Source: Thiohalobacter sp. IOR34 (lineage in GTDB: Bacteria > Pseudomonadota > Gammaproteobacteria > Thiohalobacterales > Thiohalobacteraceae). Taken from it: a stretch of 64,000 bases of DNA. A model generated the notes under the pieces. The model was not told the origin of the DNA. It saw only the letters and a list, made by a program, of their open reading frames with translations, and did no database searches. This document shows positions 1-64,000 of the stretch, one piece after another. A program made the position numbers and the translations under genes. Location: positions 1,647,438 to 1,711,437 of the forward strand of contig NZ_CP128988.1 of NCBI RefSeq assembly GCF_030406045.1, in the 5' to 3' direction. Within the stretch, counting starts at the first letter, position 1, and each line of letters begins with the position of its first letter.

Positions 1-1742
1 AACTGCAGATCATCGGCCAGCTCCTGCAGCAGTATCTGTTCCTCCCCGTCGAAGGCATTGTCCGAGGCCGCATAGATGTTCAGCACGCCCCACACCCGCT
101 CACCATCGACCAGCGGCAGGGCAATCGAGGAGGCGTAGCCCTGGCGCCGGGCCGCCTCGCGCCAGGGGGCGTAGAGCGGATCCTCGCCGGTATCCCTGAC
201 CACCTGACGACGGCCGCTGCGAATCGCCCGGCCACTCGGACCGCGGCCACGCTCGGAATCGTCCCAGCGGATGTCCAGCGAACGGAGATACGCCGGGTCG
301 ACGCCATGCCAGGCTACCGGCCTGACCTCCTTCGCGCCATTCTGTTCCGCCATGCCGACCCAGGCCATGCGGTAACCACCGACCTCGACGATGATGCGGC
401 AGATCTCGGCGAACAGCTCCTCCTCGCTGTTGGCCCTCACCAGGACCTGGTTGGCCTCGCTCAGCACCCGCAGCGCCCGGTTGAGGCGTCGCAGGGAACG
501 CTCGGTATGACGGCGTTCAGTGATGTCGTGCTTGATGGCGATGAAGTGGCTGATGTCACCGCGCTCGTCCCGCACCGGGGTGATGGTCTCCTCCTCTACG
601 TACAACCGCCCATCCTTGCGCCGGTTGACCACTTCACCACACCAGACCTTGCCACCGAGAATGGTGTGCCACAGGTCTTCGAAGACCGTCCGGTCATGTA
701 TCCCGGAGTTGAGGAGACGCGGATTCCTGCCGACCGCCTCGTCACGGCCGTAGCCGGTCAGGCGGGTGAAGGCCTGGTTGACCCACTGGATGACGCCCTG
801 CCGGTCGGTGATGATGATGGCATTGGCTGCCGCCTCCAGCGCCGAGGCCTGAAGGCGCAGTGTCTCCTGAGCCTGACTCATGGCATCCAGGGTGCGACGC
901 AGGGTCCGGGTAGTGCTGTTGAGACGGAACAGCAGCCACATGAGGTAGAGGATCAGCAACAGGGAGGCGACATAGAGCACCATCCGATAGATGCGCGCCT
1001 GCTGCTGCTGGCGGTCGTGATATTGGCTGTAGGCGCCATAGAGCGCGTCGATGCGCCTGTCGACGGGCAGACTGAGGAGGTGGCGAACGGTTTCGTCCAG
1101 GGCCGACTTCTTGTCCAGCAGCAGGGTGGCGTGGGCGAACAGGTTGGATACTTCCGCCTGCAGCGTCGGCGTCAGACGTGACTGTTCGCGACGCAAGCCG
1201 TCGAGGATGGCGGCCACCCTGTCACGCTCAGCGCTGTCGCCACTTAGCAGGAAGATCAGCATGTGTTCCAGCAGGCCATCGAGGCGTTGCCGGATCATCG
1301 GCGCCTGATCACGGACGAGCTGCTTGAGCCGCATGCCGGCGCCAGGGAAGTAGTGCGCCGAATTCTTGAACAGCGCCTCCAGCGACATGAAGTCTCCGAT
1401 CGCCTGCCGCTTGCTGCGTATCGTCTGTTCCAGGGCAGTCAGATTGACGCCGATGCCCTGCTCCGTCTTGCCGATGTCAAGCAGCAGCCCATGGAGCTCT
1501 CCCAGCGTGGCGGTGAGCGCCTTGAGCCGCCCGTTCATGCCGTCATAGTGGTTGACCAGCCCGTAGCGGACCTGCAGCATCTCCTGATCGAGATCGGTAT
1601 TGAGTTGCTTGAGGCTGGCAACCGCGGCCTCGATGGCCTTGTAGTGCTCGCGATCGACGCTCTGGGTCTTGAGATAGACGAAGGTGAGAAACAGCAGCAG
1701 CAGACCACCCAGCGACAGGGGAAGAAACAGGGCCCGCCTCAT
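1..1742 (-). CDS. Sensor protein (DAHL-like domain, PAS, GAF), 3' end outside window
   Basis: Membrane signalling protein, probably the N-terminal part of a histidine kinase or diguanylate cyclase; the output domain lies beyond the left edge. At least 580 codons are open. In order: a transmembrane segment (about residues 5-22), a helical extracytoplasmic region carrying RYGLVNHYD, which resembles the DAHL double sensory domain of two-component sensors, a second membrane segment (about 250-275), a PAS domain with its PAC tail (about 295-415), then a GAF-like domain (from about 425) still running at base 1. The ATG at 1742-1740 overlaps the TGA of the upstream peroxidase gene, so translation is probably coupled. 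Last gene of a five-gene signalling run. The output type cannot be judged from this window. Confidence 0.8.
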   Translation of the reverse strand, partial: MRRALFLPLSLGGLLLLFLTFVYLKTQSVDREHYKAIEAAVASLKQLNTDLDQEMLQVRYGLVNHYDGMNGRLKALTATLGELHGLLLDIGKTEQGIGVNLTALEQTIRSKRQAIGDFMSLEALFKNSAHYFPGAGMRLKQLVRDQAPMIRQRLDGLLEHMLIFLLSGDSAERDRVAAILDGLRREQSRLTPTLQAEVSNLFAHATLLLDKKSALDETVRHLLSLPVDRRIDALYGAYSQYHDRQQQQARIYRMVLYVASLLLILYLMWLLFRLNSTTRTLRRTLDAMSQAQETLRLQASALEAAANAIIITDRQGVIQWVNQAFTRLTGYGRDEAVGRNPRLLNSGIHDRTVFEDLWHTILGGKVWCGEVVNRRKDGRLYVEEETITPVRDERGDISHFIAIKHDITERRHTERSLRRLNRALRVLSEANQVLVRANSEEELFAEICRIIVEVGGYRMAWVGMAEQNGAKEVRPVAWHGVDPAYLRSLDIRWDDSERGRGPSGRAIRSGRRQVVRDTGEDPLYAPWREAARRQGYASSIALPLVDGERVWGVLNIYAASDNAFDGEEQILLQELADDLQ

Positions 1743-2770
1743 CGCCGTTTCCCGTCGAGGGGACGTCCCTCATAGCTGCCGGTCAGGGTCTTGAGGAAGG
1801 CCAGGATGCGTGACAGATCGCGCTCGGGAATGATCCGCCCCAGCTGATAGCGGGCGACGAGGCGCACCGCCTGTTTCAGATCAGTGACCGAGCCATCGTG
1901 AAAATAGGGCGCGGTAACCGCCACGTTGCGCAGCGAGGGCACCCGGAACACGTGGCGATCCTGCTCTCGACCGGTCAGGGTGAAGCGCCCCAGGTCGGCG
2001 CTGCTGATCTCGTCACGGGCGGCGAAGAAATCCCCGAAGATGCCCAGCCGCTGGAACAGGTTGCCGCCCAGGTTGACCCCCTGATGACAGGCGGTGCAGC
2101 CATAGTCCTTGAACAGCTGGTAGCCCTGCTTCTCCTCGGCACTGAGCGCCGCCTCATCTCCCCGCAGATAACGATCGAAGCGTGAGCCGGGGGTCAGCAG
2201 GGTCCGCTCGAAACTGGCGATGGCATCGCGGACATTGGCCGGCGTGATGCCGTCGGCGTAGACCCGCTGGAATGCCTGGACATAGTCCTCGCGCGCCTTG
2301 AGCCGGGCAACGAGTTCGGGCCAGCTGGTGGCGAACTCCAGTTCTCCGCGGACCACGGAGTCGATCTGTTCCTCCAGTGAACCGGCACGCCCGTCCCAGA
2401 ACTGGAAGGCATTCAGGCTGGCATTGAACACGGTCGGCGCGTTGACCAAATGCCTCTGCCCCGGGCGTACCACGGGACGCGCCACCCGCTGGGCACCGTT
2501 GTCCGCCAGGTCGTGGCAGGAGACGCAGGCCACCGCGCCATCAGCGGAGAGTATGGGGTCGTAGAACAGGCGTCGCCCCAGCTCCAGCTTGAGCGGGTCG
2601 ACGACAGGGGGCGGCGGCAGGGGCAGAACCGGCTCGTTTCCCGCCGGCATCTGCGGCATGTCGGGCACCGTACCCGGATGGCCGGCCAGGGCAACGACGG
2701 GCAACAGCAGCCCCAGAAACAGAACCAGGCTCCGCTGCCAGTGAACGCGGAAAGTAAGAACCGTCTTCAC
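1739..2770 (-). CDS. Di-haem cytochrome c peroxidase (CcpA/MauG family)
   Basis: Periplasmic di-haem peroxidase that would reduce hydrogen peroxide with electrons from a c-type cytochrome. The 343-residue product starts with a signal peptide (hydrophobic 14-29, ending VALAG), followed by a Pro-rich linker. Haem sites are CVSCH (82-86) and CTACH (225-229). The segment NAPTVFNASLN followed by FWDGRAGSLEEQ is typical of the family, as is the length. The start is GTG at 2770-2768, overlapping the TGA of the upstream HD-GYP gene. Its stop overlaps the start of the downstream sensor gene. A peroxidase wedged between two signalling genes suggests it works with, or feeds, a redox or peroxide sensing circuit; that is inference. 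Confidence 0.92.
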   Translation of the reverse strand: MKTVLTFRVHWQRSLVLFLGLLLPVVALAGHPGTVPDMPQMPAGNEPVLPLPPPPVVDPLKLELGRRLFYDPILSADGAVACVSCHDLADNGAQRVARPVVRPGQRHLVNAPTVFNASLNAFQFWDGRAGSLEEQIDSVVRGELEFATSWPELVARLKAREDYVQAFQRVYADGITPANVRDAIASFERTLLTPGSRFDRYLRGDEAALSAEEKQGYQLFKDYGCTACHQGVNLGGNLFQRLGIFGDFFAARDEISSADLGRFTLTGREQDRHVFRVPSLRNVAVTAPYFHDGSVTDLKQAVRLVARYQLGRIIPERDLSRILAFLKTLTGSYEGRPLDGKRR

Positions 2771-3846
2771 CGCGTTTCCTGCCGACTGCCGGGCAGGCCG
2801 GCGATGAAAACGTCCTCGAAGATGCGCGCCCCCGGCCCCTCCGCCTCGTCCTCAGGGGGCAGCAGCTCGTCCGGCCGGTTGCGCAGGATGTCGAGGAACA
2901 CGGCCGTGAGTTCCGGCTCGCGCCAGCCCTTGCTCACTTCCTCCTCGAAGGCGGCGATGATGCGCGCCAGCGGCCAGCGTTCCTTGTAGGGACGCTCGTG
3001 CGCCAGGGCATCATAGATGTCCACCAGTTGGAAGATGCGCGCCAGCAGCGGAATCTCCTCCCCCTTCAGGCCATCAGGGTAGCCGCTGCCATCCCAGCGT
3101 TCGTGATGGCTGCGGATGATGGGCACGGTGAGGCGCATGCTCTTCAGGCTGCTGCACAACTGGGCACCGATCACGGTGTGCTGGCGCATCACCTCCCATT
3201 CCTCGCCGCTCAGCGGCCCTGCCTTGAGCAGAATGGCATCGGGCACACCGAGCTTGCCGATATCGTGCAGGACCCCGCCACGGCGCAGCGCCAGCAGCTC
3301 CTCATCGGCCACCCCGAGGGTCTCGCCGAAGACCACCGCGGCATGGGCCAGGCGGGAGCAATGGTCGCCGGTATGGGTGTCCTTGGCCTCGACCATGCGG
3401 GCCAGGGTGAACAACAACGACTCCGCGCTATCGAGCTGGTCGGTGAGCCGCTTCTGGGTTATGGCGGCATTGACCCGCGCCATCAGCTCCAGCGGATTGT
3501 AGGGCTTGCGAATGAAATCGTTGGCACCGGCCCGCAGGCTGCGCGCCAGCTCGACGTGATCGTTACTGGCCGTGACCATGATGATCGGCAACAGGGACAT
3601 TCCCAACTCGTTGCGAATCCTGCGGCACAGCTCGTCACCATCCATGCCCGGCATGCGCTTGTCCAGCAGGACGACGTCGAAATCCTCTTCGCGGAGCCGG
3701 TCCAGTGCCTCGAAGGCATCCTTCGCCTCGCGAACCAGATACTCTGCCCCGGAGAGGATCTCCTTCTCCAGCGAACGGTGACTTTCCTCGTCGTCGACGA
3801 TCAATACCCGCTGCACATGCTTTCCGTTGCCGATTCCCTGGATCAC
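2767..3846 (-). CDS. Response regulator with receiver and HD-GYP domains (c-di-GMP phosphodiesterase)
   Basis: Cytoplasmic response regulator predicted to hydrolyse cyclic di-GMP. The receiver domain (about 12-130) carries acidic DDE (18-20) and the phospho-acceptor Asp62 in LLDKRMPGMDG. The HD-GYP domain (about 145-335) shows HTGDHCSRLAH, HDIGKLGVPD and GSGYPDGLKGEEIP, so the catalytic signature is complete. The start is GTG at 3846 with GAGG about nine bases upstream. It lies 22 bases after the chemoreceptor gene and overlaps the peroxidase gene by four bases. The partner kinase is not evident here; the truncated sensor downstream is one candidate. Confidence 0.93.
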   Translation of the reverse strand: MIQGIGNGKHVQRVLIVDDEESHRSLEKEILSGAEYLVREAKDAFEALDRLREEDFDVVLLDKRMPGMDGDELCRRIRNELGMSLLPIIMVTASNDHVELARSLRAGANDFIRKPYNPLELMARVNAAITQKRLTDQLDSAESLLFTLARMVEAKDTHTGDHCSRLAHAAVVFGETLGVADEELLALRRGGVLHDIGKLGVPDAILLKAGPLSGEEWEVMRQHTVIGAQLCSSLKSMRLTVPIIRSHHERWDGSGYPDGLKGEEIPLLARIFQLVDIYDALAHERPYKERWPLARIIAAFEEEVSKGWREPELTAVFLDILRNRPDELLPPEDEAEGPGARIFEDVFIAGLPGSRQETR

Positions 3847-3868
3847 AGCTTTTACCTCGCCTCTGTCC

Positions 3869-5446
3869 TCAACACCCGAACTGCTCGATCATCAATTTCA
3901 ACCGGTTGGTTTCCGTTGCCAGGCCGGCGCTGTTCCGCGCACTCTCCCGTGCCCGCCCGGCGTTCTGTTCCGCCACCTGGCTGATGTTCACCACATTGCG
4001 GTTGATCTCCTCGGATACGGCGCTCTGTTCCTCGGCGGCAGCCGCGATCTGGGCGGTCATGTCAGTGATGGTACTGATGTCGCGCCGCAGCGAATCGAGC
4101 AGATCTCCCGCCGCAGCGACTTCCTCAAGCCCGGCCTGGGCGCTCTCCCGGCTGTCGCTCATGACCGAGGCGGCCTCGGTCACTGTCGTCTCCAGGCGTT
4201 CGATAACCGCCTTGATCTCCTCGGTTGAACAGCGCGTTCGTCCGGCAAGCGTCCGCACTTCATCCGCCACCACGGCAAAGCCGCGGCCCTGTTCACCCGC
4301 CCTCGCTGCCTCGATGGCCGCATTCAGGGCCAGCAGGTTGGTCTGTTCGGCGATGCCCTGGATGACATCGACCACCGAGCCGATCTTCTCGGTATCGGCG
4401 ACCAGCCGGCGGATCACCGCCACCGCCGCCTCCACCTCCCCGGCCAGGCGTCCCATGCCAGCGGCACTGCGCTCGATGGCAGCCTGGCAGGCGCCCGTGT
4501 CACGGTCGGCCTGCTCGGTCGCTGCGGCGGTATTGACCGCATTGCCGGCCACCTCCTGTACCGTTGCGGCCATCTCGTGCATGGCCGAGGCAAGCTGGTC
4601 GATCTCGGACTGCTGCTGCTGTACCGATGCATCGGTCTGCTCGGCGACTGCGGCAACCTCCCCGGTTATCCCCTCCAGCTGCCCGGCGGCATCGCCGATC
4701 CGCCACACCACGGTGCGCATCTGGGCCTGCAGGGCATGGATGGCCAGCTGGAGATCCCCCAGCTCGTCACGTCGCCCGGTGTAGACCTGGCGGGCCACCG
4801 GATTGTGGAACAGCTCCCTGGCCTTCTGCGCCGCCCGACGCCAGGGGCGGGACAGCCAGTCGGCAGCCAACAGGCTGGCCGCCAAGCCGACGCCGGCCGC
4901 CAGCGCCAGGGCCGTCCCCCCGCCTCCCGCCAGGCTGCTGGCTGCCAGCACCGGCATCAGTACCCCCACTTGGGCCAGGAACAGCTTCCAACGCATCCCG
5001 CCTGGCAACTTCCCGGCCCAGCGCCGCCACCCGCTCTGGCCACCGTTCAGGGCACGATACAAATGTTCGGCGCGTTCCACCAGATCCGGCTCCGGCTTGA
5101 CACGCACGGACTGGTAGCCCGTCACCCTGCCGTCTTCGAAGATCGGCGTGACATAGGCATCGACCCAGTAATGGTCCCCGTTCTTGGCCCGATTCTTGAC
5201 GATCCCCATCCAGGACTTGCCTGCCTTGAGATCATCCCAGAGGTTGGCAAAGGCCGCCGGCGGCATATCCGGATGGCGCACCACATTGTGATTCCTGCCG
5301 ATCAGCTCTTCCCGGGAGAAACCGCAAACCTCGACGAAGTCTTCATTAGCATAGTCAATGATTCCCTTGAGATTCGTCGTCGATACGATGTGGATGTCTG
5401 CTGAATAGCTTCTTTCAACACCCGTTACCGGAAAATTCTTTTTCAT
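3869..5446 (-). CDS. Aer-like PAS-containing methyl-accepting chemotaxis protein
   Basis: Energy or redox taxis receptor. The 525-residue product starts with a PAS domain of Aer type (about 15-125): motifs [39 protein letters not shown]. In Aer this domain binds FAD. Hydrophobic segments around 150-190 form a membrane hairpin, followed by a HAMP-like linker and a long signalling coil whose tip reads [20 protein letters not shown]. There is no C-terminal CheR-binding pentapeptide; the protein ends QFGC. The ATG at 5446 has AGAGG seven bases upstream; the longer open frame extending to 5995 is an out-of-context extension. Second gene of the signalling run, 68 bases after the HTH-receiver gene. 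Confidence 0.92.
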
Positions 5447-5514
5447 CAAAAAACCTCTAAACAGCACTAACAGGATTTCGATCATGGCGGGGCCGATGCC
5501 GCTCGGTCGCCCTC

Positions 5515-6093
5515 TTATCCAGGCCCGGCCAACCCCATTTCCTTCAACAGCAGATCCCTGTCGAGCGGCTTGGACAGGCAGGCATCGGCACCCGACGCCC
5601 GTGCCCAGCGCACGTTCTCCGGCGTGTGATAGCCGGTCATGGTGATGACGCGGACAGCCTCGCCGCCATTCCCTTCCTTGATCTGGCGGCACACACTGAA
5701 GCCATCCATGCCGGGCATCATGAGATCCAGCAACACGATCTGGGGCCTGAATTCGATCAGCTTGCGACCCGCTTCGAAACCGTCGAAGGCCGACTCGGTG
5801 AGCAGCGGCTCCGGCAGGCTGGCCAGCCACTCCAGCAGGAAACCCACCAGCTGGCGGTCGTCGTCCACCACCAGCACCCGAGTCCCGCCGCCGACACCCT
5901 CCTGCGCCCGGCGCAGCCGCTCGACCTCCGCGCGGGGAAAGCGGCGATGTCCGCCAGGGGTGGTGACGAAGGACAGCTTGCCCTGCGCCGCCCAATGGCG
6001 GACAGTGACCGGGGAGACGTGCAGCAGGCTGGCCACCTGATGGGGGCTCAGGTAGTCCTCGGTGGGCGGCTTGTCGGTGTCGTCAGGGGCCAT
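5515..6093 (-). CDS. MerR-like/excisionase-type HTH fused to a receiver domain
   Basis: DNA-binding response regulator of 192 residues with reversed domain order. The N-terminal HTH of the MerR/helix_turn_helix_17 type (about 14-65) shows [19 protein letters not shown] and [15 protein letters not shown] receiver domain follows (about 70-185) with VVDDD, the acceptor Asp in [13 protein letters not shown], and the conserved Thr (ITMTGY) and Lys (LSKPL). The ATG at 6093 has AGAGG upstream. A run of 9-base repeats lies immediately upstream (6117-6162), suggesting autoregulation. First gene of the signalling run and its likely transcriptional controller (inference). Confidence 0.88.
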
Positions 6094-6116
6094 CAGGGGT
6101 CGCCTCTGTGAAAACC

Positions 6117-6162
6117 CGCTATATCGATAATAGCGGATTTATCGGATTTAGCGATTTTATCG
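6117..6162 (-). promoter_or_regulatory. Phased 9-bp repeats, putative operator/promoter of the signalling operon
   Basis: Read on the minus strand, this AT-rich patch is five near-identical 9-base units in a row: CGATAAAAT, CGCTAAATC, CGATAAATC, CGCTATTAT, CGATATAG(CG), alternating CGAT and CGCT heads. TATTAT within the fourth unit could be a -10 box; no good -35 is visible, as expected for an activator-dependent promoter. It ends 23 bases before the start codon of the HTH-receiver gene. MerR-like regulators commonly bind their own promoters; the assignment here is inference. Confidence 0.45.
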
Positions 6163-6180
6163 TCAGACCAGCGGGATGCT

Positions 6181-6434
6181 TTAGCCAGGATATTGCACGA
6201 AGAATTCGAGTTTCAGGGCGAATCTGGCCAAGCAGTCTGTTCGATCGCCCGCCGAAGCATGGCCGTAGCTAGGGTTCAAGGGGGATCGGACAAAATGCGG
6301 CGCCAGATTTGCTCTGAACTCGAACAGGCACAAACTGCAACAGGGCACAATCGCTCGCATAGGGAATTACCGCCTTGATAAATAAGGGAATAATTACGCA
6401 TTCAAGGCCGCCTTCGTGCAATATGCGGGCTAGA
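6181..6434. repeat. R1 MITE-like element, degenerate full-length copy
   Basis: About 254 bp, bounded by TAGCCAGGATATTGC at the left and GCAATATGCGGGCTA at the right, which form imperfect terminal inverted repeats flanked by TA. The interior (GAATTCGAGTTTCAGGGCG, CATGGCCGTAGC, GGTTCAAGGGGGATCGG) matches the reverse complement of the R1 copies at 35495 and 48859 with many changes. No coding capacity for a transposase. Confidence 0.75.
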
Positions 6435-6444
6435 CCCACCCGGG

Positions 6445-6513
6445 ATCGCGGCCTGGAGGCCGCTCCTACGGGGCATTGCGGCACCATGGTGGGAGCGGCC
6501 TCCAGGCCGCGAT
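6445..6513. repeat. R3 REP-like hairpin (copy 1)
   Basis: Two arms, ATCGCGGCCTGGAGGCCGC and its inverted partner GCGGCCTCCAGGCCGCGAT, separated by about 30 bases. Other copies lie at 12891-12963 and 24317-24385. Each arm also has a small internal GGCCTGGAGGCC palindrome. Confidence 0.8.
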
Positions 6514-6538
6514 AGGCGTGATGTTAACAGGCCCCAGG

Positions 6539-6635
6539 AGTCTGCCGGATTCAGACGATCGTAGCGAGCAGGGTGGGAGATTCGGGCCGCTCTCCCAGCC
6601 GCGCAGCAGATCAGCCCTGAGTCCGACAGGCTGCT
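6539..6635. repeat. R2 palindromic element, internally deleted copy
   Basis: Begins AGTCTGCCGGATTCAG and ends CTGAGTCCGACAGGCTGCT. Compared with the ~165-bp copies at 12712 and 24399 it lacks roughly 65 bp of the centre. Its right end shares the TA dinucleotide with the next R1 element. Confidence 0.7.
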
Positions 6636-6781
6636 AGCCCGGATATTGCACCAAGGCGGTCAGCATGATCGGCATTGAGGCTGTTATACAAGGCCGAGAT
6701 GACCATGAGAGGGCCGTTTGGGCAGGTTACACTTTGTATCTGTTCGATGTCAGGATGAATCCTTGATGCAATATGCGGGCT
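6634..6781. repeat. R1-type element, short variant abutting the bpt start codon
   Basis: About 148 bp, left end TAGCCCGGATATTGCACC and right end TGCAATATGCGGGCT, with only part of the R1 interior (CATGATCGGCATTGAG, ACAAGGCCGAGATGACC). The right end stops one base before the GTG start of bpt, so the element supplies the whole leader of that gene. Confidence 0.75.
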
Positions 6782-6782
6782 C

Positions 6783-7520
6783 GTGAAAAATCCGGAACAG
6801 ACAGTGATCAGACTGCTGCAGGACCCTCCCCACCCCTGCAGCTATCTGGCAGGCCACGAGGCCAGCAACCAATGGGCGGATCCGGCACGGATCGACAACC
6901 GGGTGTATGGCCGGCTGCTGGCGCATGGCTTCCGGCGCAGCGGCAGCCATGTCTACCGACCGGCCTGCCCCGCCTGCCAGGCCTGCGTCCCCGTGCGCCT
7001 GGCGGTGAGCGATTTCCGGCCGGCGCGCCGGCACCGGCGCTGCCTGCGCCGCAACGCCGATCTCGAACAGCGGATACTGCCGGGGCGCTTCAGCGAGGAA
7101 TACTTCGCCCTCTACCGGCGCTACCTCGACCAGCGCCACCCGGGGGGCGGGATGGAGAACCCGGCAGCGGCGGACTTCCGGAATTTCCTGCTCGGCAACT
7201 GGAGCGAGACCCTGTTCATCGAATTCCGGGACCGCGGACGGCTGCTGGCGGTGGCGGTCAGCGACCAGGTCGAGGACGCCCTGTCGGCGGTCTATACCTT
7301 CTATGACCCGGACGAGAGTCCCCGCGGCCTCGGCACGCTGGCGATCCTCGCCCAGATCGGGGCGGCCCGGCAGCGCGGCCTCGACTGGCTGTATCTCGGC
7401 TACTGGATCGCGGCCTCGCCGAAGATGGCCTACAAGGCAGGCTTCCGCCCCCTGCAGGGGCTGCGCGACGGCCGCTGGGAGGCGCTGCAGGCGGACGGGG
7501 GCTGGACCGGCGCGCCTTGA
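6783..7520 (+). CDS. bpt: Aspartate/glutamate leucyltransferase (N-end rule)
   Basis: Transfers Leu from Leu-tRNA to proteins with N-terminal Asp or Glu, creating N-degrons for ClpS/ClpAP, which are encoded 1 kb away. The 245-residue product has the N-terminal transferase domain with CSYL (19-22) and the Cys cluster CPACQAC (62-68), and the C-terminal acyltransferase-like domain with YTFYDPDE and LGYWI. Length fits Bpt. The start is GTG at 6783, placed just where homologues begin; the Shine-Dalgarno is poor because an R1 element ends immediately before it. Followed by infA, a common gammaproteobacterial arrangement. Confidence 0.93.
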   Translation: MKNPEQTVIRLLQDPPHPCSYLAGHEASNQWADPARIDNRVYGRLLAHGFRRSGSHVYRPACPACQACVPVRLAVSDFRPARRHRRCLRRNADLEQRILPGRFSEEYFALYRRYLDQRHPGGGMENPAAADFRNFLLGNWSETLFIEFRDRGRLLAVAVSDQVEDALSAVYTFYDPDESPRGLGTLAILAQIGAARQRGLDWLYLGYWIAASPKMAYKAGFRPLQGLRDGRWEALQADGGWTGAP

Positions 7521-7528
7521 AAAGCGCC

Positions 7529-7553
7529 GGCTTGGCGCAATATGCGGGATAAT
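7529..7553. repeat. Solo R1 element end
   Basis: GGCTTGGCGCAATATGCGGG followed by ATAATG matches the right terminus of R1 elements. It sits between bpt and the infA promoter. No partner end is visible. Confidence 0.5.
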
Positions 7554-7555
7554 GA

Positions 7556-7584
7556 TTCCTGTTCGTCGGCGGAGCCGGTATAAT
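7556..7584 (+). promoter_or_regulatory. Putative sigma-70 promoter of infA
   Basis: A perfect -10 TATAAT (7579-7584) lies 17 bases after TTCCTG (7556-7561). The predicted start falls about 29 bases before the infA ATG. Confidence 0.6.
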
Positions 7585-7619
7585 GCGCGCTCCCGAGATC
7601 ACAGGTGCTGATGCAACCC

Positions 7620-7838
7620 ATGGCGAAAGAAGACCACATCGAGATGGAAGGCACGGTCATCGAGACCCTGCCCAACACGACTTTCCGCGTCCAGCTTGAG
7701 AACGGTCACGTGGTGACCGCCCACATCTCCGGCAAGATGCGCAAGCACTACATCCGCATCCTCACCGGGGACAAGGTCACCGTGCAGCTGACCCCTTACG
7801 ATCTGAGCAAGGGCCGCATCGTCTACCGTTCCCGCTGA
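7620..7838 (+). CDS. infA: Translation initiation factor IF-1
   Basis: Single S1/OB-fold protein of 72 residues that occupies the ribosomal A site during initiation. The sequence is close to the E. coli protein throughout ([51 protein letters not shown]). In-frame ATG at 7611 and GTG at 7605 would add three or five residues, but family length favours 7620. Convergent with clpA, whose stop lies 24 bases away. Confidence 0.97.
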
Positions 7839-7862
7839 ACATCGCCTGCGGCAACGTCCGCC

Positions 7863-10124
7863 TCAGGCCTTCTCCGCCGTCTCCGGGATCTCGATCAGCA
7901 AGGCATCCTCACCCAGCCGCACCCGCACGTGGCCGCCATTGGCCAGACGCCCGAACAGCAACTCCTCGGCCAGTTGTTTCTTGATGTGCTCCTGCACCAC
8001 CCGGGCCATCGGCCGGGCGCCCATCTTCGGGTCGTAGCCCTTCTCCGCCAGCCACAGCCGCGCCTCGTCGTCGACCTCCAGCGAGACCCCCTTCTCGTGT
8101 AGCTGGGCCTCCAGCTCGAAGATGAACTTGTTCACCACCTGGGCCACCACGGTCGGGTCCAGCTGGCGGAACTGGATCACCGCATCCAGCCGGTTGCGGA
8201 ACTCCGGCGTGAACAGGCGACGGATCGCCTCCATGCCGTCCGGGGCATGATCCTGCGGGGTGAAGCCGATCGAGGGCCGGTCCATCTCCGAGGCGCCGGC
8301 GTTGGTGGTCATGATCAGGATCACGTTGCGGAAGTCGGCCTTGCGACCGTTGTTGTCGGTCAGGGTACCGTGGTCCATCACCTGCAGCAGCAGGTTGAAG
8401 ACCTCGGGATGGGCCTTCTCGATCTCGTCCAGCAGCACCACGGCATGCGGATGCTTGAGCACCTCGTCGGTCAGCAGCCCGCCCTGGTCGAAGCCGACAT
8501 AGCCGGGCGGCGCACCGATCAGCCGCGACACCGTGTGCCGCTCCATGTATTCGGACATGTCGAAGCGGATCAGTTCGATGCCGAGCTGCAGCGCCAGCTG
8601 GCGGGTGACCTCGGTCTTGCCGACACCGGTCGGTCCGGCAAACAGGAAGGATCCGATCGGCTTCTGCGCGTTGCCCAGCCCGGAACGCGACATCTTGATC
8701 GCCGCCACCAGTGAATCGATGGCCTCGTCCTGGCCATAGATGACCATCTTCAGGTCGCGGTCCAGCTGGCGCAGCTTGTCCTTGTCGTTGCTGGACACAC
8801 TCTTCGGCGGAATGCGGGCGATCTTGGAGACGATACGCTCGATATCACCGGCGCCGATGGTCCTGCGGCGGCGTGAAGGCGGCAGCAGGCGCTGACTGGC
8901 ACCGGCCTCGTCGATGACGTCGATCGCCTTGTCCGGCAGATGGCGGTCGTTGATGTAGCGCTCCGACAGCTCGGCGGCAAGGCGCAGCGCCTTGCTGGAA
9001 TACCTGACGTCGTGGTGTTCCTCGAATGCCGACTTCAGGCCCTTGAGGATCTGCACCGTCTCCTCCACCGTCGGCTCGCGCACGTCGATCTTCTGGAAAC
9101 GCCGCGCCAGGGCACGGTCCTTCTCGAAGATGCCACGGTACTCCTGGTAGGTGGTGGAACCGATGCACTTGAGTTCCCCGGAGGCGAGCATCGGCTTGAT
9201 CAGGTTGGAGGCGTCCATCACCCCGCCCGAGGCGGCACCGGCGCCGATGATGGTGTGGATCTCGTCGATGAACAGGATCGCCCCCGGCTCCTTCTTCAAC
9301 TGGGCGAGCACCGCCTTGAGCCGCTTCTCGAAGTCGCCACGGTACTTGGTGCCGGCCACCAGGGCGCCGAGATCCAGGGAATAGATGACTCCGTCGGCCA
9401 GCACCTCCGGTACCTCGCCATCGACGATCATCCGTGCCAGGCCCTCGGCCAGGGCAGTCTTGCCGACCCCGGCCTCGCCGACGAACAGCGGGTTGTTCTT
9501 GCGCCGCCGGCAGAGGATCTGCACGGTGCGTTCGATCTCCTCGCGGCGGCCGATCAGCGGGTCGATCTTGCCCTGCCGGGCCTGCTCGTTGAGATTGGTG
9601 GCGAACTGTTCCAGCGGGCTGGCCTTGCCGCCGCTGTCGCCGGACTCGCCCTCCTCCGTGGCGGAGGGCATCTCGTCAGGCTGTTCCTCAGAGATCTTGG
9701 AGATGCCGTGGGAGATGTAGTTGACCACGTCGAGGCGGGTCACCGACTGCTTGTTGAGAAAATAGACGGCCTGGGATTCCTGCTCGCTGAAGATCGCCAC
9801 CAGCACGTTGGCACCGGTCACCTCCTTCTTGCCGGAGGACTGCACATGGAATACGGCACGCTGCAGGACACGCTGGAAACCGAGCGTCGGCTGGGTGTCG
9901 CGGCTGTCGTCCAGGGGCAGCAGGGGGGTGGTCTCGTCGAGGAAGTTCTGCAACTCCTGCTTCAGCACCTGGAGATCGGCGCCGCAGGCACGCAGCACCT
10001 CGGCCGCGGCAGGGTTGTCGAGCAGCGCCAGCAGCAGGTGCTCGACGGTCATGAATTCGTGACGCTTGTCGCGCGCCTCCTTGAAGGCGAGATTGAGGGT
10101 GAATTCAAGATCCTTGCTCAACAT
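7863..10124 (-). CDS. clpA: ATP-dependent Clp protease ATP-binding subunit ClpA
   Basis: AAA+ unfoldase that feeds substrates, including N-end-rule proteins delivered by ClpS, to ClpP. It has 753 residues: Clp N-domain repeats (1-145), an acidic linker (150-168), AAA-1 with Walker A GEAGVGKT (216-223) and ILFIDE, and AAA-2 with Walker A GPTGVGKT (497-504) and [15 protein letters not shown]. There is no M-domain, which separates it from ClpB. The ATG at 10124 follows AGAGG. clpS lies 23 bases upstream in the same direction. clpP is not in this window. Confidence 0.97.
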
Positions 10125-10147
10125 GACCGGTTACCTCTTTGCTGCTG

Positions 10148-10471
10148 TCAGGCTTCCTCCATGGTGCATAACAGCGGGTGCTGATGTTCGCGGGAATAGT
10201 CGTTGACCTGGGCCACCTTGGTCTCGGCTATCTCGCGCGTATAGACACCGCACACCCCCTTGCCGCGGGTGTGCACATGGAGCATGACCTGGGTCGCCTG
10301 CTCGCGGTTCATGCGGAAGAACCGTTCCAGTATTTCTACCACGAATTCCATCGGCGTGTAGTCGTCGTTGAGCAGGACCACCTTGTACAGCGGCGGCGGC
10401 TTGAGTCTGGGTTTGGCCTCCTCGACGGCGAGACCATCATCGCGGTGATGTTCGATACGTTCCTGCCCCAT
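10148..10471 (-). CDS. clpS: ClpS adaptor protein
   Basis: Adaptor of 107 residues that binds N-degron residues and hands substrates to ClpA. Visible family motifs: [16 protein letters not shown] (33-48), with the Asp/Asn pocket residues, and [11 protein letters not shown] (62-72), with the degron-contact His. The N-terminal tail (1-25) is flexible. It stands first in the clpS-clpA pair; bpt on the other strand gives a complete N-end-rule input locally. Confidence 0.97.
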
Positions 10472-10561
10472 GTCACGATTCTAACCGATTCCAGGGGGCT
10501 TGTGCCGCCGCAGCGGGCTGCGGGACCGCCCATTTCCACAGCCGATCGCGGGTAAAGGCAA

Positions 10562-10848
10562 TATTAACCCGGCAAGGGTTTACATTATATTCAGCGCCTT
10601 GGATTCGTGTCGGATCAAGGCGCGGTGCGCAGGCAAGGGCCATTCCCTTGGCAAGCGCCGCAACACCGAGCCGGCGCGACTCCAAAGCGCCCAAGCTCTT
10701 GAAGAGTAAACAAGGTTGGGCCACAGCCAGCGCTCCCACAGCTGCGTTGGCCAGACTGGCCGCAGAATGACTGCGGCGGCGCCTGTCCGCCTTGCTGTGG
10801 GAACGCTGGCTGTGGCTGAATGCAATGTAAACCCTTGCCGGGTTAATA
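10562..10848. repeat. E element, copy E1 (287 bp, three-stem palindrome)
   Basis: Outer 33-base arms 10562-10594 and 10816-10848, beginning TATTAACCCGGCAA, pair with two mismatches. Inside are two further hairpin modules. Module 1 (10595-10689) has a G+C-rich stem and the core CGGATCAAGGCG ... CAACACCGAGCCGG. Module 2 (10720-10816) has 22-base arms starting GCCACAGCCAGCG that pair with one mismatch. TA borders both ends. Related copies: 26101-26366 and 47419-47703. No protein is supported in it. Confidence 0.85.
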
Positions 10849-10853
10849 AATAC

Positions 10854-10881
10854 TTGACTAATTTCCTCTGCTGGATAACAG
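10854..10881 (+). promoter_or_regulatory. Candidate promoter upstream of the cold-shock gene
   Basis: TTGACT (10854-10859) is followed after 16 bases by TAACAG (10876-10881), directly beyond the right end of E1. It would give an mRNA leader of about 145 bases; long leaders are usual for csp genes. A nearer TATAAT at 11011-11016 would start the transcript downstream of the Shine-Dalgarno and is less likely. Confidence 0.35.
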
Positions 10882-11031
10882 TTTGCCAGGAGCGGCAACC
10901 GCGAGGGGGTGCCGCGCAGTCACTGCCCGAGACGGCCACGCCGGTCATATACAAAACGCGGCGGGAAGGGCGGTATGCAGGAAGGGAAAGCGGACTCCAA
11001 GATCCGTTCGTATAATGGAGGTTATCCGAAG

Positions 11032-11250
11032 ATGCCGATCGGTACAGTCAAGTGGTTCAGCAATGCAAAGGGTTATGGCTTCATCGAGCCGGAGGGCGGT
11101 GGTGAAGACGTCTTCGCCCATTTCTCGGCCATCGAGGCAGAGGGCTACCGGACCCTGAAGGAAGGTCAGAAGGTCAGCTACGAGGTCAACCAGGGTCCCA
11201 AGGGGCTGCAAGCCAGCAGCATCCGTACGGAAGACGGCCCACCCGCCTGA
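11032..11250 (+). CDS. Cold-shock domain protein (CspA family)
   Basis: Single cold-shock domain of 72 residues that binds single-stranded RNA or DNA. RNP1 is KGYGFIEP (13-20) and RNP2 is DVFAHF (26-31); [14 protein letters not shown] is classical. The ATG at 11032 has GGAGG about ten bases upstream, so earlier in-frame starts are rejected. Convergent with icd, separated by a strong hairpin. Confidence 0.95.
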
Positions 11251-11256
11251 ACCAAC

Positions 11257-11290
11257 GAGGCCCCTGGCGCGGCCTGCGCCAGGGGCCCCT
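11257..11290. terminator. Hairpin between convergent csp and icd, probably bidirectional terminator
   Basis: GGCCCCTGGCGC (11259-11270) pairs perfectly with GCGCCAGGGGCC (11276-11287) around a five-base loop. No clear U-tract follows on either strand, so termination may be weak or Rho-assisted. Confidence 0.6.
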
Positions 11291-11317
11291 CTCACCGCAA
11301 CTGTCGACGCGGCTTCG

Positions 11318-12574
<1,257 letters not shown>

Positions 12575-12689
12575 GGATCGGACACCTTTCTCTGGCTTGA
12601 AACAGCGGGCGATTCTAGCACCTCGCCGGGGACGGCGCGAACCGGGATGATGACCGAATCCCATGACCGGGAAGACACGGAAACCACCA

Positions 12690-12713
12690 TCCTTGGTGCA
12701 ATATGCGGGCTAG
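12690..12713. repeat. R1 element end fragment upstream of icd
   Basis: ATCCTTGGTGCAATATGCGG then GCTAG, the right terminus of R1 alone; its TA is shared with the following R2 element. Confidence 0.55.
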
Positions 12714-12876
12714 CAGCCTGTCGGACTCAGGACTGATCTACTGCGCGGGTGGGAGAGCGGCCCGAATCTCCCCGATTTCTCGTTGCGTAGTGCCCACTAT
12801 GCGCCTCGAAATCGTGAAGATTCGTTCTCGTTCTCCCTCCCTGCTCGCTACGATCGCCTAAGTCCGACAGGCTGCT
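12712..12876. repeat. R2 palindromic element (165 bp, full copy)
   Basis: Terminal inverted repeats AGCAGCCTGTCGGACT and AGTCCGACAGGCTGCT are perfect over 16 bases. Internal arms CGAATCTCCCCGATTTC and CGAAATCGTGAAGATTCG also pair, giving a long hairpin. A 12-base piece of another R2 end (AGCAGCCTGTCG) follows directly. No coding capacity. Confidence 0.75.
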
Positions 12877-12890
12877 AGCAGCCTGTCGTG

Positions 12891-12963
12891 ATCGCGGCCT
12901 GGAGGCCGCTCCTACACCAAATTACGTCGCCATGCCCCGTAGGAGCGGCCTCCAGGCCGCGAT
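12891..12963. repeat. R3 REP-like hairpin (copy 2)
   Basis: Arms ATCGCGGCCTGGAGGCCGC and GCGGCCTCCAGGCCGCGAT around a short AT-rich spacer. The bases up to the terminator also include a single R4 arm, GTGGATTTCGTGGGTTTCGT, ending at 13060. Confidence 0.8.
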
Positions 12964-13060
12964 TGGGCGGGATCCCCGGTGGCCATGCCGGCCGCATTTG
13001 CCGCGGCTGGCCGCGCCCGTGGCCGTTCATTCTTTGGTGGATTTCGTGGGTTTCGTGGCC

Positions 13061-13092
13061 AACAACAAAAACCCCCCTGCCGAGGCAGGGGG
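13061..13092 (-). terminator. Rho-independent terminator after the 13124-14041 gene
   Basis: On the minus strand, CCCCCTGCC-TC-GGCAGGGGG is followed by GTTTTTGTTGTT. A strong stem with a U-rich tail, 32 bases after the stop codon. Confidence 0.85.
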
Positions 13093-13123
13093 TCCGTTTG
13101 AAGGAAACGTGCTGGCGGAAAAC

Positions 13124-14041
13124 TCAGTCTTCGCCGCCGGCCGCCTCGATCAGCGCTTCCTCGATGGCATTCGGCGCGCACATGATGTTGAAGAAGGTGG
13201 CCCCGGTCTCGCTCTGCAGCATCGGCAGGTGCGGCCAGCTGATGGCGATGCGGAAACGGGCATAGAGGGCATAGACCTCATCACCGGAGACCAGCATCTC
13301 ATAAGGCAGATGCGCCGTGGAACGCGGCCGGTCCTTGTCGATGCGACTCATGATGTACTCGTCGCCCGAACAGTTGTCGGCCGTCAGCGCCACGCCGAAC
13401 ACCGTCTCCTGCTTGCCCGGGATGTCGATGCGGTACACCTTGCGCACGCCGCCGCGCCCTTCGGCCAGGCCCTGCTCCACGGCTGCCACGGCCTCCTCAT
13501 AGCTGTCGTACTCGGCCAGCTCGCTGGGGTCGTCGAAGTACTCCATGCCGAACATGTAGTGATATTCACGCAGGTCCTCGGCGGTCAGCTGCTTGTCGCC
13601 GGTTCCGAAGTCCTGCTGCCGGCCGAGGGCCTGCTGCAGGGCGGCCTTGACCTGCTCCGCGTCGGACAGATCGTTCAGGCGGTAGGCATTGGCCCAGTAG
13701 ACGGGATTGGTGTAGGAAACCTCGATCTCGTCGCCGATCTTGGTGACAGCGACCCGCATGGCGGCGCCATAGCCACCGAACTCGGAACTCGCGGCGGCCT
13801 TCTTCAGGGAATCGTTGCTGACCGCAATGACCGCGGCACCCGCATAGGGGGTGTAGTCGCCGGCAATCTCGAAACCGGCCGCCTGGAGCTTGCCCTTCAC
13901 CTCCTCGACCACCGCCTCCAGCTCACCGCTGGTGGTGTAGCCCAGGGTGAAGGGCTTGAGATACACCTCGGCCATGGCCAGGGAACTGCCGGCGATGAAG
14001 ATCAGGCCGGCCATGAAAAACTTTCTGAACATTGCGATCAT
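13124..14041 (-). CDS. Exported protein of unknown function, paralogue A
   Basis: I do not recognise the function. The 305-residue product has a signal peptide (about 1-24, ending SLAMA). The mature part contains PFTLGYTTSGELEAVVEEVK, GFEIAGDYTPYAGAAVIAVS, an HYMFGMEYFDDPSELAEYDS segment and a C-terminal FFNIMCAPNAIEEALIEAAG. The alternation of helix and strand in the first 90 residues recalls DUF302-type ferredoxin-like folds, but that is only an impression. It is the second gene of a tandem pair; by eye about two thirds of positions are identical to paralogue B (14171-15085). GGAAG lies just before the first ATG; a second ATG three codons on is possible. Confidence 0.8.
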   Translation of the reverse strand: MIAMFRKFFMAGLIFIAGSSLAMAEVYLKPFTLGYTTSGELEAVVEEVKGKLQAAGFEIAGDYTPYAGAAVIAVSNDSLKKAAASSEFGGYGAAMRVAVTKIGDEIEVSYTNPVYWANAYRLNDLSDAEQVKAALQQALGRQQDFGTGDKQLTAEDLREYHYMFGMEYFDDPSELAEYDSYEEAVAAVEQGLAEGRGGVRKVYRIDIPGKQETVFGVALTADNCSGDEYIMSRIDKDRPRSTAHLPYEMLVSGDEVYALYARFRIAISWPHLPMLQSETGATFFNIMCAPNAIEEALIEAAGGED

Positions 14042-14113
14042 AGTACTTCCTTTGCCCTCAGGGGTTTCGATTGGCTTGCGGGAAACGCTGGCCTGGACCG
14101 GCGCCCCAACTGA

Positions 14114-14140
14114 AGAAGTCCCCGCAGATGCGGGGACTTC
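14114..14140 (-). terminator. Hairpin between the two paralogues, possible attenuator
   Basis: GAAGTCCCCGC-AGAT-GCGGGGACTTC is an 11-bp perfect stem in the 129-base gap. Only a weak U-tract follows on the minus strand, so it may stabilise the upstream message or partly terminate it, setting the paralogue ratio (inference). Confidence 0.5.
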
Positions 14141-14170
14141 CGGGTACTGCTCGGATCCTCGGTTTCAGGA

Positions 14171-15085
14171 TCAGATCTCGCCACCGGCCGCCTGGACCAG
14201 TGCTTCCTCAATGGCGTTCGGGGCGCACATGATATTGAAGAAGGTGGCACCGGTGTCGCTCTGGATCATCGGCAGATGCGGCCAGCTCACGGCGATACGG
14301 AAGCGGGCATAGAGCGCATAGACATCACCGCCGGAGACCAGAATCTCGTAGGGCAGATGGCCGGTGGAGCGGATCTTGTCGCGGTCGACGCGGCTCATGA
14401 TGTACTGGTCGCCGGAGCAGCCGTCACTGAGGGCCACACCGAACACCGTCTCTTCCTTGCCGGGGATGTCGATGCGGTACACCTTGTGCGCCCCGCCCTT
14501 GCCCTGGGCCAGACCTTCTTCCACAGCGGCGATGGCCTCATCATAGCTGTCATACTCGGCCAGCTCGCTGGGGTCGTCGAAGTACTCCATGCCGAACATG
14601 TAGTGGTACTTGCGCAGATCCTGGGCGCTGAGCTGCTTCTCGCCAGTGCCGTAGGATTCCTTCTTGCCCAGCGCCTGTTCCAGCTTGGACTCGGCCTTTT
14701 CCAGATTGGCGGTATCGCTGATGCGATAGGCGTTGCCGTAGTAAACCGGGTTGGTGTAGGAGACCTGGATCTCGTTACCCACCTTGGTAATGGTGACGCG
14801 CTGACCGGCGACATAGCCACCGTCCTCGCTGCTGGCAGCGGCCTTCTTCAGCTCATCGTTGGTGATGGCCAGGACCATGGCGCCGTCATAGGGGGTGTAG
14901 CTGCCGGCGATCTCGAAGCCTGCGGCGAGGACCTTCTGCTTGACCTCGTCGGCCACGGCAGCCATGTCACCCGTGGTGGTATAGGCCAGATTGAAGGGCT
15001 TGAGGATATCGGCGGCGAAGCTGGCACCGGCGGTGGCGGTGAAGAGGGCGCCAGCAAGACAGATCTTCTTGGATACGGAAAGCAT
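14171..15085 (-). CDS. Exported protein of unknown function, paralogue B
   Basis: Function unknown. Product of 304 residues with a signal peptide (about 1-25, ending GASFAA). It shares with paralogue A the blocks GFEIAG.YTPY, KKAAASSE.GGY, VSYTNPVY, YHYMFGMEYFDDPSELAEYD, VYRIDIPGK.ETVFGVAL, HLPYE.LVSG.DVYALYARFRIA and the C-terminal IMCAPNAIEEAL block. Two Cys (in GCSGDQY and IMCAPN) are conserved in both. The ATG at 15085 has GGAGGAG nine bases upstream, so an earlier ATG at 15118 is rejected. A good promoter candidate lies at 15219-15246. Confidence 0.82.
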   Translation of the reverse strand: MLSVSKKICLAGALFTATAGASFAADILKPFNLAYTTTGDMAAVADEVKQKVLAAGFEIAGSYTPYDGAMVLAITNDELKKAAASSEDGGYVAGQRVTITKVGNEIQVSYTNPVYYGNAYRISDTANLEKAESKLEQALGKKESYGTGEKQLSAQDLRKYHYMFGMEYFDDPSELAEYDSYDEAIAAVEEGLAQGKGGAHKVYRIDIPGKEETVFGVALSDGCSGDQYIMSRVDRDKIRSTGHLPYEILVSGGDVYALYARFRIAVSWPHLPMIQSDTGATFFNIMCAPNAIEEALVQAAGGEI

Positions 15086-15218
15086 GTACGGACTCCTCCA
15101 AAATTTTTTTGTGAGCATGACGCCGGGATTTTGAACCAGCCCCGGTCGTCCTTCCCTGTGGCATTCGGCCTGGCAACACCGCCATGTGGCGATTTCCCTG
15201 CCCTGCCATGGCAGATAG

Positions 15219-15246
15219 TTATTACCCTGGCTCAGGGGAAAGTCAA
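15219..15246 (-). promoter_or_regulatory. Putative promoter of the exported-paralogue pair
   Basis: On the minus strand TTGACT (15246-15241) is followed after 16 bases by TAATAA (15224-15219). The 365-base gap between 15085 and nudJ holds no gene or repeat that I can see. Confidence 0.45.
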
Positions 15247-15450
15247 GAAATAAATGACAGAATTTCGACTTCTGGTGAAACGCCCTGTCTAAGGCGCTGA
15301 ATAACCATTTTTATTAGCTTCTGTTGATATACTTATTGGCTAGGGATGAGGGATCCGCCAGGCCCTGCTCACACCCTGTGCGGCAAAGCGGATTTCTGCC
15401 ACTATTCGTCTGCCCGAACCGACTCGGCGGGCACCTGCGGAATCGATATC

Positions 15451-15903
15451 ATGGTCTGGAAACCCCACGTCACCGTTGCCGCCGTCATCGAACGCCAGGG
15501 CTGCTTCCTGCTGGTGGAGGAACGCATCGAGGGCCGGCTGCGCCTCAACCAGCCGGCCGGCCACCTGGAAGCGGGCGAGGATCTGTGCCAGGCGGTGCAA
15601 CGCGAGGTCCTGGAGGAAACCGCCCACCGCTTCACGCCCGAGACCCTGGTCGGCATCTATCTCTGGCGCCACGGCAGCCACGGCGAGACCTTTCTGCGCG
15701 CCACCTTTGCCGGACACGCGGAGGGTCCGCTCGAGGGTCATGTCCTGGATACGGACATCCAGAGGACGCTGTGGCTCGATGCCGACCAGCTTCGCCGGCG
15801 CCAGAACCAGTGGCGCAGCCCGCTGGTGATGCGCGCGGTGGAGGACTATCTGGCGGGGCACCGCTATCCGCTGTCCCTGTTGGTGGGGATGCTGGAAGGA
15901 TGA
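15451..15903 (+). CDS. nudJ: NUDIX phosphohydrolase NudJ
   Basis: Hydrolyses nucleoside and thiamin-pyrimidine pyrophosphates in its E. coli orthologue. The 150-residue product carries the NUDIX box [20 protein letters not shown] (metal-binding Glu residues intact). Gene order nudJ-mnmA matches E. coli. The stop TGA overlaps the mnmA ATG. The ATG at 15451 is the start that matches family length; an upstream in-frame start at 15346 would add 35 non-conserved residues. The Shine-Dalgarno is weak (GCGGAA). Confidence 0.9.
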
Positions 15904-17006
15904 ACCGGGGTCGGCGGGTGATGGTCGGTCTGTCCGGCGGCGTCGACTCGGCAGTCGCCGCCCTGCTGCTGCAGCGCCAGGGCTACCGGGTCGAGGCCCT
16001 GTTCATGAAGAACTGGGAGGAGGACGACCGCGAGGGTCACTGCCCGGTGGCCCAGGATCTGGCCGACGCCGAGGCGGTCGCCGGGCGGCTGGGGATCCGC
16101 CTGCACAAGATCAACTTCGCCGCCGAATACTGGGACCGGGTGTTCGAGCACTTCCTGGCGGAATACCGCGCCGGCCGCACCCCCAATCCGGATGTGATGT
16201 GCAACAAGGAGATCAAGTTCCGCGCCTTTCTCGACTACGCCCTGTCACTCGGCGCGGAGGCCATCGCCACCGGTCACTATGCCCGCATCCGCCAGGACAG
16301 GCAGGGCTGGCACCTGCTCAAGGGTGTCGACCCGAACAAGGACCAGAGCTATTTCCTCTACCTGCTCGACCAGAGCCAGCTGGCACGCAGCCTGTTCCCG
16401 CTCGGCACACTGGAGAAACCCGAGGTCCGGCGCATCGCCGAGCAGGCGGGCTTCCCCAACTTCGCCAAGAAGGACAGCACCGGCATCTGCTTCATTGGCG
16501 AACGCCGTTTCCGCGATTTCCTGCAACGTTACCTGCCGGCCCAGCCCGGCGACATCTGCACGCCGGAGGGCCGGGTGATCGGCCGCCACCAGGGACTGAT
16601 GTACCACACCATCGGTCAACGCCAGGGTCTGGGTATCGGCGGCCTCGCCGAGGCCGGCGGCGACCCCTGGTACGTCGCGGCCAAGGATCTCGATCACAAC
16701 CGCCTGATCGTGGTCCAGGGACGCGACCATCCCCTGCTGCTGCACCGCGCCCTGCGCCTGGGCGACCTGCACTGGATCCCCGGGAAACCGCCGCAACACC
16801 CCCGCCGCTGCACTGCGAAGATCCGCTACCGCCAGGACGACCGGCCCTGCATCCTCAGCCGGCTGGACGAGAGCCGCTGGCAGGTGGTCTTCGACCAGCC
16901 GCAGCGGGCGATCACGCCCGGACAGGCCATCGTCTTCTACGACGGCGAGGAATGCCTGGGCGGGGGGACTATAGAGGAAGCGATGGATATGGGAGCTGGG
17001 AGCTAG
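15900..17006 (+). CDS. mnmA: tRNA-specific 2-thiouridylase MnmA
   Basis: Introduces sulfur at U34 of tRNA Lys, Glu and Gln. The 368-residue product has the PP-loop GLSGGVDS (10-17), the first catalytic Cys in [12 protein letters not shown] and the second in [16 protein letters not shown], and the C-terminal beta-barrel. The ATG at 15900 overlaps the nudJ stop and has GGAAGG at the end of that gene. The last codons and following bases (to about 17045) contain short AGCTGGAAGCTGG-type repeats, so the last few residues are probably not conserved. Confidence 0.96.
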
Positions 17007-17098
17007 GAATCCAGAATCCAGAAGCTGGAAGCTGGAAGCCGGAATGGGGTTCGTTGCCGATTGCATTCCCCGCGTCAGCCGTGTATTGATTCAGGGCC

Positions 17099-17728
17099 AT
17101 GCCCCATACCTACAGTGATCGCTGCCTGGCGCTCGCCGGCCTGCTCCAGGCCGTCACGCTGGTGCAGTCGCTGGCCCGCCTCGGTCGGGCCGATGCCGAC
17201 GACATCGAGACGGCCATCCACAGCCTGCTGACGATCGACGCCGGCAGCACTGCCGAGATCTACGGCGGCGTGGTGCGGGTCCGTCACGGCCTGCAGGCCA
17301 TCGTCGACCGCCTCGGCGGACGCCCTCAGAAAAAGGACCTGGAATCCACCCGCTACGCCATTGCCCTGCTGCATCTGGAACGCAAGCTGATGCGCAGCCC
17401 GCCGCTGCTCACCCGGCTGCGCGAAGGCATCCAGCGGGCCATCGAGCAGGCCGCCCATTTCGGTCCCAGCCACCCCAATGTGATCGCCGCCCTGGGCAGC
17501 CTCTACCAGGAGACGGTCAGCACCCTGCAGCCGCGCATCCTGGTCCAGGGCGACCCGGCACTGCTTTCCCAACCCGACCGCCAGTCCGAGATCCGCACCC
17601 TGCTGCTGGCCGGCATGCGCTCCGCCGTGCTCTGGGACCAGCTCGGCGGACGCCGCTGGCAGCTGCTGCTGCAGCGCCGCCGGCTGCTGGAAGCCGCTCA
17701 GTCGTTGCTCGACACCATTGAGGAATAA
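17099..17728 (+). CDS. hflD: HflD (YcfC) lysogenisation regulator homologue
   Basis: All-helical, membrane-peripheral protein of 209 residues, matching family length. Recognised by CLALAGLLQAVTLVQSLARLG, the central YQETVSTLQPRI.VQG block and position directly after mnmA, as in E. coli (mnmA-hflD-purB). In E. coli it counteracts lambda CII; its native job is unclear. Here acnA separates it from purB. Confidence 0.92.
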   Translation: MPHTYSDRCLALAGLLQAVTLVQSLARLGRADADDIETAIHSLLTIDAGSTAEIYGGVVRVRHGLQAIVDRLGGRPQKKDLESTRYAIALLHLERKLMRSPPLLTRLREGIQRAIEQAAHFGPSHPNVIAALGSLYQETVSTLQPRILVQGDPALLSQPDRQSEIRTLLLAGMRSAVLWDQLGGRRWQLLLQRRRLLEAAQSLLDTIEE

Positions 17729-17938
17729 ACGTTAGATTGGTTATTCTATCCACTGATTTAACTAAAATTTATTCATGCCAAGCCGCTGACGGATCCGCCT
17801 CGGACTATCAAGCCCGCAACAAATCCTCCATAATCGCCGGCTGGATTGCGCCGGGCCGGCCGACCGGACCGGACACCCAAACAGGATTCTGTCTGGGGCG
17901 GGCACGCCGCCTGCCCCGCCGCATTACCAGGAGTCAGC

Positions 17939-20608
<2,670 letters not shown>

Positions 20609-20629
20609 GCAACCGGAAAGAATATTTCG

Positions 20630-20724
20630 ATGGCCACGGAATCCACGCAAGACACGGAAATGCCTATTGCGGCGCAGGTGCGGCGCCGTGATCCCCGATC
20701 CCCTTCCGTGGGTTTCGTGGCCAT
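20630..20724. repeat. R4 paired-arm repeat between acnA and purB
   Basis: Left arm ATGGCCACGGAATCCACG and right arm CGTGGGTTTCGTGGCCAT are inverted, imperfectly matched. Between them lies ATTGCGGCGCA ... GCGGCGCCGTG, a core also found, inverted, in the copy at 30624. Three TTCTGAC units follow (20727-20755). Confidence 0.7.
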
Positions 20725-20735
20725 CCTTCTTCTGA

Positions 20736-22130
<1,395 letters not shown>

Positions 22131-22146
22131 CGGTCGTTTCGGGGGA

Positions 22147-22257
22147 TAGCCACGAAACCCACGAAATCCACGAAAAATGTTTTTGCGGCCTGCGCTACGC
22201 GCAAGGCCGGATCAACAGCGTGTCGACCCATGAAGATATCGTGGATTTCGTGGCCAT
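22147..22257. repeat. R4 paired-arm repeat after purB
   Basis: Left arm TAGCCACGAAACCCACGAAA(TCCACG) and right arm CGTGGATTTCGTGGCCA. The loop contains a small GCGGCC/GGCCGG-rich hairpin. No gene is visible in 22131-22404. Confidence 0.7.
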
Positions 22258-22404
22258 GGCTTTTTCATGGATCTGCTGGAACACGCGGCCGCTCATCGAG
22301 CCGTGTGTTCATGCTTGTCTCTCGGCCCCGCTTCATCGGCAAAACACGGCCGCCGGTTCCCCTTGCGACTTGCCAAGATCCGCGATCGGGGCGATATTTC
22401 ATCC

Positions 22405-22872
22405 ATGACAGGGGAATCGGCCATCGCTGACCGGCAGGGCTTCCTGGTCGCCCGCGCCGACTGGTCACAGGACGAGGCGGCCATCCGCCGCATCCGCCAC
22501 CAGGTGTTCGGCGAGGGATTCGAAGGCGACGGCGAAGAACCGGACGCGGCCTGCGTCCATCTGCTGGCCTATGACCTGGACGGCCACCCCATCGCCGCGG
22601 CGCGCATGCAGGCCGATGGCCACATCGGGCAGATGGCGGTCATCGAGAGCTGGCGCGGCCAGGGGGTCGGCAGCGCCCTGCTGCGGTCACTCATCGAGTT
22701 GGCCATCGAGCATGGCCTGGAGCAGGTCCGACTCAGCGCCGGGGCCGAGGCCGCCCCCTTCTATCACCTGCACGGCTTCCTGCCCTGCGGCGATCCGCTC
22801 GAGGTCGCGGGCCGCCCCCGGCAGCCGATGTTCCGCTACTGCAGCGATCCGGCGGATCCGCCGCAACTCTGA
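22405..22872 (+). CDS. GNAT family N-acetyltransferase
   Basis: Predicted cytoplasmic acyl-CoA N-acyltransferase of 155 residues, substrate unknown. The acetyl-CoA loop is seen in AVIESWRGQGVGSALLRSL; the C-terminal FYHLHGF motif is typical of the ElaA/YjcF-like branch. The ATG at 22405 gives the usual length. Six bases separate it from the DUF7931 gene, and in other proteobacteria the two are often adjacent or fused. Confidence 0.85.
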   Translation: MTGESAIADRQGFLVARADWSQDEAAIRRIRHQVFGEGFEGDGEEPDAACVHLLAYDLDGHPIAAARMQADGHIGQMAVIESWRGQGVGSALLRSLIELAIEHGLEQVRLSAGAEAAPFYHLHGFLPCGDPLEVAGRPRQPMFRYCSDPADPPQL

Positions 22873-22878
22873 CCCGCC

Positions 22879-23409
22879 ATGCAACCGTTCAGCCTGCAGC
22901 GACTGGAAGAGGCACGACTCGGCGAGGCCGGTGGTGGACCGCTGGCCCTTGGCAGCCGCGACGACAACCGCGCCGCGGTGCTGGCCCTGGCCGGTCAGGC
23001 ACGGCGACGCATCGACATCTTCACCCAGGACCTGGAACCGGCGCTCTACGACTGCGGCGAATTCATCGAGGTTCTGACCCGGCTGGTCCTCGGCTCCCGC
23101 CAGGCGCGGGTTCGCATCCTGGCCGTCGACCTCAGCCGGGCGGTCCGGGAGGGCCACCGGCTGATCGAGTTCTGCCGGCGGCTGAGCAGCTATGCCGCCA
23201 TCCAGCGCTGCCATGAGGACGATCGCGAGCGGAGCGATGCCTTCCTGCTGGCCGACGACCACGGGCTGCTGCACCGCCGCCTGGCCTCCCGCCCCGAGGG
23301 GCTGGTGGACTTCGATGCGCCGGCCGAAGTCCGCCGCCTGCGCAGCGAGTTCGAAACCCTGTGGGCGCGCAGCGCTCCCGAGCCGGACCTGAGGCGGCTT
23401 CACCTCTAG
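22879..23409 (+). CDS. DUF7931-type protein (PLD-like helix-strand domain)
   Basis: 176 residues, function unknown. Contains IDIFTQDLEPALYD, VRILAVDLSRAVREGHRLIEFCRRLSS and a C-terminal LLADDHGLLHRRLASRPEGL, reminiscent of phospholipase-D-like folds but lacking an HKD pair. Immediately follows the GNAT gene and precedes the secretin-N-like gene by two bases, so the three are probably one operon. Confidence 0.65.
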   Translation: MQPFSLQRLEEARLGEAGGGPLALGSRDDNRAAVLALAGQARRRIDIFTQDLEPALYDCGEFIEVLTRLVLGSRQARVRILAVDLSRAVREGHRLIEFCRRLSSYAAIQRCHEDDRERSDAFLLADDHGLLHRRLASRPEGLVDFDAPAEVRRLRSEFETLWARSAPEPDLRRLHL

Positions 23410-23411
23410 CC

Positions 23412-24224
23412 ATGCCGACACCCCACCGCTCACTGCAGATCCTCGGCCTGTGCCTCCTCTGGCTGCTGGCCGGCACCCTGGCGGCCGCCGGGCGCATGGA
23501 ACTGATCGAACTCAAGCAGCGCACCGCCGAAGAGCTGATCCCTGTCCTCGAACCGCTGTTGCAGGAGGGCGAGGCCGTCAGCGGCCAGGGTTACCGCCTG
23601 GTGCTGCAGGCCGATGAGACCCGCCTGCAGGAACTGAAACGGCTGGTGGAAAGACTCGACCGGGCCGCGGTTCGCCTGCGCTTCACGGTGCGCCGCGGCA
23701 GCGTCGCCGATCTGCGCGAGGATGAGCTGCGCGGCAGCGGCGGGATCCAGGTGGAGAACGGCGACACCGAGGCGGCCCTGCGCGCCCGCCTCTATGGCAC
23801 CCGACGTCGCGAGGCGGCCGACAGCCACTTCACTGTCACCGGCCTGGCCGGCAGCCCGGTATACATCGCAAGCCGCCTCTCCATCCCGGTAGTGGTCACC
23901 ACCCGCCGCCAGCTCGACGATCACACCTGGGTCACCGACAGCGTGGAATACGAGGACAGCTACTCGGGTTTCTATGCCCTGGCCGAGGTCAGGGGCGACC
24001 AGGTGCTGGTCAGCATCAGCCCGCAGCGCGAGGCCTTCGGCAGCGGCGGCATCCGCGAGGGCCAGGCGATCCACACCCGGCTACGTGGGCGGCTTGGCGA
24101 ATGGCTGGAGATTGGCGGCATGGGCGAGGCCCGTCAGGAAGAGAGTGGCCGGCTGCTGGGCCGCACCCGCAGCCGCACGGAGCAGCAGAACCGCCTCTGG
24201 CTGAAGGTGGAACGCCTGCCCTAG
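23412..24224 (+). CDS. Exported protein with secretin-N-like domain
   Basis: 270 residues with a signal peptide (hydrophobic 8-25, ending LAAA). Residues about 27-85 (ELIELKQRTAEELIPVLEPL ... LKRLVERLDR) match the secretin/NolW N-terminal repeat, the ring-forming module of type II/III secretion and type IV pilus secretins. The rest (strand-rich, RRGSVADLRED, SPQREAFG) is not recognised, and there is no beta-barrel pore domain. It could be a partner of a secretin or an independent periplasmic protein. No secretion genes lie nearby. Confidence 0.7.
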   Translation: MPTPHRSLQILGLCLLWLLAGTLAAAGRMELIELKQRTAEELIPVLEPLLQEGEAVSGQGYRLVLQADETRLQELKRLVERLDRAAVRLRFTVRRGSVADLREDELRGSGGIQVENGDTEAALRARLYGTRRREAADSHFTVTGLAGSPVYIASRLSIPVVVTTRRQLDDHTWVTDSVEYEDSYSGFYALAEVRGDQVLVSISPQREAFGSGGIREGQAIHTRLRGRLGEWLEIGGMGEARQEESGRLLGRTRSRTEQQNRLWLKVERLP

Positions 24225-24228
24225 CCCT

Positions 24229-24285
24229 GAGCATCGAACCCTTGGTGCAATATGCGGGCTAGAGCCCGGATATTGCATCAGGACC
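24229..24285. repeat. Abutting R1 end fragments
   Basis: A right end (GAGCATCGAACCCTTGGTGC, AATATGCGGGCTAG) is followed directly by a left end (AGCCCGGATATTGCATCAGG). Both are truncated copies. Confidence 0.55.
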
Positions 24286-24316
24286 CCGGATGATGACGTG
24301 GCTGGGCCCGCCGGGG

Positions 24317-24385
24317 ATCGCGGCCTGGAGGCCGCTCCTACGGGGCATGGCGGCACCCTGGTAGGAGCGGCCTCCAGGCCGCGAT
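24317..24385. repeat. R3 REP-like hairpin (copy 3)
   Basis: Arms ATCGCGGCCTGGAGGCCGC and GCGGCCTCCAGGCCGCGAT; spacer CGGGGCATGGCGGCACC resembles that of copy 1. Confidence 0.8.
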
Positions 24386-24398
24386 TGTCGCGGTGTTG

Positions 24399-24560
24399 AG
24401 TCTGCCGGATTCAGGCGATCGTAGCGAGCAGGCCGGGAGAACGAGAACGAATCTTCACGATTTCGAGGCGCATAGTGGACACTACGCAACGGGAAATCGG
24501 GGAGATTCGCGCCGCTCTCCCACCCGCGCAGTAGCTCAGTCCTGAGTCCGACAGGCTGCT
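24399..24560. repeat. R2 palindromic element (inverted full copy)
   Basis: AGTCTGCCGGATTCAGGCG at the left and CCTGAGTCCGACAGGCTGCT at the right. The interior is the reverse complement of the 12712 copy with few changes (GAACGAATCTTCACGATTTC, CGCATAGTGGACACTACGC). A degenerate R1 right end follows at 24571-24622. Confidence 0.75.
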
Positions 24561-24636
24561 GGCCCGACCTGCTTTGCCGGATTCGCCCTGAGCATCGTAT
24601 CCTCGGCACATCATGCGGGCTGGTATCCTGGAGACC

Positions 24637-24867
24637 ATGTCGCAACGCATCCGCTTCCATCTGCAACTCTCGGCCGACGACTACCTGCACTTCTACCAGG
24701 GCAGTGCGCGCGACGTCCTTGCGCGGGCCCTGGACGGCCGCCGCCTGCGCTTCCCCGCCGCTGCCCTGCGCCCCTTCGTCCGCCACAACGGTGTCCATGG
24801 GCTGTTCGAGATCGAATTCGACGCCGATCACCGGCTGGTCGCGCTGCGCCGCCTGGGAGACCTCTGA
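24637..24867 (+). CDS. DUF2835 family protein
   Basis: 76-residue cytoplasmic protein of unknown function, widely conserved in gammaproteobacteria. Recognised by RIRFHLQLSADDYLHFYQG and by RFPAAALRPFVRHNGVHGLFE. The ATG at 24637 follows CTGGAG. It ends five bases before the convergent 2OG-oxygenase-like gene. Confidence 0.8.
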   Translation: MSQRIRFHLQLSADDYLHFYQGSARDVLARALDGRRLRFPAAALRPFVRHNGVHGLFEIEFDADHRLVALRRLGDL

Positions 24868-24872
24868 GGTCT

Positions 24873-25415
24873 TCAGCCGGCCACCGGGCCCACATTGATG
24901 CCGATCGACAGACGGGTCGCCTCGCTGCGGTTTTCGGTGACCTCGTGCGCCAGATCCGGGGGGAAGAACACCAGGTGACCGACCCGCGGTGGAATTCGCA
25001 AACGTCGCTCACCGGCATGGATCAGTAGATCACCGGAATCCGCGGGCACCGTCACGTAGTACACCGCCGACATCAGTTCGTCGTCGTCGTCGTGACGATG
25101 CAGGCTGGTCGCCTGGCCCGGCCCCATCTCGTTGAACCAGCCACCGGCGCGCAACTCGACGTCCGCCGCCAGGCCGAGAATCTGCCGGGTGCCCGCCACC
25201 GCTACTGCCAGTACCTCGGCCAGCGCCGGCACGCGGGCCAGCGGCAGATAGAGATTCTCGTAACGCCCGCCAAAGAGATGGCTGCGCCGCAGGTCGGGAT
25301 CATCACGGTGCTGTTGGAAGTCCTGCAGCAAGGCCGCGTTGACCGTGTCCGCCGTCGGCAACGGCAGGCGAAACAGGGGAAGCTCATGATCGACTCGTTC
25401 CAGGTTGAAAATCAT
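24873..25415 (-). CDS. Putative 2-oxoglutarate/Fe(II)-dependent oxygenase
   Basis: 180-residue jelly-roll protein of the 2OG-FeII_Oxy_5 type. The iron triad is visible as SLHRHDDDDE (His-x-Asp) and the distal His in FFPPDLAHEVTENRSEATRL, which also supplies the 2OG-binding Arg. SAVYYV and GDLLIHAG are typical core strands. The substrate is unknown. Start uncertain: ATG at 25415 (MIFNLERV) is preferred; an ATG four codons upstream (25427) also exists and neither has a clear Shine-Dalgarno. Confidence 0.75.
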   Translation of the reverse strand: MIFNLERVDHELPLFRLPLPTADTVNAALLQDFQQHRDDPDLRRSHLFGGRYENLYLPLARVPALAEVLAVAVAGTRQILGLAADVELRAGGWFNEMGPGQATSLHRHDDDDELMSAVYYVTVPADSGDLLIHAGERRLRIPPRVGHLVFFPPDLAHEVTENRSEATRLSIGINVGPVAG

Positions 25416-25573
25416 ATTGATACACACATTTTATAATCTAATTTCTTTGTTCTGGCACCACAGCCCAAGGTGCCATTTTATTGACATCACGGAGCTGGCC
25501 GGGCATTGTCCAACAAGTGGCACTTCAGCCGCCTTGATCTGGATCGCCCCTGTGACTGGTGACGAAACGTGCG

Positions 25574-26059
25574 ATGACTGTTTCCCCTTCCAAGCGGGTT
25601 CCGCAGACCGAAGCGAGACCTGACAAACGGGCCTTGCCGGACCGGCGACGCTTCACCTGGAAGACCCTGGTCTACGGCGACCGGCTGCGCCGCCGCCGCG
25701 GGCCGCGGCGCGAATCGGAGCGCAGCAGCTACTACATCGACGAATACGGTGCCCACTGGTTCCTGATGGTTTTCGGCATCATGGTCCTCTGCCTGCTCGA
25801 TGCCGGCCTGACCATTCTGCTGCTCACCCAGCACGATGCCGTGGAACTCAACCCCGTGATGGACTATCTCATCCAGCGGGATCTGCGGCTGTTCGCCGTG
25901 TTCAAGATCATCCTCACCGGCGCCTGTCTGGCGGTCCTGGTCATCCATCTGCGCCATCGGGCCTTCCGCCTGCTGCCGACCGGCGGACTGATTTCCATGA
26001 TCTTTGCCGGCTATCTGGCGCTGATCGGCTGGGAGCTGCTGCTGTTGGGCTACGTCTAA
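25574..26059 (+). CDS. DUF5658-type membrane protein
   Basis: 161 residues. The basic N-terminal half (residues 7-50, with RRRRGPRRE) is cytoplasmic. Three predicted membrane segments follow: about 62-84 (FLMVFGIMVLCLLDAGLTIL), 104-124 and 134-158. The DAGLTILLL..HDAVELNPVM stretch is the DUF5658 hallmark. Function unknown. A GTG at 25559 would add five residues. Confidence 0.7.
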   Translation: MTVSPSKRVPQTEARPDKRALPDRRRFTWKTLVYGDRLRRRRGPRRESERSSYYIDEYGAHWFLMVFGIMVLCLLDAGLTILLLTQHDAVELNPVMDYLIQRDLRLFAVFKIILTGACLAVLVIHLRHRAFRLLPTGGLISMIFAGYLALIGWELLLLGYV

Positions 26060-26080
26060 GAAAGGCCTGATCAAATCTGG

Positions 26081-26470
26081 TTATTGACCCGGCAACGAGA
26101 TACTAAGACAAACGATAACAAAGCCTCATTCAGAGCTTGCCAGGCGCCCCGGATCAAGGCGTGCCCCGCAGGGAATGGCCCGCCCTTGCCAAGGGGCACA
26201 ACGCAGAGCCGGGGCGCCTGGCAAGCTCCCTGCGGGCGGGCCTCTGGACGGCCATCCGCAGGTTGCCATGGCTTGACAGGGAATCACCCTGCCGGCGCCA
26301 TTGCGCCTTGCGGGCTGATCGTCCAGAGACCCGCTGAATGAGGCTTTGTTATCGTTTGTCTTAGTAAATCGTTTTCAGGGCCTCATGAAGGGTCCGGATC
26401 AAGGCGCAGCTCGCTGGCAAGGGTGGCTCCCGCACCTCTCTTTCCGTACCGAGCGCCGAGCCGGGGCCTG
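26081..26470. repeat. E elements E2 (26101-26366) and degenerate E4, apparently nested
   Basis: E2 has perfect 33-base outer arms (26101-26133 and 26334-26366, beginning TACTAAGACAAACG), module 1 with a perfect 19-bp stem (26134-26152 with 26209-26227, AGCTTGCCAGGCG...) enclosing CGGATCAAGGCG ... CAACGCAGAGCCGG, and module 2 (26228-26333) with an imperfect stem. It is flanked by TATTGACCCGGCAACGAGAT on the left and AATCGTTTTCAG plus a second CGGATCAAGGCG core (26395-26406) on the right. E2 therefore seems to lie inside the left arm of an older, truncated copy E4. No gene is visible in 26060-26513. Confidence 0.75.
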
Positions 26471-26513
26471 TAGAGCTTCGATCAGACGCTCTGCCAACTC
26501 AACAAATCACAGC

Positions 26514-28253
26514 TCAGGCGGCCGGACCCTCTCGCAGATATTCGACCATCAACTGCAGACTGCGCAGTCCACGGTAGTCGTTGATGTCCAGCCGGTAGGC
26601 GATCTCCAGCCGCATGCCTTCGCGGGGCTCGATGGCATCGGCCTGGTTGAAGGCGATGGCGTCCAGCGTCACCGAGCCACCCCGGGGACGCAACTGCAGC
26701 TTGAGATGCGCATCCTTCAATAACCGCCAGGAGCGCAACTCGAAGACCCCATCGAACACCGGCTCCGGAAAGGCCTGCCCCCAGGGACCGGCACCGCGCA
26801 GCAGCTCGGCGGTCTCCATGTTCAGCGCATCCGGGGCCAGTTCACCGTCGCTGTGGATGACACCACGCAGGTCGTCGGGGCCGAGGTGGCGCCGAACCTC
26901 GGCGTCGAAGGCCGTGCGGAAGGTCTCCAGATCCGCCTCGCGCAGGCTCAGGCCGGCGGCCATGGCGTGGCCGCCGAACCTGGGGATCAACCCCGGTTCA
27001 CGGGCCGCGACCGCCTCCAGGGCATCGCGGATGTGCAAGCCGGGCACCGAGCGCGCCGAGCCCTTCAGCTCCCCCGTCCCGCTGCGGGCGAAGGCGATCA
27101 CCGGCCGATGCCAGGCCTCGCGCACCCGCGCGGCAAGGATGCCGATCACCCCCTGATGCCATTCGGGGCGGTAGAGGCAGACGCCGGTCGGCAGCGTCTC
27201 CGGCGCCTGCCGTTGCACGCGCTCCAGCTCGGCCAGCGCCTCGGCCTTCATCCCCGCTTCGATCTCGCGCCGTTCGCGGTTCAGGGCATCCAGTTCGGCG
27301 GCCATGCCCCGTGCCGCATCCGGATCGTCGCAGAGCAGGCATTCGATGCCCAGCGCCATGTCCTCCAGCCGGCCGGCGGCATTCAGCCGCGGCCCGACCG
27401 CGAAGCCGAGGTCGCTGGCCTGGAGGGCCACCGGGCTGCGGCGGGCGACCTCCAGCAGTGCGCGGATACCGGGCACGCAGCGGCCGGCACGGATGCGGCG
27501 CAGGCCCTGCTCGACCAGGATCCGGTTGTTGTGATCCAGCGGCACCACGTCGGCCACGGTACCCAGGGCCACCAGATCGAGCAGCGCGGCCAGGTTCGGC
27601 TCGGCAATGCCGGCCGCGCTGAACCAGCCGCTGTCGCGCAGTCGCGCGCGCAGCGCCAGCATCAGATAGAAGGCCACACCGACGCCCGCCAGATGCTTGC
27701 TGGGAAAGTCGTCACCGGGCAGATTGGGATTGACCAGGGCATCCGCCGCCGGCAAGCGCTCGCCCGGCAGATGATGATCGGTCACCAGTACCCGGATGCC
27801 CAACGCCCGGGCCGCGGCCACGCCCTCGATGCTGGAGACCCCGTTGTCGACCGTCAGGATCAGATCCGGCCCGCGGCCGGCGGCAACCTCCACCAGCTCC
27901 GGCGTCAGGCCATAGCCGAAGTCGAAGCGGTTCGGCACCAGATAGTCGATCTGCGCCAGGCCCATGGAACGCAGGGCACGCATGCAGAGCGCGGTGCTGG
28001 TGGCCCCATCGGCATCGAAGTCGCCGACGATCAGCAGCCGCTGCTGTTCGATGAGGGCCTGCTGCAGCAGATCGACGGCGCGCTTCACCCCCCCCAGGCG
28101 CTGCGGCGGAATCAGCCGCTCCAGGGACAACTCCAGCTGGGCGGGATCCTCCAGGCCACGGGCGGCATAGATCCTTCGCAGCAGGGGATGCAGCTCCGCC
28201 GGCAGGCCAGCGGGATCGCAACGCGGCGCACGGCGCTGGATGATCCGCCTCAT
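26514..28253 (-). CDS. recJ: Single-stranded-DNA-specific exonuclease RecJ
   Basis: 5'-3' ssDNA exonuclease for recombination and mismatch repair. 579 residues. Phosphoesterase motifs GDFDADGATST, VDNGVSS and DHHLPGERLP of the DHH domain; the DHHA1 domain has FGGHAMAAGLSLRE; the C-terminal OB domain follows. The ATG at 28253 overlaps the TGA of the RpfE-type gene. The open frame extending to 28892 is antisense overlap and not part of the protein. Confidence 0.96.
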   Translation of the reverse strand: MRRIIQRRAPRCDPAGLPAELHPLLRRIYAARGLEDPAQLELSLERLIPPQRLGGVKRAVDLLQQALIEQQRLLIVGDFDADGATSTALCMRALRSMGLAQIDYLVPNRFDFGYGLTPELVEVAAGRGPDLILTVDNGVSSIEGVAAARALGIRVLVTDHHLPGERLPAADALVNPNLPGDDFPSKHLAGVGVAFYLMLALRARLRDSGWFSAAGIAEPNLAALLDLVALGTVADVVPLDHNNRILVEQGLRRIRAGRCVPGIRALLEVARRSPVALQASDLGFAVGPRLNAAGRLEDMALGIECLLCDDPDAARGMAAELDALNRERREIEAGMKAEALAELERVQRQAPETLPTGVCLYRPEWHQGVIGILAARVREAWHRPVIAFARSGTGELKGSARSVPGLHIRDALEAVAAREPGLIPRFGGHAMAAGLSLREADLETFRTAFDAEVRRHLGPDDLRGVIHSDGELAPDALNMETAELLRGAGPWGQAFPEPVFDGVFELRSWRLLKDAHLKLQLRPRGGSVTLDAIAFNQADAIEPREGMRLEIAYRLDINDYRGLRSLQLMVEYLREGPAA

Positions 28254-29284
28254 GACCGGAGCAGCGCCTGCAGGGGGCGCAGCGGTCGCCAGAAACGACG
28301 CAGCCGACGGCGGTCGACACGGTACTCGCGACCATCGCCCGGCACCAGGTGGAGACTGCCCAGACGCCGCCCTGCAAGCGCATCCAGCAGGGGGGCGAAC
28401 CAATCGCCTTCCAGGCTCTCCAGGGCAGCTCGCCAGCCGTCCAGGTCCCGCCTGGCGGCCACCGTCTCCAGCCCATCCAGCCAGAGCAGCCCCCTGCCCC
28501 CGGCCTCGTTCAGCCAGTCGTCGGCGCTCGTCGGCAGGGGCCGCGCCTCCAGCCCGCCGAGCCGCGCCAGCCCGCGGCCGAGCGGCGCCTCCGTCCAGAA
28601 CCGGCTCCAGGGGGCCGGCCGTGGCAACGGCAGGGCAGCGCTGCCACCCCAGGGCCAGAGGCCATTGATGGTCGGCCGGCCCTGTTCTGCACGAGCCTGG
28701 TTGACGGGATGGGCATGGAACAGCATCTGCACCTCGTTGAGTCGCGCCAGCCAGTCCCGGGCCTGCGGTCCCTGTGGCAGATAGGCATCGATATGGCGGC
28801 CGATCACCGCGGCCGGCGGCCGGGTCTCGATGGCCGGGGATTCCGGCAGATGCAGGTACCAGCGCCGGGCCGTCACCACCTCCAGTCGCCACTCCGGGGC
28901 GATGCCGCTGTCGGCAAAGGCCGCGGCGAGCGCCGCCGCCTCCCCGGCCTCGATGTCCAGCAGGCGGGCATCGAACAGCCGCAGCTCGGCGTGGTCGGCA
29001 CGCAGGTGCACCGGATCGGCACAGAGCAGCGGTCCCGGTGGCGACCGGCCGGTATCACCCAGGTAGCGCACTGCGGCCAGCGGCCAGGGTGGCGCATCGG
29101 CCTCGGTCAGCTTCCTGAACAGAAAATCCTCCAGCGTCTGCTCCGCGGGCCCGACATCGGCGCGGGACAGCAGCCGGGCGAGCGCCGGCGCCACCGGCCA
29201 GGGAAACCCGGGGTGTTCCATGCCCGGCAGGCTGGCAGTCAGACCGGGCAGCAACAGGGTCAGTTCGGGGGTTCGGGAAGCCAT
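28250..29284 (-). CDS. RpfE-type protein (phosphoglycerate-mutase-like fold)
   Basis: 344 residues, cytoplasmic, no signal peptide. Recognised by the N-terminal LTLLLPGLTASLPG, the central CADPVHLRADHAELRLFD and the WYLHLP/HIDAYLPQG and GLWPWGGS blocks of the RpfE/COG4255 family, whose gene often sits directly upstream of recJ (including in Xanthomonas). It resembles cofactor-independent phosphoglycerate mutase, but activity is unproven. Overlaps recJ by four bases. The start at 29284 lacks a good Shine-Dalgarno and abuts an R4 repeat. Confidence 0.8.
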   Translation of the reverse strand: MASRTPELTLLLPGLTASLPGMEHPGFPWPVAPALARLLSRADVGPAEQTLEDFLFRKLTEADAPPWPLAAVRYLGDTGRSPPGPLLCADPVHLRADHAELRLFDARLLDIEAGEAAALAAAFADSGIAPEWRLEVVTARRWYLHLPESPAIETRPPAAVIGRHIDAYLPQGPQARDWLARLNEVQMLFHAHPVNQARAEQGRPTINGLWPWGGSAALPLPRPAPWSRFWTEAPLGRGLARLGGLEARPLPTSADDWLNEAGGRGLLWLDGLETVAARRDLDGWRAALESLEGDWFAPLLDALAGRRLGSLHLVPGDGREYRVDRRRLRRFWRPLRPLQALLRS

Positions 29285-29292
29285 GATGGATG

Positions 29293-29497
29293 ATAGCCAC
29301 GGAATCCACGGACGAGGGGATTGGCCACGAAACCCACGAAATCCACGAAACCCGTGAAAAGCATCCTACTTGGTATGAGGCCAGTGATCTTGGGAAAGTT
29401 CTTTGGCAAACCGCATAGCGGTTGCCTCAATTTTTTCCTTTCGTGGGTTTCGTGGATTTCGTGGCTATTTGATTGTCCGTGGATTCCGTGGCCATTG
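29293..29497. repeat. R4 paired-arm repeat, longest copy, upstream of the RpfE-type gene
   Basis: The left arm combines TAGCCACGGAATCCACGG with TGGCCACGAAACCCACGAAA; the right arm mirrors both in reverse order (CGTGGGTTTCGTGGATTTCG, then GTCCGTGGATTCCGTGGCCA). The loop has a hairpin GGCAAACCGC-ATA-GCGGTTGCC. It occupies nearly all of the gap between thrC and the RpfE-type gene. Confidence 0.75.
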
Positions 29498-29512
29498 TGT
29501 TTTGTTACCTGG

Positions 29513-30592
29513 CTATGCCATGCCGGCCAGAATGGCGTCACGCACGGCGTCCAGGGTGGCGTCCACGGTCTGCACCGTGCCCTGGCTCTGGGCGATGGCG
29601 GTATCCGGATCCTTGAGGCCGTGACCGGTGAGGGTGCAGACCAGGGTACTGCCCTCGGGGATCTTGCCGGATTCGATGTCCCGCAGGGCACCCGCCAGCG
29701 AGGTGGCCGAGGCCGGCTCGCAGAACACGCCCTCCTTCTGCGCCAGCAGCTTCTGGGCGGCGAGGATCTCCGCGTCGGAGCATTCGTCGAACCAGCCGTC
29801 CGATTCCTCCTTGACCTTCCAGGCCTTGTCCCAGGACTGGGGATGACCGATACGGATGGCGGTAGCCACCGTCTCCGGGTTGTCGACCATCTCGCCGCGC
29901 AGGAAGGGCGCAGCGCCGCTGGCCTGGTAGCCGACCATCTGCGGCCGGTCGTTGACGATGCCGTGCTCGAAGTACTCGCTGTAACCCATCCAGTGAGCGG
30001 TGATGTTGCCGGCGTTGCCGACCGGCAGGCAATGGTAGTCCGGCGCCCGCTCCAGCTCCTCGATGATCTCGAAGGCGGCGGTCTTCTGACCCTGCAGGCG
30101 GAAGGGGTTGATGGAGTTGACTATGGTCACCGGCGCCTGTTCGGCGACGTCCTTGACGAGCTGCATGCCGGCGTCGAAGTTGCCGCGGATCTGCAGCACC
30201 ACGGCACCGTGCATCATCGCCTGGGCCAGCTTGCCCATGGCGATCTTGCCTTCCGGGATGAGCACGAAGGCGGTGATCCCGGCGCGTGCCGCATAGGCCG
30301 CCGCGGCCGCCGAGGTGTTGCCGGTGGAGGCGCAGATGATCGCCTTGCTGCCCTCCTCCACCGCCTTGGTCACGGCCATGCACATGCCACGGTCCTTGAA
30401 GGAACCGGTGGGGTTCAGGCCCTCGTACTTGACGTAGATATCGATCTCTTTGCCCAGCTCGCGGGGGATGTTGTTGAGCCGGATCAGCGGCGTGTTGCCC
30501 TCGCCCAGGCTGATGATGCGGGTGTCGTCGTGGATCGGCAGCCGGTCGCGGTATTTTTCGATGAGTCCGGTGTAACGGGGACGGAATGGCAT
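29513..30592 (-). CDS. thrC: Threonine synthase
   Basis: PLP enzyme converting O-phosphohomoserine to threonine. 359 residues of the short (plant/actinobacterial-like) class. The PLP Lys66 lies in NPTGSFKDRG and the phosphate-binding loop in LPVGNAGNITAH. The ATG at 30592 follows AGAGGA; the longer frame (to 30697) runs through an R4 repeat and is rejected. Downstream of hom in the same direction, 147 bases apart, with the R4 hairpin between. Confidence 0.96.
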   Translation of the reverse strand: MPFRPRYTGLIEKYRDRLPIHDDTRIISLGEGNTPLIRLNNIPRELGKEIDIYVKYEGLNPTGSFKDRGMCMAVTKAVEEGSKAIICASTGNTSAAAAAYAARAGITAFVLIPEGKIAMGKLAQAMMHGAVVLQIRGNFDAGMQLVKDVAEQAPVTIVNSINPFRLQGQKTAAFEIIEELERAPDYHCLPVGNAGNITAHWMGYSEYFEHGIVNDRPQMVGYQASGAAPFLRGEMVDNPETVATAIRIGHPQSWDKAWKVKEESDGWFDECSDAEILAAQKLLAQKEGVFCEPASATSLAGALRDIESGKIPEGSTLVCTLTGHGLKDPDTAIAQSQGTVQTVDATLDAVRDAILAGMA

Positions 30593-30623
30593 GTTCAGTG
30601 TCCTCTGTTTGAGTTCGGCATGA

Positions 30624-30734
30624 CAGCCACGGAACCCACTGAACCCACGGAAAATATCTTGTGTTTCACGGCGCCGCGCGGAGCGCGTGCGCCGCAATAG
30701 TTCTTTCCGTGGGTTCAGTGGGTTCCGTGGCCAT
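30624..30734. repeat. R4 paired-arm repeat between hom and thrC
   Basis: Left arm AGCCACGGAACCCACTGAAC(CCACGGAA) and right arm TTCCGTGGGTTCAGTGGGTT(CCGTGGC) pair perfectly over about 26 bases. The loop contains CACGGCGCCGCG ... GCGCCGCAAT. It could act as a terminator or processing hairpin inside the thr run. Confidence 0.75.
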
Positions 30735-30739
30735 CTCCT

Positions 30740-32053
30740 TCAGGCGTTCAGATGCTCCAGCCGGATGCGGGTCACGTTGCCCTCGATGGCGTCCAGCGCC
30801 TCGATCTTTTCGATCGCCTGGTTCATCTGGCCCTCGCGCACCCGGTGGGTGAGCAGGATGATCGGCACATGGGCGGCCTCGCCGACCGGTTCCTTCTGCA
30901 GGATGGCCTCGATGCTGATGCCAAGATCGCCGAGGATGCGGGTCACCTCGGCCAGCACGCCCGGGCGGTCCACCGCGCACAGGCGCAGGTAATAGGCGGT
31001 CTCGATGTCCGCCATGGCCAGTACCGGGATGTCGGACAGGGCGTCCGGCTGGAAGGCCAGGTGCGGCACCCGGTTCTCGGGATCGGCGGTCAGCACCCGG
31101 GTGACGTCCACCAGGTCGGCCACCACCGCCGAGGCGGTCGGCTCTGCACCGGCCCCGGCCCCGTAGTAGAGGGTCGGACCGACGGCGTCGCCCTTGATCA
31201 GCACCGCGTTCATCACCCCGTCGACATTGGCGATCAGGCGCCGTTCCGGGATCAGCGTGGGATGCACCCGCATCTCCACCCCGGCCGCGGTACGGCGTGC
31301 GAAGCCCAGGTGCTTGATGCGGTAACCGAGCTGTTCGGCATAGCTGACGTCCTCGCGGGTGATGCGGCCGATGCCCTCGGTGAAGCAGCGGTCGAACTGC
31401 AGCGGGATGCCGAAGGCCAGGGAGGCGAGGATGGTCAGCTTGTGCGCGGCGTCGATGCCTTCTACATCGAAGGTGGGATCGGCCTCGGCATAGCCCAGCG
31501 CCTGGGCCTCCTTCAGCACCTCGTCGAAATCGCGCCCCTTGTCACGCATCTCGGTGAGGATGAAGTTGCCGGTGCCGTTGATGATCCCGGCCAGCCATTC
31601 GATGCGGTTGGCGGCCAGGCCCTCGCGCACCGCCTTGATGATGGGAATGCCGCCGGCCACCGCCGCCTCGAAGGCCACCATCACGCCCTTTTCCTGGGCC
31701 GCGGCGAAGATCTCGTTGCCGTGCAGGGCAATCAGCGCCTTGTTGGCGGTCACCACGTGCTTGCCGTTGTCGATCGCCTTCAGCACCAGTTCGAGGGCCG
31801 GGCTGTAGCCACCGATCAGCTCGACGACGATGTCGATCGCCGGGTCGTCGACCACCGCGAAGGCATCGTCGCTGACCTCGATGGCCTCGATCCCGGGCAG
31901 CCCGGCCGGATCGTACTCGCGCGCCGCGGCGCGGCTGATCTCGATGCCGCGGCCGGCGCGGCGCGCGATCTCCTGTGCATTGCGGCGCAGCACGTTGAAG
32001 GTGCCGCCGCCGACGGTTCCCAGGCCCAACAGGCCAACCTTGACGGGTTTCAC
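30740..32053 (-). CDS. hom: Homoserine dehydrogenase
   Basis: NAD(P)-dependent reduction of aspartate semialdehyde to homoserine. 437 residues: Rossmann [11 protein letters not shown] (8-18), catalytic domain with [16 protein letters not shown] and [14 protein letters not shown], and a C-terminal ACT domain (about 350-430) for threonine feedback. GTG start at 32053 overlaps the TGA of the aminotransferase gene. Monofunctional, no aspartokinase fusion. Confidence 0.96.
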
Positions 32054-33264
32054 GAATCCTCTCCTCCGCCGGCTGCAGCCAGCTTCGCGTCTTTTCTGAA
32101 CATGTCGCGGATGCCGCGCACCGCCTGCCGGGTGCGGTGCTCGTTCTCGATCAGGCCAAAGCGGACATAGTCGTCACCGTACTCGCCGAAACCGACCCCC
32201 GGGGATACCGCCACCCGCGCCTCGGCCAGCAGCTTCTTGGAGAACTCCAGCGAACCGAGGTGGCGGTACTGTTCGGGAATCGGCGCCCAGACGAACATGG
32301 TCGCCTTGGGTTTTTCCACCGTCCAGCCGAGCGAATTCAGGCCGTCGCAGAGCACGTCGCGGCGCTTGCAGTACAGGTCGCGGATCTCGCCGACGCAGTC
32401 CTGCGGCCCCTCCAGGGCATGGATGGCCGCCACCTGGATGGGCGTGAACATGCCGTAATCGAGATAGGACTTCATGCGCGCCAGGGCCGCCACCAGGGTC
32501 TCGTTGCCGCACATGAAGCCGACCCGCCAGCCGGGCATGTTGTAGCTCTTGGACAGGGAGAAGAACTCTACCGCCACGTCCATCGCCCCCGGCACCTGCA
32601 ATATGGACGGCGCCTGGTAGCCGTCGAACACCAGATCGGCGTAGGCCAGGTCCTGCACCACCCAGATCTCGTGTTCGCGGGCGATCTCCACCACCCGCTC
32701 GAAGAAGTCCAGCTCGACGCACTGGGTGGTGGGATTGCCGGGAAAGTTCAGCACCAGCATCTTGGGCTTGGGCCAGGAATCCTTGATCGCCTTCTCCAGT
32801 TCGGCGAAGAAATCGATATCCGGCACCAGCGGCACGTGGCGGATGTCGGCCCCGGCGATGACGAAGCCGTAGGGATGGATCGGGTAGGCGGGATTGGGCA
32901 CCAGCACGGCGTCGCCGGGCCCGACGGTGGCCAGCGCCAGGTGTGCCAGCCCCTCCTTGGAACCGATGGTGACGATGGCGTGACGTTCCGGGTCCAGCTC
33001 CACCTGGTAGCGCTTGCGGTACCAGTCGCAGATCGCCTTGCGCAGCCGCGGGATGCCGCGTGACAGCGAATAGCGGTGGGTGTCCTTGCGCTGGGCCGCC
33101 TCGACCAGCTTGTCGACGATGTGCTGCGGCGTGGGCTGATCCGGGTTGCCCATGCCGAAGTCGATGATGTCCTCGCCCCGCGCCCTGGCCTTGGCCTTCA
33201 GCTCGTTGACGATGTTGAACACATAGGGCGGCAGCCGTTTGATTCTCGGAAATTCGTCGAACAA
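32050..33264 (-). CDS. alaC: AlaC-type alanine aminotransferase
   Basis: PLP aminotransferase, predicted to make alanine from pyruvate and glutamate. About 404 residues with [61 protein letters not shown] and the PLP Lys in [15 protein letters not shown]. No ATG or GTG exists near the expected N-terminus; the best start is TTG at 33264 (FDEFPRIKR...) with AGAGG 12 bases upstream. The frame open to 33648 is antisense to the Mth938-like gene. Overlaps hom by four bases. The pairing alaC-hom-thrC is common in beta/gammaproteobacteria. Confidence 0.92.
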
Positions 33265-33480
33265 GGTTCTGGTCAGCCTCTGTAGCGGGTTCAGGCGCGG
33301 GCGGCCATCGCATGGAAACGACGCAATGTACTGAAAAGCCCGCCGAGATACAAGCCGCCGGGTGGCCGAAAAAGGGCGTAAGCCCCTTGTTTTACAGGAA
33401 AATACATCCAAAACGCGACTTGCCCGCTGCGCGGCGGGAGGAACGTGGATTCGCTGGCCGGACCCCGGTATCGTTGCCGC

Positions 33481-33852
33481 ATGCGATTCGCCGAAGACCA
33501 ACCGGGCAGCGCCTATGCCATCCGGGCCTATGAAGCGGGCCGGATCCGCGTCGGTGAACAGGAGCTGACCCGCAGCCTGGTGCTCTCCCCCGAGCGCCTG
33601 CAGGCCGACTGGCCGCCGCAGGACTTCGATGCCCTGCGCAGCGAGCACCTGGCGTCGCTCGTCGCCTGGCAGCCGGAGGTCCTGCTGCTCGGCACCGGCC
33701 CCCGGCTGCGTTTCCCCGAACCGGCGCTGCTGCGGCCACTGATCGAGCAGGGCATCGGCCTGGAGGTGATGGACACCGCCGCCGCCTGCCGCACCTACAA
33801 CATTCTGCTTGCCGAAGGCCGCCGGGTGGTGGCCGCCCTGTTCATGATCTGA
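33481..33852 (+). CDS. Mth938-like domain protein (DUF498/NDUFAF3-like)
   Basis: 123 residues, cytoplasmic. The family includes mitochondrial complex I assembly factor NDUFAF3; the bacterial function is unknown. Visible: [39 protein letters not shown] and [20 protein letters not shown]. The ATG at 33481 gives the normal length. Transcribed divergently from alaC. Confidence 0.85.
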
Positions 33853-33877
33853 GGCATGGCCTCGGCCCCCTGCGTAT

Positions 33878-33899
33878 CATTAAATGCTAATATTTAATG
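33878..33899 (+). promoter_or_regulatory. AT-rich inverted repeat, candidate operator of the SQR-like gene
   Basis: CATTAAAT-GCTAAT-ATTTAATG is a perfect 8-base inverted repeat with a six-base spacer, ending 22 bases before the ATG. It stands out from the G+C-rich surroundings. Sulfide-responsive ArsR-type repressors bind AT-rich dyads of this kind, but no such regulator is encoded nearby. Confidence 0.45.
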
Positions 33900-33921
33900 G
33901 GCCAGTGGAAGGAATCCTGCC

Positions 33922-35052
33922 ATGCACGAGATCACTGTCATTGGAGCCGGTTTCGCCGCCCTCACTGCCGTACGCCACCTGCGCCGGGAAGCCCCGGAGG
34001 CAGAGATCACCCTGGTGGCGCCACGCGCTGAGCTGCTCTATGCACCGAGTCTGATCTGGATTCCCAGCGGGCTGCGACGCGGCGAAGACCTGCGCATCCC
34101 GCTCCGCCCCTATCTCGACCGGCTGAAGGTGAAGTTCCACGCCGGCCGGGTCAGCGGTCTGTCCGAGGGCGGCCGGCGGGTACATACCGACCGCGGAGAC
34201 CTGCACAACGACGGCCTGCTGATCGCCAGCGGCGGGCGTTTCCTGAAGAAGCTGCCAGGCATCGAACACGCCCTCACCCTGTGCGAGGGCGTCGAGGCCG
34301 CCGAGGCCATCCGTGACCGCCTCGCCCGGCTCGACGGCGGCACCCTGGCCTTTGGTTTCGGCAGCAACCCCCGGGAGCCAAGCGCCATGCGCGGCGGCCC
34401 GATGTTCGAACTGCTGTTCGGCATCGACACCCTGCTGCGCCGCCAGCGACGCCGTGAGGCCTTCCGCCTGGTGTTCTTCAACCCGGCGCCACAGCCCGGC
34501 AAGCGGCTCGGCGAACGGGCCGTGAAGGGCCTGCTCAGGGAGATGCGTCGGCGCGACATAGACACCCACCTCGGCCACAAGCTGCTCGGCTTCGACGCCG
34601 ACCGGGTACGCACCGAGGGCGGCGAATTCGAGGCCGACCTGATCCTGTTCATGCCCGGCATGACCGGCCCGGACTGGGCCGCGGACAGCGGCCTGGCTCT
34701 GTCGGCAGGCGGCTTCTTCCGCGCCGATGCCCACTGCCGGGTGGCCGATGCCGAGCGTGTCTACGTGGCCGGCGACAGCGGCAGCTTCCCCGGCCCGGAC
34801 TGGATGCCCAAACAGGCCCATCTGGCCGATCTGCAGGCCGAAGTGGCGGCGCGCAACCTGCTTGCCGAACTGCGCGGAGCCGAACCCGAGCACCGTTTCC
34901 GGCCTGAACTGATCTGCATCGTCGACACTCTGGATGGAGGCATCCTGGTCTACCGCAGTGAAAAACGCAGCCTGGTATTCGCCAGCCGCCTGCTGCACTG
35001 GGCCAAACGCGTCTTCGAAGGCCTCTACCTGCGGCGTTTCCGCCGCGTCTGA
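33922..35052 (+). CDS. Sulfide:quinone oxidoreductase-like FAD flavoprotein
   Basis: 376 residues of the SQR/FCSD/NDH-2 superfamily. FAD-binding GAGFAALTAVRHLRRE (8-23), PSLIWIPSG, the second dinucleotide region GGTLAFGFGSN, SAMRGGPMFELLFGID, and YVAGDSGSFPGPDWMPKQAH near the isoalloxazine. The C-terminal ELICIVDTLDGG resembles the third conserved Cys region of SQR, but the central redox Cys pair is not evident: the usual position near GSNPREPSAMRGG has none. It could be an SQR subgroup or another quinone-linked flavoprotein. The C-terminus (LLHWAKRVFEGLYLRRF) looks amphipathic, fitting membrane attachment. Confidence 0.75.
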   Translation: MHEITVIGAGFAALTAVRHLRREAPEAEITLVAPRAELLYAPSLIWIPSGLRRGEDLRIPLRPYLDRLKVKFHAGRVSGLSEGGRRVHTDRGDLHNDGLLIASGGRFLKKLPGIEHALTLCEGVEAAEAIRDRLARLDGGTLAFGFGSNPREPSAMRGGPMFELLFGIDTLLRRQRRREAFRLVFFNPAPQPGKRLGERAVKGLLREMRRRDIDTHLGHKLLGFDADRVRTEGGEFEADLILFMPGMTGPDWAADSGLALSAGGFFRADAHCRVADAERVYVAGDSGSFPGPDWMPKQAHLADLQAEVAARNLLAELRGAEPEHRFRPELICIVDTLDGGILVYRSEKRSLVFASRLLHWAKRVFEGLYLRRFRRV

Positions 35053-35053
35053 A

Positions 35054-35085
35054 CCCGCCGCCGGGGCTTGTCCCCGGCCGGCGCT
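35054..35085 (+). terminator. G+C-rich hairpin after the SQR-like gene
   Basis: CGCCGCCGGGG-CTTGT-CCCCGGCCGGCG with one bulge, beginning three bases after the stop. No U-tract, so probably not a classical terminator. Confidence 0.45.
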
Positions 35086-35177
35086 ATGCGCATACTGGGC
35101 GACTCACCCCGGCGAGCACCTGAAGCCCTCATGCCGCTCACCCTTCCGGGGGTGAAGCAGTGGCATCGACGCCGGCA

Positions 35178-35313
35178 GGCTGTTGGAGAAGCCTCTGGCG
35201 AGTGCGCGACAAGGCAGAAATGGTGGCGAAAACCCCGGCTCAGGTGGCTGTAGATGACCATTTTGAGCCATTTTTCAATGCCGTATCGTGCCGTCAGAGG
35301 GTTTTCGACAGCC
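35178..35313. repeat. Possible IS/MITE remnant with inverted ends
   Basis: Ends GGCTGTTGGAGAAGCCTCTG and the inverted partner CAGAGGGTTTTCGACAGCC match over about 18 bases with mismatches. About 136 bp, with no transposase reading frame. The remainder of 35314-35494 shows no gene that I can support. Confidence 0.5.
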
Positions 35314-35494
35314 CGCTGGTGGGCCGATGAGGACGGCAGCCCCCCGGCGCGCCGCGGAGGATCGGCTGTTGGGTATCGGCGAATCCGGCGCTGACGGGAA
35401 ATACCGGCTCAAACGCCAGCTATGCGACATGGAACGCCCGGAAAGCGAACAACGACACGCCCACCGCCCCCTCCATCCCGACCGCAGCTATCCC

Positions 35495-35738
35495 GGATAT
35501 TGCGCCAAGGCGGCCCGCATGATCGGAGTGCAGACTGACATACAAGGCCGGGAGGCTCGCAAAAGGCTCCACACGGCGGGGTACAGGTTGTGCCCATTCG
35601 ATCTCAGGACGCATCTGGCTGCGCATCCTGGCCGATCCCCCTTGAACCCCGGCTACGGCCATGCTTCCGCGGGCGATCGGCCAGGCTGCCTTGCCAGCTT
35701 CGCCCTGAGCATCGAATCCCTGGTGCAATATCCGGGCT
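35495..35738. repeat. R1 MITE-like element, full copy
   Basis: About 244 bp with ends TATCCCGGATATTGCGCC and GGTGCAATATCCGGGCTA. The interior matches the 48859 copy almost base for base (ACAAGGCCGGGAGGCTCGCA, GGCTGCGCATCCTGGCCGAT, CATGCTTCCGCGGGCGATCG). Small reading frames through it are not conserved between copies. Confidence 0.85.
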
Positions 35739-35848
35739 ATCGCAAGCAGGGCCTGGTGCGGAAAAACCCGGCCACCGGTGAAGAGGGGAAACTGCGCGGC
35801 CTCACCAATCCACCTTCAGTGCTCGAAGCCGTCTCCGGGACAGGAGCC

Positions 35849-36673
35849 ATGAGGTACCTCCGCCAGTTGATCCTCCTGTTCGCCTGCCTGACGCCCCTGT
35901 CCCTCAGGGCAGAGACCTTCAGTTGGTCGGTGGTACCCCAATTCACCGGCACCGAGATTCATCGCGACTGGACGCCGCTGCTCAACAGCCTGTCGCGAAT
36001 GACCGGCCACCAGTTCCGGCTGAAGATCTACGACAGCATCCCCGATTTCGAAGAAGACTTCCTGCGCGGAGACAGCGACATCGCCTACATGAACCCCTAC
36101 CACGCGGTCATGGCCCACCGTGCCCAGGGCTACATCCCCATCATCCGCGACAGTGCCAGCCGGCTGACCGGCATCCTGCTGGTCAGGCGCGACAGCCCGA
36201 TTCACGACATCCGTCAGCTGCAGGGGACGCGCATCGCCTTCGCCGCCCCGAATGCCTTCGCCGTATCGCTCTACATGCGTGCCCTGCTGGCCAGGAAGGA
36301 GCAGTTGCACATCGTCCCCCAGTACGTCGGCACCCACAGCAACGCCTACCGCCAGGTGCTGCTCGGCCGGGTAGCGGCCTGCGGTGGTGTCTACCGCACC
36401 CTGAACAAGGAACGGCCTGAGGTGCGCGACAACCTGCGCATCATCTACAGGACGCCGAGCACCACCACTCATCCGATCAGCGTCCACCCACGGGTGCCGG
36501 AGAAAGCGCGCACCGACATCCAGTCGGCCCTGCTGGAGCTGGCCAGCCAGGCCAAGGGGCAGCAACTGCTGAACGCGGTACTGCTCCCCCAGCCAGTGGC
36601 CGCCGACTATCGACGCGACTACCAGCCGCTGGAGGAACTGCGGCTGGACAATTTCGTGGAAAGGCCCCGCTAA
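35849..36673 (+). CDS. PhnD-like periplasmic substrate-binding protein
   Basis: 274 residues with a signal peptide (about 1-21, ending SLRA). The binding fold of phosphate/phosphonate/phosphite ABC transporters: SVVPQFTGTEIHRDWTPLL, DSDIAYMNPYHAVMAHRAQGY, LQGTRIAFAAPNAFAVSLYMRALL. The ATG at 35849 follows CAGGAG. No ABC permease or ATPase genes are adjacent; the next gene, three bases on, is a membrane GGDEF-EAL enzyme. The protein therefore probably senses a ligand for that enzyme instead of serving transport (inference). Confidence 0.88.
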   Translation: MRYLRQLILLFACLTPLSLRAETFSWSVVPQFTGTEIHRDWTPLLNSLSRMTGHQFRLKIYDSIPDFEEDFLRGDSDIAYMNPYHAVMAHRAQGYIPIIRDSASRLTGILLVRRDSPIHDIRQLQGTRIAFAAPNAFAVSLYMRALLARKEQLHIVPQYVGTHSNAYRQVLLGRVAACGGVYRTLNKERPEVRDNLRIIYRTPSTTTHPISVHPRVPEKARTDIQSALLELASQAKGQQLLNAVLLPQPVAADYRRDYQPLEELRLDNFVERPR

Positions 36674-36676
36674 GCC

Positions 36677-39205
36677 ATGGCCGGCCGCACCCTGATCGAC
36701 CACTGGCACCGCCTGCCGCTGCATCTGCAGCTGGCCCTGGTCAGTGGCCTGCTGCTGGCCCTGACCATTGCCGGCACCACCCTGTTCAATATCCGCAATC
36801 AGCAACAGGCCCTGCTGCGGCAGATCGAGGACGAGGCCCTCAGCCTCGGCCGCAGCCTGGCGATGAGCAGCAATCACCTGATCATCACCAACCAGCTCGA
36901 CGCCCTCGAACAACTGCTGGTGCAGGCCGCTGCCTTCCCCTACGTGCAGCGCATCCAGGCGGTGGACAATGAGGGAAACATCCTCTCCCATGTCTATCGC
37001 GATGGGGCAAGCGTGCACGTCAGCTACGAACTGAGGAAACTCGGTCTGCCCACGGGAGGAGCCGAAGACGGCAAGCCCCGCCTCGATTACAGCACCAGTC
37101 AACTCAGCCTCTGGTATCCGCTGCGTACATCCACACCGCTCGGCTGGCTGCATATCGAGACCGGTCTCGGCAGCCTGGCCAGCCTGCGTGCCGAGATCAT
37201 ACGCGACAACCTGCAGAGCGCCGGCGTGGCCATCGGCCTCGACGTGCTCAGCCTGCTGCTGATCCTCTATGCCCCGGCCCGCGAATTCCGCCGTGCCCTG
37301 CGTTTTGCCCGCCGTCTCACCCGCCAACCCGGCGAGCAACTCCCCGTCCAGGGCAGTTCACGTGAACTGGCGGAACTGATCGAGGCCCTCAACCTGTCCT
37401 CCCACCGGCTCGCCGAGCAGCGCAGCGAACTCCTGGCCAGGACCGAGGAGATGTCACGGCTCAACGAGAGCCTGGAGAACCGGATCGACCGACGCACCCG
37501 CGAACTGGAGGAACGCAACCAGCAGCTGCGGCTGCTCAACCTGGCCCTGGAGCAGAGCCCCACGGCCGTGCTGGTCATGGACCGGCGGTTCCGCATCATC
37601 TACACCAATCCGGCCTTCACCAGCATCACCGGCTATACCCCGGCGGAGGCACGGGGCCGGCATCCGGCCTTCCAGTTGTCGGCGGACAATCCGTCCCACC
37701 TGACCGACAAGGTGACCGAACAGCTACGCCATGGCAACAGCTGGCAGGGCGAATTCATCGGCCAGCGCCGCAACGGCGAGCGCTTCTGGGTCGAGGCCAT
37801 CCTCTCGCCGGTGCGCGATGAAGCGGGCAAAATCACCCACTATCTGGGAATCGAGGAGGACATCACCCAGCGCAAGCAGTACGAGGAACAGCTGGTCAAA
37901 CAGGCCAACTTCGATGCCCTCACCGGGCTGCCCAACCGGCTACTGGGCATGGACCGGCTGCAGCAGGCACTGGTCCATGGCCGCCGCCAGCAGCTGAAGA
38001 CCGTGCTGCTGTTCCTCGACCTGGACCATTTCAAGAACGTCAACGACACCCTGGGACACAGCTACGGTGATCTGCTGCTGGTCGAGGCGGCGCGGCGCAT
38101 CCGCAACTGCGTGCGCGAGGAGGACACTGTCGCCCGCCTCGGCGGCGACGAGTTCGTGGTGATCCTCTCCGACGTGCGCGACGCCGCCGCCACCGAAAGC
38201 CTGGCGGAGAAGATCTGCCAGGTGCTCAGCAGCCCCTATCGCCTGGCCGGGCGCGAGCTGCACATCAGCGTGTCCATCGGCATCACCGTGGCACCGGACG
38301 ACAGCACCGACGTCAACACGCTGCTGCGCAATGCCGACACCGCCATGTATCGCGCCAAGGCCGCTGGCCGCAACGGCTTCCAGTATTACACCCGGACCAT
38401 GAACGAGGAGGCGCAGGCCCGCATGCAGATCGAATCCGAACTGCACGGCGCGCTGGAACGCGGCGAGTTCGAGATCCTCTATCAGCCGATCCTCTCCACC
38501 GCGACCCGCAACATCGTGGCGGCCGAGGCCCTGCTGCGCTGGAACAACCCACAGCTCGGCCAGGTTCCGCCGGAACGCTTCATCCCCATCGCCGAGGAGA
38601 GCGGACTGATCATCCCCCTGGGGGACTGGGTGTTGCGCGAGGCCTGCCGGCACGCCATCGGCTGGGATCAGCCGCCGCCGTTCGTGGTCGCAGTCAACCT
38701 GTCACGGGTACAGTTCCGCGACCCGGCCTATCTGCAGCGGGTCCGCGGCATCCTTCAGGAAACCGGCCTCTCTCCCGCCCAGTTGCACCTGGAGATCACC
38801 GAGCACACCCTGATGGAGGAGATCGGCGAGGTGACCGACACCATCAATGCCCTGCACAACCTCGGCATCGACCTGTGCATCGACGATTTCGGCACCGGCT
38901 ATTCCTCGCTCAGCTATCTGCGTCGCTTCCCCTGCCGGACACTGAAGATCGACAAGTCCTTCATCCACGACCTGCGCGAGGACGCCGACCATGCGGCGCT
39001 GGTGAACGCCATCATCCAGATGGGCCACTCCCTGGGCATGAACATCATCGCCGAGGGGGTGGAAAACGAGGAACAGCTGGAATTCCTCCGCCAGCAGGGC
39101 TGCGAGTATGTCCAGGGCTTCCTGTTCAGCTCGCCGCTGAGCCATGCCGATCTCAGCCGTCTGTTGCGGGACGACGGCCGCGGGCGGATCGACGGCGCCG
39201 CCTGA
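36677..39205 (+). CDS. Membrane PAS-GGDEF-EAL protein (cyclic di-GMP enzyme)
   Basis: 842 residues. TM1 about 17-38, periplasmic domain to about 175, TM2 about 180-200, then a HAMP-like and coiled-coil linker (to about 285), PAS (about 288-405), GGDEF (about 410-570) with intact RLGGDEFVV, and EAL (about 585-835) with AEALLRW, NLSRVQF and DDFGTGYSSLSYL. Both catalytic signatures look complete, so it may make and degrade cyclic di-GMP; which dominates cannot be told. The periplasmic domain is positioned to contact the PhnD-like protein encoded just upstream. Confidence 0.95.
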   Translation: MAGRTLIDHWHRLPLHLQLALVSGLLLALTIAGTTLFNIRNQQQALLRQIEDEALSLGRSLAMSSNHLIITNQLDALEQLLVQAAAFPYVQRIQAVDNEGNILSHVYRDGASVHVSYELRKLGLPTGGAEDGKPRLDYSTSQLSLWYPLRTSTPLGWLHIETGLGSLASLRAEIIRDNLQSAGVAIGLDVLSLLLILYAPAREFRRALRFARRLTRQPGEQLPVQGSSRELAELIEALNLSSHRLAEQRSELLARTEEMSRLNESLENRIDRRTRELEERNQQLRLLNLALEQSPTAVLVMDRRFRIIYTNPAFTSITGYTPAEARGRHPAFQLSADNPSHLTDKVTEQLRHGNSWQGEFIGQRRNGERFWVEAILSPVRDEAGKITHYLGIEEDITQRKQYEEQLVKQANFDALTGLPNRLLGMDRLQQALVHGRRQQLKTVLLFLDLDHFKNVNDTLGHSYGDLLLVEAARRIRNCVREEDTVARLGGDEFVVILSDVRDAAATESLAEKICQVLSSPYRLAGRELHISVSIGITVAPDDSTDVNTLLRNADTAMYRAKAAGRNGFQYYTRTMNEEAQARMQIESELHGALERGEFEILYQPILSTATRNIVAAEALLRWNNPQLGQVPPERFIPIAEESGLIIPLGDWVLREACRHAIGWDQPPPFVVAVNLSRVQFRDPAYLQRVRGILQETGLSPAQLHLEITEHTLMEEIGEVTDTINALHNLGIDLCIDDFGTGYSSLSYLRRFPCRTLKIDKSFIHDLREDADHAALVNAIIQMGHSLGMNIIAEGVENEEQLEFLRQQGCEYVQGFLFSSPLSHADLSRLLRDDGRGRIDGAA

Positions 39206-39218
39206 AGCAGATCGCCCT

Positions 39219-39680
39219 TCAAGTACCCCCTGTCTGCAGCAGGCGCTGCAGTTCGGCGCACAACTCGGGAACGAGGGACCGGACCCCGGCCTCGAGATCC
39301 GGGCAGCGGGGCGGGACGACGATAGCCATCAGACTGCATGAGGCCGGCAGCAGACCGAGGGCCGCGGCCAGTTCCAGCCCCTCGCCCACGCCGAAGCCAT
39401 GGCTGGACAAGACCCCGCTGGCCTCCAGGGCGGCAGGCTCGACGCGGACCAGGCCGAACGCCGGCCCCTCGCCGGGCAGGGCATCGAGCAGCAGGGCCGC
39501 CCGGCAACCCTCGAGCCGCTGCGGCAGCTCCACCGGCGTGGCGCAGTTGACGAAATCGATCGCCTCTTCACCCAGCGGCAGATCTCTGACGGCCGCCTCC
39601 AGGGCTGCGCAGGCCAGCCAGCCGGCCCGGTCGCTACCCTGCGCCGATCCCAGACCGATCACCCGCAGCCGCCGTTTCAC
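39219..39680 (-). CDS. [NiFe]-hydrogenase maturation protease (HycI/HoxW type)
   Basis: Endopeptidase that trims the C-terminus of the hydrogenase large subunit after nickel insertion. About 153 residues: RVIGLGSAQGSDRAGW supplies the first nickel-sensing acid, LLLDALPGE the second region, and SSHGFGVGEGLELAAALG the conserved His. GTG at 39680 with GGAAGGAA eight bases upstream is the supported start; the frame to 39767 adds unrelated residues. Separated from hydA by the aminoglycoside-phosphotransferase-like gene on the opposite strand. Its presumed substrate HydA ends DPCISCATH plus nine residues. Confidence 0.88.
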   Translation of the reverse strand: MKRRLRVIGLGSAQGSDRAGWLACAALEAAVRDLPLGEEAIDFVNCATPVELPQRLEGCRAALLLDALPGEGPAFGLVRVEPAALEASGVLSSHGFGVGEGLELAAALGLLPASCSLMAIVVPPRCPDLEAGVRSLVPELCAELQRLLQTGGT

Positions 39681-39839
39681 CCGCCGTTCCTTCCCGCCCC
39701 GATGTTGACCCCCGTCAAGGTAATCATATTCCGGATAATTATCATGGTTGGCGGGAAGAGAAAACAAGAAGCGTCATATCGGCGGCCGTGCTGGGGGGTT
39801 CGGGGTGCCGTTAGCGCGTGCCATGAAGGTATGTCTCAG

Positions 39840-41450
39840 ATGGGCAAACACAGTGCCTGCCACCTTGCCGAACGCCTGCAGTCCGCCGACCGCTTTCCCC
39901 ATGCGGTGGAGCGTTTCGAGCTGATCGAGACCCACATCTCCTGTCTGCTGCTGACCGGCGAGATCGCCTACAAGATCAAGAAAGCCGTCGATCTCGGCTT
40001 CCTCGACTTCAGTACACTTGAGAAACGCCACTTCTACTGCCAGGAGGAACTGCGCCTGAACCGGCGGCTGGCACCGGAGCTGTACCTCGAGGTGGTCGGC
40101 ATCCATGGCAGCGAGGACGACCCCAGCCTGCTGGGTGACGGCGAGGCAGTGGAATATGCCGTCAAGATGCGCCAGTTCCCGCAGGCGGCACGCCTCGACC
40201 GCGTCACCGCGCGCGGCGAACTGCAGCCGACCCATATCGACCGTCTGGCTCGCGACATCGCCACCTTTCACCAGCAGCTCCCGGTCGCCGGCACCGACAC
40301 CGTCTTCGGCTCCGCGGAGGTACTGCAGCAGCAGATGCGCCAGAACTTCGAACAGATCCGCCGCCACTGCGATCTGACCACGGTGATCGATGCCTGCCGC
40401 CATATCCAGGCCTGGAGCGAACACAGCTTCAGTCTGCACCTGGAGGAATTCGAGCAACGCCGCCACGAGGGGTGGATCCGCGAGTGCCACGGCGACATGC
40501 ACCTCGCCAACATGGTGCTGCTGAACGAACGGCCACTGATCTTCGACTGCATCGAATTCTCCGAGGAACTGCGCTGGATCGACACCATGAGCGAGGCCGC
40601 CTTTCTCTACATGGATCTCGACTACCACGACCAGAACCGGCTGGCACGGCGTTTCCTCAACCAGTACCTGGCCTGGAGCAGCGACTACATGGGGCTGTCG
40701 CTGCTCAAATACTATCTGGTCTACCGGGCCATGGTGCGGGCCAAGGTCGAGGCCATCCAGTGGCAGCAGAACCGCGACGATCCGGCCCGCGCCGAGCCCC
40801 ACCGCAAGGCCCTGGAAGGCCACCTGCGGCTGGCGGTCACCTATACCCGGGAGACCGCGGCCCCGCCGATCATCATCCTCCACGGCTATTCCGGGGCCGG
40901 CAAGAGCCGGCTGGCAGAACAGCTGGCCGAGTCCTGCGGCGCCATCCACATCCGTTCCGACGTCGAGCGCAAGCACCTGCTCGGCCTGCCGCCTGATGCC
41001 GACACCCGCTCCGAGCTGGAACAGGGCGCCTATACCGAGACGCGGACCCGCCAGACCTATCAGCGCCTGCTGGCGCTGGCCTATGGCATCATCGACGCCG
41101 GCCTGCCGGTGATCGTCGACGCCACCTTCCTCAAGCGGGAACAGCGGGCCGCCTTCCTGCGTCTGGCCACCGTCGCCGCGGCGCCCTTCGTGATCCTCGA
41201 CGTCCACGCCCGGCCGGAAACCCTGCGTGAGCGCATCCGCCGGCGTGCCGCCGAAGGCAGGGATCCCTCCGAAGCCGGCCTCGAGGTGCTGGCGCATCAA
41301 CTGCAGGGCGCCGAGCCGCTGGCCGAGGAGGAGAAAGACTACGTGGTGGAGGTGGACACCGACCAGCCGCTGGAGATCGAGACCATTACCCGGCGCATCC
41401 TGCAGACCAAGCACGTCCCCAACCGCAACGCCCTATTCTCGGCGCACTGA
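39840..41450 (+). CDS. Bifunctional aminoglycoside-phosphotransferase-like / P-loop ATPase protein
   Basis: About 536 residues. The N-terminal kinase-like domain (to about 330) has YKIKKAVDLGFLDFSTLEKR, the catalytic loop ECHGDMHLANMVLL and DCIEF. The C-terminal AAA_33-type P-loop domain has ILHGYSGAGKSRLAEQL and later VIVDATFLKREQR. This fusion is widespread in proteobacteria with unknown substrate; antibiotic resistance is not implied. Start: ATG at 39840 has GAAGG ten bases upstream; ATG at 39831 is the alternative. Its last 18 bases overlap the 3' end of hydA on the other strand. Confidence 0.85.
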   Translation: MGKHSACHLAERLQSADRFPHAVERFELIETHISCLLLTGEIAYKIKKAVDLGFLDFSTLEKRHFYCQEELRLNRRLAPELYLEVVGIHGSEDDPSLLGDGEAVEYAVKMRQFPQAARLDRVTARGELQPTHIDRLARDIATFHQQLPVAGTDTVFGSAEVLQQQMRQNFEQIRRHCDLTTVIDACRHIQAWSEHSFSLHLEEFEQRRHEGWIRECHGDMHLANMVLLNERPLIFDCIEFSEELRWIDTMSEAAFLYMDLDYHDQNRLARRFLNQYLAWSSDYMGLSLLKYYLVYRAMVRAKVEAIQWQQNRDDPARAEPHRKALEGHLRLAVTYTRETAAPPIIILHGYSGAGKSRLAEQLAESCGAIHIRSDVERKHLLGLPPDADTRSELEQGAYTETRTRQTYQRLLALAYGIIDAGLPVIVDATFLKREQRAAFLRLATVAAAPFVILDVHARPETLRERIRRRAAEGRDPSEAGLEVLAHQLQGAEPLAEEEKDYVVEVDTDQPLEIETITRRILQTKHVPNRNALFSAH

Positions 41451-42731
41451 CAGCCGCAGGAAGTGGGTGGCGCAGGAGATGCAGGGGTCGTAGTTGCGGA
41501 TCACCATCTCGCCGCGTTGCCGCAGTTCCGCATCCTCCCGCTCCAGGCCGTAGGTCGTCAGCGCCTGGCGCAGGTCGGCCTCGATGCGCGCCTGGTTCTG
41601 GCTGGTCGGTGGCACGATGCGCGCCGTCTCCACCCGTCCCTCGGCATCCAGCCGGTAGCGGTGCCAGAGCACACCGCGCGGCGCCTCGCTGGCGGCCACC
41701 GCCGTCCCTGGCCCCGGGGGCAGCGGCGTACAGGGGCGTTCCGGCCGCCGGTAGTCGCGCAGCAGGCGCTCAGCCTCATCCACCGCCAGCCAGATCTCGG
41801 CAGCACGGGCAATGATGCTGTGATACATGTTGCGGCTGGGGAAGACCACGCCGAGCCGCTCAAGCCGCTCGCCGAGCGCCACCGGCAGCTGCCGGTGATT
41901 GAGATTGATGCGCGCCAGCGGGCCAACCAGATAGGGCCGGCCGTGGAGCAGGGCATGGAAGGCCGTTGAATAGGGCAGCTGGCGTTCCTCGACATGGTGC
42001 TCGAAGGCCTCGGCGTCGAATTCCAGGCCCTCGCTACTGACCAGCCGGCCGCTGTACATCGGGTATTCCTCGGCATGGCGCAACGCCAGGCAGACGAAAT
42101 CCTGGGCATCGTCCGGCAGGGGCAGGGCCGTCACCCATTCCAGCAGCGCCTCCGCATCCTCCCGCGCCGCCGCCAGGCGGGTTCGCATCCCCTCCACCTC
42201 GTCGACCTCCGGTGCCCGCTGGAAACCGCCCACGCAGACCCCCACCGGGTGCACCGAGCGGCCACCGAACAGGCGGATGAGGTCGTTGCCCAGGGCCTGA
42301 AGACGCAGCCCCCGGCGCACCGCCTGGGGATGCTCGCGGGCCAGGGCGGTCACATCGTTGAAGCCGAGGAAGTCCGGTGCCGCCAGCAGATGGATGTGCA
42401 GCGCATGGCTCTGCAGCCATTCGCCACAGTAGAACACCCGCCGCATGGCAGACAGCCAGGGGCCGGGCTCGAAACCAAGCGCCGCCTCGAAGGCCTGCAC
42501 CGCGGTCAGCTGGTAGGCCACCGGGCAGATGCCGCAGATGCGCGCCACCATGTCCAGCACCTGGGCCGGTTCGCGGCCCTCGAGGAATTTCTCGAACAGA
42601 CGCGGTGGCTCGTAGATGCGCAGTTTGAGGTCCCGCAGCACCCCGTCGGCGATGTGCAGCTCCAGCGCACCCTCGCCCTCCACCCGGGTCAGCACCGGCA
42701 CCTGGATGTCGATCTGGCGCCGCTCGCTCAC
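41433..42731 (-). CDS. hydA: Group 3b [NiFe] hydrogenase / sulfhydrogenase large subunit (alpha)
   Basis: Carries the Ni-Fe active site of a cytoplasmic, NAD(P)-linked bidirectional hydrogenase, which may also reduce sulfur. 432 residues. Proximal ligands RICGICPVAY (64-73); distal DPCISCATH (415-423) followed by nine residues that the maturation protease should remove. The His usual four residues after the second proximal Cys is Tyr73 here. GTG start overlaps the hydD stop. Gene order B-G-D-A equals that of Pyrococcus soluble hydrogenase I. Confidence 0.93.
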   Translation of the reverse strand: MSERRQIDIQVPVLTRVEGEGALELHIADGVLRDLKLRIYEPPRLFEKFLEGREPAQVLDMVARICGICPVAYQLTAVQAFEAALGFEPGPWLSAMRRVFYCGEWLQSHALHIHLLAAPDFLGFNDVTALAREHPQAVRRGLRLQALGNDLIRLFGGRSVHPVGVCVGGFQRAPEVDEVEGMRTRLAAAREDAEALLEWVTALPLPDDAQDFVCLALRHAEEYPMYSGRLVSSEGLEFDAEAFEHHVEERQLPYSTAFHALLHGRPYLVGPLARINLNHRQLPVALGERLERLGVVFPSRNMYHSIIARAAEIWLAVDEAERLLRDYRRPERPCTPLPPGPGTAVAASEAPRGVLWHRYRLDAEGRVETARIVPPTSQNQARIEADLRQALTTYGLEREDAELRQRGEMVIRNYDPCISCATHFLRLSVRRE

Positions 42732-43516
42732 GACCGTCCCTTCCAGTCACGGCCGGCGCCGAGCCAGGGTTCCGCCTGGCTGTTGATGGCCAGGAAGCGG
42801 TCGGCGATCTGCGCCGGGCGCAGGCCGAGACCAGCCAGTCGCCGGCCCAGGCCCGCGGGATTGGCGTTCTCCGCCGGCCCGAAGCAGCCGTAGCAGTCGC
42901 GGCCGAAGGCCGGACAGATGGCGCCGCAACCGCTGCGGGTCACCGGTCCCAGGCAGGGTGCACCGCGGCTCACCAGGGTGCACACCCGGCCACGCCGCTT
43001 GCAGTCGAGGCAGAGGGCGTCACGCTCCTGGCGCGGACTTACCCCGGCCAGCAGGTCGTCGAGCGCGGCCAGCAGCTGGCGGGTACTGATCGGACAGCCC
43101 CAGAGCTCGAGATCGACATGCACCTCCTCCGCCAGTGGCCGCACCCGATCCAGGGTGGCGATATAGTCCGGCCGCGCATAGACCGCCCCCAGCCAGTCGG
43201 CGCCGGCCAGGTTGCGCAGCGCCTGCAGGCCGCCGGCGGTGGCACAGGCGCCGATGCTGACCAGATGGCGGCTGCGGGCGCGGATGCCCCGCAGCCGCTC
43301 GACGTCGGCCGGCACCGACAGGCTGCCCTCGACGAAGGCGATGTCGACCTCCGCCGTCTCGTCCAGCATGCCGGCCTCGGCGAAGTGCACGATCTCGACC
43401 CGTTCGGCCAGGGCCAGCAGCCCCTCCCCCAGGTTGAGAAAAGCCAGCTGGCAGCCATCGCAGGAGCTGAACTTGTGCACCGCGATGCGCGGCCGCGCTT
43501 CACCCTCTCTGTCCAT
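42728..43516 (-). CDS. hydD: Group 3b [NiFe] hydrogenase small subunit (delta)
   Basis: Electron-transfer subunit with iron-sulfur clusters. 262 residues. SSCDGCQLAFLNLGEG (Cys19, Cys22) holds the proximal cluster with GACATAGG and WGCPIS; further Cys in CLDCKRRGRVC, GAPCLGPVTRSGCGAICPAF and DCYGCFGP bind the distal clusters. No Tat signal, consistent with a cytoplasmic enzyme. The ATG at 43516 follows AAGGGG; the longer open frame is antisense. Four bases separate it from hydG. Confidence 0.93.
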   Translation of the reverse strand: MDREGEARPRIAVHKFSSCDGCQLAFLNLGEGLLALAERVEIVHFAEAGMLDETAEVDIAFVEGSLSVPADVERLRGIRARSRHLVSIGACATAGGLQALRNLAGADWLGAVYARPDYIATLDRVRPLAEEVHVDLELWGCPISTRQLLAALDDLLAGVSPRQERDALCLDCKRRGRVCTLVSRGAPCLGPVTRSGCGAICPAFGRDCYGCFGPAENANPAGLGRRLAGLGLRPAQIADRFLAINSQAEPWLGAGRDWKGRS

Positions 43517-43520
43517 GTGC

Positions 43521-44354
43521 TCAGTACCCCTTGAGTCCCAGCCGCTCGCGGATGCGCGGGTAGGCGAACACCGGACCGTCGCGGCAGACGAAGTCCGAGC
43601 CGTGCTGGCAGTGGCCGCAGAGGCCGACCGCACACTGCATGTTGCGCTCCATGCTCAGCCAGATGGCGGCCTCGTCCATGCCCGCCTCCAGCAGACGCTG
43701 CACGCTGGCCACCATCATCGGCTCCGGCCCGCAGAGCAGGGCCGCCGCCGTGGACAGCTCCAGCTCGACCCGGGACAGCAGTTCGGTGACCAGGCCGACA
43801 TGCCAGCGCCAGCCGGGCCCGGCCACGTCCGCGGCCAGCAGCACCTGCACCTCCGGTTCCTGCATCCAGGCCTCGTAGCGTTCGCGCCAGATCAGGTCGT
43901 CCATGTGCTTCACCCCCTGCAGGATGCACAGCCGGCCGTAGCGCGAACGCCGTCGCAGGATGTAGTGGACGACCGAGACCAGCGGCGCACAACCGAGGCC
44001 ACCGGTGAGCAGCAGGATGTCGCGGCCCTCGAGGGCCTCCAGCGGCCAGCCGCGACCGTAGGGACCGCGCAGCCCCAGCCGGTCGCCCGGCCGCAACCGG
44101 GCCAGTCCGCGCGTCACCCGCCCCACGGCGCGGATGGTGTGCACGAACTCGGCCCGCTCGCCGGGATCGGAGACGATGGAGATCGGCACCTCGCCCACGC
44201 CGTACAGGTAGAGCATGTTGAACTGGCCAGGCTGGAAGCGGAAGGCCTCCTGCGCCGTCGCTTCGTACAGCCGCAGGCCGAGGGAGAAGACGCTGGGCGA
44301 TTCCTGGCGGCGGCTGACCACCTCGGCGACGCGGGGCGTGTGCAGCTCAGGCAT
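43521..44354 (-). CDS. hydG: Hydrogenase FAD/NAD(P)-binding subunit (gamma)
   Basis: Diaphorase-like subunit linking the hydrogenase to NAD(P)H. 277 residues of ferredoxin-NADP reductase fold: FAD site FRFQPGQFNMLYL and EVPISIVS, nucleotide site LLLTGGLGCAPLVSVV and LLCGPEPMM, and C-terminal [2Fe-2S] Cys in MQCAVGLCGHCQHGSDFVC. The ATG at 44354 overlaps the end of hydB by eight bases. Confidence 0.92.
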   Translation of the reverse strand: MPELHTPRVAEVVSRRQESPSVFSLGLRLYEATAQEAFRFQPGQFNMLYLYGVGEVPISIVSDPGERAEFVHTIRAVGRVTRGLARLRPGDRLGLRGPYGRGWPLEALEGRDILLLTGGLGCAPLVSVVHYILRRRSRYGRLCILQGVKHMDDLIWRERYEAWMQEPEVQVLLAADVAGPGWRWHVGLVTELLSRVELELSTAAALLCGPEPMMVASVQRLLEAGMDEAAIWLSMERNMQCAVGLCGHCQHGSDFVCRDGPVFAYPRIRERLGLKGY

Positions 44355-45468
44355 CTTCCGCCTCCCCGAGCAGCACCGCCAGTTCCTCGGTGGGATCGAT
44401 GCCGGCCGGACACCAGCTGATACAGCGGCCGCAGCCGACGCAGCCGCTGCGCCCGTACTGGGCATGCCAGGCATCGAACTTGTGGGTCAGCCACTGCCGG
44501 TAACGCAGCCGGGTCTCGGCGCGCAGGGTGATGCCGTGGATATAGCTGTGCCCCTCGCTGAAGCAGGAGTCCCATTCCCGCAGCTGCTCGCTGACCTCGC
44601 CGTCCGCGGTACGTTGCGCATGGTTGGCGGAACAGAAACAGCTCGGGCAGACCGCGGTGCAGTTGCCGCAGGAGAGGCAGCGTTCAGCCACCTGGCGCCA
44701 GTGTGGATGATCGTGGCGTTCGAACAGCCGGCCGGCGAGCGATCCGGGTGGCAGCCGCCGCGGCCCCGGGGTGGCGGCCTCGCGGCGCTGACGCTGCAGG
44801 TCGGCGAACTGGGCATCGGACAGGGGTCGCAACGGCAGGCCAGCGGCGATTCGCTGCCCCTCGGCGCTGCCCGCCTGCAGCACGAAGCCCTCGTCCAGTT
44901 CATCGAGCAGCAGATCATGCCCCCCGGTCACCAGGGGACCGTCGCCGGTGGCCTGGCAGAAGCAGGTGGCCGCCGGATGGCTGCAGTTGACCGCGATCAG
45001 CAGCAGCGCCCTGCGCCGCGCGGCATAGTGGGGGTCGCTCCGTCCCTCGGCCAGGAAGTGCTGATCCTGCAGCGCCAGGGCCGCCAGGTCGCAGGCCCGC
45101 ACGCCGATCACCGCCAGGGGCTCGACCGAGGCCGTCACGCTCTCGAAGCGCAGCGCACCACCCGCCCCCCGCACCGCCCGCCACAGGACCTCCTGCGGCC
45201 GGAACAGCAGGGGCTTCAGCGCCTGGGGGCCGTTGGCCCAGGCGAAACAGCGCGCGTCCCCTGTCTGCCGCAGCCGGTACTGTCCCGGCCCCTGGCGATC
45301 CCGCACCCCACGGGGCAGATCCTGCGCCCCCCCCATGGGTTCGTAGACGATGGCCCCGTCGCGCACCCTGGGACCGAGGCAGCGGTAACCCGCGGCCTCC
45401 AGCGCCCGGATCAGGCTGTCGAGGGCAGCGCGCGGCAGGAAGCCGGCGCTGGATGCGGAACTGGCCAC
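44347..45468 (-). CDS. hydB: Hydrogenase 4Fe-4S subunit (beta), AsrA-like
   Basis: Electron-transfer subunit of about 373 residues, similar to anaerobic sulfite reductase subunit A and to HydB. VIGVRACDLAAL lies in the middle; two ferredoxin-type clusters near the C-terminus are CLSCGNCTAVCPSCFC and CVGCGRCISWCPAGIDP. Start tentatively GTG at 45468, nine bases after the hupE stop; no ATG is suitable. First structural gene of hydBGDA. Confidence 0.88.
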   Translation of the reverse strand: MASSASSAGFLPRAALDSLIRALEAAGYRCLGPRVRDGAIVYEPMGGAQDLPRGVRDRQGPGQYRLRQTGDARCFAWANGPQALKPLLFRPQEVLWRAVRGAGGALRFESVTASVEPLAVIGVRACDLAALALQDQHFLAEGRSDPHYAARRRALLLIAVNCSHPAATCFCQATGDGPLVTGGHDLLLDELDEGFVLQAGSAEGQRIAAGLPLRPLSDAQFADLQRQRREAATPGPRRLPPGSLAGRLFERHDHPHWRQVAERCLSCGNCTAVCPSCFCSANHAQRTADGEVSEQLREWDSCFSEGHSYIHGITLRAETRLRYRQWLTHKFDAWHAQYGRSGCVGCGRCISWCPAGIDPTEELAVLLGEAEDA

Positions 45469-45476
45469 GGCAGCCG

Positions 45477-46052
45477 TCAAGCGGCCCCCAGACCCAGACC
45501 GGCCAGGAGCAGGACCGCGGCGCTGCAACGGCGCAACAGGACCTCGCAACCCCGCTCACGGCTCATCACCGCCAGCCGGGCGCCAAACAGCATGACCAGG
45601 CCCCCGCTGAACAGGAAGCCGAGGCTGAAGTCCAGCCAGGCGACAGCAGGTGGCAGCTCCAGCCCATGGGCATGGCCGTGCAGCAGGGCGAAGCCCGCCG
45701 CCAGCGGCAGGCCGCGAGAGGCCGGCAACCGCCAGGGCCGCAGCAGCAGCAGGGCCAGAATGAACAGGGTTGCCAGTATCCCGTTCTCGACCTGCGGCAG
45801 GCCCAGCCCCCTGCCCGCCAGGACCAGGCCGGCCAGCATGCCGCCCAGGGCCGCCAGCGGCAGCAGCCGGTAGCCGCCACCCTTCTGCCAGCCCCACCAG
45901 AGGCCGATCGCGGTCAGGGCCAGCAGGTGATCGACTCCGGTCAGCGGATGCAGGAAGCCGACCGCGAGGATCCCGGACGTGGGTGGATGAGCCGCGGCCA
46001 CGGGTGCCAGGACGGCGAGGACGAGCGCAGTGATCGTTCGGCTGACGGCCAT
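45477..46052 (-). CDS. hupE: HupE/UreJ family metal (nickel) permease
   Basis: 191-residue membrane protein with a signal-like N-terminus leaving His22 at the mature end, then HPLTGVDHLLAL (35-46), the nickel-binding signature, and HGHAHG in a later helix. About six hydrophobic segments. It probably supplies nickel to the hydrogenase encoded directly downstream. The ATG at 46052 has AGGGGGAA upstream. A perfect palindrome GTATCGATAC (46091-46100) lies 38 bases before the start. Confidence 0.9.
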   Translation of the reverse strand: MAVSRTITALVLAVLAPVAAAHPPTSGILAVGFLHPLTGVDHLLALTAIGLWWGWQKGGGYRLLPLAALGGMLAGLVLAGRGLGLPQVENGILATLFILALLLLRPWRLPASRGLPLAAGFALLHGHAHGLELPPAVAWLDFSLGFLFSGGLVMLFGARLAVMSRERGCEVLLRRCSAAVLLLAGLGLGAA

Positions 46053-46136
46053 GTAGCCGGTTCCCCCTGTGACGTGCAACCCATCTGCAAGTATCGATAC
46101 CGGCCGGGCCAGGTCAAGCAGCGGGCCTGACCTGGA

Positions 46137-46589
46137 TCAGGCCGCCGGGCTGAACAGCCAGAAATAGCCCAGATTGTAGTAGGCGTGCAGGGCGATGGGG
46201 ATTCGCAGCCGGCCGTCCCGTTCGCGGAAATGACCGAACACCAGCGAGGGCAGCAGCACCGCGGCGGCAGCCGCCGGCGGATGGTTGACGAGATGCAGCA
46301 GACTGAACAACAGGCTGGTGAGCAGGTTGGCCACGCTGAGGCCCAGCACTGGCCGCTGACCGAAGGACCGGCGCAGCAGCTCGCCCTGCAGCCAGCCGCG
46401 GAAGATCAGCTCTTCCAGCAGCGGGTAGACCAGGCCCAGCAGCAGGGCATCCTGCGGCCGGTGCAGCGGCCACAGCCAGTCGGCTTGCGGCCGGGCATAG
46501 AGATAGAGGCCAAGCCAGACCAGCGGCCCCGCGGCAAACGCCAGCCACAGCAGGGGATCACGCCGGGGACTGTAGGGCTCAGGGTTCAA
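46137..46589 (-). CDS. Short CPBP (CAAX-like) intramembrane protease
   Basis: 150 residues, four predicted membrane segments. Glutamic protease motif EELIFRGWLQGELLRR, then FSLLHLVNHPP and a C-terminal IALHAYYNLGYF, giving the EE, H and H/N catalytic set. The short size resembles the proteases dedicated to CTERM-type sorting, but no matching sorting signal was found here. Start TTG at 46589 inside the end of the preceding gene; no ATG is available. Confidence 0.8.
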   Translation of the reverse strand: MNPEPYSPRRDPLLWLAFAAGPLVWLGLYLYARPQADWLWPLHRPQDALLLGLVYPLLEELIFRGWLQGELLRRSFGQRPVLGLSVANLLTSLLFSLLHLVNHPPAAAAAVLLPSLVFGHFRERDGRLRIPIALHAYYNLGYFWLFSPAA

Positions 46590-47376
46590 GCGTGATCAGC
46601 ACCTCGCCGGTGCGGACATCGCGCAGCTCGACGTGCTCGGCATCGAAGCGCCGTTCCGGGACCCGCAGGCTGCCGCTCACCAGGTAGTAGAGATCCCGCT
46701 CCCGCCGTTTGAGACGCCGCGCCTTGTCGACCGGGATGTAGGCATGGAAGGTCACGTCCTCGATGCTGAAGACCCCCTCCTCACGGTGCCAGCCGAAGTC
46801 ATCGCCGCGCTGGTAGTAGGTCATACAGCCGCGCCAGGAATCGGCGCGGTAGGGCTCGACCCGGCTGAAGTAGGCCGGATCGAAACTCACCCGACGCAGC
46901 CTGCACTCCTTGTAGACGCTGGCCCGCGGCGTCGGGTCGTCCACGTGCCACTTGTCACGCGGCAGCTTGACCAGCAGCTTGGGGAAGTCGTCCCAGACCA
47001 GGGCGTCGTAGCGGATGCGGTAGGTCCTGGCCTGGGGCAGCTCGAAACTGAAACGCTGGGCATCGGCATCGTAGCTGAGAAACACCGGCGCCTTGAACCG
47101 GGCCGGTTCGAGACGCTCCCGGCCGTCGCAGCCGGCGCGCAGCCGTTCCACCCGGCGCCGGTACTCCTCGCGGGTCTCGTACTCGCCCCGCACCGGCTTG
47201 AACTCCCGGCGCGCCTGGCAGCGTTCGTAGTCCTCGAGGTAGCGCTGGAAGGGCTGCGCCTCGCGCTCGCCCACCGCGATCGGCGGATCCCCCGCCTGCA
47301 ACAGGGCCGGTGCAAGGAACACGGTCAGCAGCAGCCCCCTCTTGATCAGCGACGCTCCCCTCCCCTGCTCGGTCAC
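46579..47376 (-). CDS. Exported protein of unknown function
   Basis: 265 residues with a signal peptide (about 10-28, LLLTVFLAPALLQAG). The rest is rich in Arg, Tyr and acidic residues: PFQRYLEDYERCQARREFKP, YRIRYDALVWDDFPKLLVKL, DSWRGCMTYYQRGDDFGWH. I do not recognise a family. GTG at 47376 has GGGAGG seven bases upstream; the frame further upstream runs into the E3 repeat. Overlaps the CPBP protease gene by 11 bases, so the protease may act on or with it (inference). Confidence 0.75.
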   Translation of the reverse strand: MTEQGRGASLIKRGLLLTVFLAPALLQAGDPPIAVGEREAQPFQRYLEDYERCQARREFKPVRGEYETREEYRRRVERLRAGCDGRERLEPARFKAPVFLSYDADAQRFSFELPQARTYRIRYDALVWDDFPKLLVKLPRDKWHVDDPTPRASVYKECRLRRVSFDPAYFSRVEPYRADSWRGCMTYYQRGDDFGWHREEGVFSIEDVTFHAYIPVDKARRLKRRERDLYYLVSGSLRVPERRFDAEHVELRDVRTGEVLITLEP

Positions 47377-47418
47377 ACCAGATCCTCCCTTGGACGCATT
47401 TTTACGCTGTAATTCAGA

Positions 47419-47703
47419 TATTAACCCGGCAACCAAATAGGTTGTGTTCAGGGCTTCAGGCCTGTTCCGGAACAAGGCGCGGCCCGCCGGCAAGGGTCGC
47501 TCTCCTTGCCAAGGACCGCAACGCCGTAGCGGGACAGGCCTGAAGCCCCGGTCATTATGATTCAACAGGTCCGGCCGCCGGGTAGCCGTCTGCGGACGGC
47601 GTTATCGAACCTTGCCGTAGGAATGCTACGGCGGCGTTTCGATGCCTTGCCGCAGACGGCTACCCGGCGGCTGAACACAACCTATTTGGTTGCCGGGTTA
47701 ATA
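47419..47703. repeat. E element, copy E3 (285 bp, three-stem palindrome)
   Basis: Outer arms 47419-47451 and 47671-47703 (TATTAACCCGGCAACC...) are perfectly complementary over 33 bases. Module 1 stem 47452-47469 with 47530-47547 has one G-U pair; its core is CGGAACAAGGCG ... CAACGCCGTAGCGGG with an inner GGCAAGG/CCTTGCC hairpin. Module 2 arms 47574-47595 and 47650-47671 (GCCGCCGGGTAGCCG...) pair perfectly over 22 bases, with inner GCCGTAG/CTACGGC. It fills the gap between the exported-protein gene and galE. Confidence 0.85.
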
Positions 47704-47847
47704 ACTTACGACCAGCGGCCATTCTATGCCGCGCCCCCGTCCACTGCAATCGGCCACCGCCGCTGGTATGCTGGAAACCGAATGAAAGCTCTGGCGGCGG
47801 TGGCCGCTACAACAAGACATTTCGAGAACCTCATGAGGAGAGAGCGC

Positions 47848-48849
47848 ATGGAACAGGGGGCCATCCTGGTCACGGGCGGCGCCGGCTATATCGGCAGCCA
47901 CGTGGTACGACAACTGACCGCGGCGGGGGAACGGGTGGTGGTGCTCGACAACCTGTCGACCGGCTTCGCCGAGGCGGTGGGCAACGCCGAGCTGGTGGTC
48001 GGTGACACCGGTGACCAGGCCCTGGTCTCGCGCCTGCTCGCCAGCCACGGCATCGACTCGGTGCTGCACTTCGCGGCGCATACCGTGGTGCCGGAGTCGG
48101 TCAGCAACCCCCTCAAGTACTACGGCAACAACACCTGCCACACCCGCAACCTGCTGGCCTGCTGCCAGGAGGCCGGGGTGCGGCACTTCATCTTCTCCTC
48201 CACCGCTGCGGTGTACGGCATCCCCGAGGGGGATGCCTGTACCGAGGACAGCCCCAATGCGCCGATCAACGCCTATGGCACCTCCAAGCTGATGAGCGAA
48301 TGGATGCTGCGCGACCTGTCGGCCGCCAGCGGCCTGCGTCACGTGGCGCTGCGCTACTTCAACGTCGCCGGCAGCAGTCCGGACGGCAGCATCGGCCAGT
48401 CGACGCCCAGGGCCACGCTGCTGATCAAGGTCGCCTGCGAGGTGGCCACCGGCCGGCGCGAGAAGCTGATGATCTTCGGCACCGACTACCCGACGCCGGA
48501 CGGCACCGGGGTGCGCGACTACATCCACGTCGAGGATCTGGCCGATGCCCACCTCAAGGCCCTGGACTACCTGCGCGGCGGCGGCGAGTCGGTAACCCTC
48601 AACTGCGGCTATGGCCACGGCTACAGCGTGCGCGAGGTGGTCGATGCCGTCGAGCGGGTGGCCGGTCACAGGCTCAATGTCGAGGAAGCGCCACGCCGGC
48701 CGGGCGATCCGCCGATCCTCATCGCCCGCGCCGACCGCGCCCGCAGCCTGCTCGGCTGGGAACCGAAATACGACGACCTGGACTTCATCGTCAGGACCTC
48801 CCTGGAGTGGGAGAAGAAGCTCGCCGCCGGCGAGGTCTACGGCGCCTGA
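47848..48849 (+). CDS. galE: UDP-glucose 4-epimerase
   Basis: Interconverts UDP-glucose and UDP-galactose for polysaccharide synthesis. 333 residues of the extended SDR family: NAD site TGGAGYIGSH, catalytic SSTAAVYG and YGTSK, LRYFNVAGSSPDGSIGQ and RDYIHVEDLADAH. The ATG at 47848 follows GGAGAG; an ATG five codons upstream is less likely. First gene of the polysaccharide-related region. Confidence 0.95.
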   Translation: MEQGAILVTGGAGYIGSHVVRQLTAAGERVVVLDNLSTGFAEAVGNAELVVGDTGDQALVSRLLASHGIDSVLHFAAHTVVPESVSNPLKYYGNNTCHTRNLLACCQEAGVRHFIFSSTAAVYGIPEGDACTEDSPNAPINAYGTSKLMSEWMLRDLSAASGLRHVALRYFNVAGSSPDGSIGQSTPRATLLIKVACEVATGRREKLMIFGTDYPTPDGTGVRDYIHVEDLADAHLKALDYLRGGGESVTLNCGYGHGYSVREVVDAVERVAGHRLNVEEAPRRPGDPPILIARADRARSLLGWEPKYDDLDFIVRTSLEWEKKLAAGEVYGA

Positions 48850-48858
48850 GCGGCCTTA

Positions 48859-49109
48859 GCCCGGATATTGCACCAAGGCGGCCCCTATAATCGGAGTGCA
48901 GACTGACATGCAAGGCCGGGAGGCTCGCAAATGGCTCCTCACGGCGGGGTACAGTTTGCGCCTATTCGATTTCAGGACGCATCTGGCTGCGCATCCTGGC
49001 CGATCGCCCTTGAACCCTGGCTACGGCCATGCTTCTGCGGGCGATCGGCCAGGCTGCTTTGCCAGCTCCGCCCTGAGCATCGAATCCTTGGTGCAATATC
49101 CGGGTTAGC
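48859..49109. repeat. R1 MITE-like element, best-preserved copy
   Basis: About 250 bp, ends TAGCCCGGATATTGCACCAAGG-type (48859 on) and CCTTGGTGCAATATCCGGGT (to 49108), inverted over 20 bases with one difference and bounded by TA on both sides. It lies between galE and the convergent nucleotidyltransferase gene, whose stop it touches. Confidence 0.85.
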
Positions 49110-50193
49110 CCGCCTCGCCACGCAGCGCCTTGCGCGCCAGATGCGGCAGCAGCAGGGGCAGCGGCATGCGCAGATAGTGACCGCGGACATAGAGCAGCCA
49201 GCGGGCCAGGCCGCTCCAGCGGTCCCTGCAGCTGTGATGTTCCGGCAGCAGGGCGCGATCGAACAAACTGTCGCGCAACCCCAGACCGAGGGGTGCCGCC
49301 TTCTCCAGCTGCAGCCATACCGCGGCCGGCACCGTCACATCCAGCAGCCGCTGCTGGTAGCGCAGGGCGTAATACAGCGGGCGGATCAGGCCGAGCAGGC
49401 GCGCGCGTTCCAGCAGACGTTCCCAGAAATCCGCCTCGCCGGCAGTGAAGTGTTCCAGCAGCGCCTGCATGTCCAGCAGATCGCGCAGCCCCTGGCCGAA
49501 CTCTCCGTCGTTGAACAGGTGGACCGCGCTGTGCAGCAGCATATCGACCGGCTGCAGGACGCGAAGCTCCACCCCGTGCGCCGCCGCACCCAGCGCCAGC
49601 CGCCGCGATCCCTCCCAGAGTGCCGCCACCGCCACCGGCCGGCGTGCCGTGTCCGGCACGATGTTGTGATGGACATCGAGCAGGGTGCCGCGGCGGGCAT
49701 GCTGCAGCGGCGGCAGTTCGTGCATCCAGCTGCGGTAGTAACGCTGGTCATAGGGGTCGGAATGGTTGCTGACATAGCCGGCGAAGAAGAGCGCGCGCTC
49801 CACGGCGTCCAGCGACTCGCGCGGCACCAGGATGTCGACATCGGAGAACAGGCGCCCACGGGCGGCCGGCAGCCCGGCCATCAGATAGGCCGTGCCCTTG
49901 AGCAGCATGACCGGGATGTCGAGGCCGGCCAGACCGAGCAGGATACGATCGACCTCCCAGCGGATGACATGTGCATGGTGCTCCGCCGCGGCCCGTCCCC
50001 AGTCGAGGTGACGCCGTGCCGCGGCGGGTATCTCGACATCCCGCGCCTGCCCGGCGAAGAGATCGGCGAGCCGCGCCAGCAGACCGGCGCGCCGACCCTG
50101 GCGGATCAGCAGTTCCCACTGCCCCGGCTCGGCTTCGGCCATACGTGCCGGTTCCTTCAGCACCTCGAGCAGCAGCGGCGGCGCGATCCTCAT
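49105..50193 (-). CDS. Nucleotidyltransferase-family protein (NTP_transf_5) of an HPr-rel-A cassette
   Basis: 362 residues. The nucleotidyltransferase signature is ARGRLFSDVDILVP, following LKGTAYLMAG; ELPPLQHARRGTLLDVHHNI and VDMLLHSAVHLFNDGEF are typical of this family, often seen beside lasso-peptide and exopolysaccharide genes. Substrate unknown. Last of four co-directed genes; ATG at 50193 overlaps the kinase stop. It ends within the terminus of the adjacent R1 element. Confidence 0.85.
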   Translation of the reverse strand: MRIAPPLLLEVLKEPARMAEAEPGQWELLIRQGRRAGLLARLADLFAGQARDVEIPAAARRHLDWGRAAAEHHAHVIRWEVDRILLGLAGLDIPVMLLKGTAYLMAGLPAARGRLFSDVDILVPRESLDAVERALFFAGYVSNHSDPYDQRYYRSWMHELPPLQHARRGTLLDVHHNIVPDTARRPVAVAALWEGSRRLALGAAAHGVELRVLQPVDMLLHSAVHLFNDGEFGQGLRDLLDMQALLEHFTAGEADFWERLLERARLLGLIRPLYYALRYQQRLLDVTVPAAVWLQLEKAAPLGLGLRDSLFDRALLPEHHSCRDRWSGLARWLLYVRGHYLRMPLPLLLPHLARKALRGEAG

Positions 50194-51119
50194 GCCCGTG
50201 CCTCCAGCGCCCCATCGGCGATCAGGCTGTCGAAGGCCACCACCGCCTCGTCCAGGCATCCGTAGCCGAAATCGAGACAGTCAACGGAATCGATCAATGC
50301 CTTCGCCCGTTCGAAACCCGTGCCACCGTGCAGGGCGAAGTTGAAGGCGTTGTCGATCAGATGCAGCAGGGTTCGTGCCCGGGAACGCGGCTGGAAGCGG
50401 GCCGGCGCCCCCTCAAGGTAGCGGGGGACCACCACGAAGGCGGGCCGGGCCGGCTCGGCCATGCGCCGTACGCTGTCGCGCGGTGGCTGCAGATGGGCCA
50501 CCGTACCCTTCAGCGTGTCACGGCAGGGCTCGCTGAGCCGGCAGTCGGGGGCAAAGCGGCGAATGACATCGATGGATTCGTTCTTCAGACTGACCGGACG
50601 GGGCACCGGATCGATTCGACCGTCGGAGAGACGCAGCAGGGTCAGTTCGTCGGAGAGAAGCCGCCAGCCCCGTTGCACCAGGGCGGCACAGAGGGTGCTC
50701 TTGCCGGCACCCGGGGGGCCGGGCAGGATCACTGCCTGCCCCTCGCGTTCGATCACTGCTGCATGCAGGACCAGATGGGTCGCCGTGTGCTGGGCCATGC
50801 ACCAGTTGAGACCCCATTCCAGTGAAGGATAGGCCTGGCTGCGTGGCAAGGGCTTGAAGGGCGCATGGCCATCGAACAGGAAACGCACCTGGGGCCGCAG
50901 CCAGCGGCGAGGCCCCCTGGGCGCGCTGACCGCCACCGGAAAATCCACCCAGTCGTCTTCGCCAAGCAAGGGGTAGTCGACATAGAGCGCCGTCAGGGTC
51001 TGCGCCAGCTCCGGCAGTTCACTGTGCAGGCGGACGCCGAACGGCCCGATCGCCAGGGCGAGCCCCTCGCGGCGCAACCGGTGCTCGAGATCGACCGGGT
51101 TGAGATCGGAGAGCCTCAT
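50190..51119 (-). CDS. HprK-related kinase A
   Basis: 309 residues. Shares the P-loop core of HPr Ser kinase: LPGPPGAGKSTL (132-143) and LLSDELTLL (Asp acting on the acceptor), with an unrelated N-terminal domain (1-110). Similar kinases phosphorylate the C-terminal Ser of some lasso peptides. It is flanked by four-base overlaps with the PqqD-like gene (upstream) and the nucleotidyltransferase gene (downstream), so all three are translationally coupled. No HPr substrate is present in the window. Confidence 0.88.
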   Translation of the reverse strand: MRLSDLNPVDLEHRLRREGLALAIGPFGVRLHSELPELAQTLTALYVDYPLLGEDDWVDFPVAVSAPRGPRRWLRPQVRFLFDGHAPFKPLPRSQAYPSLEWGLNWCMAQHTATHLVLHAAVIEREGQAVILPGPPGAGKSTLCAALVQRGWRLLSDELTLLRLSDGRIDPVPRPVSLKNESIDVIRRFAPDCRLSEPCRDTLKGTVAHLQPPRDSVRRMAEPARPAFVVVPRYLEGAPARFQPRSRARTLLHLIDNAFNFALHGGTGFERAKALIDSVDCLDFGYGCLDEAVVAFDSLIADGALEARA

Positions 51120-51436
51120 GGCACGGGCCGGATCAGGGCATTCTGCTCGAACTTCCAGAGCACCTCGTCGACGTATTCCGCAAGGTTGAAATCCGCCTCG
51201 AACTCGAAGCGTTCCCGCAGGCGCTGCACCAGCTGCCCACCACTCAGGGTCTCCTCGCGAAGCATCTGCAGCAGCGTTCCGGGAATCAGCTCGAACAGGT
51301 GGGTATCACCGGCCAGCTCGTGGTAGCAGACCCACTCGTCACCGTCGTGAAAGATGCGCAAGGGTATGTCCACCGCTGTCCAGCGGTCGAAGCAATCGCT
51401 CCCCGGGACAGCGCCGGCATGCGGCCTGGACGACAT
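51116..51436 (-). CDS. PqqD-like peptide chaperone of the HPr-rel-A system
   Basis: 106 residues. PqqD/RRE winged-helix fold: HELAGDTHLFELIPGTLLQM, ETLSGGQLVQRL and EADFNLAEYVDEVLWKFEQN. Such domains bind a leader peptide and present it to modifying enzymes. The ATG at 51436 has GAGGTG upstream; only 18 bases separate it from the Tat-exported protein gene, whose product is the natural candidate partner. Confidence 0.85.
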   Translation of the reverse strand: MSSRPHAGAVPGSDCFDRWTAVDIPLRIFHDGDEWVCYHELAGDTHLFELIPGTLLQMLREETLSGGQLVQRLRERFEFEADFNLAEYVDEVLWKFEQNALIRPVP

Positions 51437-51454
51437 GCCTGCACCTCGACCCGG

Positions 51455-52102
51455 TTATTTGCCCCCACCGCTATTGTTGGCACAACCGGGACCGCTTCCT
51501 CCGCTGTCACCGGGATCGAAGCCCAGCGGACAAGAACGCTCGTTGAGCAGGGCAAAGGTGTTCTTCAGCTTCTCGACGTCGGACATGTAGTGGTCGGTGT
51601 AGAGATCGATCACGTCCTGGTCGGTGTAGCCGAAATTGAGGCCGCCGGGATTCATGCGGTTGTAGGCACCGTTGAGCAGGGCCGCCACCGTGTGCCGGGC
51701 GAGGGCATTGTAGTTGCCGCCCTTCAGGCACAGGGCATCGATCAAGGTGAGGCCCGCCGGCATACCCGGGAAGGCGGGCAGAACATCGGTCCAGAACGTC
51801 TTGGGATCGGTGGGGCTGTAGGGGGACATCCAGCTCCCGAAGTGCTGCTGCTGTCGCCAGTAACCCGGGGTACAGCCTTCACAGGTCTCCGTCGGTCCCG
51901 AGAGGTTGCCGGACATCATGCCTGACAGGGTGCATCTGGCCCCTGCCAGTGCCGGACGGCTGGCCACGGTGAGCATCACCGGTGCCGTCACCAGGGCCGA
52001 CTTGACGAAACGACGGCGGCTGCCGGCCGGCCCCTCGGTTGCAGGATCGCTGTCTTGATCGCGGTGTTTCGGCTGCTGGTCGGGTTTCTTCTCGTCCGTC
52101 AT
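51455..52102 (-). CDS. Tat-exported protein with CTPGYW motif, candidate substrate of the HPr-rel-A cassette
   Basis: 215 residues. A hydrophilic N-terminal extension (1-27) precedes the Tat motif SRRRFVKSALVTAPVMLTVA, cleavage near Ala54. The mature protein has Cys57, Cys74 and Cys77, the CEGCTPGYWRQQ motif (as CTPGYWK in many exported surface proteins), and a Gly/Ser-rich tail GDSGGSGPGCANNSGGGK. Tat export means it folds, and could be modified, in the cytoplasm first. First gene of the cassette. A minus-strand -10-like TATACT lies at 52217-52212; 52103-52386 otherwise shows no gene. Confidence 0.8.
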   Translation of the reverse strand: MTDEKKPDQQPKHRDQDSDPATEGPAGSRRRFVKSALVTAPVMLTVASRPALAGARCTLSGMMSGNLSGPTETCEGCTPGYWRQQQHFGSWMSPYSPTDPKTFWTDVLPAFPGMPAGLTLIDALCLKGGNYNALARHTVAALLNGAYNRMNPGGLNFGYTDQDVIDLYTDHYMSDVEKLKNTFALLNERSCPLGFDPGDSGGSGPGCANNSGGGK

Positions 52103-52386
52103 CGTGGCTCACTTCAGATTGTTTTCGTTCTCAATGCACTGATGGTATCGACAATTCCTGACGAGTCATGTCTCGCCAGCCGCGGCTGCGGGCCGGCGTG
52201 ACGACTTATTCAGTATAGATGCACAAGCCATGCCCGGAATGGAAAACATATTGTTGTTCAGAAGGATGGTCCCGGTTCTCCGAGCCTCTCGGAAGCACAG
52301 GCCGGGCAAGTGTTAAAAAAATTGACACCCGGAGTGCGGGGAGGAGGACAGGCCCCTTTACAGCAGCCACCCACCGCTGTCCGCTC

Positions 52387-53169
52387 TCAAGGCAAGGCAG
52401 ACTCCAGCAGGCGACGGGCATGGGCGATGGGAATGGCATAGGCGATGCCGCTGGGGTGGCTCAGCGCCGATTCCTTGGACGCCTTGACGAAAACCATGTT
52501 GAGGATGCCCACCACCTCGCCGCTGTCCGGCGAATAGAGGGGACTGCCGCTGTTGCCCGGATAGGCGGTGCCGTCGAGCTGGAAGATGCGGAAGGGATGA
52601 CGCAGGCGGCGGATCACCGTCGGCGAGAGCTGGCGCGAGGCCAGTGCCGGCAGGGCAATGGGCACGATGGCGGCCAGCATGGCGCGGTGGGTGGCCGGAT
52701 AGAGTCCCAGCGCAGAACCCAGCGGAAAACCGGTGAACAGGAATTCCTCACCCTCGCGGACCCGGTCCGAGTCGCCGAGGCGGGCCGCCGGCTGGGGACT
52801 GCCGCCGAATTCCAGCAGCGCCAGGTCGTGCTCCTTGTCCCTGGCCACCACCCGCGCCTGGCGCACGTCCGCCTCGCTGCCGCTGCCGATGAACACCGCC
52901 AGGTATTCCAGGCCCTTCTCGTTCAGCGACTTCGACACCACATGGGCATTGGTCAGCACATGGCGCCCGTCGCCGACCACAAAACCGCTGCCAAGCAGCA
53001 GCGCCGGAGGGCGGCGGGTCTTCTCCACGGTCCCGACCCCGACCACACTGGCCTTCAGCCGGGCAACCGTTTCCGGCACACCGCCGATGGCAGGCCCGGC
53101 CAGCAGCCACGCCAGCAGCGCCAGCCAGAAGATCCCGCTCCTGTTCTTTCCCGAGGCTCGATGTGACAT
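52387..53169 (-). CDS. Exported trypsin-like (S1C) serine protease
   Basis: 260 residues. Signal peptide (about 12-29). Catalytic triad His76 (LTNAHVV), Asp115 (HDLALLEFG) and Ser207 (YPGNSGSPLY). No PDZ domain, so smaller than DegP. The true start is ATG at 53169; the frame open to 53850 is antisense to the neighbouring gene. GGAAGG directly abuts the ATG and GGGGG lies 11 bases upstream. Divergent from the beta-propeller operon. Substrates could be surface or exported proteins encoded nearby. Confidence 0.88.
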   Translation of the reverse strand: MSHRASGKNRSGIFWLALLAWLLAGPAIGGVPETVARLKASVVGVGTVEKTRRPPALLLGSGFVVGDGRHVLTNAHVVSKSLNEKGLEYLAVFIGSGSEADVRQARVVARDKEHDLALLEFGGSPQPAARLGDSDRVREGEEFLFTGFPLGSALGLYPATHRAMLAAIVPIALPALASRQLSPTVIRRLRHPFRIFQLDGTAYPGNSGSPLYSPDSGEVVGILNMVFVKASKESALSHPSGIAYAIPIAHARRLLESALP

Positions 53170-53300
53170 CCTTCCATCATACCCCCAAGCAGCGCCCGGC
53201 CGCGCATCCGGCAGCGCTGAAACAACAACGGGGTGGCCCCCCGCCCGAGCGGTGATAGACTGGTGCCCTTGCAGTGACACGTCTTCGAGGTGCCCTCCAA

Positions 53301-54452
53301 ATGTCATGGAAGAAGCCGCTGCCGGTCCTGCTGCTGATGCTGGCCTGCGGCCGGCCCGGCACCACCCCGGCGGCCACGGCGGCACCGGACTATGCCGCCC
53401 TCCCCGCCAACCGCTGGGTGGTGATCCATACCGAAACCGGCCGCTGGCGACGCCAGGAACATGCCGGTGCCGCCTACGACAGCCATCGCGGCACCCTCCT
53501 GCTGTTCGGTTCCAACACCCATGGCAAGAACTGGGACAACAGCGTGCGCGAATTCGACCCGCAGCGGCTGCGCTGGACCCGGCACTATCCGCCCTCGCCG
53601 CGCGACAGCTACCGTCTCGACGCCGCCGGCCATCCGGTGGCCGGACCCGCGGACAATCCGCGCCCCTGGGCCATGCACAGCTACGACGGCCTGGTCTACG
53701 ATCCCGGGAGCGACAGCCTGATCGTCGCCGCCGCGGCCAACCATCACCCGCTACGGCGCCGCTTCGAGATCCGCCGCCAGCCGGTATGGCGCTACGACCT
53801 GACCAGCCACCGCTGGCAGCCCTTCGACCGCCACCAGGGCAAGATGCCAACCTTCTTCGACGCAGCGACGGCCTACGACAGTTGGCGCCGGCTTCCGCTG
53901 CTCTACAAGTTCGGCATCTGGGAACTCGACCGGGGCAGCGAACAGTGGCGCAAGGCGACCGGCAAGCACCACCACAACAGCCACTTCAACCTGGTCTACG
54001 ACAGCCTGCACCAGGTGTTCGCCGCCTTCGGCAGCGCGCGTCTGACCAACAGCGTCTGGCTCTATCACCCGGGCAAGGCCGCGGGCGAGGCCGGCCGCTG
54101 GGAAGAACGCCAACCCGGCGGCGACCCCTGCCCGCCGGACCAGCACATCCCGGTCGCCTTCCATCCCGAACAGGGCGTGTTCGTGCTGGTGGTGGACGAC
54201 AACCAGGTCTACCGCCGGCCCAACGGCCGGCTGCGCCTGCGGAGCAAGGCGAAGAGCAGCGGCACCTACGTCTATGACCTCGACAGCAACCGTTACCGGC
54301 GCCTGCCGCAAGCCGACCTGCCGGCCCAGGGCATGAACTACATGCTGGTCTACGCCAGCCGGCAGAAGGTGCTGCTGCTGGTGACCGGCGACTGGCGGCG
54401 TCCGCCCAGCGTGCGCGCCCTGCGCCTCGACCTGGGAGCCCTGCCGGAATGA
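53301..54452 (+). CDS. Exported kelch-like beta-propeller protein
   Basis: 383 residues. Signal sequence (about 7-20) ending in Ala-Cys, so possibly a lipoprotein, although the lipobox (MLAC) is weak. Repeated blades with GAAYDSHRGTLLLFGSNTHG, SYDGLVYDPGSDSLIVAA, NLVYDSLHQVFAAFGSAR and TYVYDLDSNRYRRLP. Function unknown; a binding or scaffolding role at the cell surface is plausible. The ATG at 53301 has GAGGTG upstream; nine residues further upstream are unlikely. Overlaps the next gene by four bases. Confidence 0.8.
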   Translation: MSWKKPLPVLLLMLACGRPGTTPAATAAPDYAALPANRWVVIHTETGRWRRQEHAGAAYDSHRGTLLLFGSNTHGKNWDNSVREFDPQRLRWTRHYPPSPRDSYRLDAAGHPVAGPADNPRPWAMHSYDGLVYDPGSDSLIVAAAANHHPLRRRFEIRRQPVWRYDLTSHRWQPFDRHQGKMPTFFDAATAYDSWRRLPLLYKFGIWELDRGSEQWRKATGKHHHNSHFNLVYDSLHQVFAAFGSARLTNSVWLYHPGKAAGEAGRWEERQPGGDPCPPDQHIPVAFHPEQGVFVLVVDDNQVYRRPNGRLRLRSKAKSSGTYVYDLDSNRYRRLPQADLPAQGMNYMLVYASRQKVLLLVTGDWRRPPSVRALRLDLGALPE

Positions 54453-55651
54453 GACGCCTGTTCTGGATCCTCCTGTTCACGGCCCTCCTCCCCCGGACCC
54501 TGACGGCAACAGTCGATAACGAGCGCTGGACGGTCGAGCCCTTCACCGATGCCCTCGGGGGTGGCCCCGCCACCGGGCCGGTCGAACAGGCCGGCGAGGG
54601 CGCCTTCCTGCTCTGTGAAAACGGCCGCGACCAGCTGTTCCTGATCAACGGCCAGTTCGTCGACATCGTGGTCGAGGGACAGCGCTACCACCTGGCCGGG
54701 ACCGGGCATCCGGGAATGCGCGATGGGCCGGCGCCTCTGGCCGAGTTCCGTTTCGGCTTTGCCGGCCACCTCGGTGCCCATGACATCGCCTGCGCCCCCG
54801 ACGGGACCCTGTTCGTGTTCGACGACGGCAATGCGCGGGTACGGCGCATCCGCCAGACGAACGGTCACTGGCAGGTCGACACCTGGGTCGGCGGCGGCCA
54901 GATGCGCCTGGCACCGGGCCAGGCGGCACCACCCGGGCAGGTCCGCCTGCCCAACACCACGGGCATCGCCGTCGCCGGCGACGGCAGCCTCTGGCTCGGC
55001 AGCTTCACCGGCTATTACCGGGTCGACCCCGAAGGCCGGCAGATCCGCTTCGTCGCCCGCTGGCCGATCGAGCTGCGCAAGGGCCGCACCCTGCACGTGG
55101 TCATGGGCCGTCCGGCAACCGATGGCGGCGTCTATTTTCTCAGCCGTTCACCGGACGTGGTGATCCGCGTCGACCCCGACGGCCAGGCCAGGCATCTCGC
55201 GGGACGCATCATCCAGGGCAGAAAACCGATGAACATCGGCGACGGCGAACCGCTTGCAAGCTATTTCGACACGCCTTCCAGCCTTGCCGTAGACCCCAAC
55301 GGCGAGGCCCTCTATCTATCGGGTGGCGACGAATACGACATCCGCCGCGTCCCTGCCGACGGCCATGGCAGTACCGCCACCCTCGCCCAGAACGGCCGCT
55401 GGCAGCGGGCTCGCCTGCACCCCAACCGCAGCCGCGGCGCCGCCCTTTACGACCCGGGCCTGCAGGGCCGGCTCAAGCCGGACGGTCCCCTCGGCGACCT
55501 GATGTCCTGCCACCTGCCCGGCTACGACCGACTGGGGCGGCTGTACAGTTTTCTCTATCCCTGGCGCGGGACCACCCAGTATCTGGCGGGGAAGGGGCTA
55601 CTGGGGGGGCGTCTCTATCGGCTGCGCCGGCTCGAAGCGGATGCGCCATGA
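54449..55651 (+). CDS. Exported NHL-type beta-propeller protein
   Basis: 400 residues, signal peptide about 1-19. NHL-like blades: HDIACAPDGTLFVFDDGNAR, NTTGIAVAGDGSLWLGSFTG, PSSLAVDPNGEALYLSGGDE; HLAGTGHPGMRDGPAPLAEF is a typical NHL segment. Function unknown. ATG overlaps the preceding stop; its own stop overlaps the next ATG, so the three propeller genes are tightly coupled. Confidence 0.82.
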   Translation: MRRLFWILLFTALLPRTLTATVDNERWTVEPFTDALGGGPATGPVEQAGEGAFLLCENGRDQLFLINGQFVDIVVEGQRYHLAGTGHPGMRDGPAPLAEFRFGFAGHLGAHDIACAPDGTLFVFDDGNARVRRIRQTNGHWQVDTWVGGGQMRLAPGQAAPPGQVRLPNTTGIAVAGDGSLWLGSFTGYYRVDPEGRQIRFVARWPIELRKGRTLHVVMGRPATDGGVYFLSRSPDVVIRVDPDGQARHLAGRIIQGRKPMNIGDGEPLASYFDTPSSLAVDPNGEALYLSGGDEYDIRRVPADGHGSTATLAQNGRWQRARLHPNRSRGAALYDPGLQGRLKPDGPLGDLMSCHLPGYDRLGRLYSFLYPWRGTTQYLAGKGLLGGRLYRLRRLEADAP

Positions 55652-57000
55652 GGAAGATGCTGCCCCTCCTCTTCGGGTTGCTGATGGCAACGGCCACCCT
55701 GGCCGGGCCGATCGAGAGCGGACCCTTGACCCCCCTCAGCGGCGATGCCGCAGGCGCCGGTTTCCACCCGGATGTCGCCGGCGACGGCCAGGGGGGGTTC
55801 CTGGTGGTCTGGCAGCGGGGCGGCAATTACCTGGGCACGGCCGGTGGCGATCTCTTCGCACGGCGAATCGAACTCGACGGCCGTCCCTCCGGGGCGGCAC
55901 CACGGGTCATCAGCCATGCCCCCGGAAGCCAGGAACGCCCTCGCATCGCCTTCGCCCATGGCCTCTATCTGGTGGTCTGGCAGGATCTGCGCAACGGCCG
56001 TGACTGGGACGTCTACGCAGCACGCATCACCCCCGAGGGGCGCAATCTCGATCCGCAGGGCATCCGCATTGCCGGCGGACCCGACAACCAGGCGCTGCCG
56101 GTGGTGGCCGCGGCGAACAACGGCTTTCTGATCGTCTGGCAGGATCGTGCCGGCAGCCGTTTCTACCGCCTGGCCTGGGCGGGGGTGAACGGCAAGGGCC
56201 AGGTGAGGCCGGGGAAGATCCTCCGCTACCAGGGCCCGGACGCCGGGCTCTGGCAGGGCTACACGCCGGGCTGGGGTTACGGCAAGCTGCCCCTGGATAC
56301 CGACCGTCCAGCGAGCGGCGAACTGCACGGCGGCCAACCCGAGCTGAGCCGCAGCAAGGACGGCTGGACCCTCGCCTGGGTCGACGAGAGCAACTGGGCG
56401 CCCGGTAACCAGGGTGGCATCACCCGCCGCTTCGCCCGGCTGCGCGAGACCGGCGACGGACCCCGGGTCGAGGCCCTGCTGCGCCCGGAGAGCAACGCCA
56501 TCGGCCGCAGCGGTGGACACTTCGCGCGCGGCCATGGCCGGCTGCTCTATGCCGGCTGGGGGATCCTCAATCGCGGCGTCAGCGTCGCCACGGCGCTACT
56601 GCTGGAGGATGGCGGCCTGCAGCCGCTGGCCAACCCCAACCCGGAGCCCCCCCGTTTCGGTGCCGGCTGGAAGCCGGCGCGGGCAATCAGCCTGTTCCAG
56701 CCCGGCTTCGGCATCACCGGCAGCGTCGCCACCGCCCCCACCAGGAACGGCTTTCTGGTCGCCGCGGCCGGTGACCCGCGCCTGCCACCTCCACACCGGC
56801 TGCGGATCTATGCCAGCCGCCTGGATGCCGAGGGACGGCGCCTCGATCGTCACCCCGACTGGCCGATCCTGCACCAAGGGCAGAGCACACCGGCCAACCC
56901 GGCGCTGGCGGCCAGCGGCGACAGCCTGCTGCTGGCCTTCGAACAGGACGATGCCAGCGGCAGCCGCCGGATCTACGCCCGACGGCTGCGGATGAAGTAA
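55648..57000 (+). CDS. Exported beta-propeller-like protein with VVWQD repeats
   Basis: 450 residues, signal peptide about 1-19. Repeats of the form VAGDGQGGFLVVWQRG, FAHGLYLVVWQDLRNGRDWD, AANNGFLIVWQDRAGS and LSRSKDGWTLAWVDE are spaced at blade length. The family is found among exported bacterial proteins of unknown function. Nine bases separate it from the lyase-like gene. Confidence 0.8.
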   Translation: MRKMLPLLFGLLMATATLAGPIESGPLTPLSGDAAGAGFHPDVAGDGQGGFLVVWQRGGNYLGTAGGDLFARRIELDGRPSGAAPRVISHAPGSQERPRIAFAHGLYLVVWQDLRNGRDWDVYAARITPEGRNLDPQGIRIAGGPDNQALPVVAAANNGFLIVWQDRAGSRFYRLAWAGVNGKGQVRPGKILRYQGPDAGLWQGYTPGWGYGKLPLDTDRPASGELHGGQPELSRSKDGWTLAWVDESNWAPGNQGGITRRFARLRETGDGPRVEALLRPESNAIGRSGGHFARGHGRLLYAGWGILNRGVSVATALLLEDGGLQPLANPNPEPPRFGAGWKPARAISLFQPGFGITGSVATAPTRNGFLVAAAGDPRLPPPHRLRIYASRLDAEGRRLDRHPDWPILHQGQSTPANPALAASGDSLLLAFEQDDASGSRRIYARRLRMK

Positions 57001-57009
57001 GCTGCGGTC

Positions 57010-60000
57010 ATGCGCCAGCTGCTGATCGGCCTCATCCTCCTCTGCCTCGGCCCGCCGCTGCAGGCCGCCCTGCACCTCGACCGGGACGCCTACCAGTGGG
57101 ATGGCCGGCATTTCCGGGTACCGCTGGAGCTGCGCGATCTGGCCGGGGTGGAGCGCCAGGGCTGGCCGGTGACCACCGGCGTGCCCCTTCCCTACGGCCT
57201 GGTCCAGGACGTCGCCAGTCTGCGCCTGCTGGACGAGCAGGGACGGGAGATCCCCTGCCAGTTCGAGGCGACCAGCCGCTACTGGGCGCGCGACGGCTCG
57301 ATCCGCTGGGTACTGCTCGACTTCCAGCTCGACCTGCCTGCTGGCGGCAAGCGCCGCCTGTGGCTGAGCAACGACCAGCCGGCCGCCCCCGTCGCGAAGC
57401 CGATTCGCATCCGCGAGACGGCAGACGCCATCGAGGTCGACACCGGCGTCCTCAGGGTCCGGGTACCGCGCCACGGCGGCCCCCTGCTGCAGCGGGTCGA
57501 ATACCGTGGCCGGCCGGTGATCGAGGCCGATGCCGATGACGGCCCCTGGCTGCAGAGCGCCGCAGTGGAGAAATTCCGCCACTACCGCGGTGACAGCTGG
57601 AACACCCACGGCTGGAGCAAGACGGTCAGCGTCGAGCGTCACCCCCTGGCCGAAGCCCGCTACGGTGCCGGCCGGAGCCACGAGCTGCGTATCGAGACCC
57701 GTGGCCCGCTGCGCACCACCCTGCTGATCCGCGGCCGCTACCTGCCTGCCGAGACCGGTCCCGGCAGGGTCGCCGAGGGCCTCTACGACTACAGCACCCG
57801 CCTGCACTTCTACCGCGCCTCCCCCCTGGTGGTGGTCGAGCACGCGATCGAGAATGCCGACCCCACGCCCCCGCTGTGGCAGTACCCCTTCCGCTGGGCG
57901 GAACTCGATCACCGCCTGGCCCTCGACGGTCGGCTGCAGGTCACTGCCGGCGGCGAGGGGGCGGCGGACGGCCTGCCGAGCGTGGCGACGCTGGCGGCGG
58001 ACACCCCTCTCGGCCTGGTTCAGGCCGCCGGGCAGCCGGGCAAGGTACGCGGCAAGGTCGCCGCCAGACCAGGCGGTTACCGCTTCGGTCCGTTGCAGAC
58101 GGGCAAGGTCGGCCGGCCACGGGCGGCCGGCGGCAAGGCCCGCTTCCTGGCCGTCTCCGACGGCCGCAGCGGCGTCGGCATCACCCTGCGCTACTGGTGG
58201 CAGGAGGCACCGCGGGCGGTCTATCTGGACAGGGGCCGGCTGCGCATCCGCCTGCACGACCTGCAGCCGGAAGACCGCCCCTACGACCTCGACTTCGGCG
58301 AGCGCAGCCTGCACGACCTGCTGTATTTCTTCTTCGACGGCCCGGCCGATGCCGAGGGCGCCGCCGCCCTGGCGTCCGCCTTCGAACAGCCGTTGCTGGC
58401 CCGGCCGCCGCCGGCCTGGATCGCCGACACCGAGAGCTGGTATTTCGAGATGGACCCCGATCCCAAGGCGGTGAAAGGACGCAGGAGCGGCCGCTGGCAG
58501 CCGATACGCATCGGCTATCGAGGTCACGGCTTCGCCCAGGGCTACAACTCGGGCGGCCATCACGAGAGCCTCAATTCGGCCTGGCTGCCCTTCATGCTGC
58601 ACGGCGGGGCGCGCGACTACCAGCGGCTGCTGGCCACCAGCCGCTGGCACATCGCCCACAATCCGGGCTGGGCCTACCGCGGCAACCGGCTGCATTTCGG
58701 CACGGGCGAGGACCGCTATCCGGCCCTCGATGCCCAGCTCGAGGCCTGGAACCGACTGACCCTGTTCGGCCCCAAGGACTTCTACCTGTGGGGCGGCCAG
58801 GGACCGACCAAGCAGAATCAGGATATCGCTGCCGGCACCAGCTACCTGAACCGCTACAAGTGGCTGCCGGACATCGAGCACTATGCCCTGTTCCAGCTCT
58901 TCGAATACTACTATCTGAGCGGTGACCGGCGCGCGCTGGACGCCATCCACGGCTTCGTCGACTGGGACCTGACCTTCCAGCACCAGAGCATCTTCCAGGG
59001 CCGCCTGCGCCCGCTCAGCGACACCGGCCTGTTCGAGCGCGACCCCGAGGCCCTGCGCCGGCGCCACTACGCGCGCATCTACACCTGGATGCTGTACACC
59101 AACCTGGCCGGCTTCCAGGCCACTGGCAGCCCGGTGATGGACGAGTTCGCCCGCTGGCAGCTGCGCCGCATGCTGGCCCTGCTGCGCCACCGCCACGGCC
59201 AGCTCACCCGCTGGTCGGTGAAGCCCGGCACCCTGCTCGGCCTGCTCCCCGACCGCTTGGCAAACAAACTCAGCGACCATATCGACAGCCCGCTGCTGCG
59301 CAGTGAGGAAGCCGTCCACGGCTCGCATGCCAAGACCTGGATGGAGGCCCAGGGCGTGCTGGCCCTGCACGAGGCCTACCGCACCTATGGCGACGAACGC
59401 ATCCTCGACGGCCTCTGGGCCCAGGCCGACTATTTCTCGCACCATGTCCTCTACTACCCGCGGCTGACCATGCTCAACCAGTACACCAGCATGCCCAATG
59501 CCCTGCTCGGCGTCGGCGAAAAGGCCCTCTCGCCACAGCGCCACGACCGACACATCCAGATGTGGCCGCTGCTCTACCACTACACCGGCTGGCCCGAGGT
59601 GAGGCAGCGCTACCAGGCCTTTGCCGCCAAGCGCCGCGGCCGGCGCCTCTGGTTCACCCAGACCACCGAGTGGCAACAGGGCAGCGTCGCCAAGGGTTCG
59701 ACCCGGCCACCGGATGCCGTCACCGATCTGCGGGTGCTGGCCGCCAGCCGGGACGGCGTGCGCCTGGCCTGGACGGCACCGGCCGACGACGGCCCCGGTG
59801 GCCGGGCCGCGCGCTATTTCGTCAAGATCAGCGATCGGCCGATCGTCGCCCGCGCCCCCACCGACAACCCGGCCCGGGCCGCCGACAAGGCGCGCATCCT
59901 GACCCAGGCCGAGGACTGGGTCCTGGCCCGTCACAAGCCCGGGCGGCCGCTCAAGTCGAACTATCTGATCCCGCCCGGCGCCACCGACGCCGAGCCCCGT

Positions 60001-60267
60001 GACCGGCCACGGGTCGACCCGGACTGGCACCGGGTCAACGCCTTCTGGATGGCCGAGCACGTCGCCGGCGAACCCGAGCCGGCCGCCGCCGGCACGCCCG
60101 AGGCGTTCACCCTCCGGGAGCTGCACCTGCATGCCTGGTTCGGCGCCCCGCGCGAGGCCACGCTGCGCGACCTGAAGCCCGGCACCTACTACGTCGCCCT
60201 GTGCAGCTGGGACGCCGACCGGAACCTCAGCCCCCTGTCCAATGTTGTAGAATTCACCCTGCGCTGA
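57010..60267 (+). CDS. Large exported exo-rhamnogalacturonan-lyase-like (PcRGLX/YetA-type) protein with FnIII-like tail
   Basis: 1085 residues, signal peptide about 1-19. N-terminal beta domains include VTTGVPLPYGLVQDVASLRL, GSIRWVLLDFQLDLPAGG and VVEHAIENADP, as in the PcRGLX family; a helical toroid-like middle carries GPKDFYLWGGQGPTKQNQDI, WLPDIEHYALFQLFEYYYLS and AVHGSHAKTWMEAQGVLALH. About residues 895-1085 form a fibronectin-III-like domain interrupted by an insert (AVTDLRVLAASRDGVRLAWT, then PGTYYVALCSWDADRNLSPL). It may cleave or bind an acidic polysaccharide at the cell surface, possibly the product of the downstream genes. Catalytic residues cannot be assigned by eye. Confidence 0.75.
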   Translation: MRQLLIGLILLCLGPPLQAALHLDRDAYQWDGRHFRVPLELRDLAGVERQGWPVTTGVPLPYGLVQDVASLRLLDEQGREIPCQFEATSRYWARDGSIRWVLLDFQLDLPAGGKRRLWLSNDQPAAPVAKPIRIRETADAIEVDTGVLRVRVPRHGGPLLQRVEYRGRPVIEADADDGPWLQSAAVEKFRHYRGDSWNTHGWSKTVSVERHPLAEARYGAGRSHELRIETRGPLRTTLLIRGRYLPAETGPGRVAEGLYDYSTRLHFYRASPLVVVEHAIENADPTPPLWQYPFRWAELDHRLALDGRLQVTAGGEGAADGLPSVATLAADTPLGLVQAAGQPGKVRGKVAARPGGYRFGPLQTGKVGRPRAAGGKARFLAVSDGRSGVGITLRYWWQEAPRAVYLDRGRLRIRLHDLQPEDRPYDLDFGERSLHDLLYFFFDGPADAEGAAALASAFEQPLLARPPPAWIADTESWYFEMDPDPKAVKGRRSGRWQPIRIGYRGHGFAQGYNSGGHHESLNSAWLPFMLHGGARDYQRLLATSRWHIAHNPGWAYRGNRLHFGTGEDRYPALDAQLEAWNRLTLFGPKDFYLWGGQGPTKQNQDIAAGTSYLNRYKWLPDIEHYALFQLFEYYYLSGDRRALDAIHGFVDWDLTFQHQSIFQGRLRPLSDTGLFERDPEALRRRHYARIYTWMLYTNLAGFQATGSPVMDEFARWQLRRMLALLRHRHGQLTRWSVKPGTLLGLLPDRLANKLSDHIDSPLLRSEEAVHGSHAKTWMEAQGVLALHEAYRTYGDERILDGLWAQADYFSHHVLYYPRLTMLNQYTSMPNALLGVGEKALSPQRHDRHIQMWPLLYHYTGWPEVRQRYQAFAAKRRGRRLWFTQTTEWQQGSVAKGSTRPPDAVTDLRVLAASRDGVRLAWTAPADDGPGGRAARYFVKISDRPIVARAPTDNPARAADKARILTQAEDWVLARHKPGRPLKSNYLIPPGATDAEPRDRPRVDPDWHRVNAFWMAEHVAGEPEPAAAGTPEAFTLRELHLHAWFGAPREATLRDLKPGTYYVALCSWDADRNLSPLSNVVEFTLR

Positions 60268-60398
60268 AGAACCGGCCGCGCCATCAAGTTTCCCCGCCTT
60301 CCGCCGCTGGATACCAGGGCAATTACTCGCAAAACAGATTGCAATATCATGGATTTATAAGCAGAATCTAAAAAAAGGATCACTTCCAAGGACCCCTC

Positions 60399-61373
60399 GT
60401 GCCCCCGCAGCCGCGCATCAGTGCCGTCATCCCCGCCTACAACAGCGCCGCCTTCATCGGCGAGGCGCTGGCCAGCATCCGCGCCCAGACCCGGCCGGTG
60501 GACGAGATCATCGTCGTCGACGACGGTTCCACCGACGCCACCCGCAACCAGGTCGAGGCCTGCGGCCGGGACATCAAGCTGATCAGCCAGTCCAATGCCG
60601 GCCCCTCGGCGGCTCGCAATAGCGGGGTGGAGGCGGCCAGCGGCGACTGGATCGCCTTCCTCGACGCCGACGACCGCTGGCTGCCCGACAAGAACGAACG
60701 GCAGCTTGCGCTGCTGGAGCGTCACCCCGAGCTGGTGCTGATCGCCGGCGACATGCGCGAGATCGACGAGGCCGGCGGCACGGTCACCGACTCGGTGCTG
60801 GCCCATCACGGCCTGCTGGCGGAGTTCGAGGCCCTGGACGGCGCCCCGGTCCCCGACGCCGCCGCCCGGCTGCTGCGCAAGAACTTCATTCCCACCGGCA
60901 CCGTGCTGGTGCGGCGCGAGCTGCTGCTGACCGAGGGTGGCTTCGATACCGGCCTGCGCTATGGCGAGGATCTCGAACTCTGGGTGCGCATCGCCCTGCA
61001 CCAGCCGATCGCCATGCTGCCGGAGGTGCTGATGCTGCGCCGCCTGCACGGCGCCAACGCCACGCGCTCCACCCTGCCCATGCTGGAATCCCTGGTCCAG
61101 GTCGCCGAGGCGGCCAAGCGCCGGGGCGCCGCGGAACTGCGCCGCCAGGGGCTGGACGTCGAGGCACTGATCGCCCAGGCCTGGTGGCAGCTCGGCTACC
61201 GCCATTTCGACGAGGGCCGGCTGACGGCCGCCGGGCGCGCCTTCCGCGAGAGCTGGTCGCACCAACCCAGCCCACGCAGCCTGCTGTTCCGCCTGGCCTG
61301 CCGCCTGCCGGGCGGCTGGGTCCAGACACTGCGCCAGCTCAAGCGCCGCTGGCAGGGAGAGGGGCGGTCATGA
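60399..61373 (+). CDS. Family 2 glycosyltransferase
   Basis: 324 residues. GT-A fold: ISAVIPAYNSAAFIGEALAS, IIVVDDGSTDATRN, AARNSGVEAASGDWIAFLDA(DD). Predicted inverting sugar transfer to a lipid-linked or polysaccharide acceptor. GTG start at 60399 has AAGGA seven bases upstream. The 131-base gap before it contains AT-rich sequence and may hold a promoter. Overlaps the next gene by four bases. Confidence 0.92.
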   Translation: MPPQPRISAVIPAYNSAAFIGEALASIRAQTRPVDEIIVVDDGSTDATRNQVEACGRDIKLISQSNAGPSAARNSGVEAASGDWIAFLDADDRWLPDKNERQLALLERHPELVLIAGDMREIDEAGGTVTDSVLAHHGLLAEFEALDGAPVPDAAARLLRKNFIPTGTVLVRRELLLTEGGFDTGLRYGEDLELWVRIALHQPIAMLPEVLMLRRLHGANATRSTLPMLESLVQVAEAAKRRGAAELRRQGLDVEALIAQAWWQLGYRHFDEGRLTAAGRAFRESWSHQPSPRSLLFRLACRLPGGWVQTLRQLKRRWQGEGRS

Positions 61374-62593
61374 AGGGCACGGCTGCACGCACCGTCCTCT
61401 ATGTGGAGAACGGCATCGGCTACGGCGGTGCCGCCATCTGCATGCGCCACCTGGTGCGCAACCTGGACCCGGAACGCTACCGGCCGCTGGTGGTCACCGG
61501 CCGCAGCGGACCGGACTACGCCTCGATCGCCAGCGAGGCCGAGTGGCACCACATCCGCGACCGTCACCTCGACGTGGTCGGCTGGCGACGCCGGCTGCGG
61601 GACGCCGGGCGACTGGATGGCCCGCTGCTCGGCCTGCTGCTTCGCCAGGCCCTGGCGCGGCTGGACGATCTGGGCAACTTCCTGCCCTTCTTCCTGCGCC
61701 TGCTCCGGCTGGCCCGGCAGCGCCGGGTCGACCTGATCCACGCCAACAACGAACCCCTGTGCAATCGCGCCGCGCTGCTCACCGGCCGGCTGCTCGGCAT
61801 CCCGGTGGTCTGTCACGTGCGCGGCGACCAGTCCGGCTCGCGGATGATGCACCGCCTGTACCGGCTGCCGGATCACTTCATCCCGGTCTCGCACTGGATA
61901 TCCGACAGCGTCGGCCGGCTGGGCGTACCGGCCGACAAGCGCACGGTGATCTACGATGGCATCGACCTCCAGGCCCTGGAGGCGCGCGCCGAGCCCGGGC
62001 GCTTCCGCCGCGAGCAGGGCCTCCCCGAGCAGGCCTTCACCGTCGGCCTGGTCGGGCTGCTGATCCCCTGGAAGGGTCAGCGACTGTTCCTCGATGCCGC
62101 GCACCGTCTGGCGGAACAGATCCCGGGGCTGCGCTTGCTGCTGGTCGGCGGCACGCCGGACGAGTGCCGCGACTACGAGGCCGAGCTGCGCGAGCGGGTG
62201 CGCGCGGAAGGGCTGGAGCAGGTCGTGCATTTCACCGGCCACCTGACCGACATGCCATCGGCCTACCTCGGCCTGGACGTGGTGGTCTCCGCCTCCACCT
62301 CGCCCGAACCACTGGGCACCGTGGTCATCGAGAGCATGGCCCTGGGCCGGCCGCTGGTGGCCCCCAACCACGGCGGCGCCGCAGAAATGGCCGAACACGA
62401 GCGCAGCGCCCTGCTGTTCAGGCCCGGCGACAGCAGCGACCTGGCGACGCAGATCCTGCGCCTGTACCGGGACCCCGACCTCGGCCGGCGGCTGGGCGCG
62501 GCGGCCCGCGAACACGCCTTCGCCACCTTCGACGTGGCCCGCCATGCGGCGCAGGTCCAGGCCCTCTACGACCGGGTGCTGGCGGCGACGTGA
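61370..62593 (+). CDS. Family 4 glycosyltransferase
   Basis: 407 residues, GT-B fold. YVENGIGYGGAAICMRHLVR at the N-terminus (acceptor side), VGLVGLLIPWKGQRLFLDAA, LLLVGGTP and the donor-site EPLGTVVIESMALGRPLVAP (E-x7-E motif). ATG overlaps the GT2 stop; its stop overlaps the GTG of the sulfotransferase gene. Confidence 0.92.
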   Translation: MKGTAARTVLYVENGIGYGGAAICMRHLVRNLDPERYRPLVVTGRSGPDYASIASEAEWHHIRDRHLDVVGWRRRLRDAGRLDGPLLGLLLRQALARLDDLGNFLPFFLRLLRLARQRRVDLIHANNEPLCNRAALLTGRLLGIPVVCHVRGDQSGSRMMHRLYRLPDHFIPVSHWISDSVGRLGVPADKRTVIYDGIDLQALEARAEPGRFRREQGLPEQAFTVGLVGLLIPWKGQRLFLDAAHRLAEQIPGLRLLLVGGTPDECRDYEAELRERVRAEGLEQVVHFTGHLTDMPSAYLGLDVVVSASTSPEPLGTVVIESMALGRPLVAPNHGGAAEMAEHERSALLFRPGDSSDLATQILRLYRDPDLGRRLGAAAREHAFATFDVARHAAQVQALYDRVLAAT

Positions 62594-63594
62594 GCTGGAA
62601 GACCCGCCTTGCCCGGACACCCCTGCTGTGGCGGTTCGCCCCTCGCAGCCCGAGCCCGGTCGCCTGGGCCGGGCTGGGTCCGCTGACCCGGCTGCTCGGC
62701 CGGCTGCAGCGACCACTGGCGCCGCCCCTGCTGGTGCTGTCCCTGCCGCGCAGCGGCTCGAGCTGGGTGGGCGAGATCCTCGGCCATGCCGGCAATGCCC
62801 TCTACCTGCGCGAGCCCGTCACCCAGAGCCTGATGCAGCGCCACGGCCTGGAGCGCGCCCTGCTGTCAGCAGACGAGGCCAGGCCGCTGCAGGCCCGTTA
62901 CGCCGCCCGGGCCTTCGCCGGCCTGCCGGAGTTCGATCCGGGCATCGTCATCGACCCTGGACAGTGGGATCTGGCGCAACGGCGGACCCGCCGGCCGGTG
63001 ATCAAGGAGGTCAATCCCCTGGCTGCCGGCTGGTATCTGCAGGCCTTCGCCCCGCGGCTGTTGTTCATCGTCCGCCATCCGGCCGCGGTCGCCAGCAGCT
63101 TCCAGCGTCTCGGCTGGCAGGCCGACGACCTGTCCGCGGTACGCCAGGCACTGCGTGACCTGCCCTTGCCGGCAGCGGCCCGCAAGGCGCTGGAGGTGGA
63201 TGGCGGGGACTTCTGGTACCGCCAGGGCCTGATGCAGGGCGGTGCCCTGTTCGCCGCCTGGCAGGCCTTGCGCGAGGCCCCGGACTGCCGGGTGCTGCGT
63301 TACGAGGCGCTGTGCGCAGCCCCCCTGGAGGGCTTTCGTGCCCTGTTCGGATTCGCCGGCCTCGACTGGCAACCGGCCGACGTGGAACGCATCACCACCA
63401 AGAGCCGTGGCGACGGCGACCCGGACGCCTATGCCACTGAACGCGACAGCCGGCGGATGCGCGATGCCTGGCGCAGCCGGGTCGGGGCCACCGAGCTGCA
63501 GCGGCTTGGCGAGGCCTGGCAGAGCTTCGACCTGCCCTGGTACCGGCAAGCCACCGACTGGACGCTGCAGCCGGCAGAGGAGGCTGCAGGATGA
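62590..63594 (+). CDS. Sulfotransferase
   Basis: 334 residues. PAPS-binding 5'-phosphosulfate loop VLSLPRSGSSWVGEIL and 3'-phosphate segment LLFIVRHPAAVASSFQRLGW, the two classical sulfotransferase motifs. Predicted to sulfate the glycan made by the neighbouring transferases. GTG at 62590 overlaps the GT4 stop; the frame upstream of it is an antisense-free shadow of GT4. PAPS synthesis genes are not in the window. Confidence 0.88.
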   Translation: MSWKTRLARTPLLWRFAPRSPSPVAWAGLGPLTRLLGRLQRPLAPPLLVLSLPRSGSSWVGEILGHAGNALYLREPVTQSLMQRHGLERALLSADEARPLQARYAARAFAGLPEFDPGIVIDPGQWDLAQRRTRRPVIKEVNPLAAGWYLQAFAPRLLFIVRHPAAVASSFQRLGWQADDLSAVRQALRDLPLPAAARKALEVDGGDFWYRQGLMQGGALFAAWQALREAPDCRVLRYEALCAAPLEGFRALFGFAGLDWQPADVERITTKSRGDGDPDAYATERDSRRMRDAWRSRVGATELQRLGEAWQSFDLPWYRQATDWTLQPAEEAAG

Positions 63595-64000
63595 GTCAGG
63601 ACCTCGGCCAGCGCATGCGCAGCGGCGCCCTCTGGACCTATCTGCAGGGCGGGATCGGCTCGGTGATCCAGTTTGCTGCCGGCATCGTCATGGCCCGGCT
63701 GCTGATGCCGGAAGACTTCGGCGTGTTCTTTGCCGTCGTCGCCTATACGGCGCTGCTCGGCGCCCAGGTCAACTTCGGCCTGCCCTCGGCCCTGCTGCAG
63801 GCGAAGGCCGTGCAGGCGGAACAGTGGAATGCCGCCTTCTGGTTCATGGAGGGCCTGGCCCTGCTCTGCACCCTGATGGTGGCCGCCTCCGCCGCCTGGC
63901 TGGCGGATTTCTACGGCGATCCACGCTATGCGCCGATCATGCTGTTCAGCTGCGTCAGCTTCTTTCTCATGCCCTTCATGGGCATCAACGGCAGCCTGCT
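63591..64000 (+). CDS. Polysaccharide flippase (Wzx/RfbX type), 3' end outside window
   Basis: At least 136 residues. MATE/MOP-fold N-terminus: SGALWTYLQGGIGSVIQFAA, ARLLMPEDFGVFFAVVAY, FGLPSALLQAKAVQAEQWNA. It would move lipid-linked repeat units across the inner membrane. ATG at 63591 overlaps the sulfotransferase stop, extending the coupled GT2-GT4-sulfotransferase-flippase run. Polymerase and export genes should lie to the right. Confidence 0.88.
   Translation, partial: MSQDLGQRMRSGALWTYLQGGIGSVIQFAAGIVMARLLMPEDFGVFFAVVAYTALLGAQVNFGLPSALLQAKAVQAEQWNAAFWFMEGLALLCTLMVAASAAWLADFYGDPRYAPIMLFSCVSFFLMPFMGINGSL

Follow-up and report, generated by a model that had tools for sequence, protein, structure and literature searches.

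The linear polyphosphorylated peptides (LPP) of Bacillota are made by systems that combine an RRE, an HprK-like kinase and an NTP transferase; the kinase adds up to four phosphates to core residue Ser3, which comes right after the RRE-bound leader, and no effect of LppN was detected (Popov et al. 2026, PMC13381572). The main text of that paper makes no mention of Tat or of Proteobacteria. In lasso precursors, the C-terminal Ser is phosphorylated by a kinase that depends on a His-Lys-Asp-Asp set of residues, and in pseudomycoidin the addition of hexoses to the phosphorylated Ser requires the nucleotidyltransferase PsmN (PMC9266682). Finally, NCBIfam names a system called HPr-rel-A (TIGR04352/TIGR04353), of which no direct record was found in our literature search.

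The window analyzed here, a stretch of 64,000 nucleotides from Thiohalobacter sp. IOR34 (contig NZ_CP128988.1, positions 1,647,438 to 1,711,437), contains an operon with the same kinase and RRE as HPr-rel-A. As the initial annotation had described, it comprises four tightly packed genes, all on the minus strand: a Tat-signal protein of 215 aa, assigned to class A and proposed as the substrate (51455..52102), a PqqD-like RRE of the HPr-rel-A system chaperone type (51116..51436), the HprK-related kinase A (50190..51119) and a nucleotidyltransferase of the NTP_transf_5 family (49105..50193; PF14907, E 2.4e-52). The stop codon of the Tat gene lies 18 bases from the start of the RRE gene, and the RRE/kinase and kinase/nucleotidyltransferase junctions are two 4-base ATGA overlaps; the open reading frame of the nucleotidyltransferase spans 49105-50259, with the ATG at 50193 serving as its start in the operon. 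Both curated NCBIfam cut-offs for HPr-rel-A were passed, by the kinase with 388 bits (TIGR04352, cut-off 200) and by the RRE (PqqD_rel_X; alignment A7) with 36.6 bits (TIGR04353, cut-off 35). The Tat-signal protein matched no family in Pfam or NCBIfam, none was found for it as a substrate family within HPr-rel-A, and the gene in its position is recorded as a 'hypothetical protein' in RefSeq plasmid records. Thus HPr-rel-A is already catalogued, but its substrate is not. A promoter scan found nothing. A defence system was rejected, as PADLOC gave no meaningful match, and so was a phage origin, the kinase having no match in phage records.

Like the LPP systems, the nearest worked-out parallel, the window has a discrete RRE, an HprK-like kinase and an NTP transferase for one precursor, and no lasso cyclase. 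The phosphorylated Ser of LPP comes just after the leader, as does the candidate Ser of class A, and LPP loci often lie near polysaccharide genes. However, LPP precursors have a leader that is no Tat signal and that a dedicated SpI-like peptidase removes; the exporter is MsbA-like and the products are peptides, whereas the precursor in the window is a Tat-signal protein of Pseudomonadota with a predicted folded domain and a leader that lacks the Y of YxxP. The LPP leader motif YxxPxVL was found in neither class A nor class B (described below), and the four-gene operon contained no SpI-like leader peptidase and no MsbA-like exporter, its neighbors being a trypsin-like protease and galE. The likeness to the tailoring sets of phosphorylated lasso peptides, also pointed out by the initial annotation, is sound: loci of the paeninodin/pseudomycoidin type likewise have an RRE (B1), an HprK-like kinase and a nucleotidyltransferase acting on Ser (PMC9266682), and the candidate Ser of class B lies close to the C-terminus, a position that it shares with the Ser of lasso precursors. 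Here, in contrast, the substrate would be a Tat-signal protein, no B2 leader peptidase (PF13471) was found in the genome and no macrolactam cyclase in the operon or the flanking genes, as had been claimed for the protease and the cyclase from the outset. A lasso peptide was ruled out because the genome lacks the B2 peptidase; PF13471 exceeded the cut-off in one of 16 cassette genomes. By the NCBIfam cut-offs the system belongs to HPr-rel-A, and we file it as neither LPP nor lasso, since it lacks the leader motif, leader peptidase and exporter of the former and the B2 peptidase of the latter. By analogy, the operon would nevertheless work like LPP and lasso tailoring, and the roles of the RRE, the kinase and the nucleotidyltransferase considered below are proposed by parallel with these systems.

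To establish how the four genes are distributed, we read the surroundings of 98 HprK_rel_A kinase loci. In all 5/5 such loci from the taxonomic family of the window the Tat protein occupied the same place and the gene order was conserved. A Tat-signal protein adjoined the cassette in 91/98 loci, nearly always directly before the RRE, and these proteins could be split into 42 of class A and 49 of class B, the labels having been assigned partly with the help of the motif. Among the remaining 7/98 loci, one was cut by a contig end and six had no Tat protein nearby; five of these six genomes (G433, G445, G392, G484 and G625) have its gene at another place, and in four of the five an RRE gene was detected next to it, which indicates that the substrate-RRE pair stays together when the kinase is separate. 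L300, with a kinase and an RRE and no Tat protein found, was the only such locus among the 98.

We then searched a class sample of 369 genomes, 41 of them with the kinase, and a phylum sample of 398 genomes, 61 of them with the kinase, which is thus carried by >10% of the sampled genomes in both. The class A profile found a full-length match in 31/41 kinase genomes and 0/328 kinase-free genomes of the class sample (Fisher 9e-37), and the class B profile in 38/61 and 0/337 genomes of the phylum sample, respectively (2e-37), although GTDB genomes are related to each other and these counts and p-values overstate independence. The carriers span dozens of families. Neither the profile searches nor the alignments A2 and A8 were selected on the motif, but they were built from cassette-linked proteins. 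The initial annotation had regarded the Tat protein as the partner and likely substrate of the cassette, a view to be abandoned if the family occurred mostly without it; the absence of both profiles from kinase-free genomes speaks for that view, as motif proteins occur only together with the kinase. Judging from these distributions, the Tat protein is the dedicated partner of the cassette and its probable target.

The Tat signal of the window protein, S28-A53 (51944..52021, minus strand), displays by eye the features of a twin-arginine signal, namely S-R-R-R-F-V-K, a hydrophobic stretch and ALA, and is proposed to have a second role as the RRE leader. The genome encodes TatC, and Tat-dependent export of the protein is predicted. 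In A2, which contains 31 class A sequences mostly just 20-40% identical to the window protein, R30 was invariant and R29 nearly so. The h-region of the signal contains P41-x3-T45 (51968-51982, minus strand), whose equivalents in class B are invariant. Directly after the signal comes the motif C57-TL-S60-GMM-S64-G-N66-L-S68 (51899..51934, minus strand), in which S60 and S64 are the candidate modified residues, judged by conservation in the 31 sequences: C57 and S64 were invariant, as was N144 further downstream, and S60, N66 and S68 nearly invariant. The class A motif was observed in 28/31 sequences, in comparison to 0.4/31 in shuffles. In the AlphaFold2 model this stretch is less ordered (pLDDT 62-69) and forms a linker between the signal and a helical domain, which was predicted confidently (pLDDT about 90-97 for residues 71 to 190) and corresponds to the putative folded CTPGYW domain (residues 71-199; 51506..51892, minus strand). 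This domain matched no solved fold in the PDB, and the protein had no match of note among PDB sequences.

Part of the initial interpretation has to be revised here, although the dedicated partner and probable substrate and the comparison with lasso sets stand. It had taken CTPGYW as the defining feature of the protein and drawn attention to the Ser/Gly tail. The tail was rejected as the target, as it is not conserved and is missing from relatives such as L024, and so is unlikely to be a functional feature. As to CTPGYW, the scan of genome contigs was made with a closer subset of the 31 sequences in A2; 48 of the 80 best relatives in named genomes were cassette-linked Tat proteins (including L217, counted by eye, whose partly masked domain has CTPSYW instead) and 32 were cassette-free larger secreted proteins from many different phyla, whose matches mostly covered just the part that begins at about residue 63-81. 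All 48 cassette-linked proteins had the kinase next door and C-x-x-S-x3-S-G-N-x-S after the signal, whereas the 32 others had neither, and CTPGYW was therefore rejected as specific to the cassette. In addition, the Tat protein served by half of all cassettes has no CTPGYW. On this sequence comparison, the Ser motif is the cassette-linked feature, and CTPGYW is a widespread secreted domain. Genome G304, which has the cassette, also encodes L131, another class A protein with the motif, which stands alone.

The class B proteins lack CTPGYW and carry C-W-x-S-F near the C-terminus. In a motif-blind alignment of 20 class B proteins (A8), C137, W138 and S140 of ...S-C-W-x-S-F were invariant, together with P17 and T21, which fall inside the Tat h-region. 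The motif was observed in 44/47 proteins, in comparison to 6/47 in shuffles. The Ser was present in 49/49 class B proteins, 1-16 residues from the end, a count that is partly by construction because the patterns used to find the site demand a Ser; the Cys was kept in 46/49 and lost in 3/49, and the Ser stays where the Cys is replaced by Ala or Ser. A Tat signal and C-x-x-S are thus common to both classes. The leader motif [YW]xxPx[h] was found in 0/39 class A and 0/44 class B proteins, and PxhhT/S was retained in 22/39 and 35/44, respectively, the other Tat proteins in the loci being too few to give a background for PxxxT. A third, smaller group consists of Tat-leader peptides located beside more distant HprK-like kinases, and these possess the complete leader motif Y-x-A-P-x-[VI]-[LM]-T-L. 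The initial annotation stopped short of three things: the Ser motifs with their invariant residues, class B and the LPP system known from the literature.

Judging from alignments, both the kinase and the nucleotidyltransferase keep their catalytic residues. In the kinase, H119, GxGxGKST with K140, D157 and E158 were invariant. The spacing of His, Walker A Lys and Asp is the same as in the solved HPr kinase/phosphorylase (HprK) structure 1jb1; the window kinase differs from HprK in that the second Asp is Glu, and also in having no HPr partner and a different genetic context. In the nucleotidyltransferase K99, G100, D118, D120 and D173 were invariant, and its predicted structure (pLDDT 94) had MenT1 and ANT(2'')-Ia as the nearest folds. 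In a tree of the 98 kinases, the class A kinases and the locus at the contig edge formed one supported clade (99/99). The kinase clade matches the substrate class, which indicates that the kinase and the type of substrate change together.

We consider it probable that the cassette is a dedicated pathway for modification before export, in which the RRE binds the Tat signal, the kinase phosphorylates the Ser of the motif, the nucleotidyltransferase extends the phosphate and Tat exports the product. Gene order, co-occurrence, motif conservation, the catalytic residues and the match between kinase clade and substrate class underlie this proposal; from them we infer the RRE binding site, the phosphorylation, the choice of Ser, the nucleotidyltransferase step and the order of events relative to export. 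To the PqqD-like RRE the Tat signal would serve as a leader of the RiPP type, bound probably through the conserved PxxxT[LV], and the RRE would keep the precursor in the cytoplasm. Phosphorylation, perhaps repeated, of a Ser in C-x-x-S-x3-S-G-N-x-S (S60 or S64) by HprK-related kinase A would follow, and the nucleotidyltransferase could extend or cap the phosphate, with a sugar as a plausible outcome. In its folded and modified state the protein would pass through Tat and be cleaved afterwards. In class B cassettes the same steps may take place on a Tat protein that is otherwise different, at its Ser close to the C-terminus. The RRE-leader step, drawn by analogy, is the least certain, because [YW]xxP is missing in both classes. 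The lack of an effect of LppN in the LPP system and the locus L300 also count against the proposed pathway. The broader proposal, that this is a widespread pathway of Pseudomonadota in which the Tat signal doubles as a RiPP leader, the RRE holds the precursor and a phosphate-based, perhaps sugar-bearing group is placed on one Ser of a folded protein before Tat export, has in our judgment an even chance of being correct.

As Cys accompanies Ser in nearly all members (invariant in the 31 class A sequences and in most of class B), chemistry at the C-x-x-S Cys, or at some other group, has to be considered; the Tat protein would still be the substrate, but the kinase would make or activate a small molecule and the nucleotidyltransferase would attach it. 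We consider this unlikely, given that class B proteins without the Cys retain the Ser and that direct phosphorylation of Ser is documented for related kinases with the same set of catalytic residues (PMC9266682, PMC13381572).

The P and T that are invariant within the Tat signal of class B, and the pairing of substrate and RRE when the kinase is elsewhere, would also suit a quality-control function, with the RRE as a proofreading chaperone that binds the signal and the two enzymes regulating release without leaving a lasting mark. Tat proofreading chaperones such as TorD/DmsD bind the Tat signal before export, and binding of the signal is proposed likewise for the RRE; the families are unrelated, however, and the binder here would be a RiPP recognition element. 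Such a function seems distinctly improbable to us, for it leaves unexplained both the invariant Ser motifs outside the signal, which in class B lie at the opposite end of the protein, and the absence of the Ser motif from cassette-free relatives.

It is very doubtful that the Tat protein is unrelated to the chemistry of the cassette and is kept by synteny or co-regulation, while the enzymes modify a small molecule or a cell-surface glycan. The presence of galE and other sugar genes near some cassettes would agree with such a role, but the cassette adjoins two unrelated types of Tat protein across many families, motif proteins are absent from kinase-free genomes and the kinase clade follows the substrate class. 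Finally, classical regulation, with an HPr-type protein as the target of the kinase and neighbors that are accidental, is hardly credible despite the fold and catalytic residues in common with HprK, as the cassette contains no HPr and what constantly accompanies the kinase is an RRE together with a nucleotidyltransferase, the combination known from RiPP tailoring sets.

With the modification-before-export pathway, HPr-rel-A, so far named but functionally blank, gains a mechanism that can be tested, along with a concrete family of substrates and candidates for the target residues. If it is true, RiPP leader recognition and Tat export, two fields kept apart, would be joined, and exported bacterial proteins would have a phosphorylation route dedicated to them, with the two natural substrate classes serving as an internal control for kinase specificity.

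Two further genes were frequent neighbors of the cassette. A trypsin/HtrA-like serine protease, of uncertain role, is encoded in the window at 52387..53265 on the minus strand (PF13365, E 1e-25), and its homologs were found at 19/43 cassette loci, in comparison to 0/32 control loci. A galE gene lies at 47557..48849 on the plus strand (TIGR01179, E 1.4e-135), in an open reading frame longer than the GalE domain. It occurred within about 7 kb of 12/43 cassettes and of 0/32 control loci, an enrichment that fits a sugar step, although in the window galE is convergent and outside the operon.

The presence of two class A Tat proteins (with CTPGYW and a Ser motif after the signal) in the single locus L171, at 3416-4048 and 5902-6567, suggests that a cassette may have two or more substrates. 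For class B (no CTPGYW, C-W-x-S-F near the C-terminus), the substrate and RRE genes formed a two-gene unit located apart from the kinase locus (L308, L310, L311, L312 and L313). The cassette was also carried by plasmids, as in Vibrio alfacsensis (L302, NZ_CP140104), where the Tat protein kept CSITSCMSGNAS and was devoid of CTPGYW.

The CTPGYW...AVAALLNA region is a widespread secreted domain of many phyla, as seen at domain-only loci (L169, L172, L174, L180, L181 and L188-L212). No model of it was found in NCBIfam for the L169 copy or in NCBIfam and Pfam for the window copy, and a fold search of the PDB gave no match.

We also noticed small Tat-leader peptides of about 60-107 aa at L122 and L124-L130. 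Their h-region, YxAP[VA][VI][LM]TL, matches the leader motif YxxPxVL of the linear polyphosphorylated peptides of Bacillota (PMC13381572), and the neighbours of several of them include distantly related HprK-like kinases and PqqD proteins of the lasso type. They are possibly a third, peptide-sized form of the cassette system.

In the window, the operon is adjoined by a trypsin/HtrA-like protease (52387-53265), which recurs at 19 of the 43 cassette loci and could act on the exported protein. Three tightly packed plus-strand ORFs (53274-54452, 54449-55651 and 55648-57000), joined by 4-base overlaps, have repeat-rich sequences and apparent secretion signals. An inverted repeat, TGGCCGATCGCCC / GGGCGATCGGCCA (48999-49055), lies in the region that separates the end of the operon from galE, which is convergent with it.
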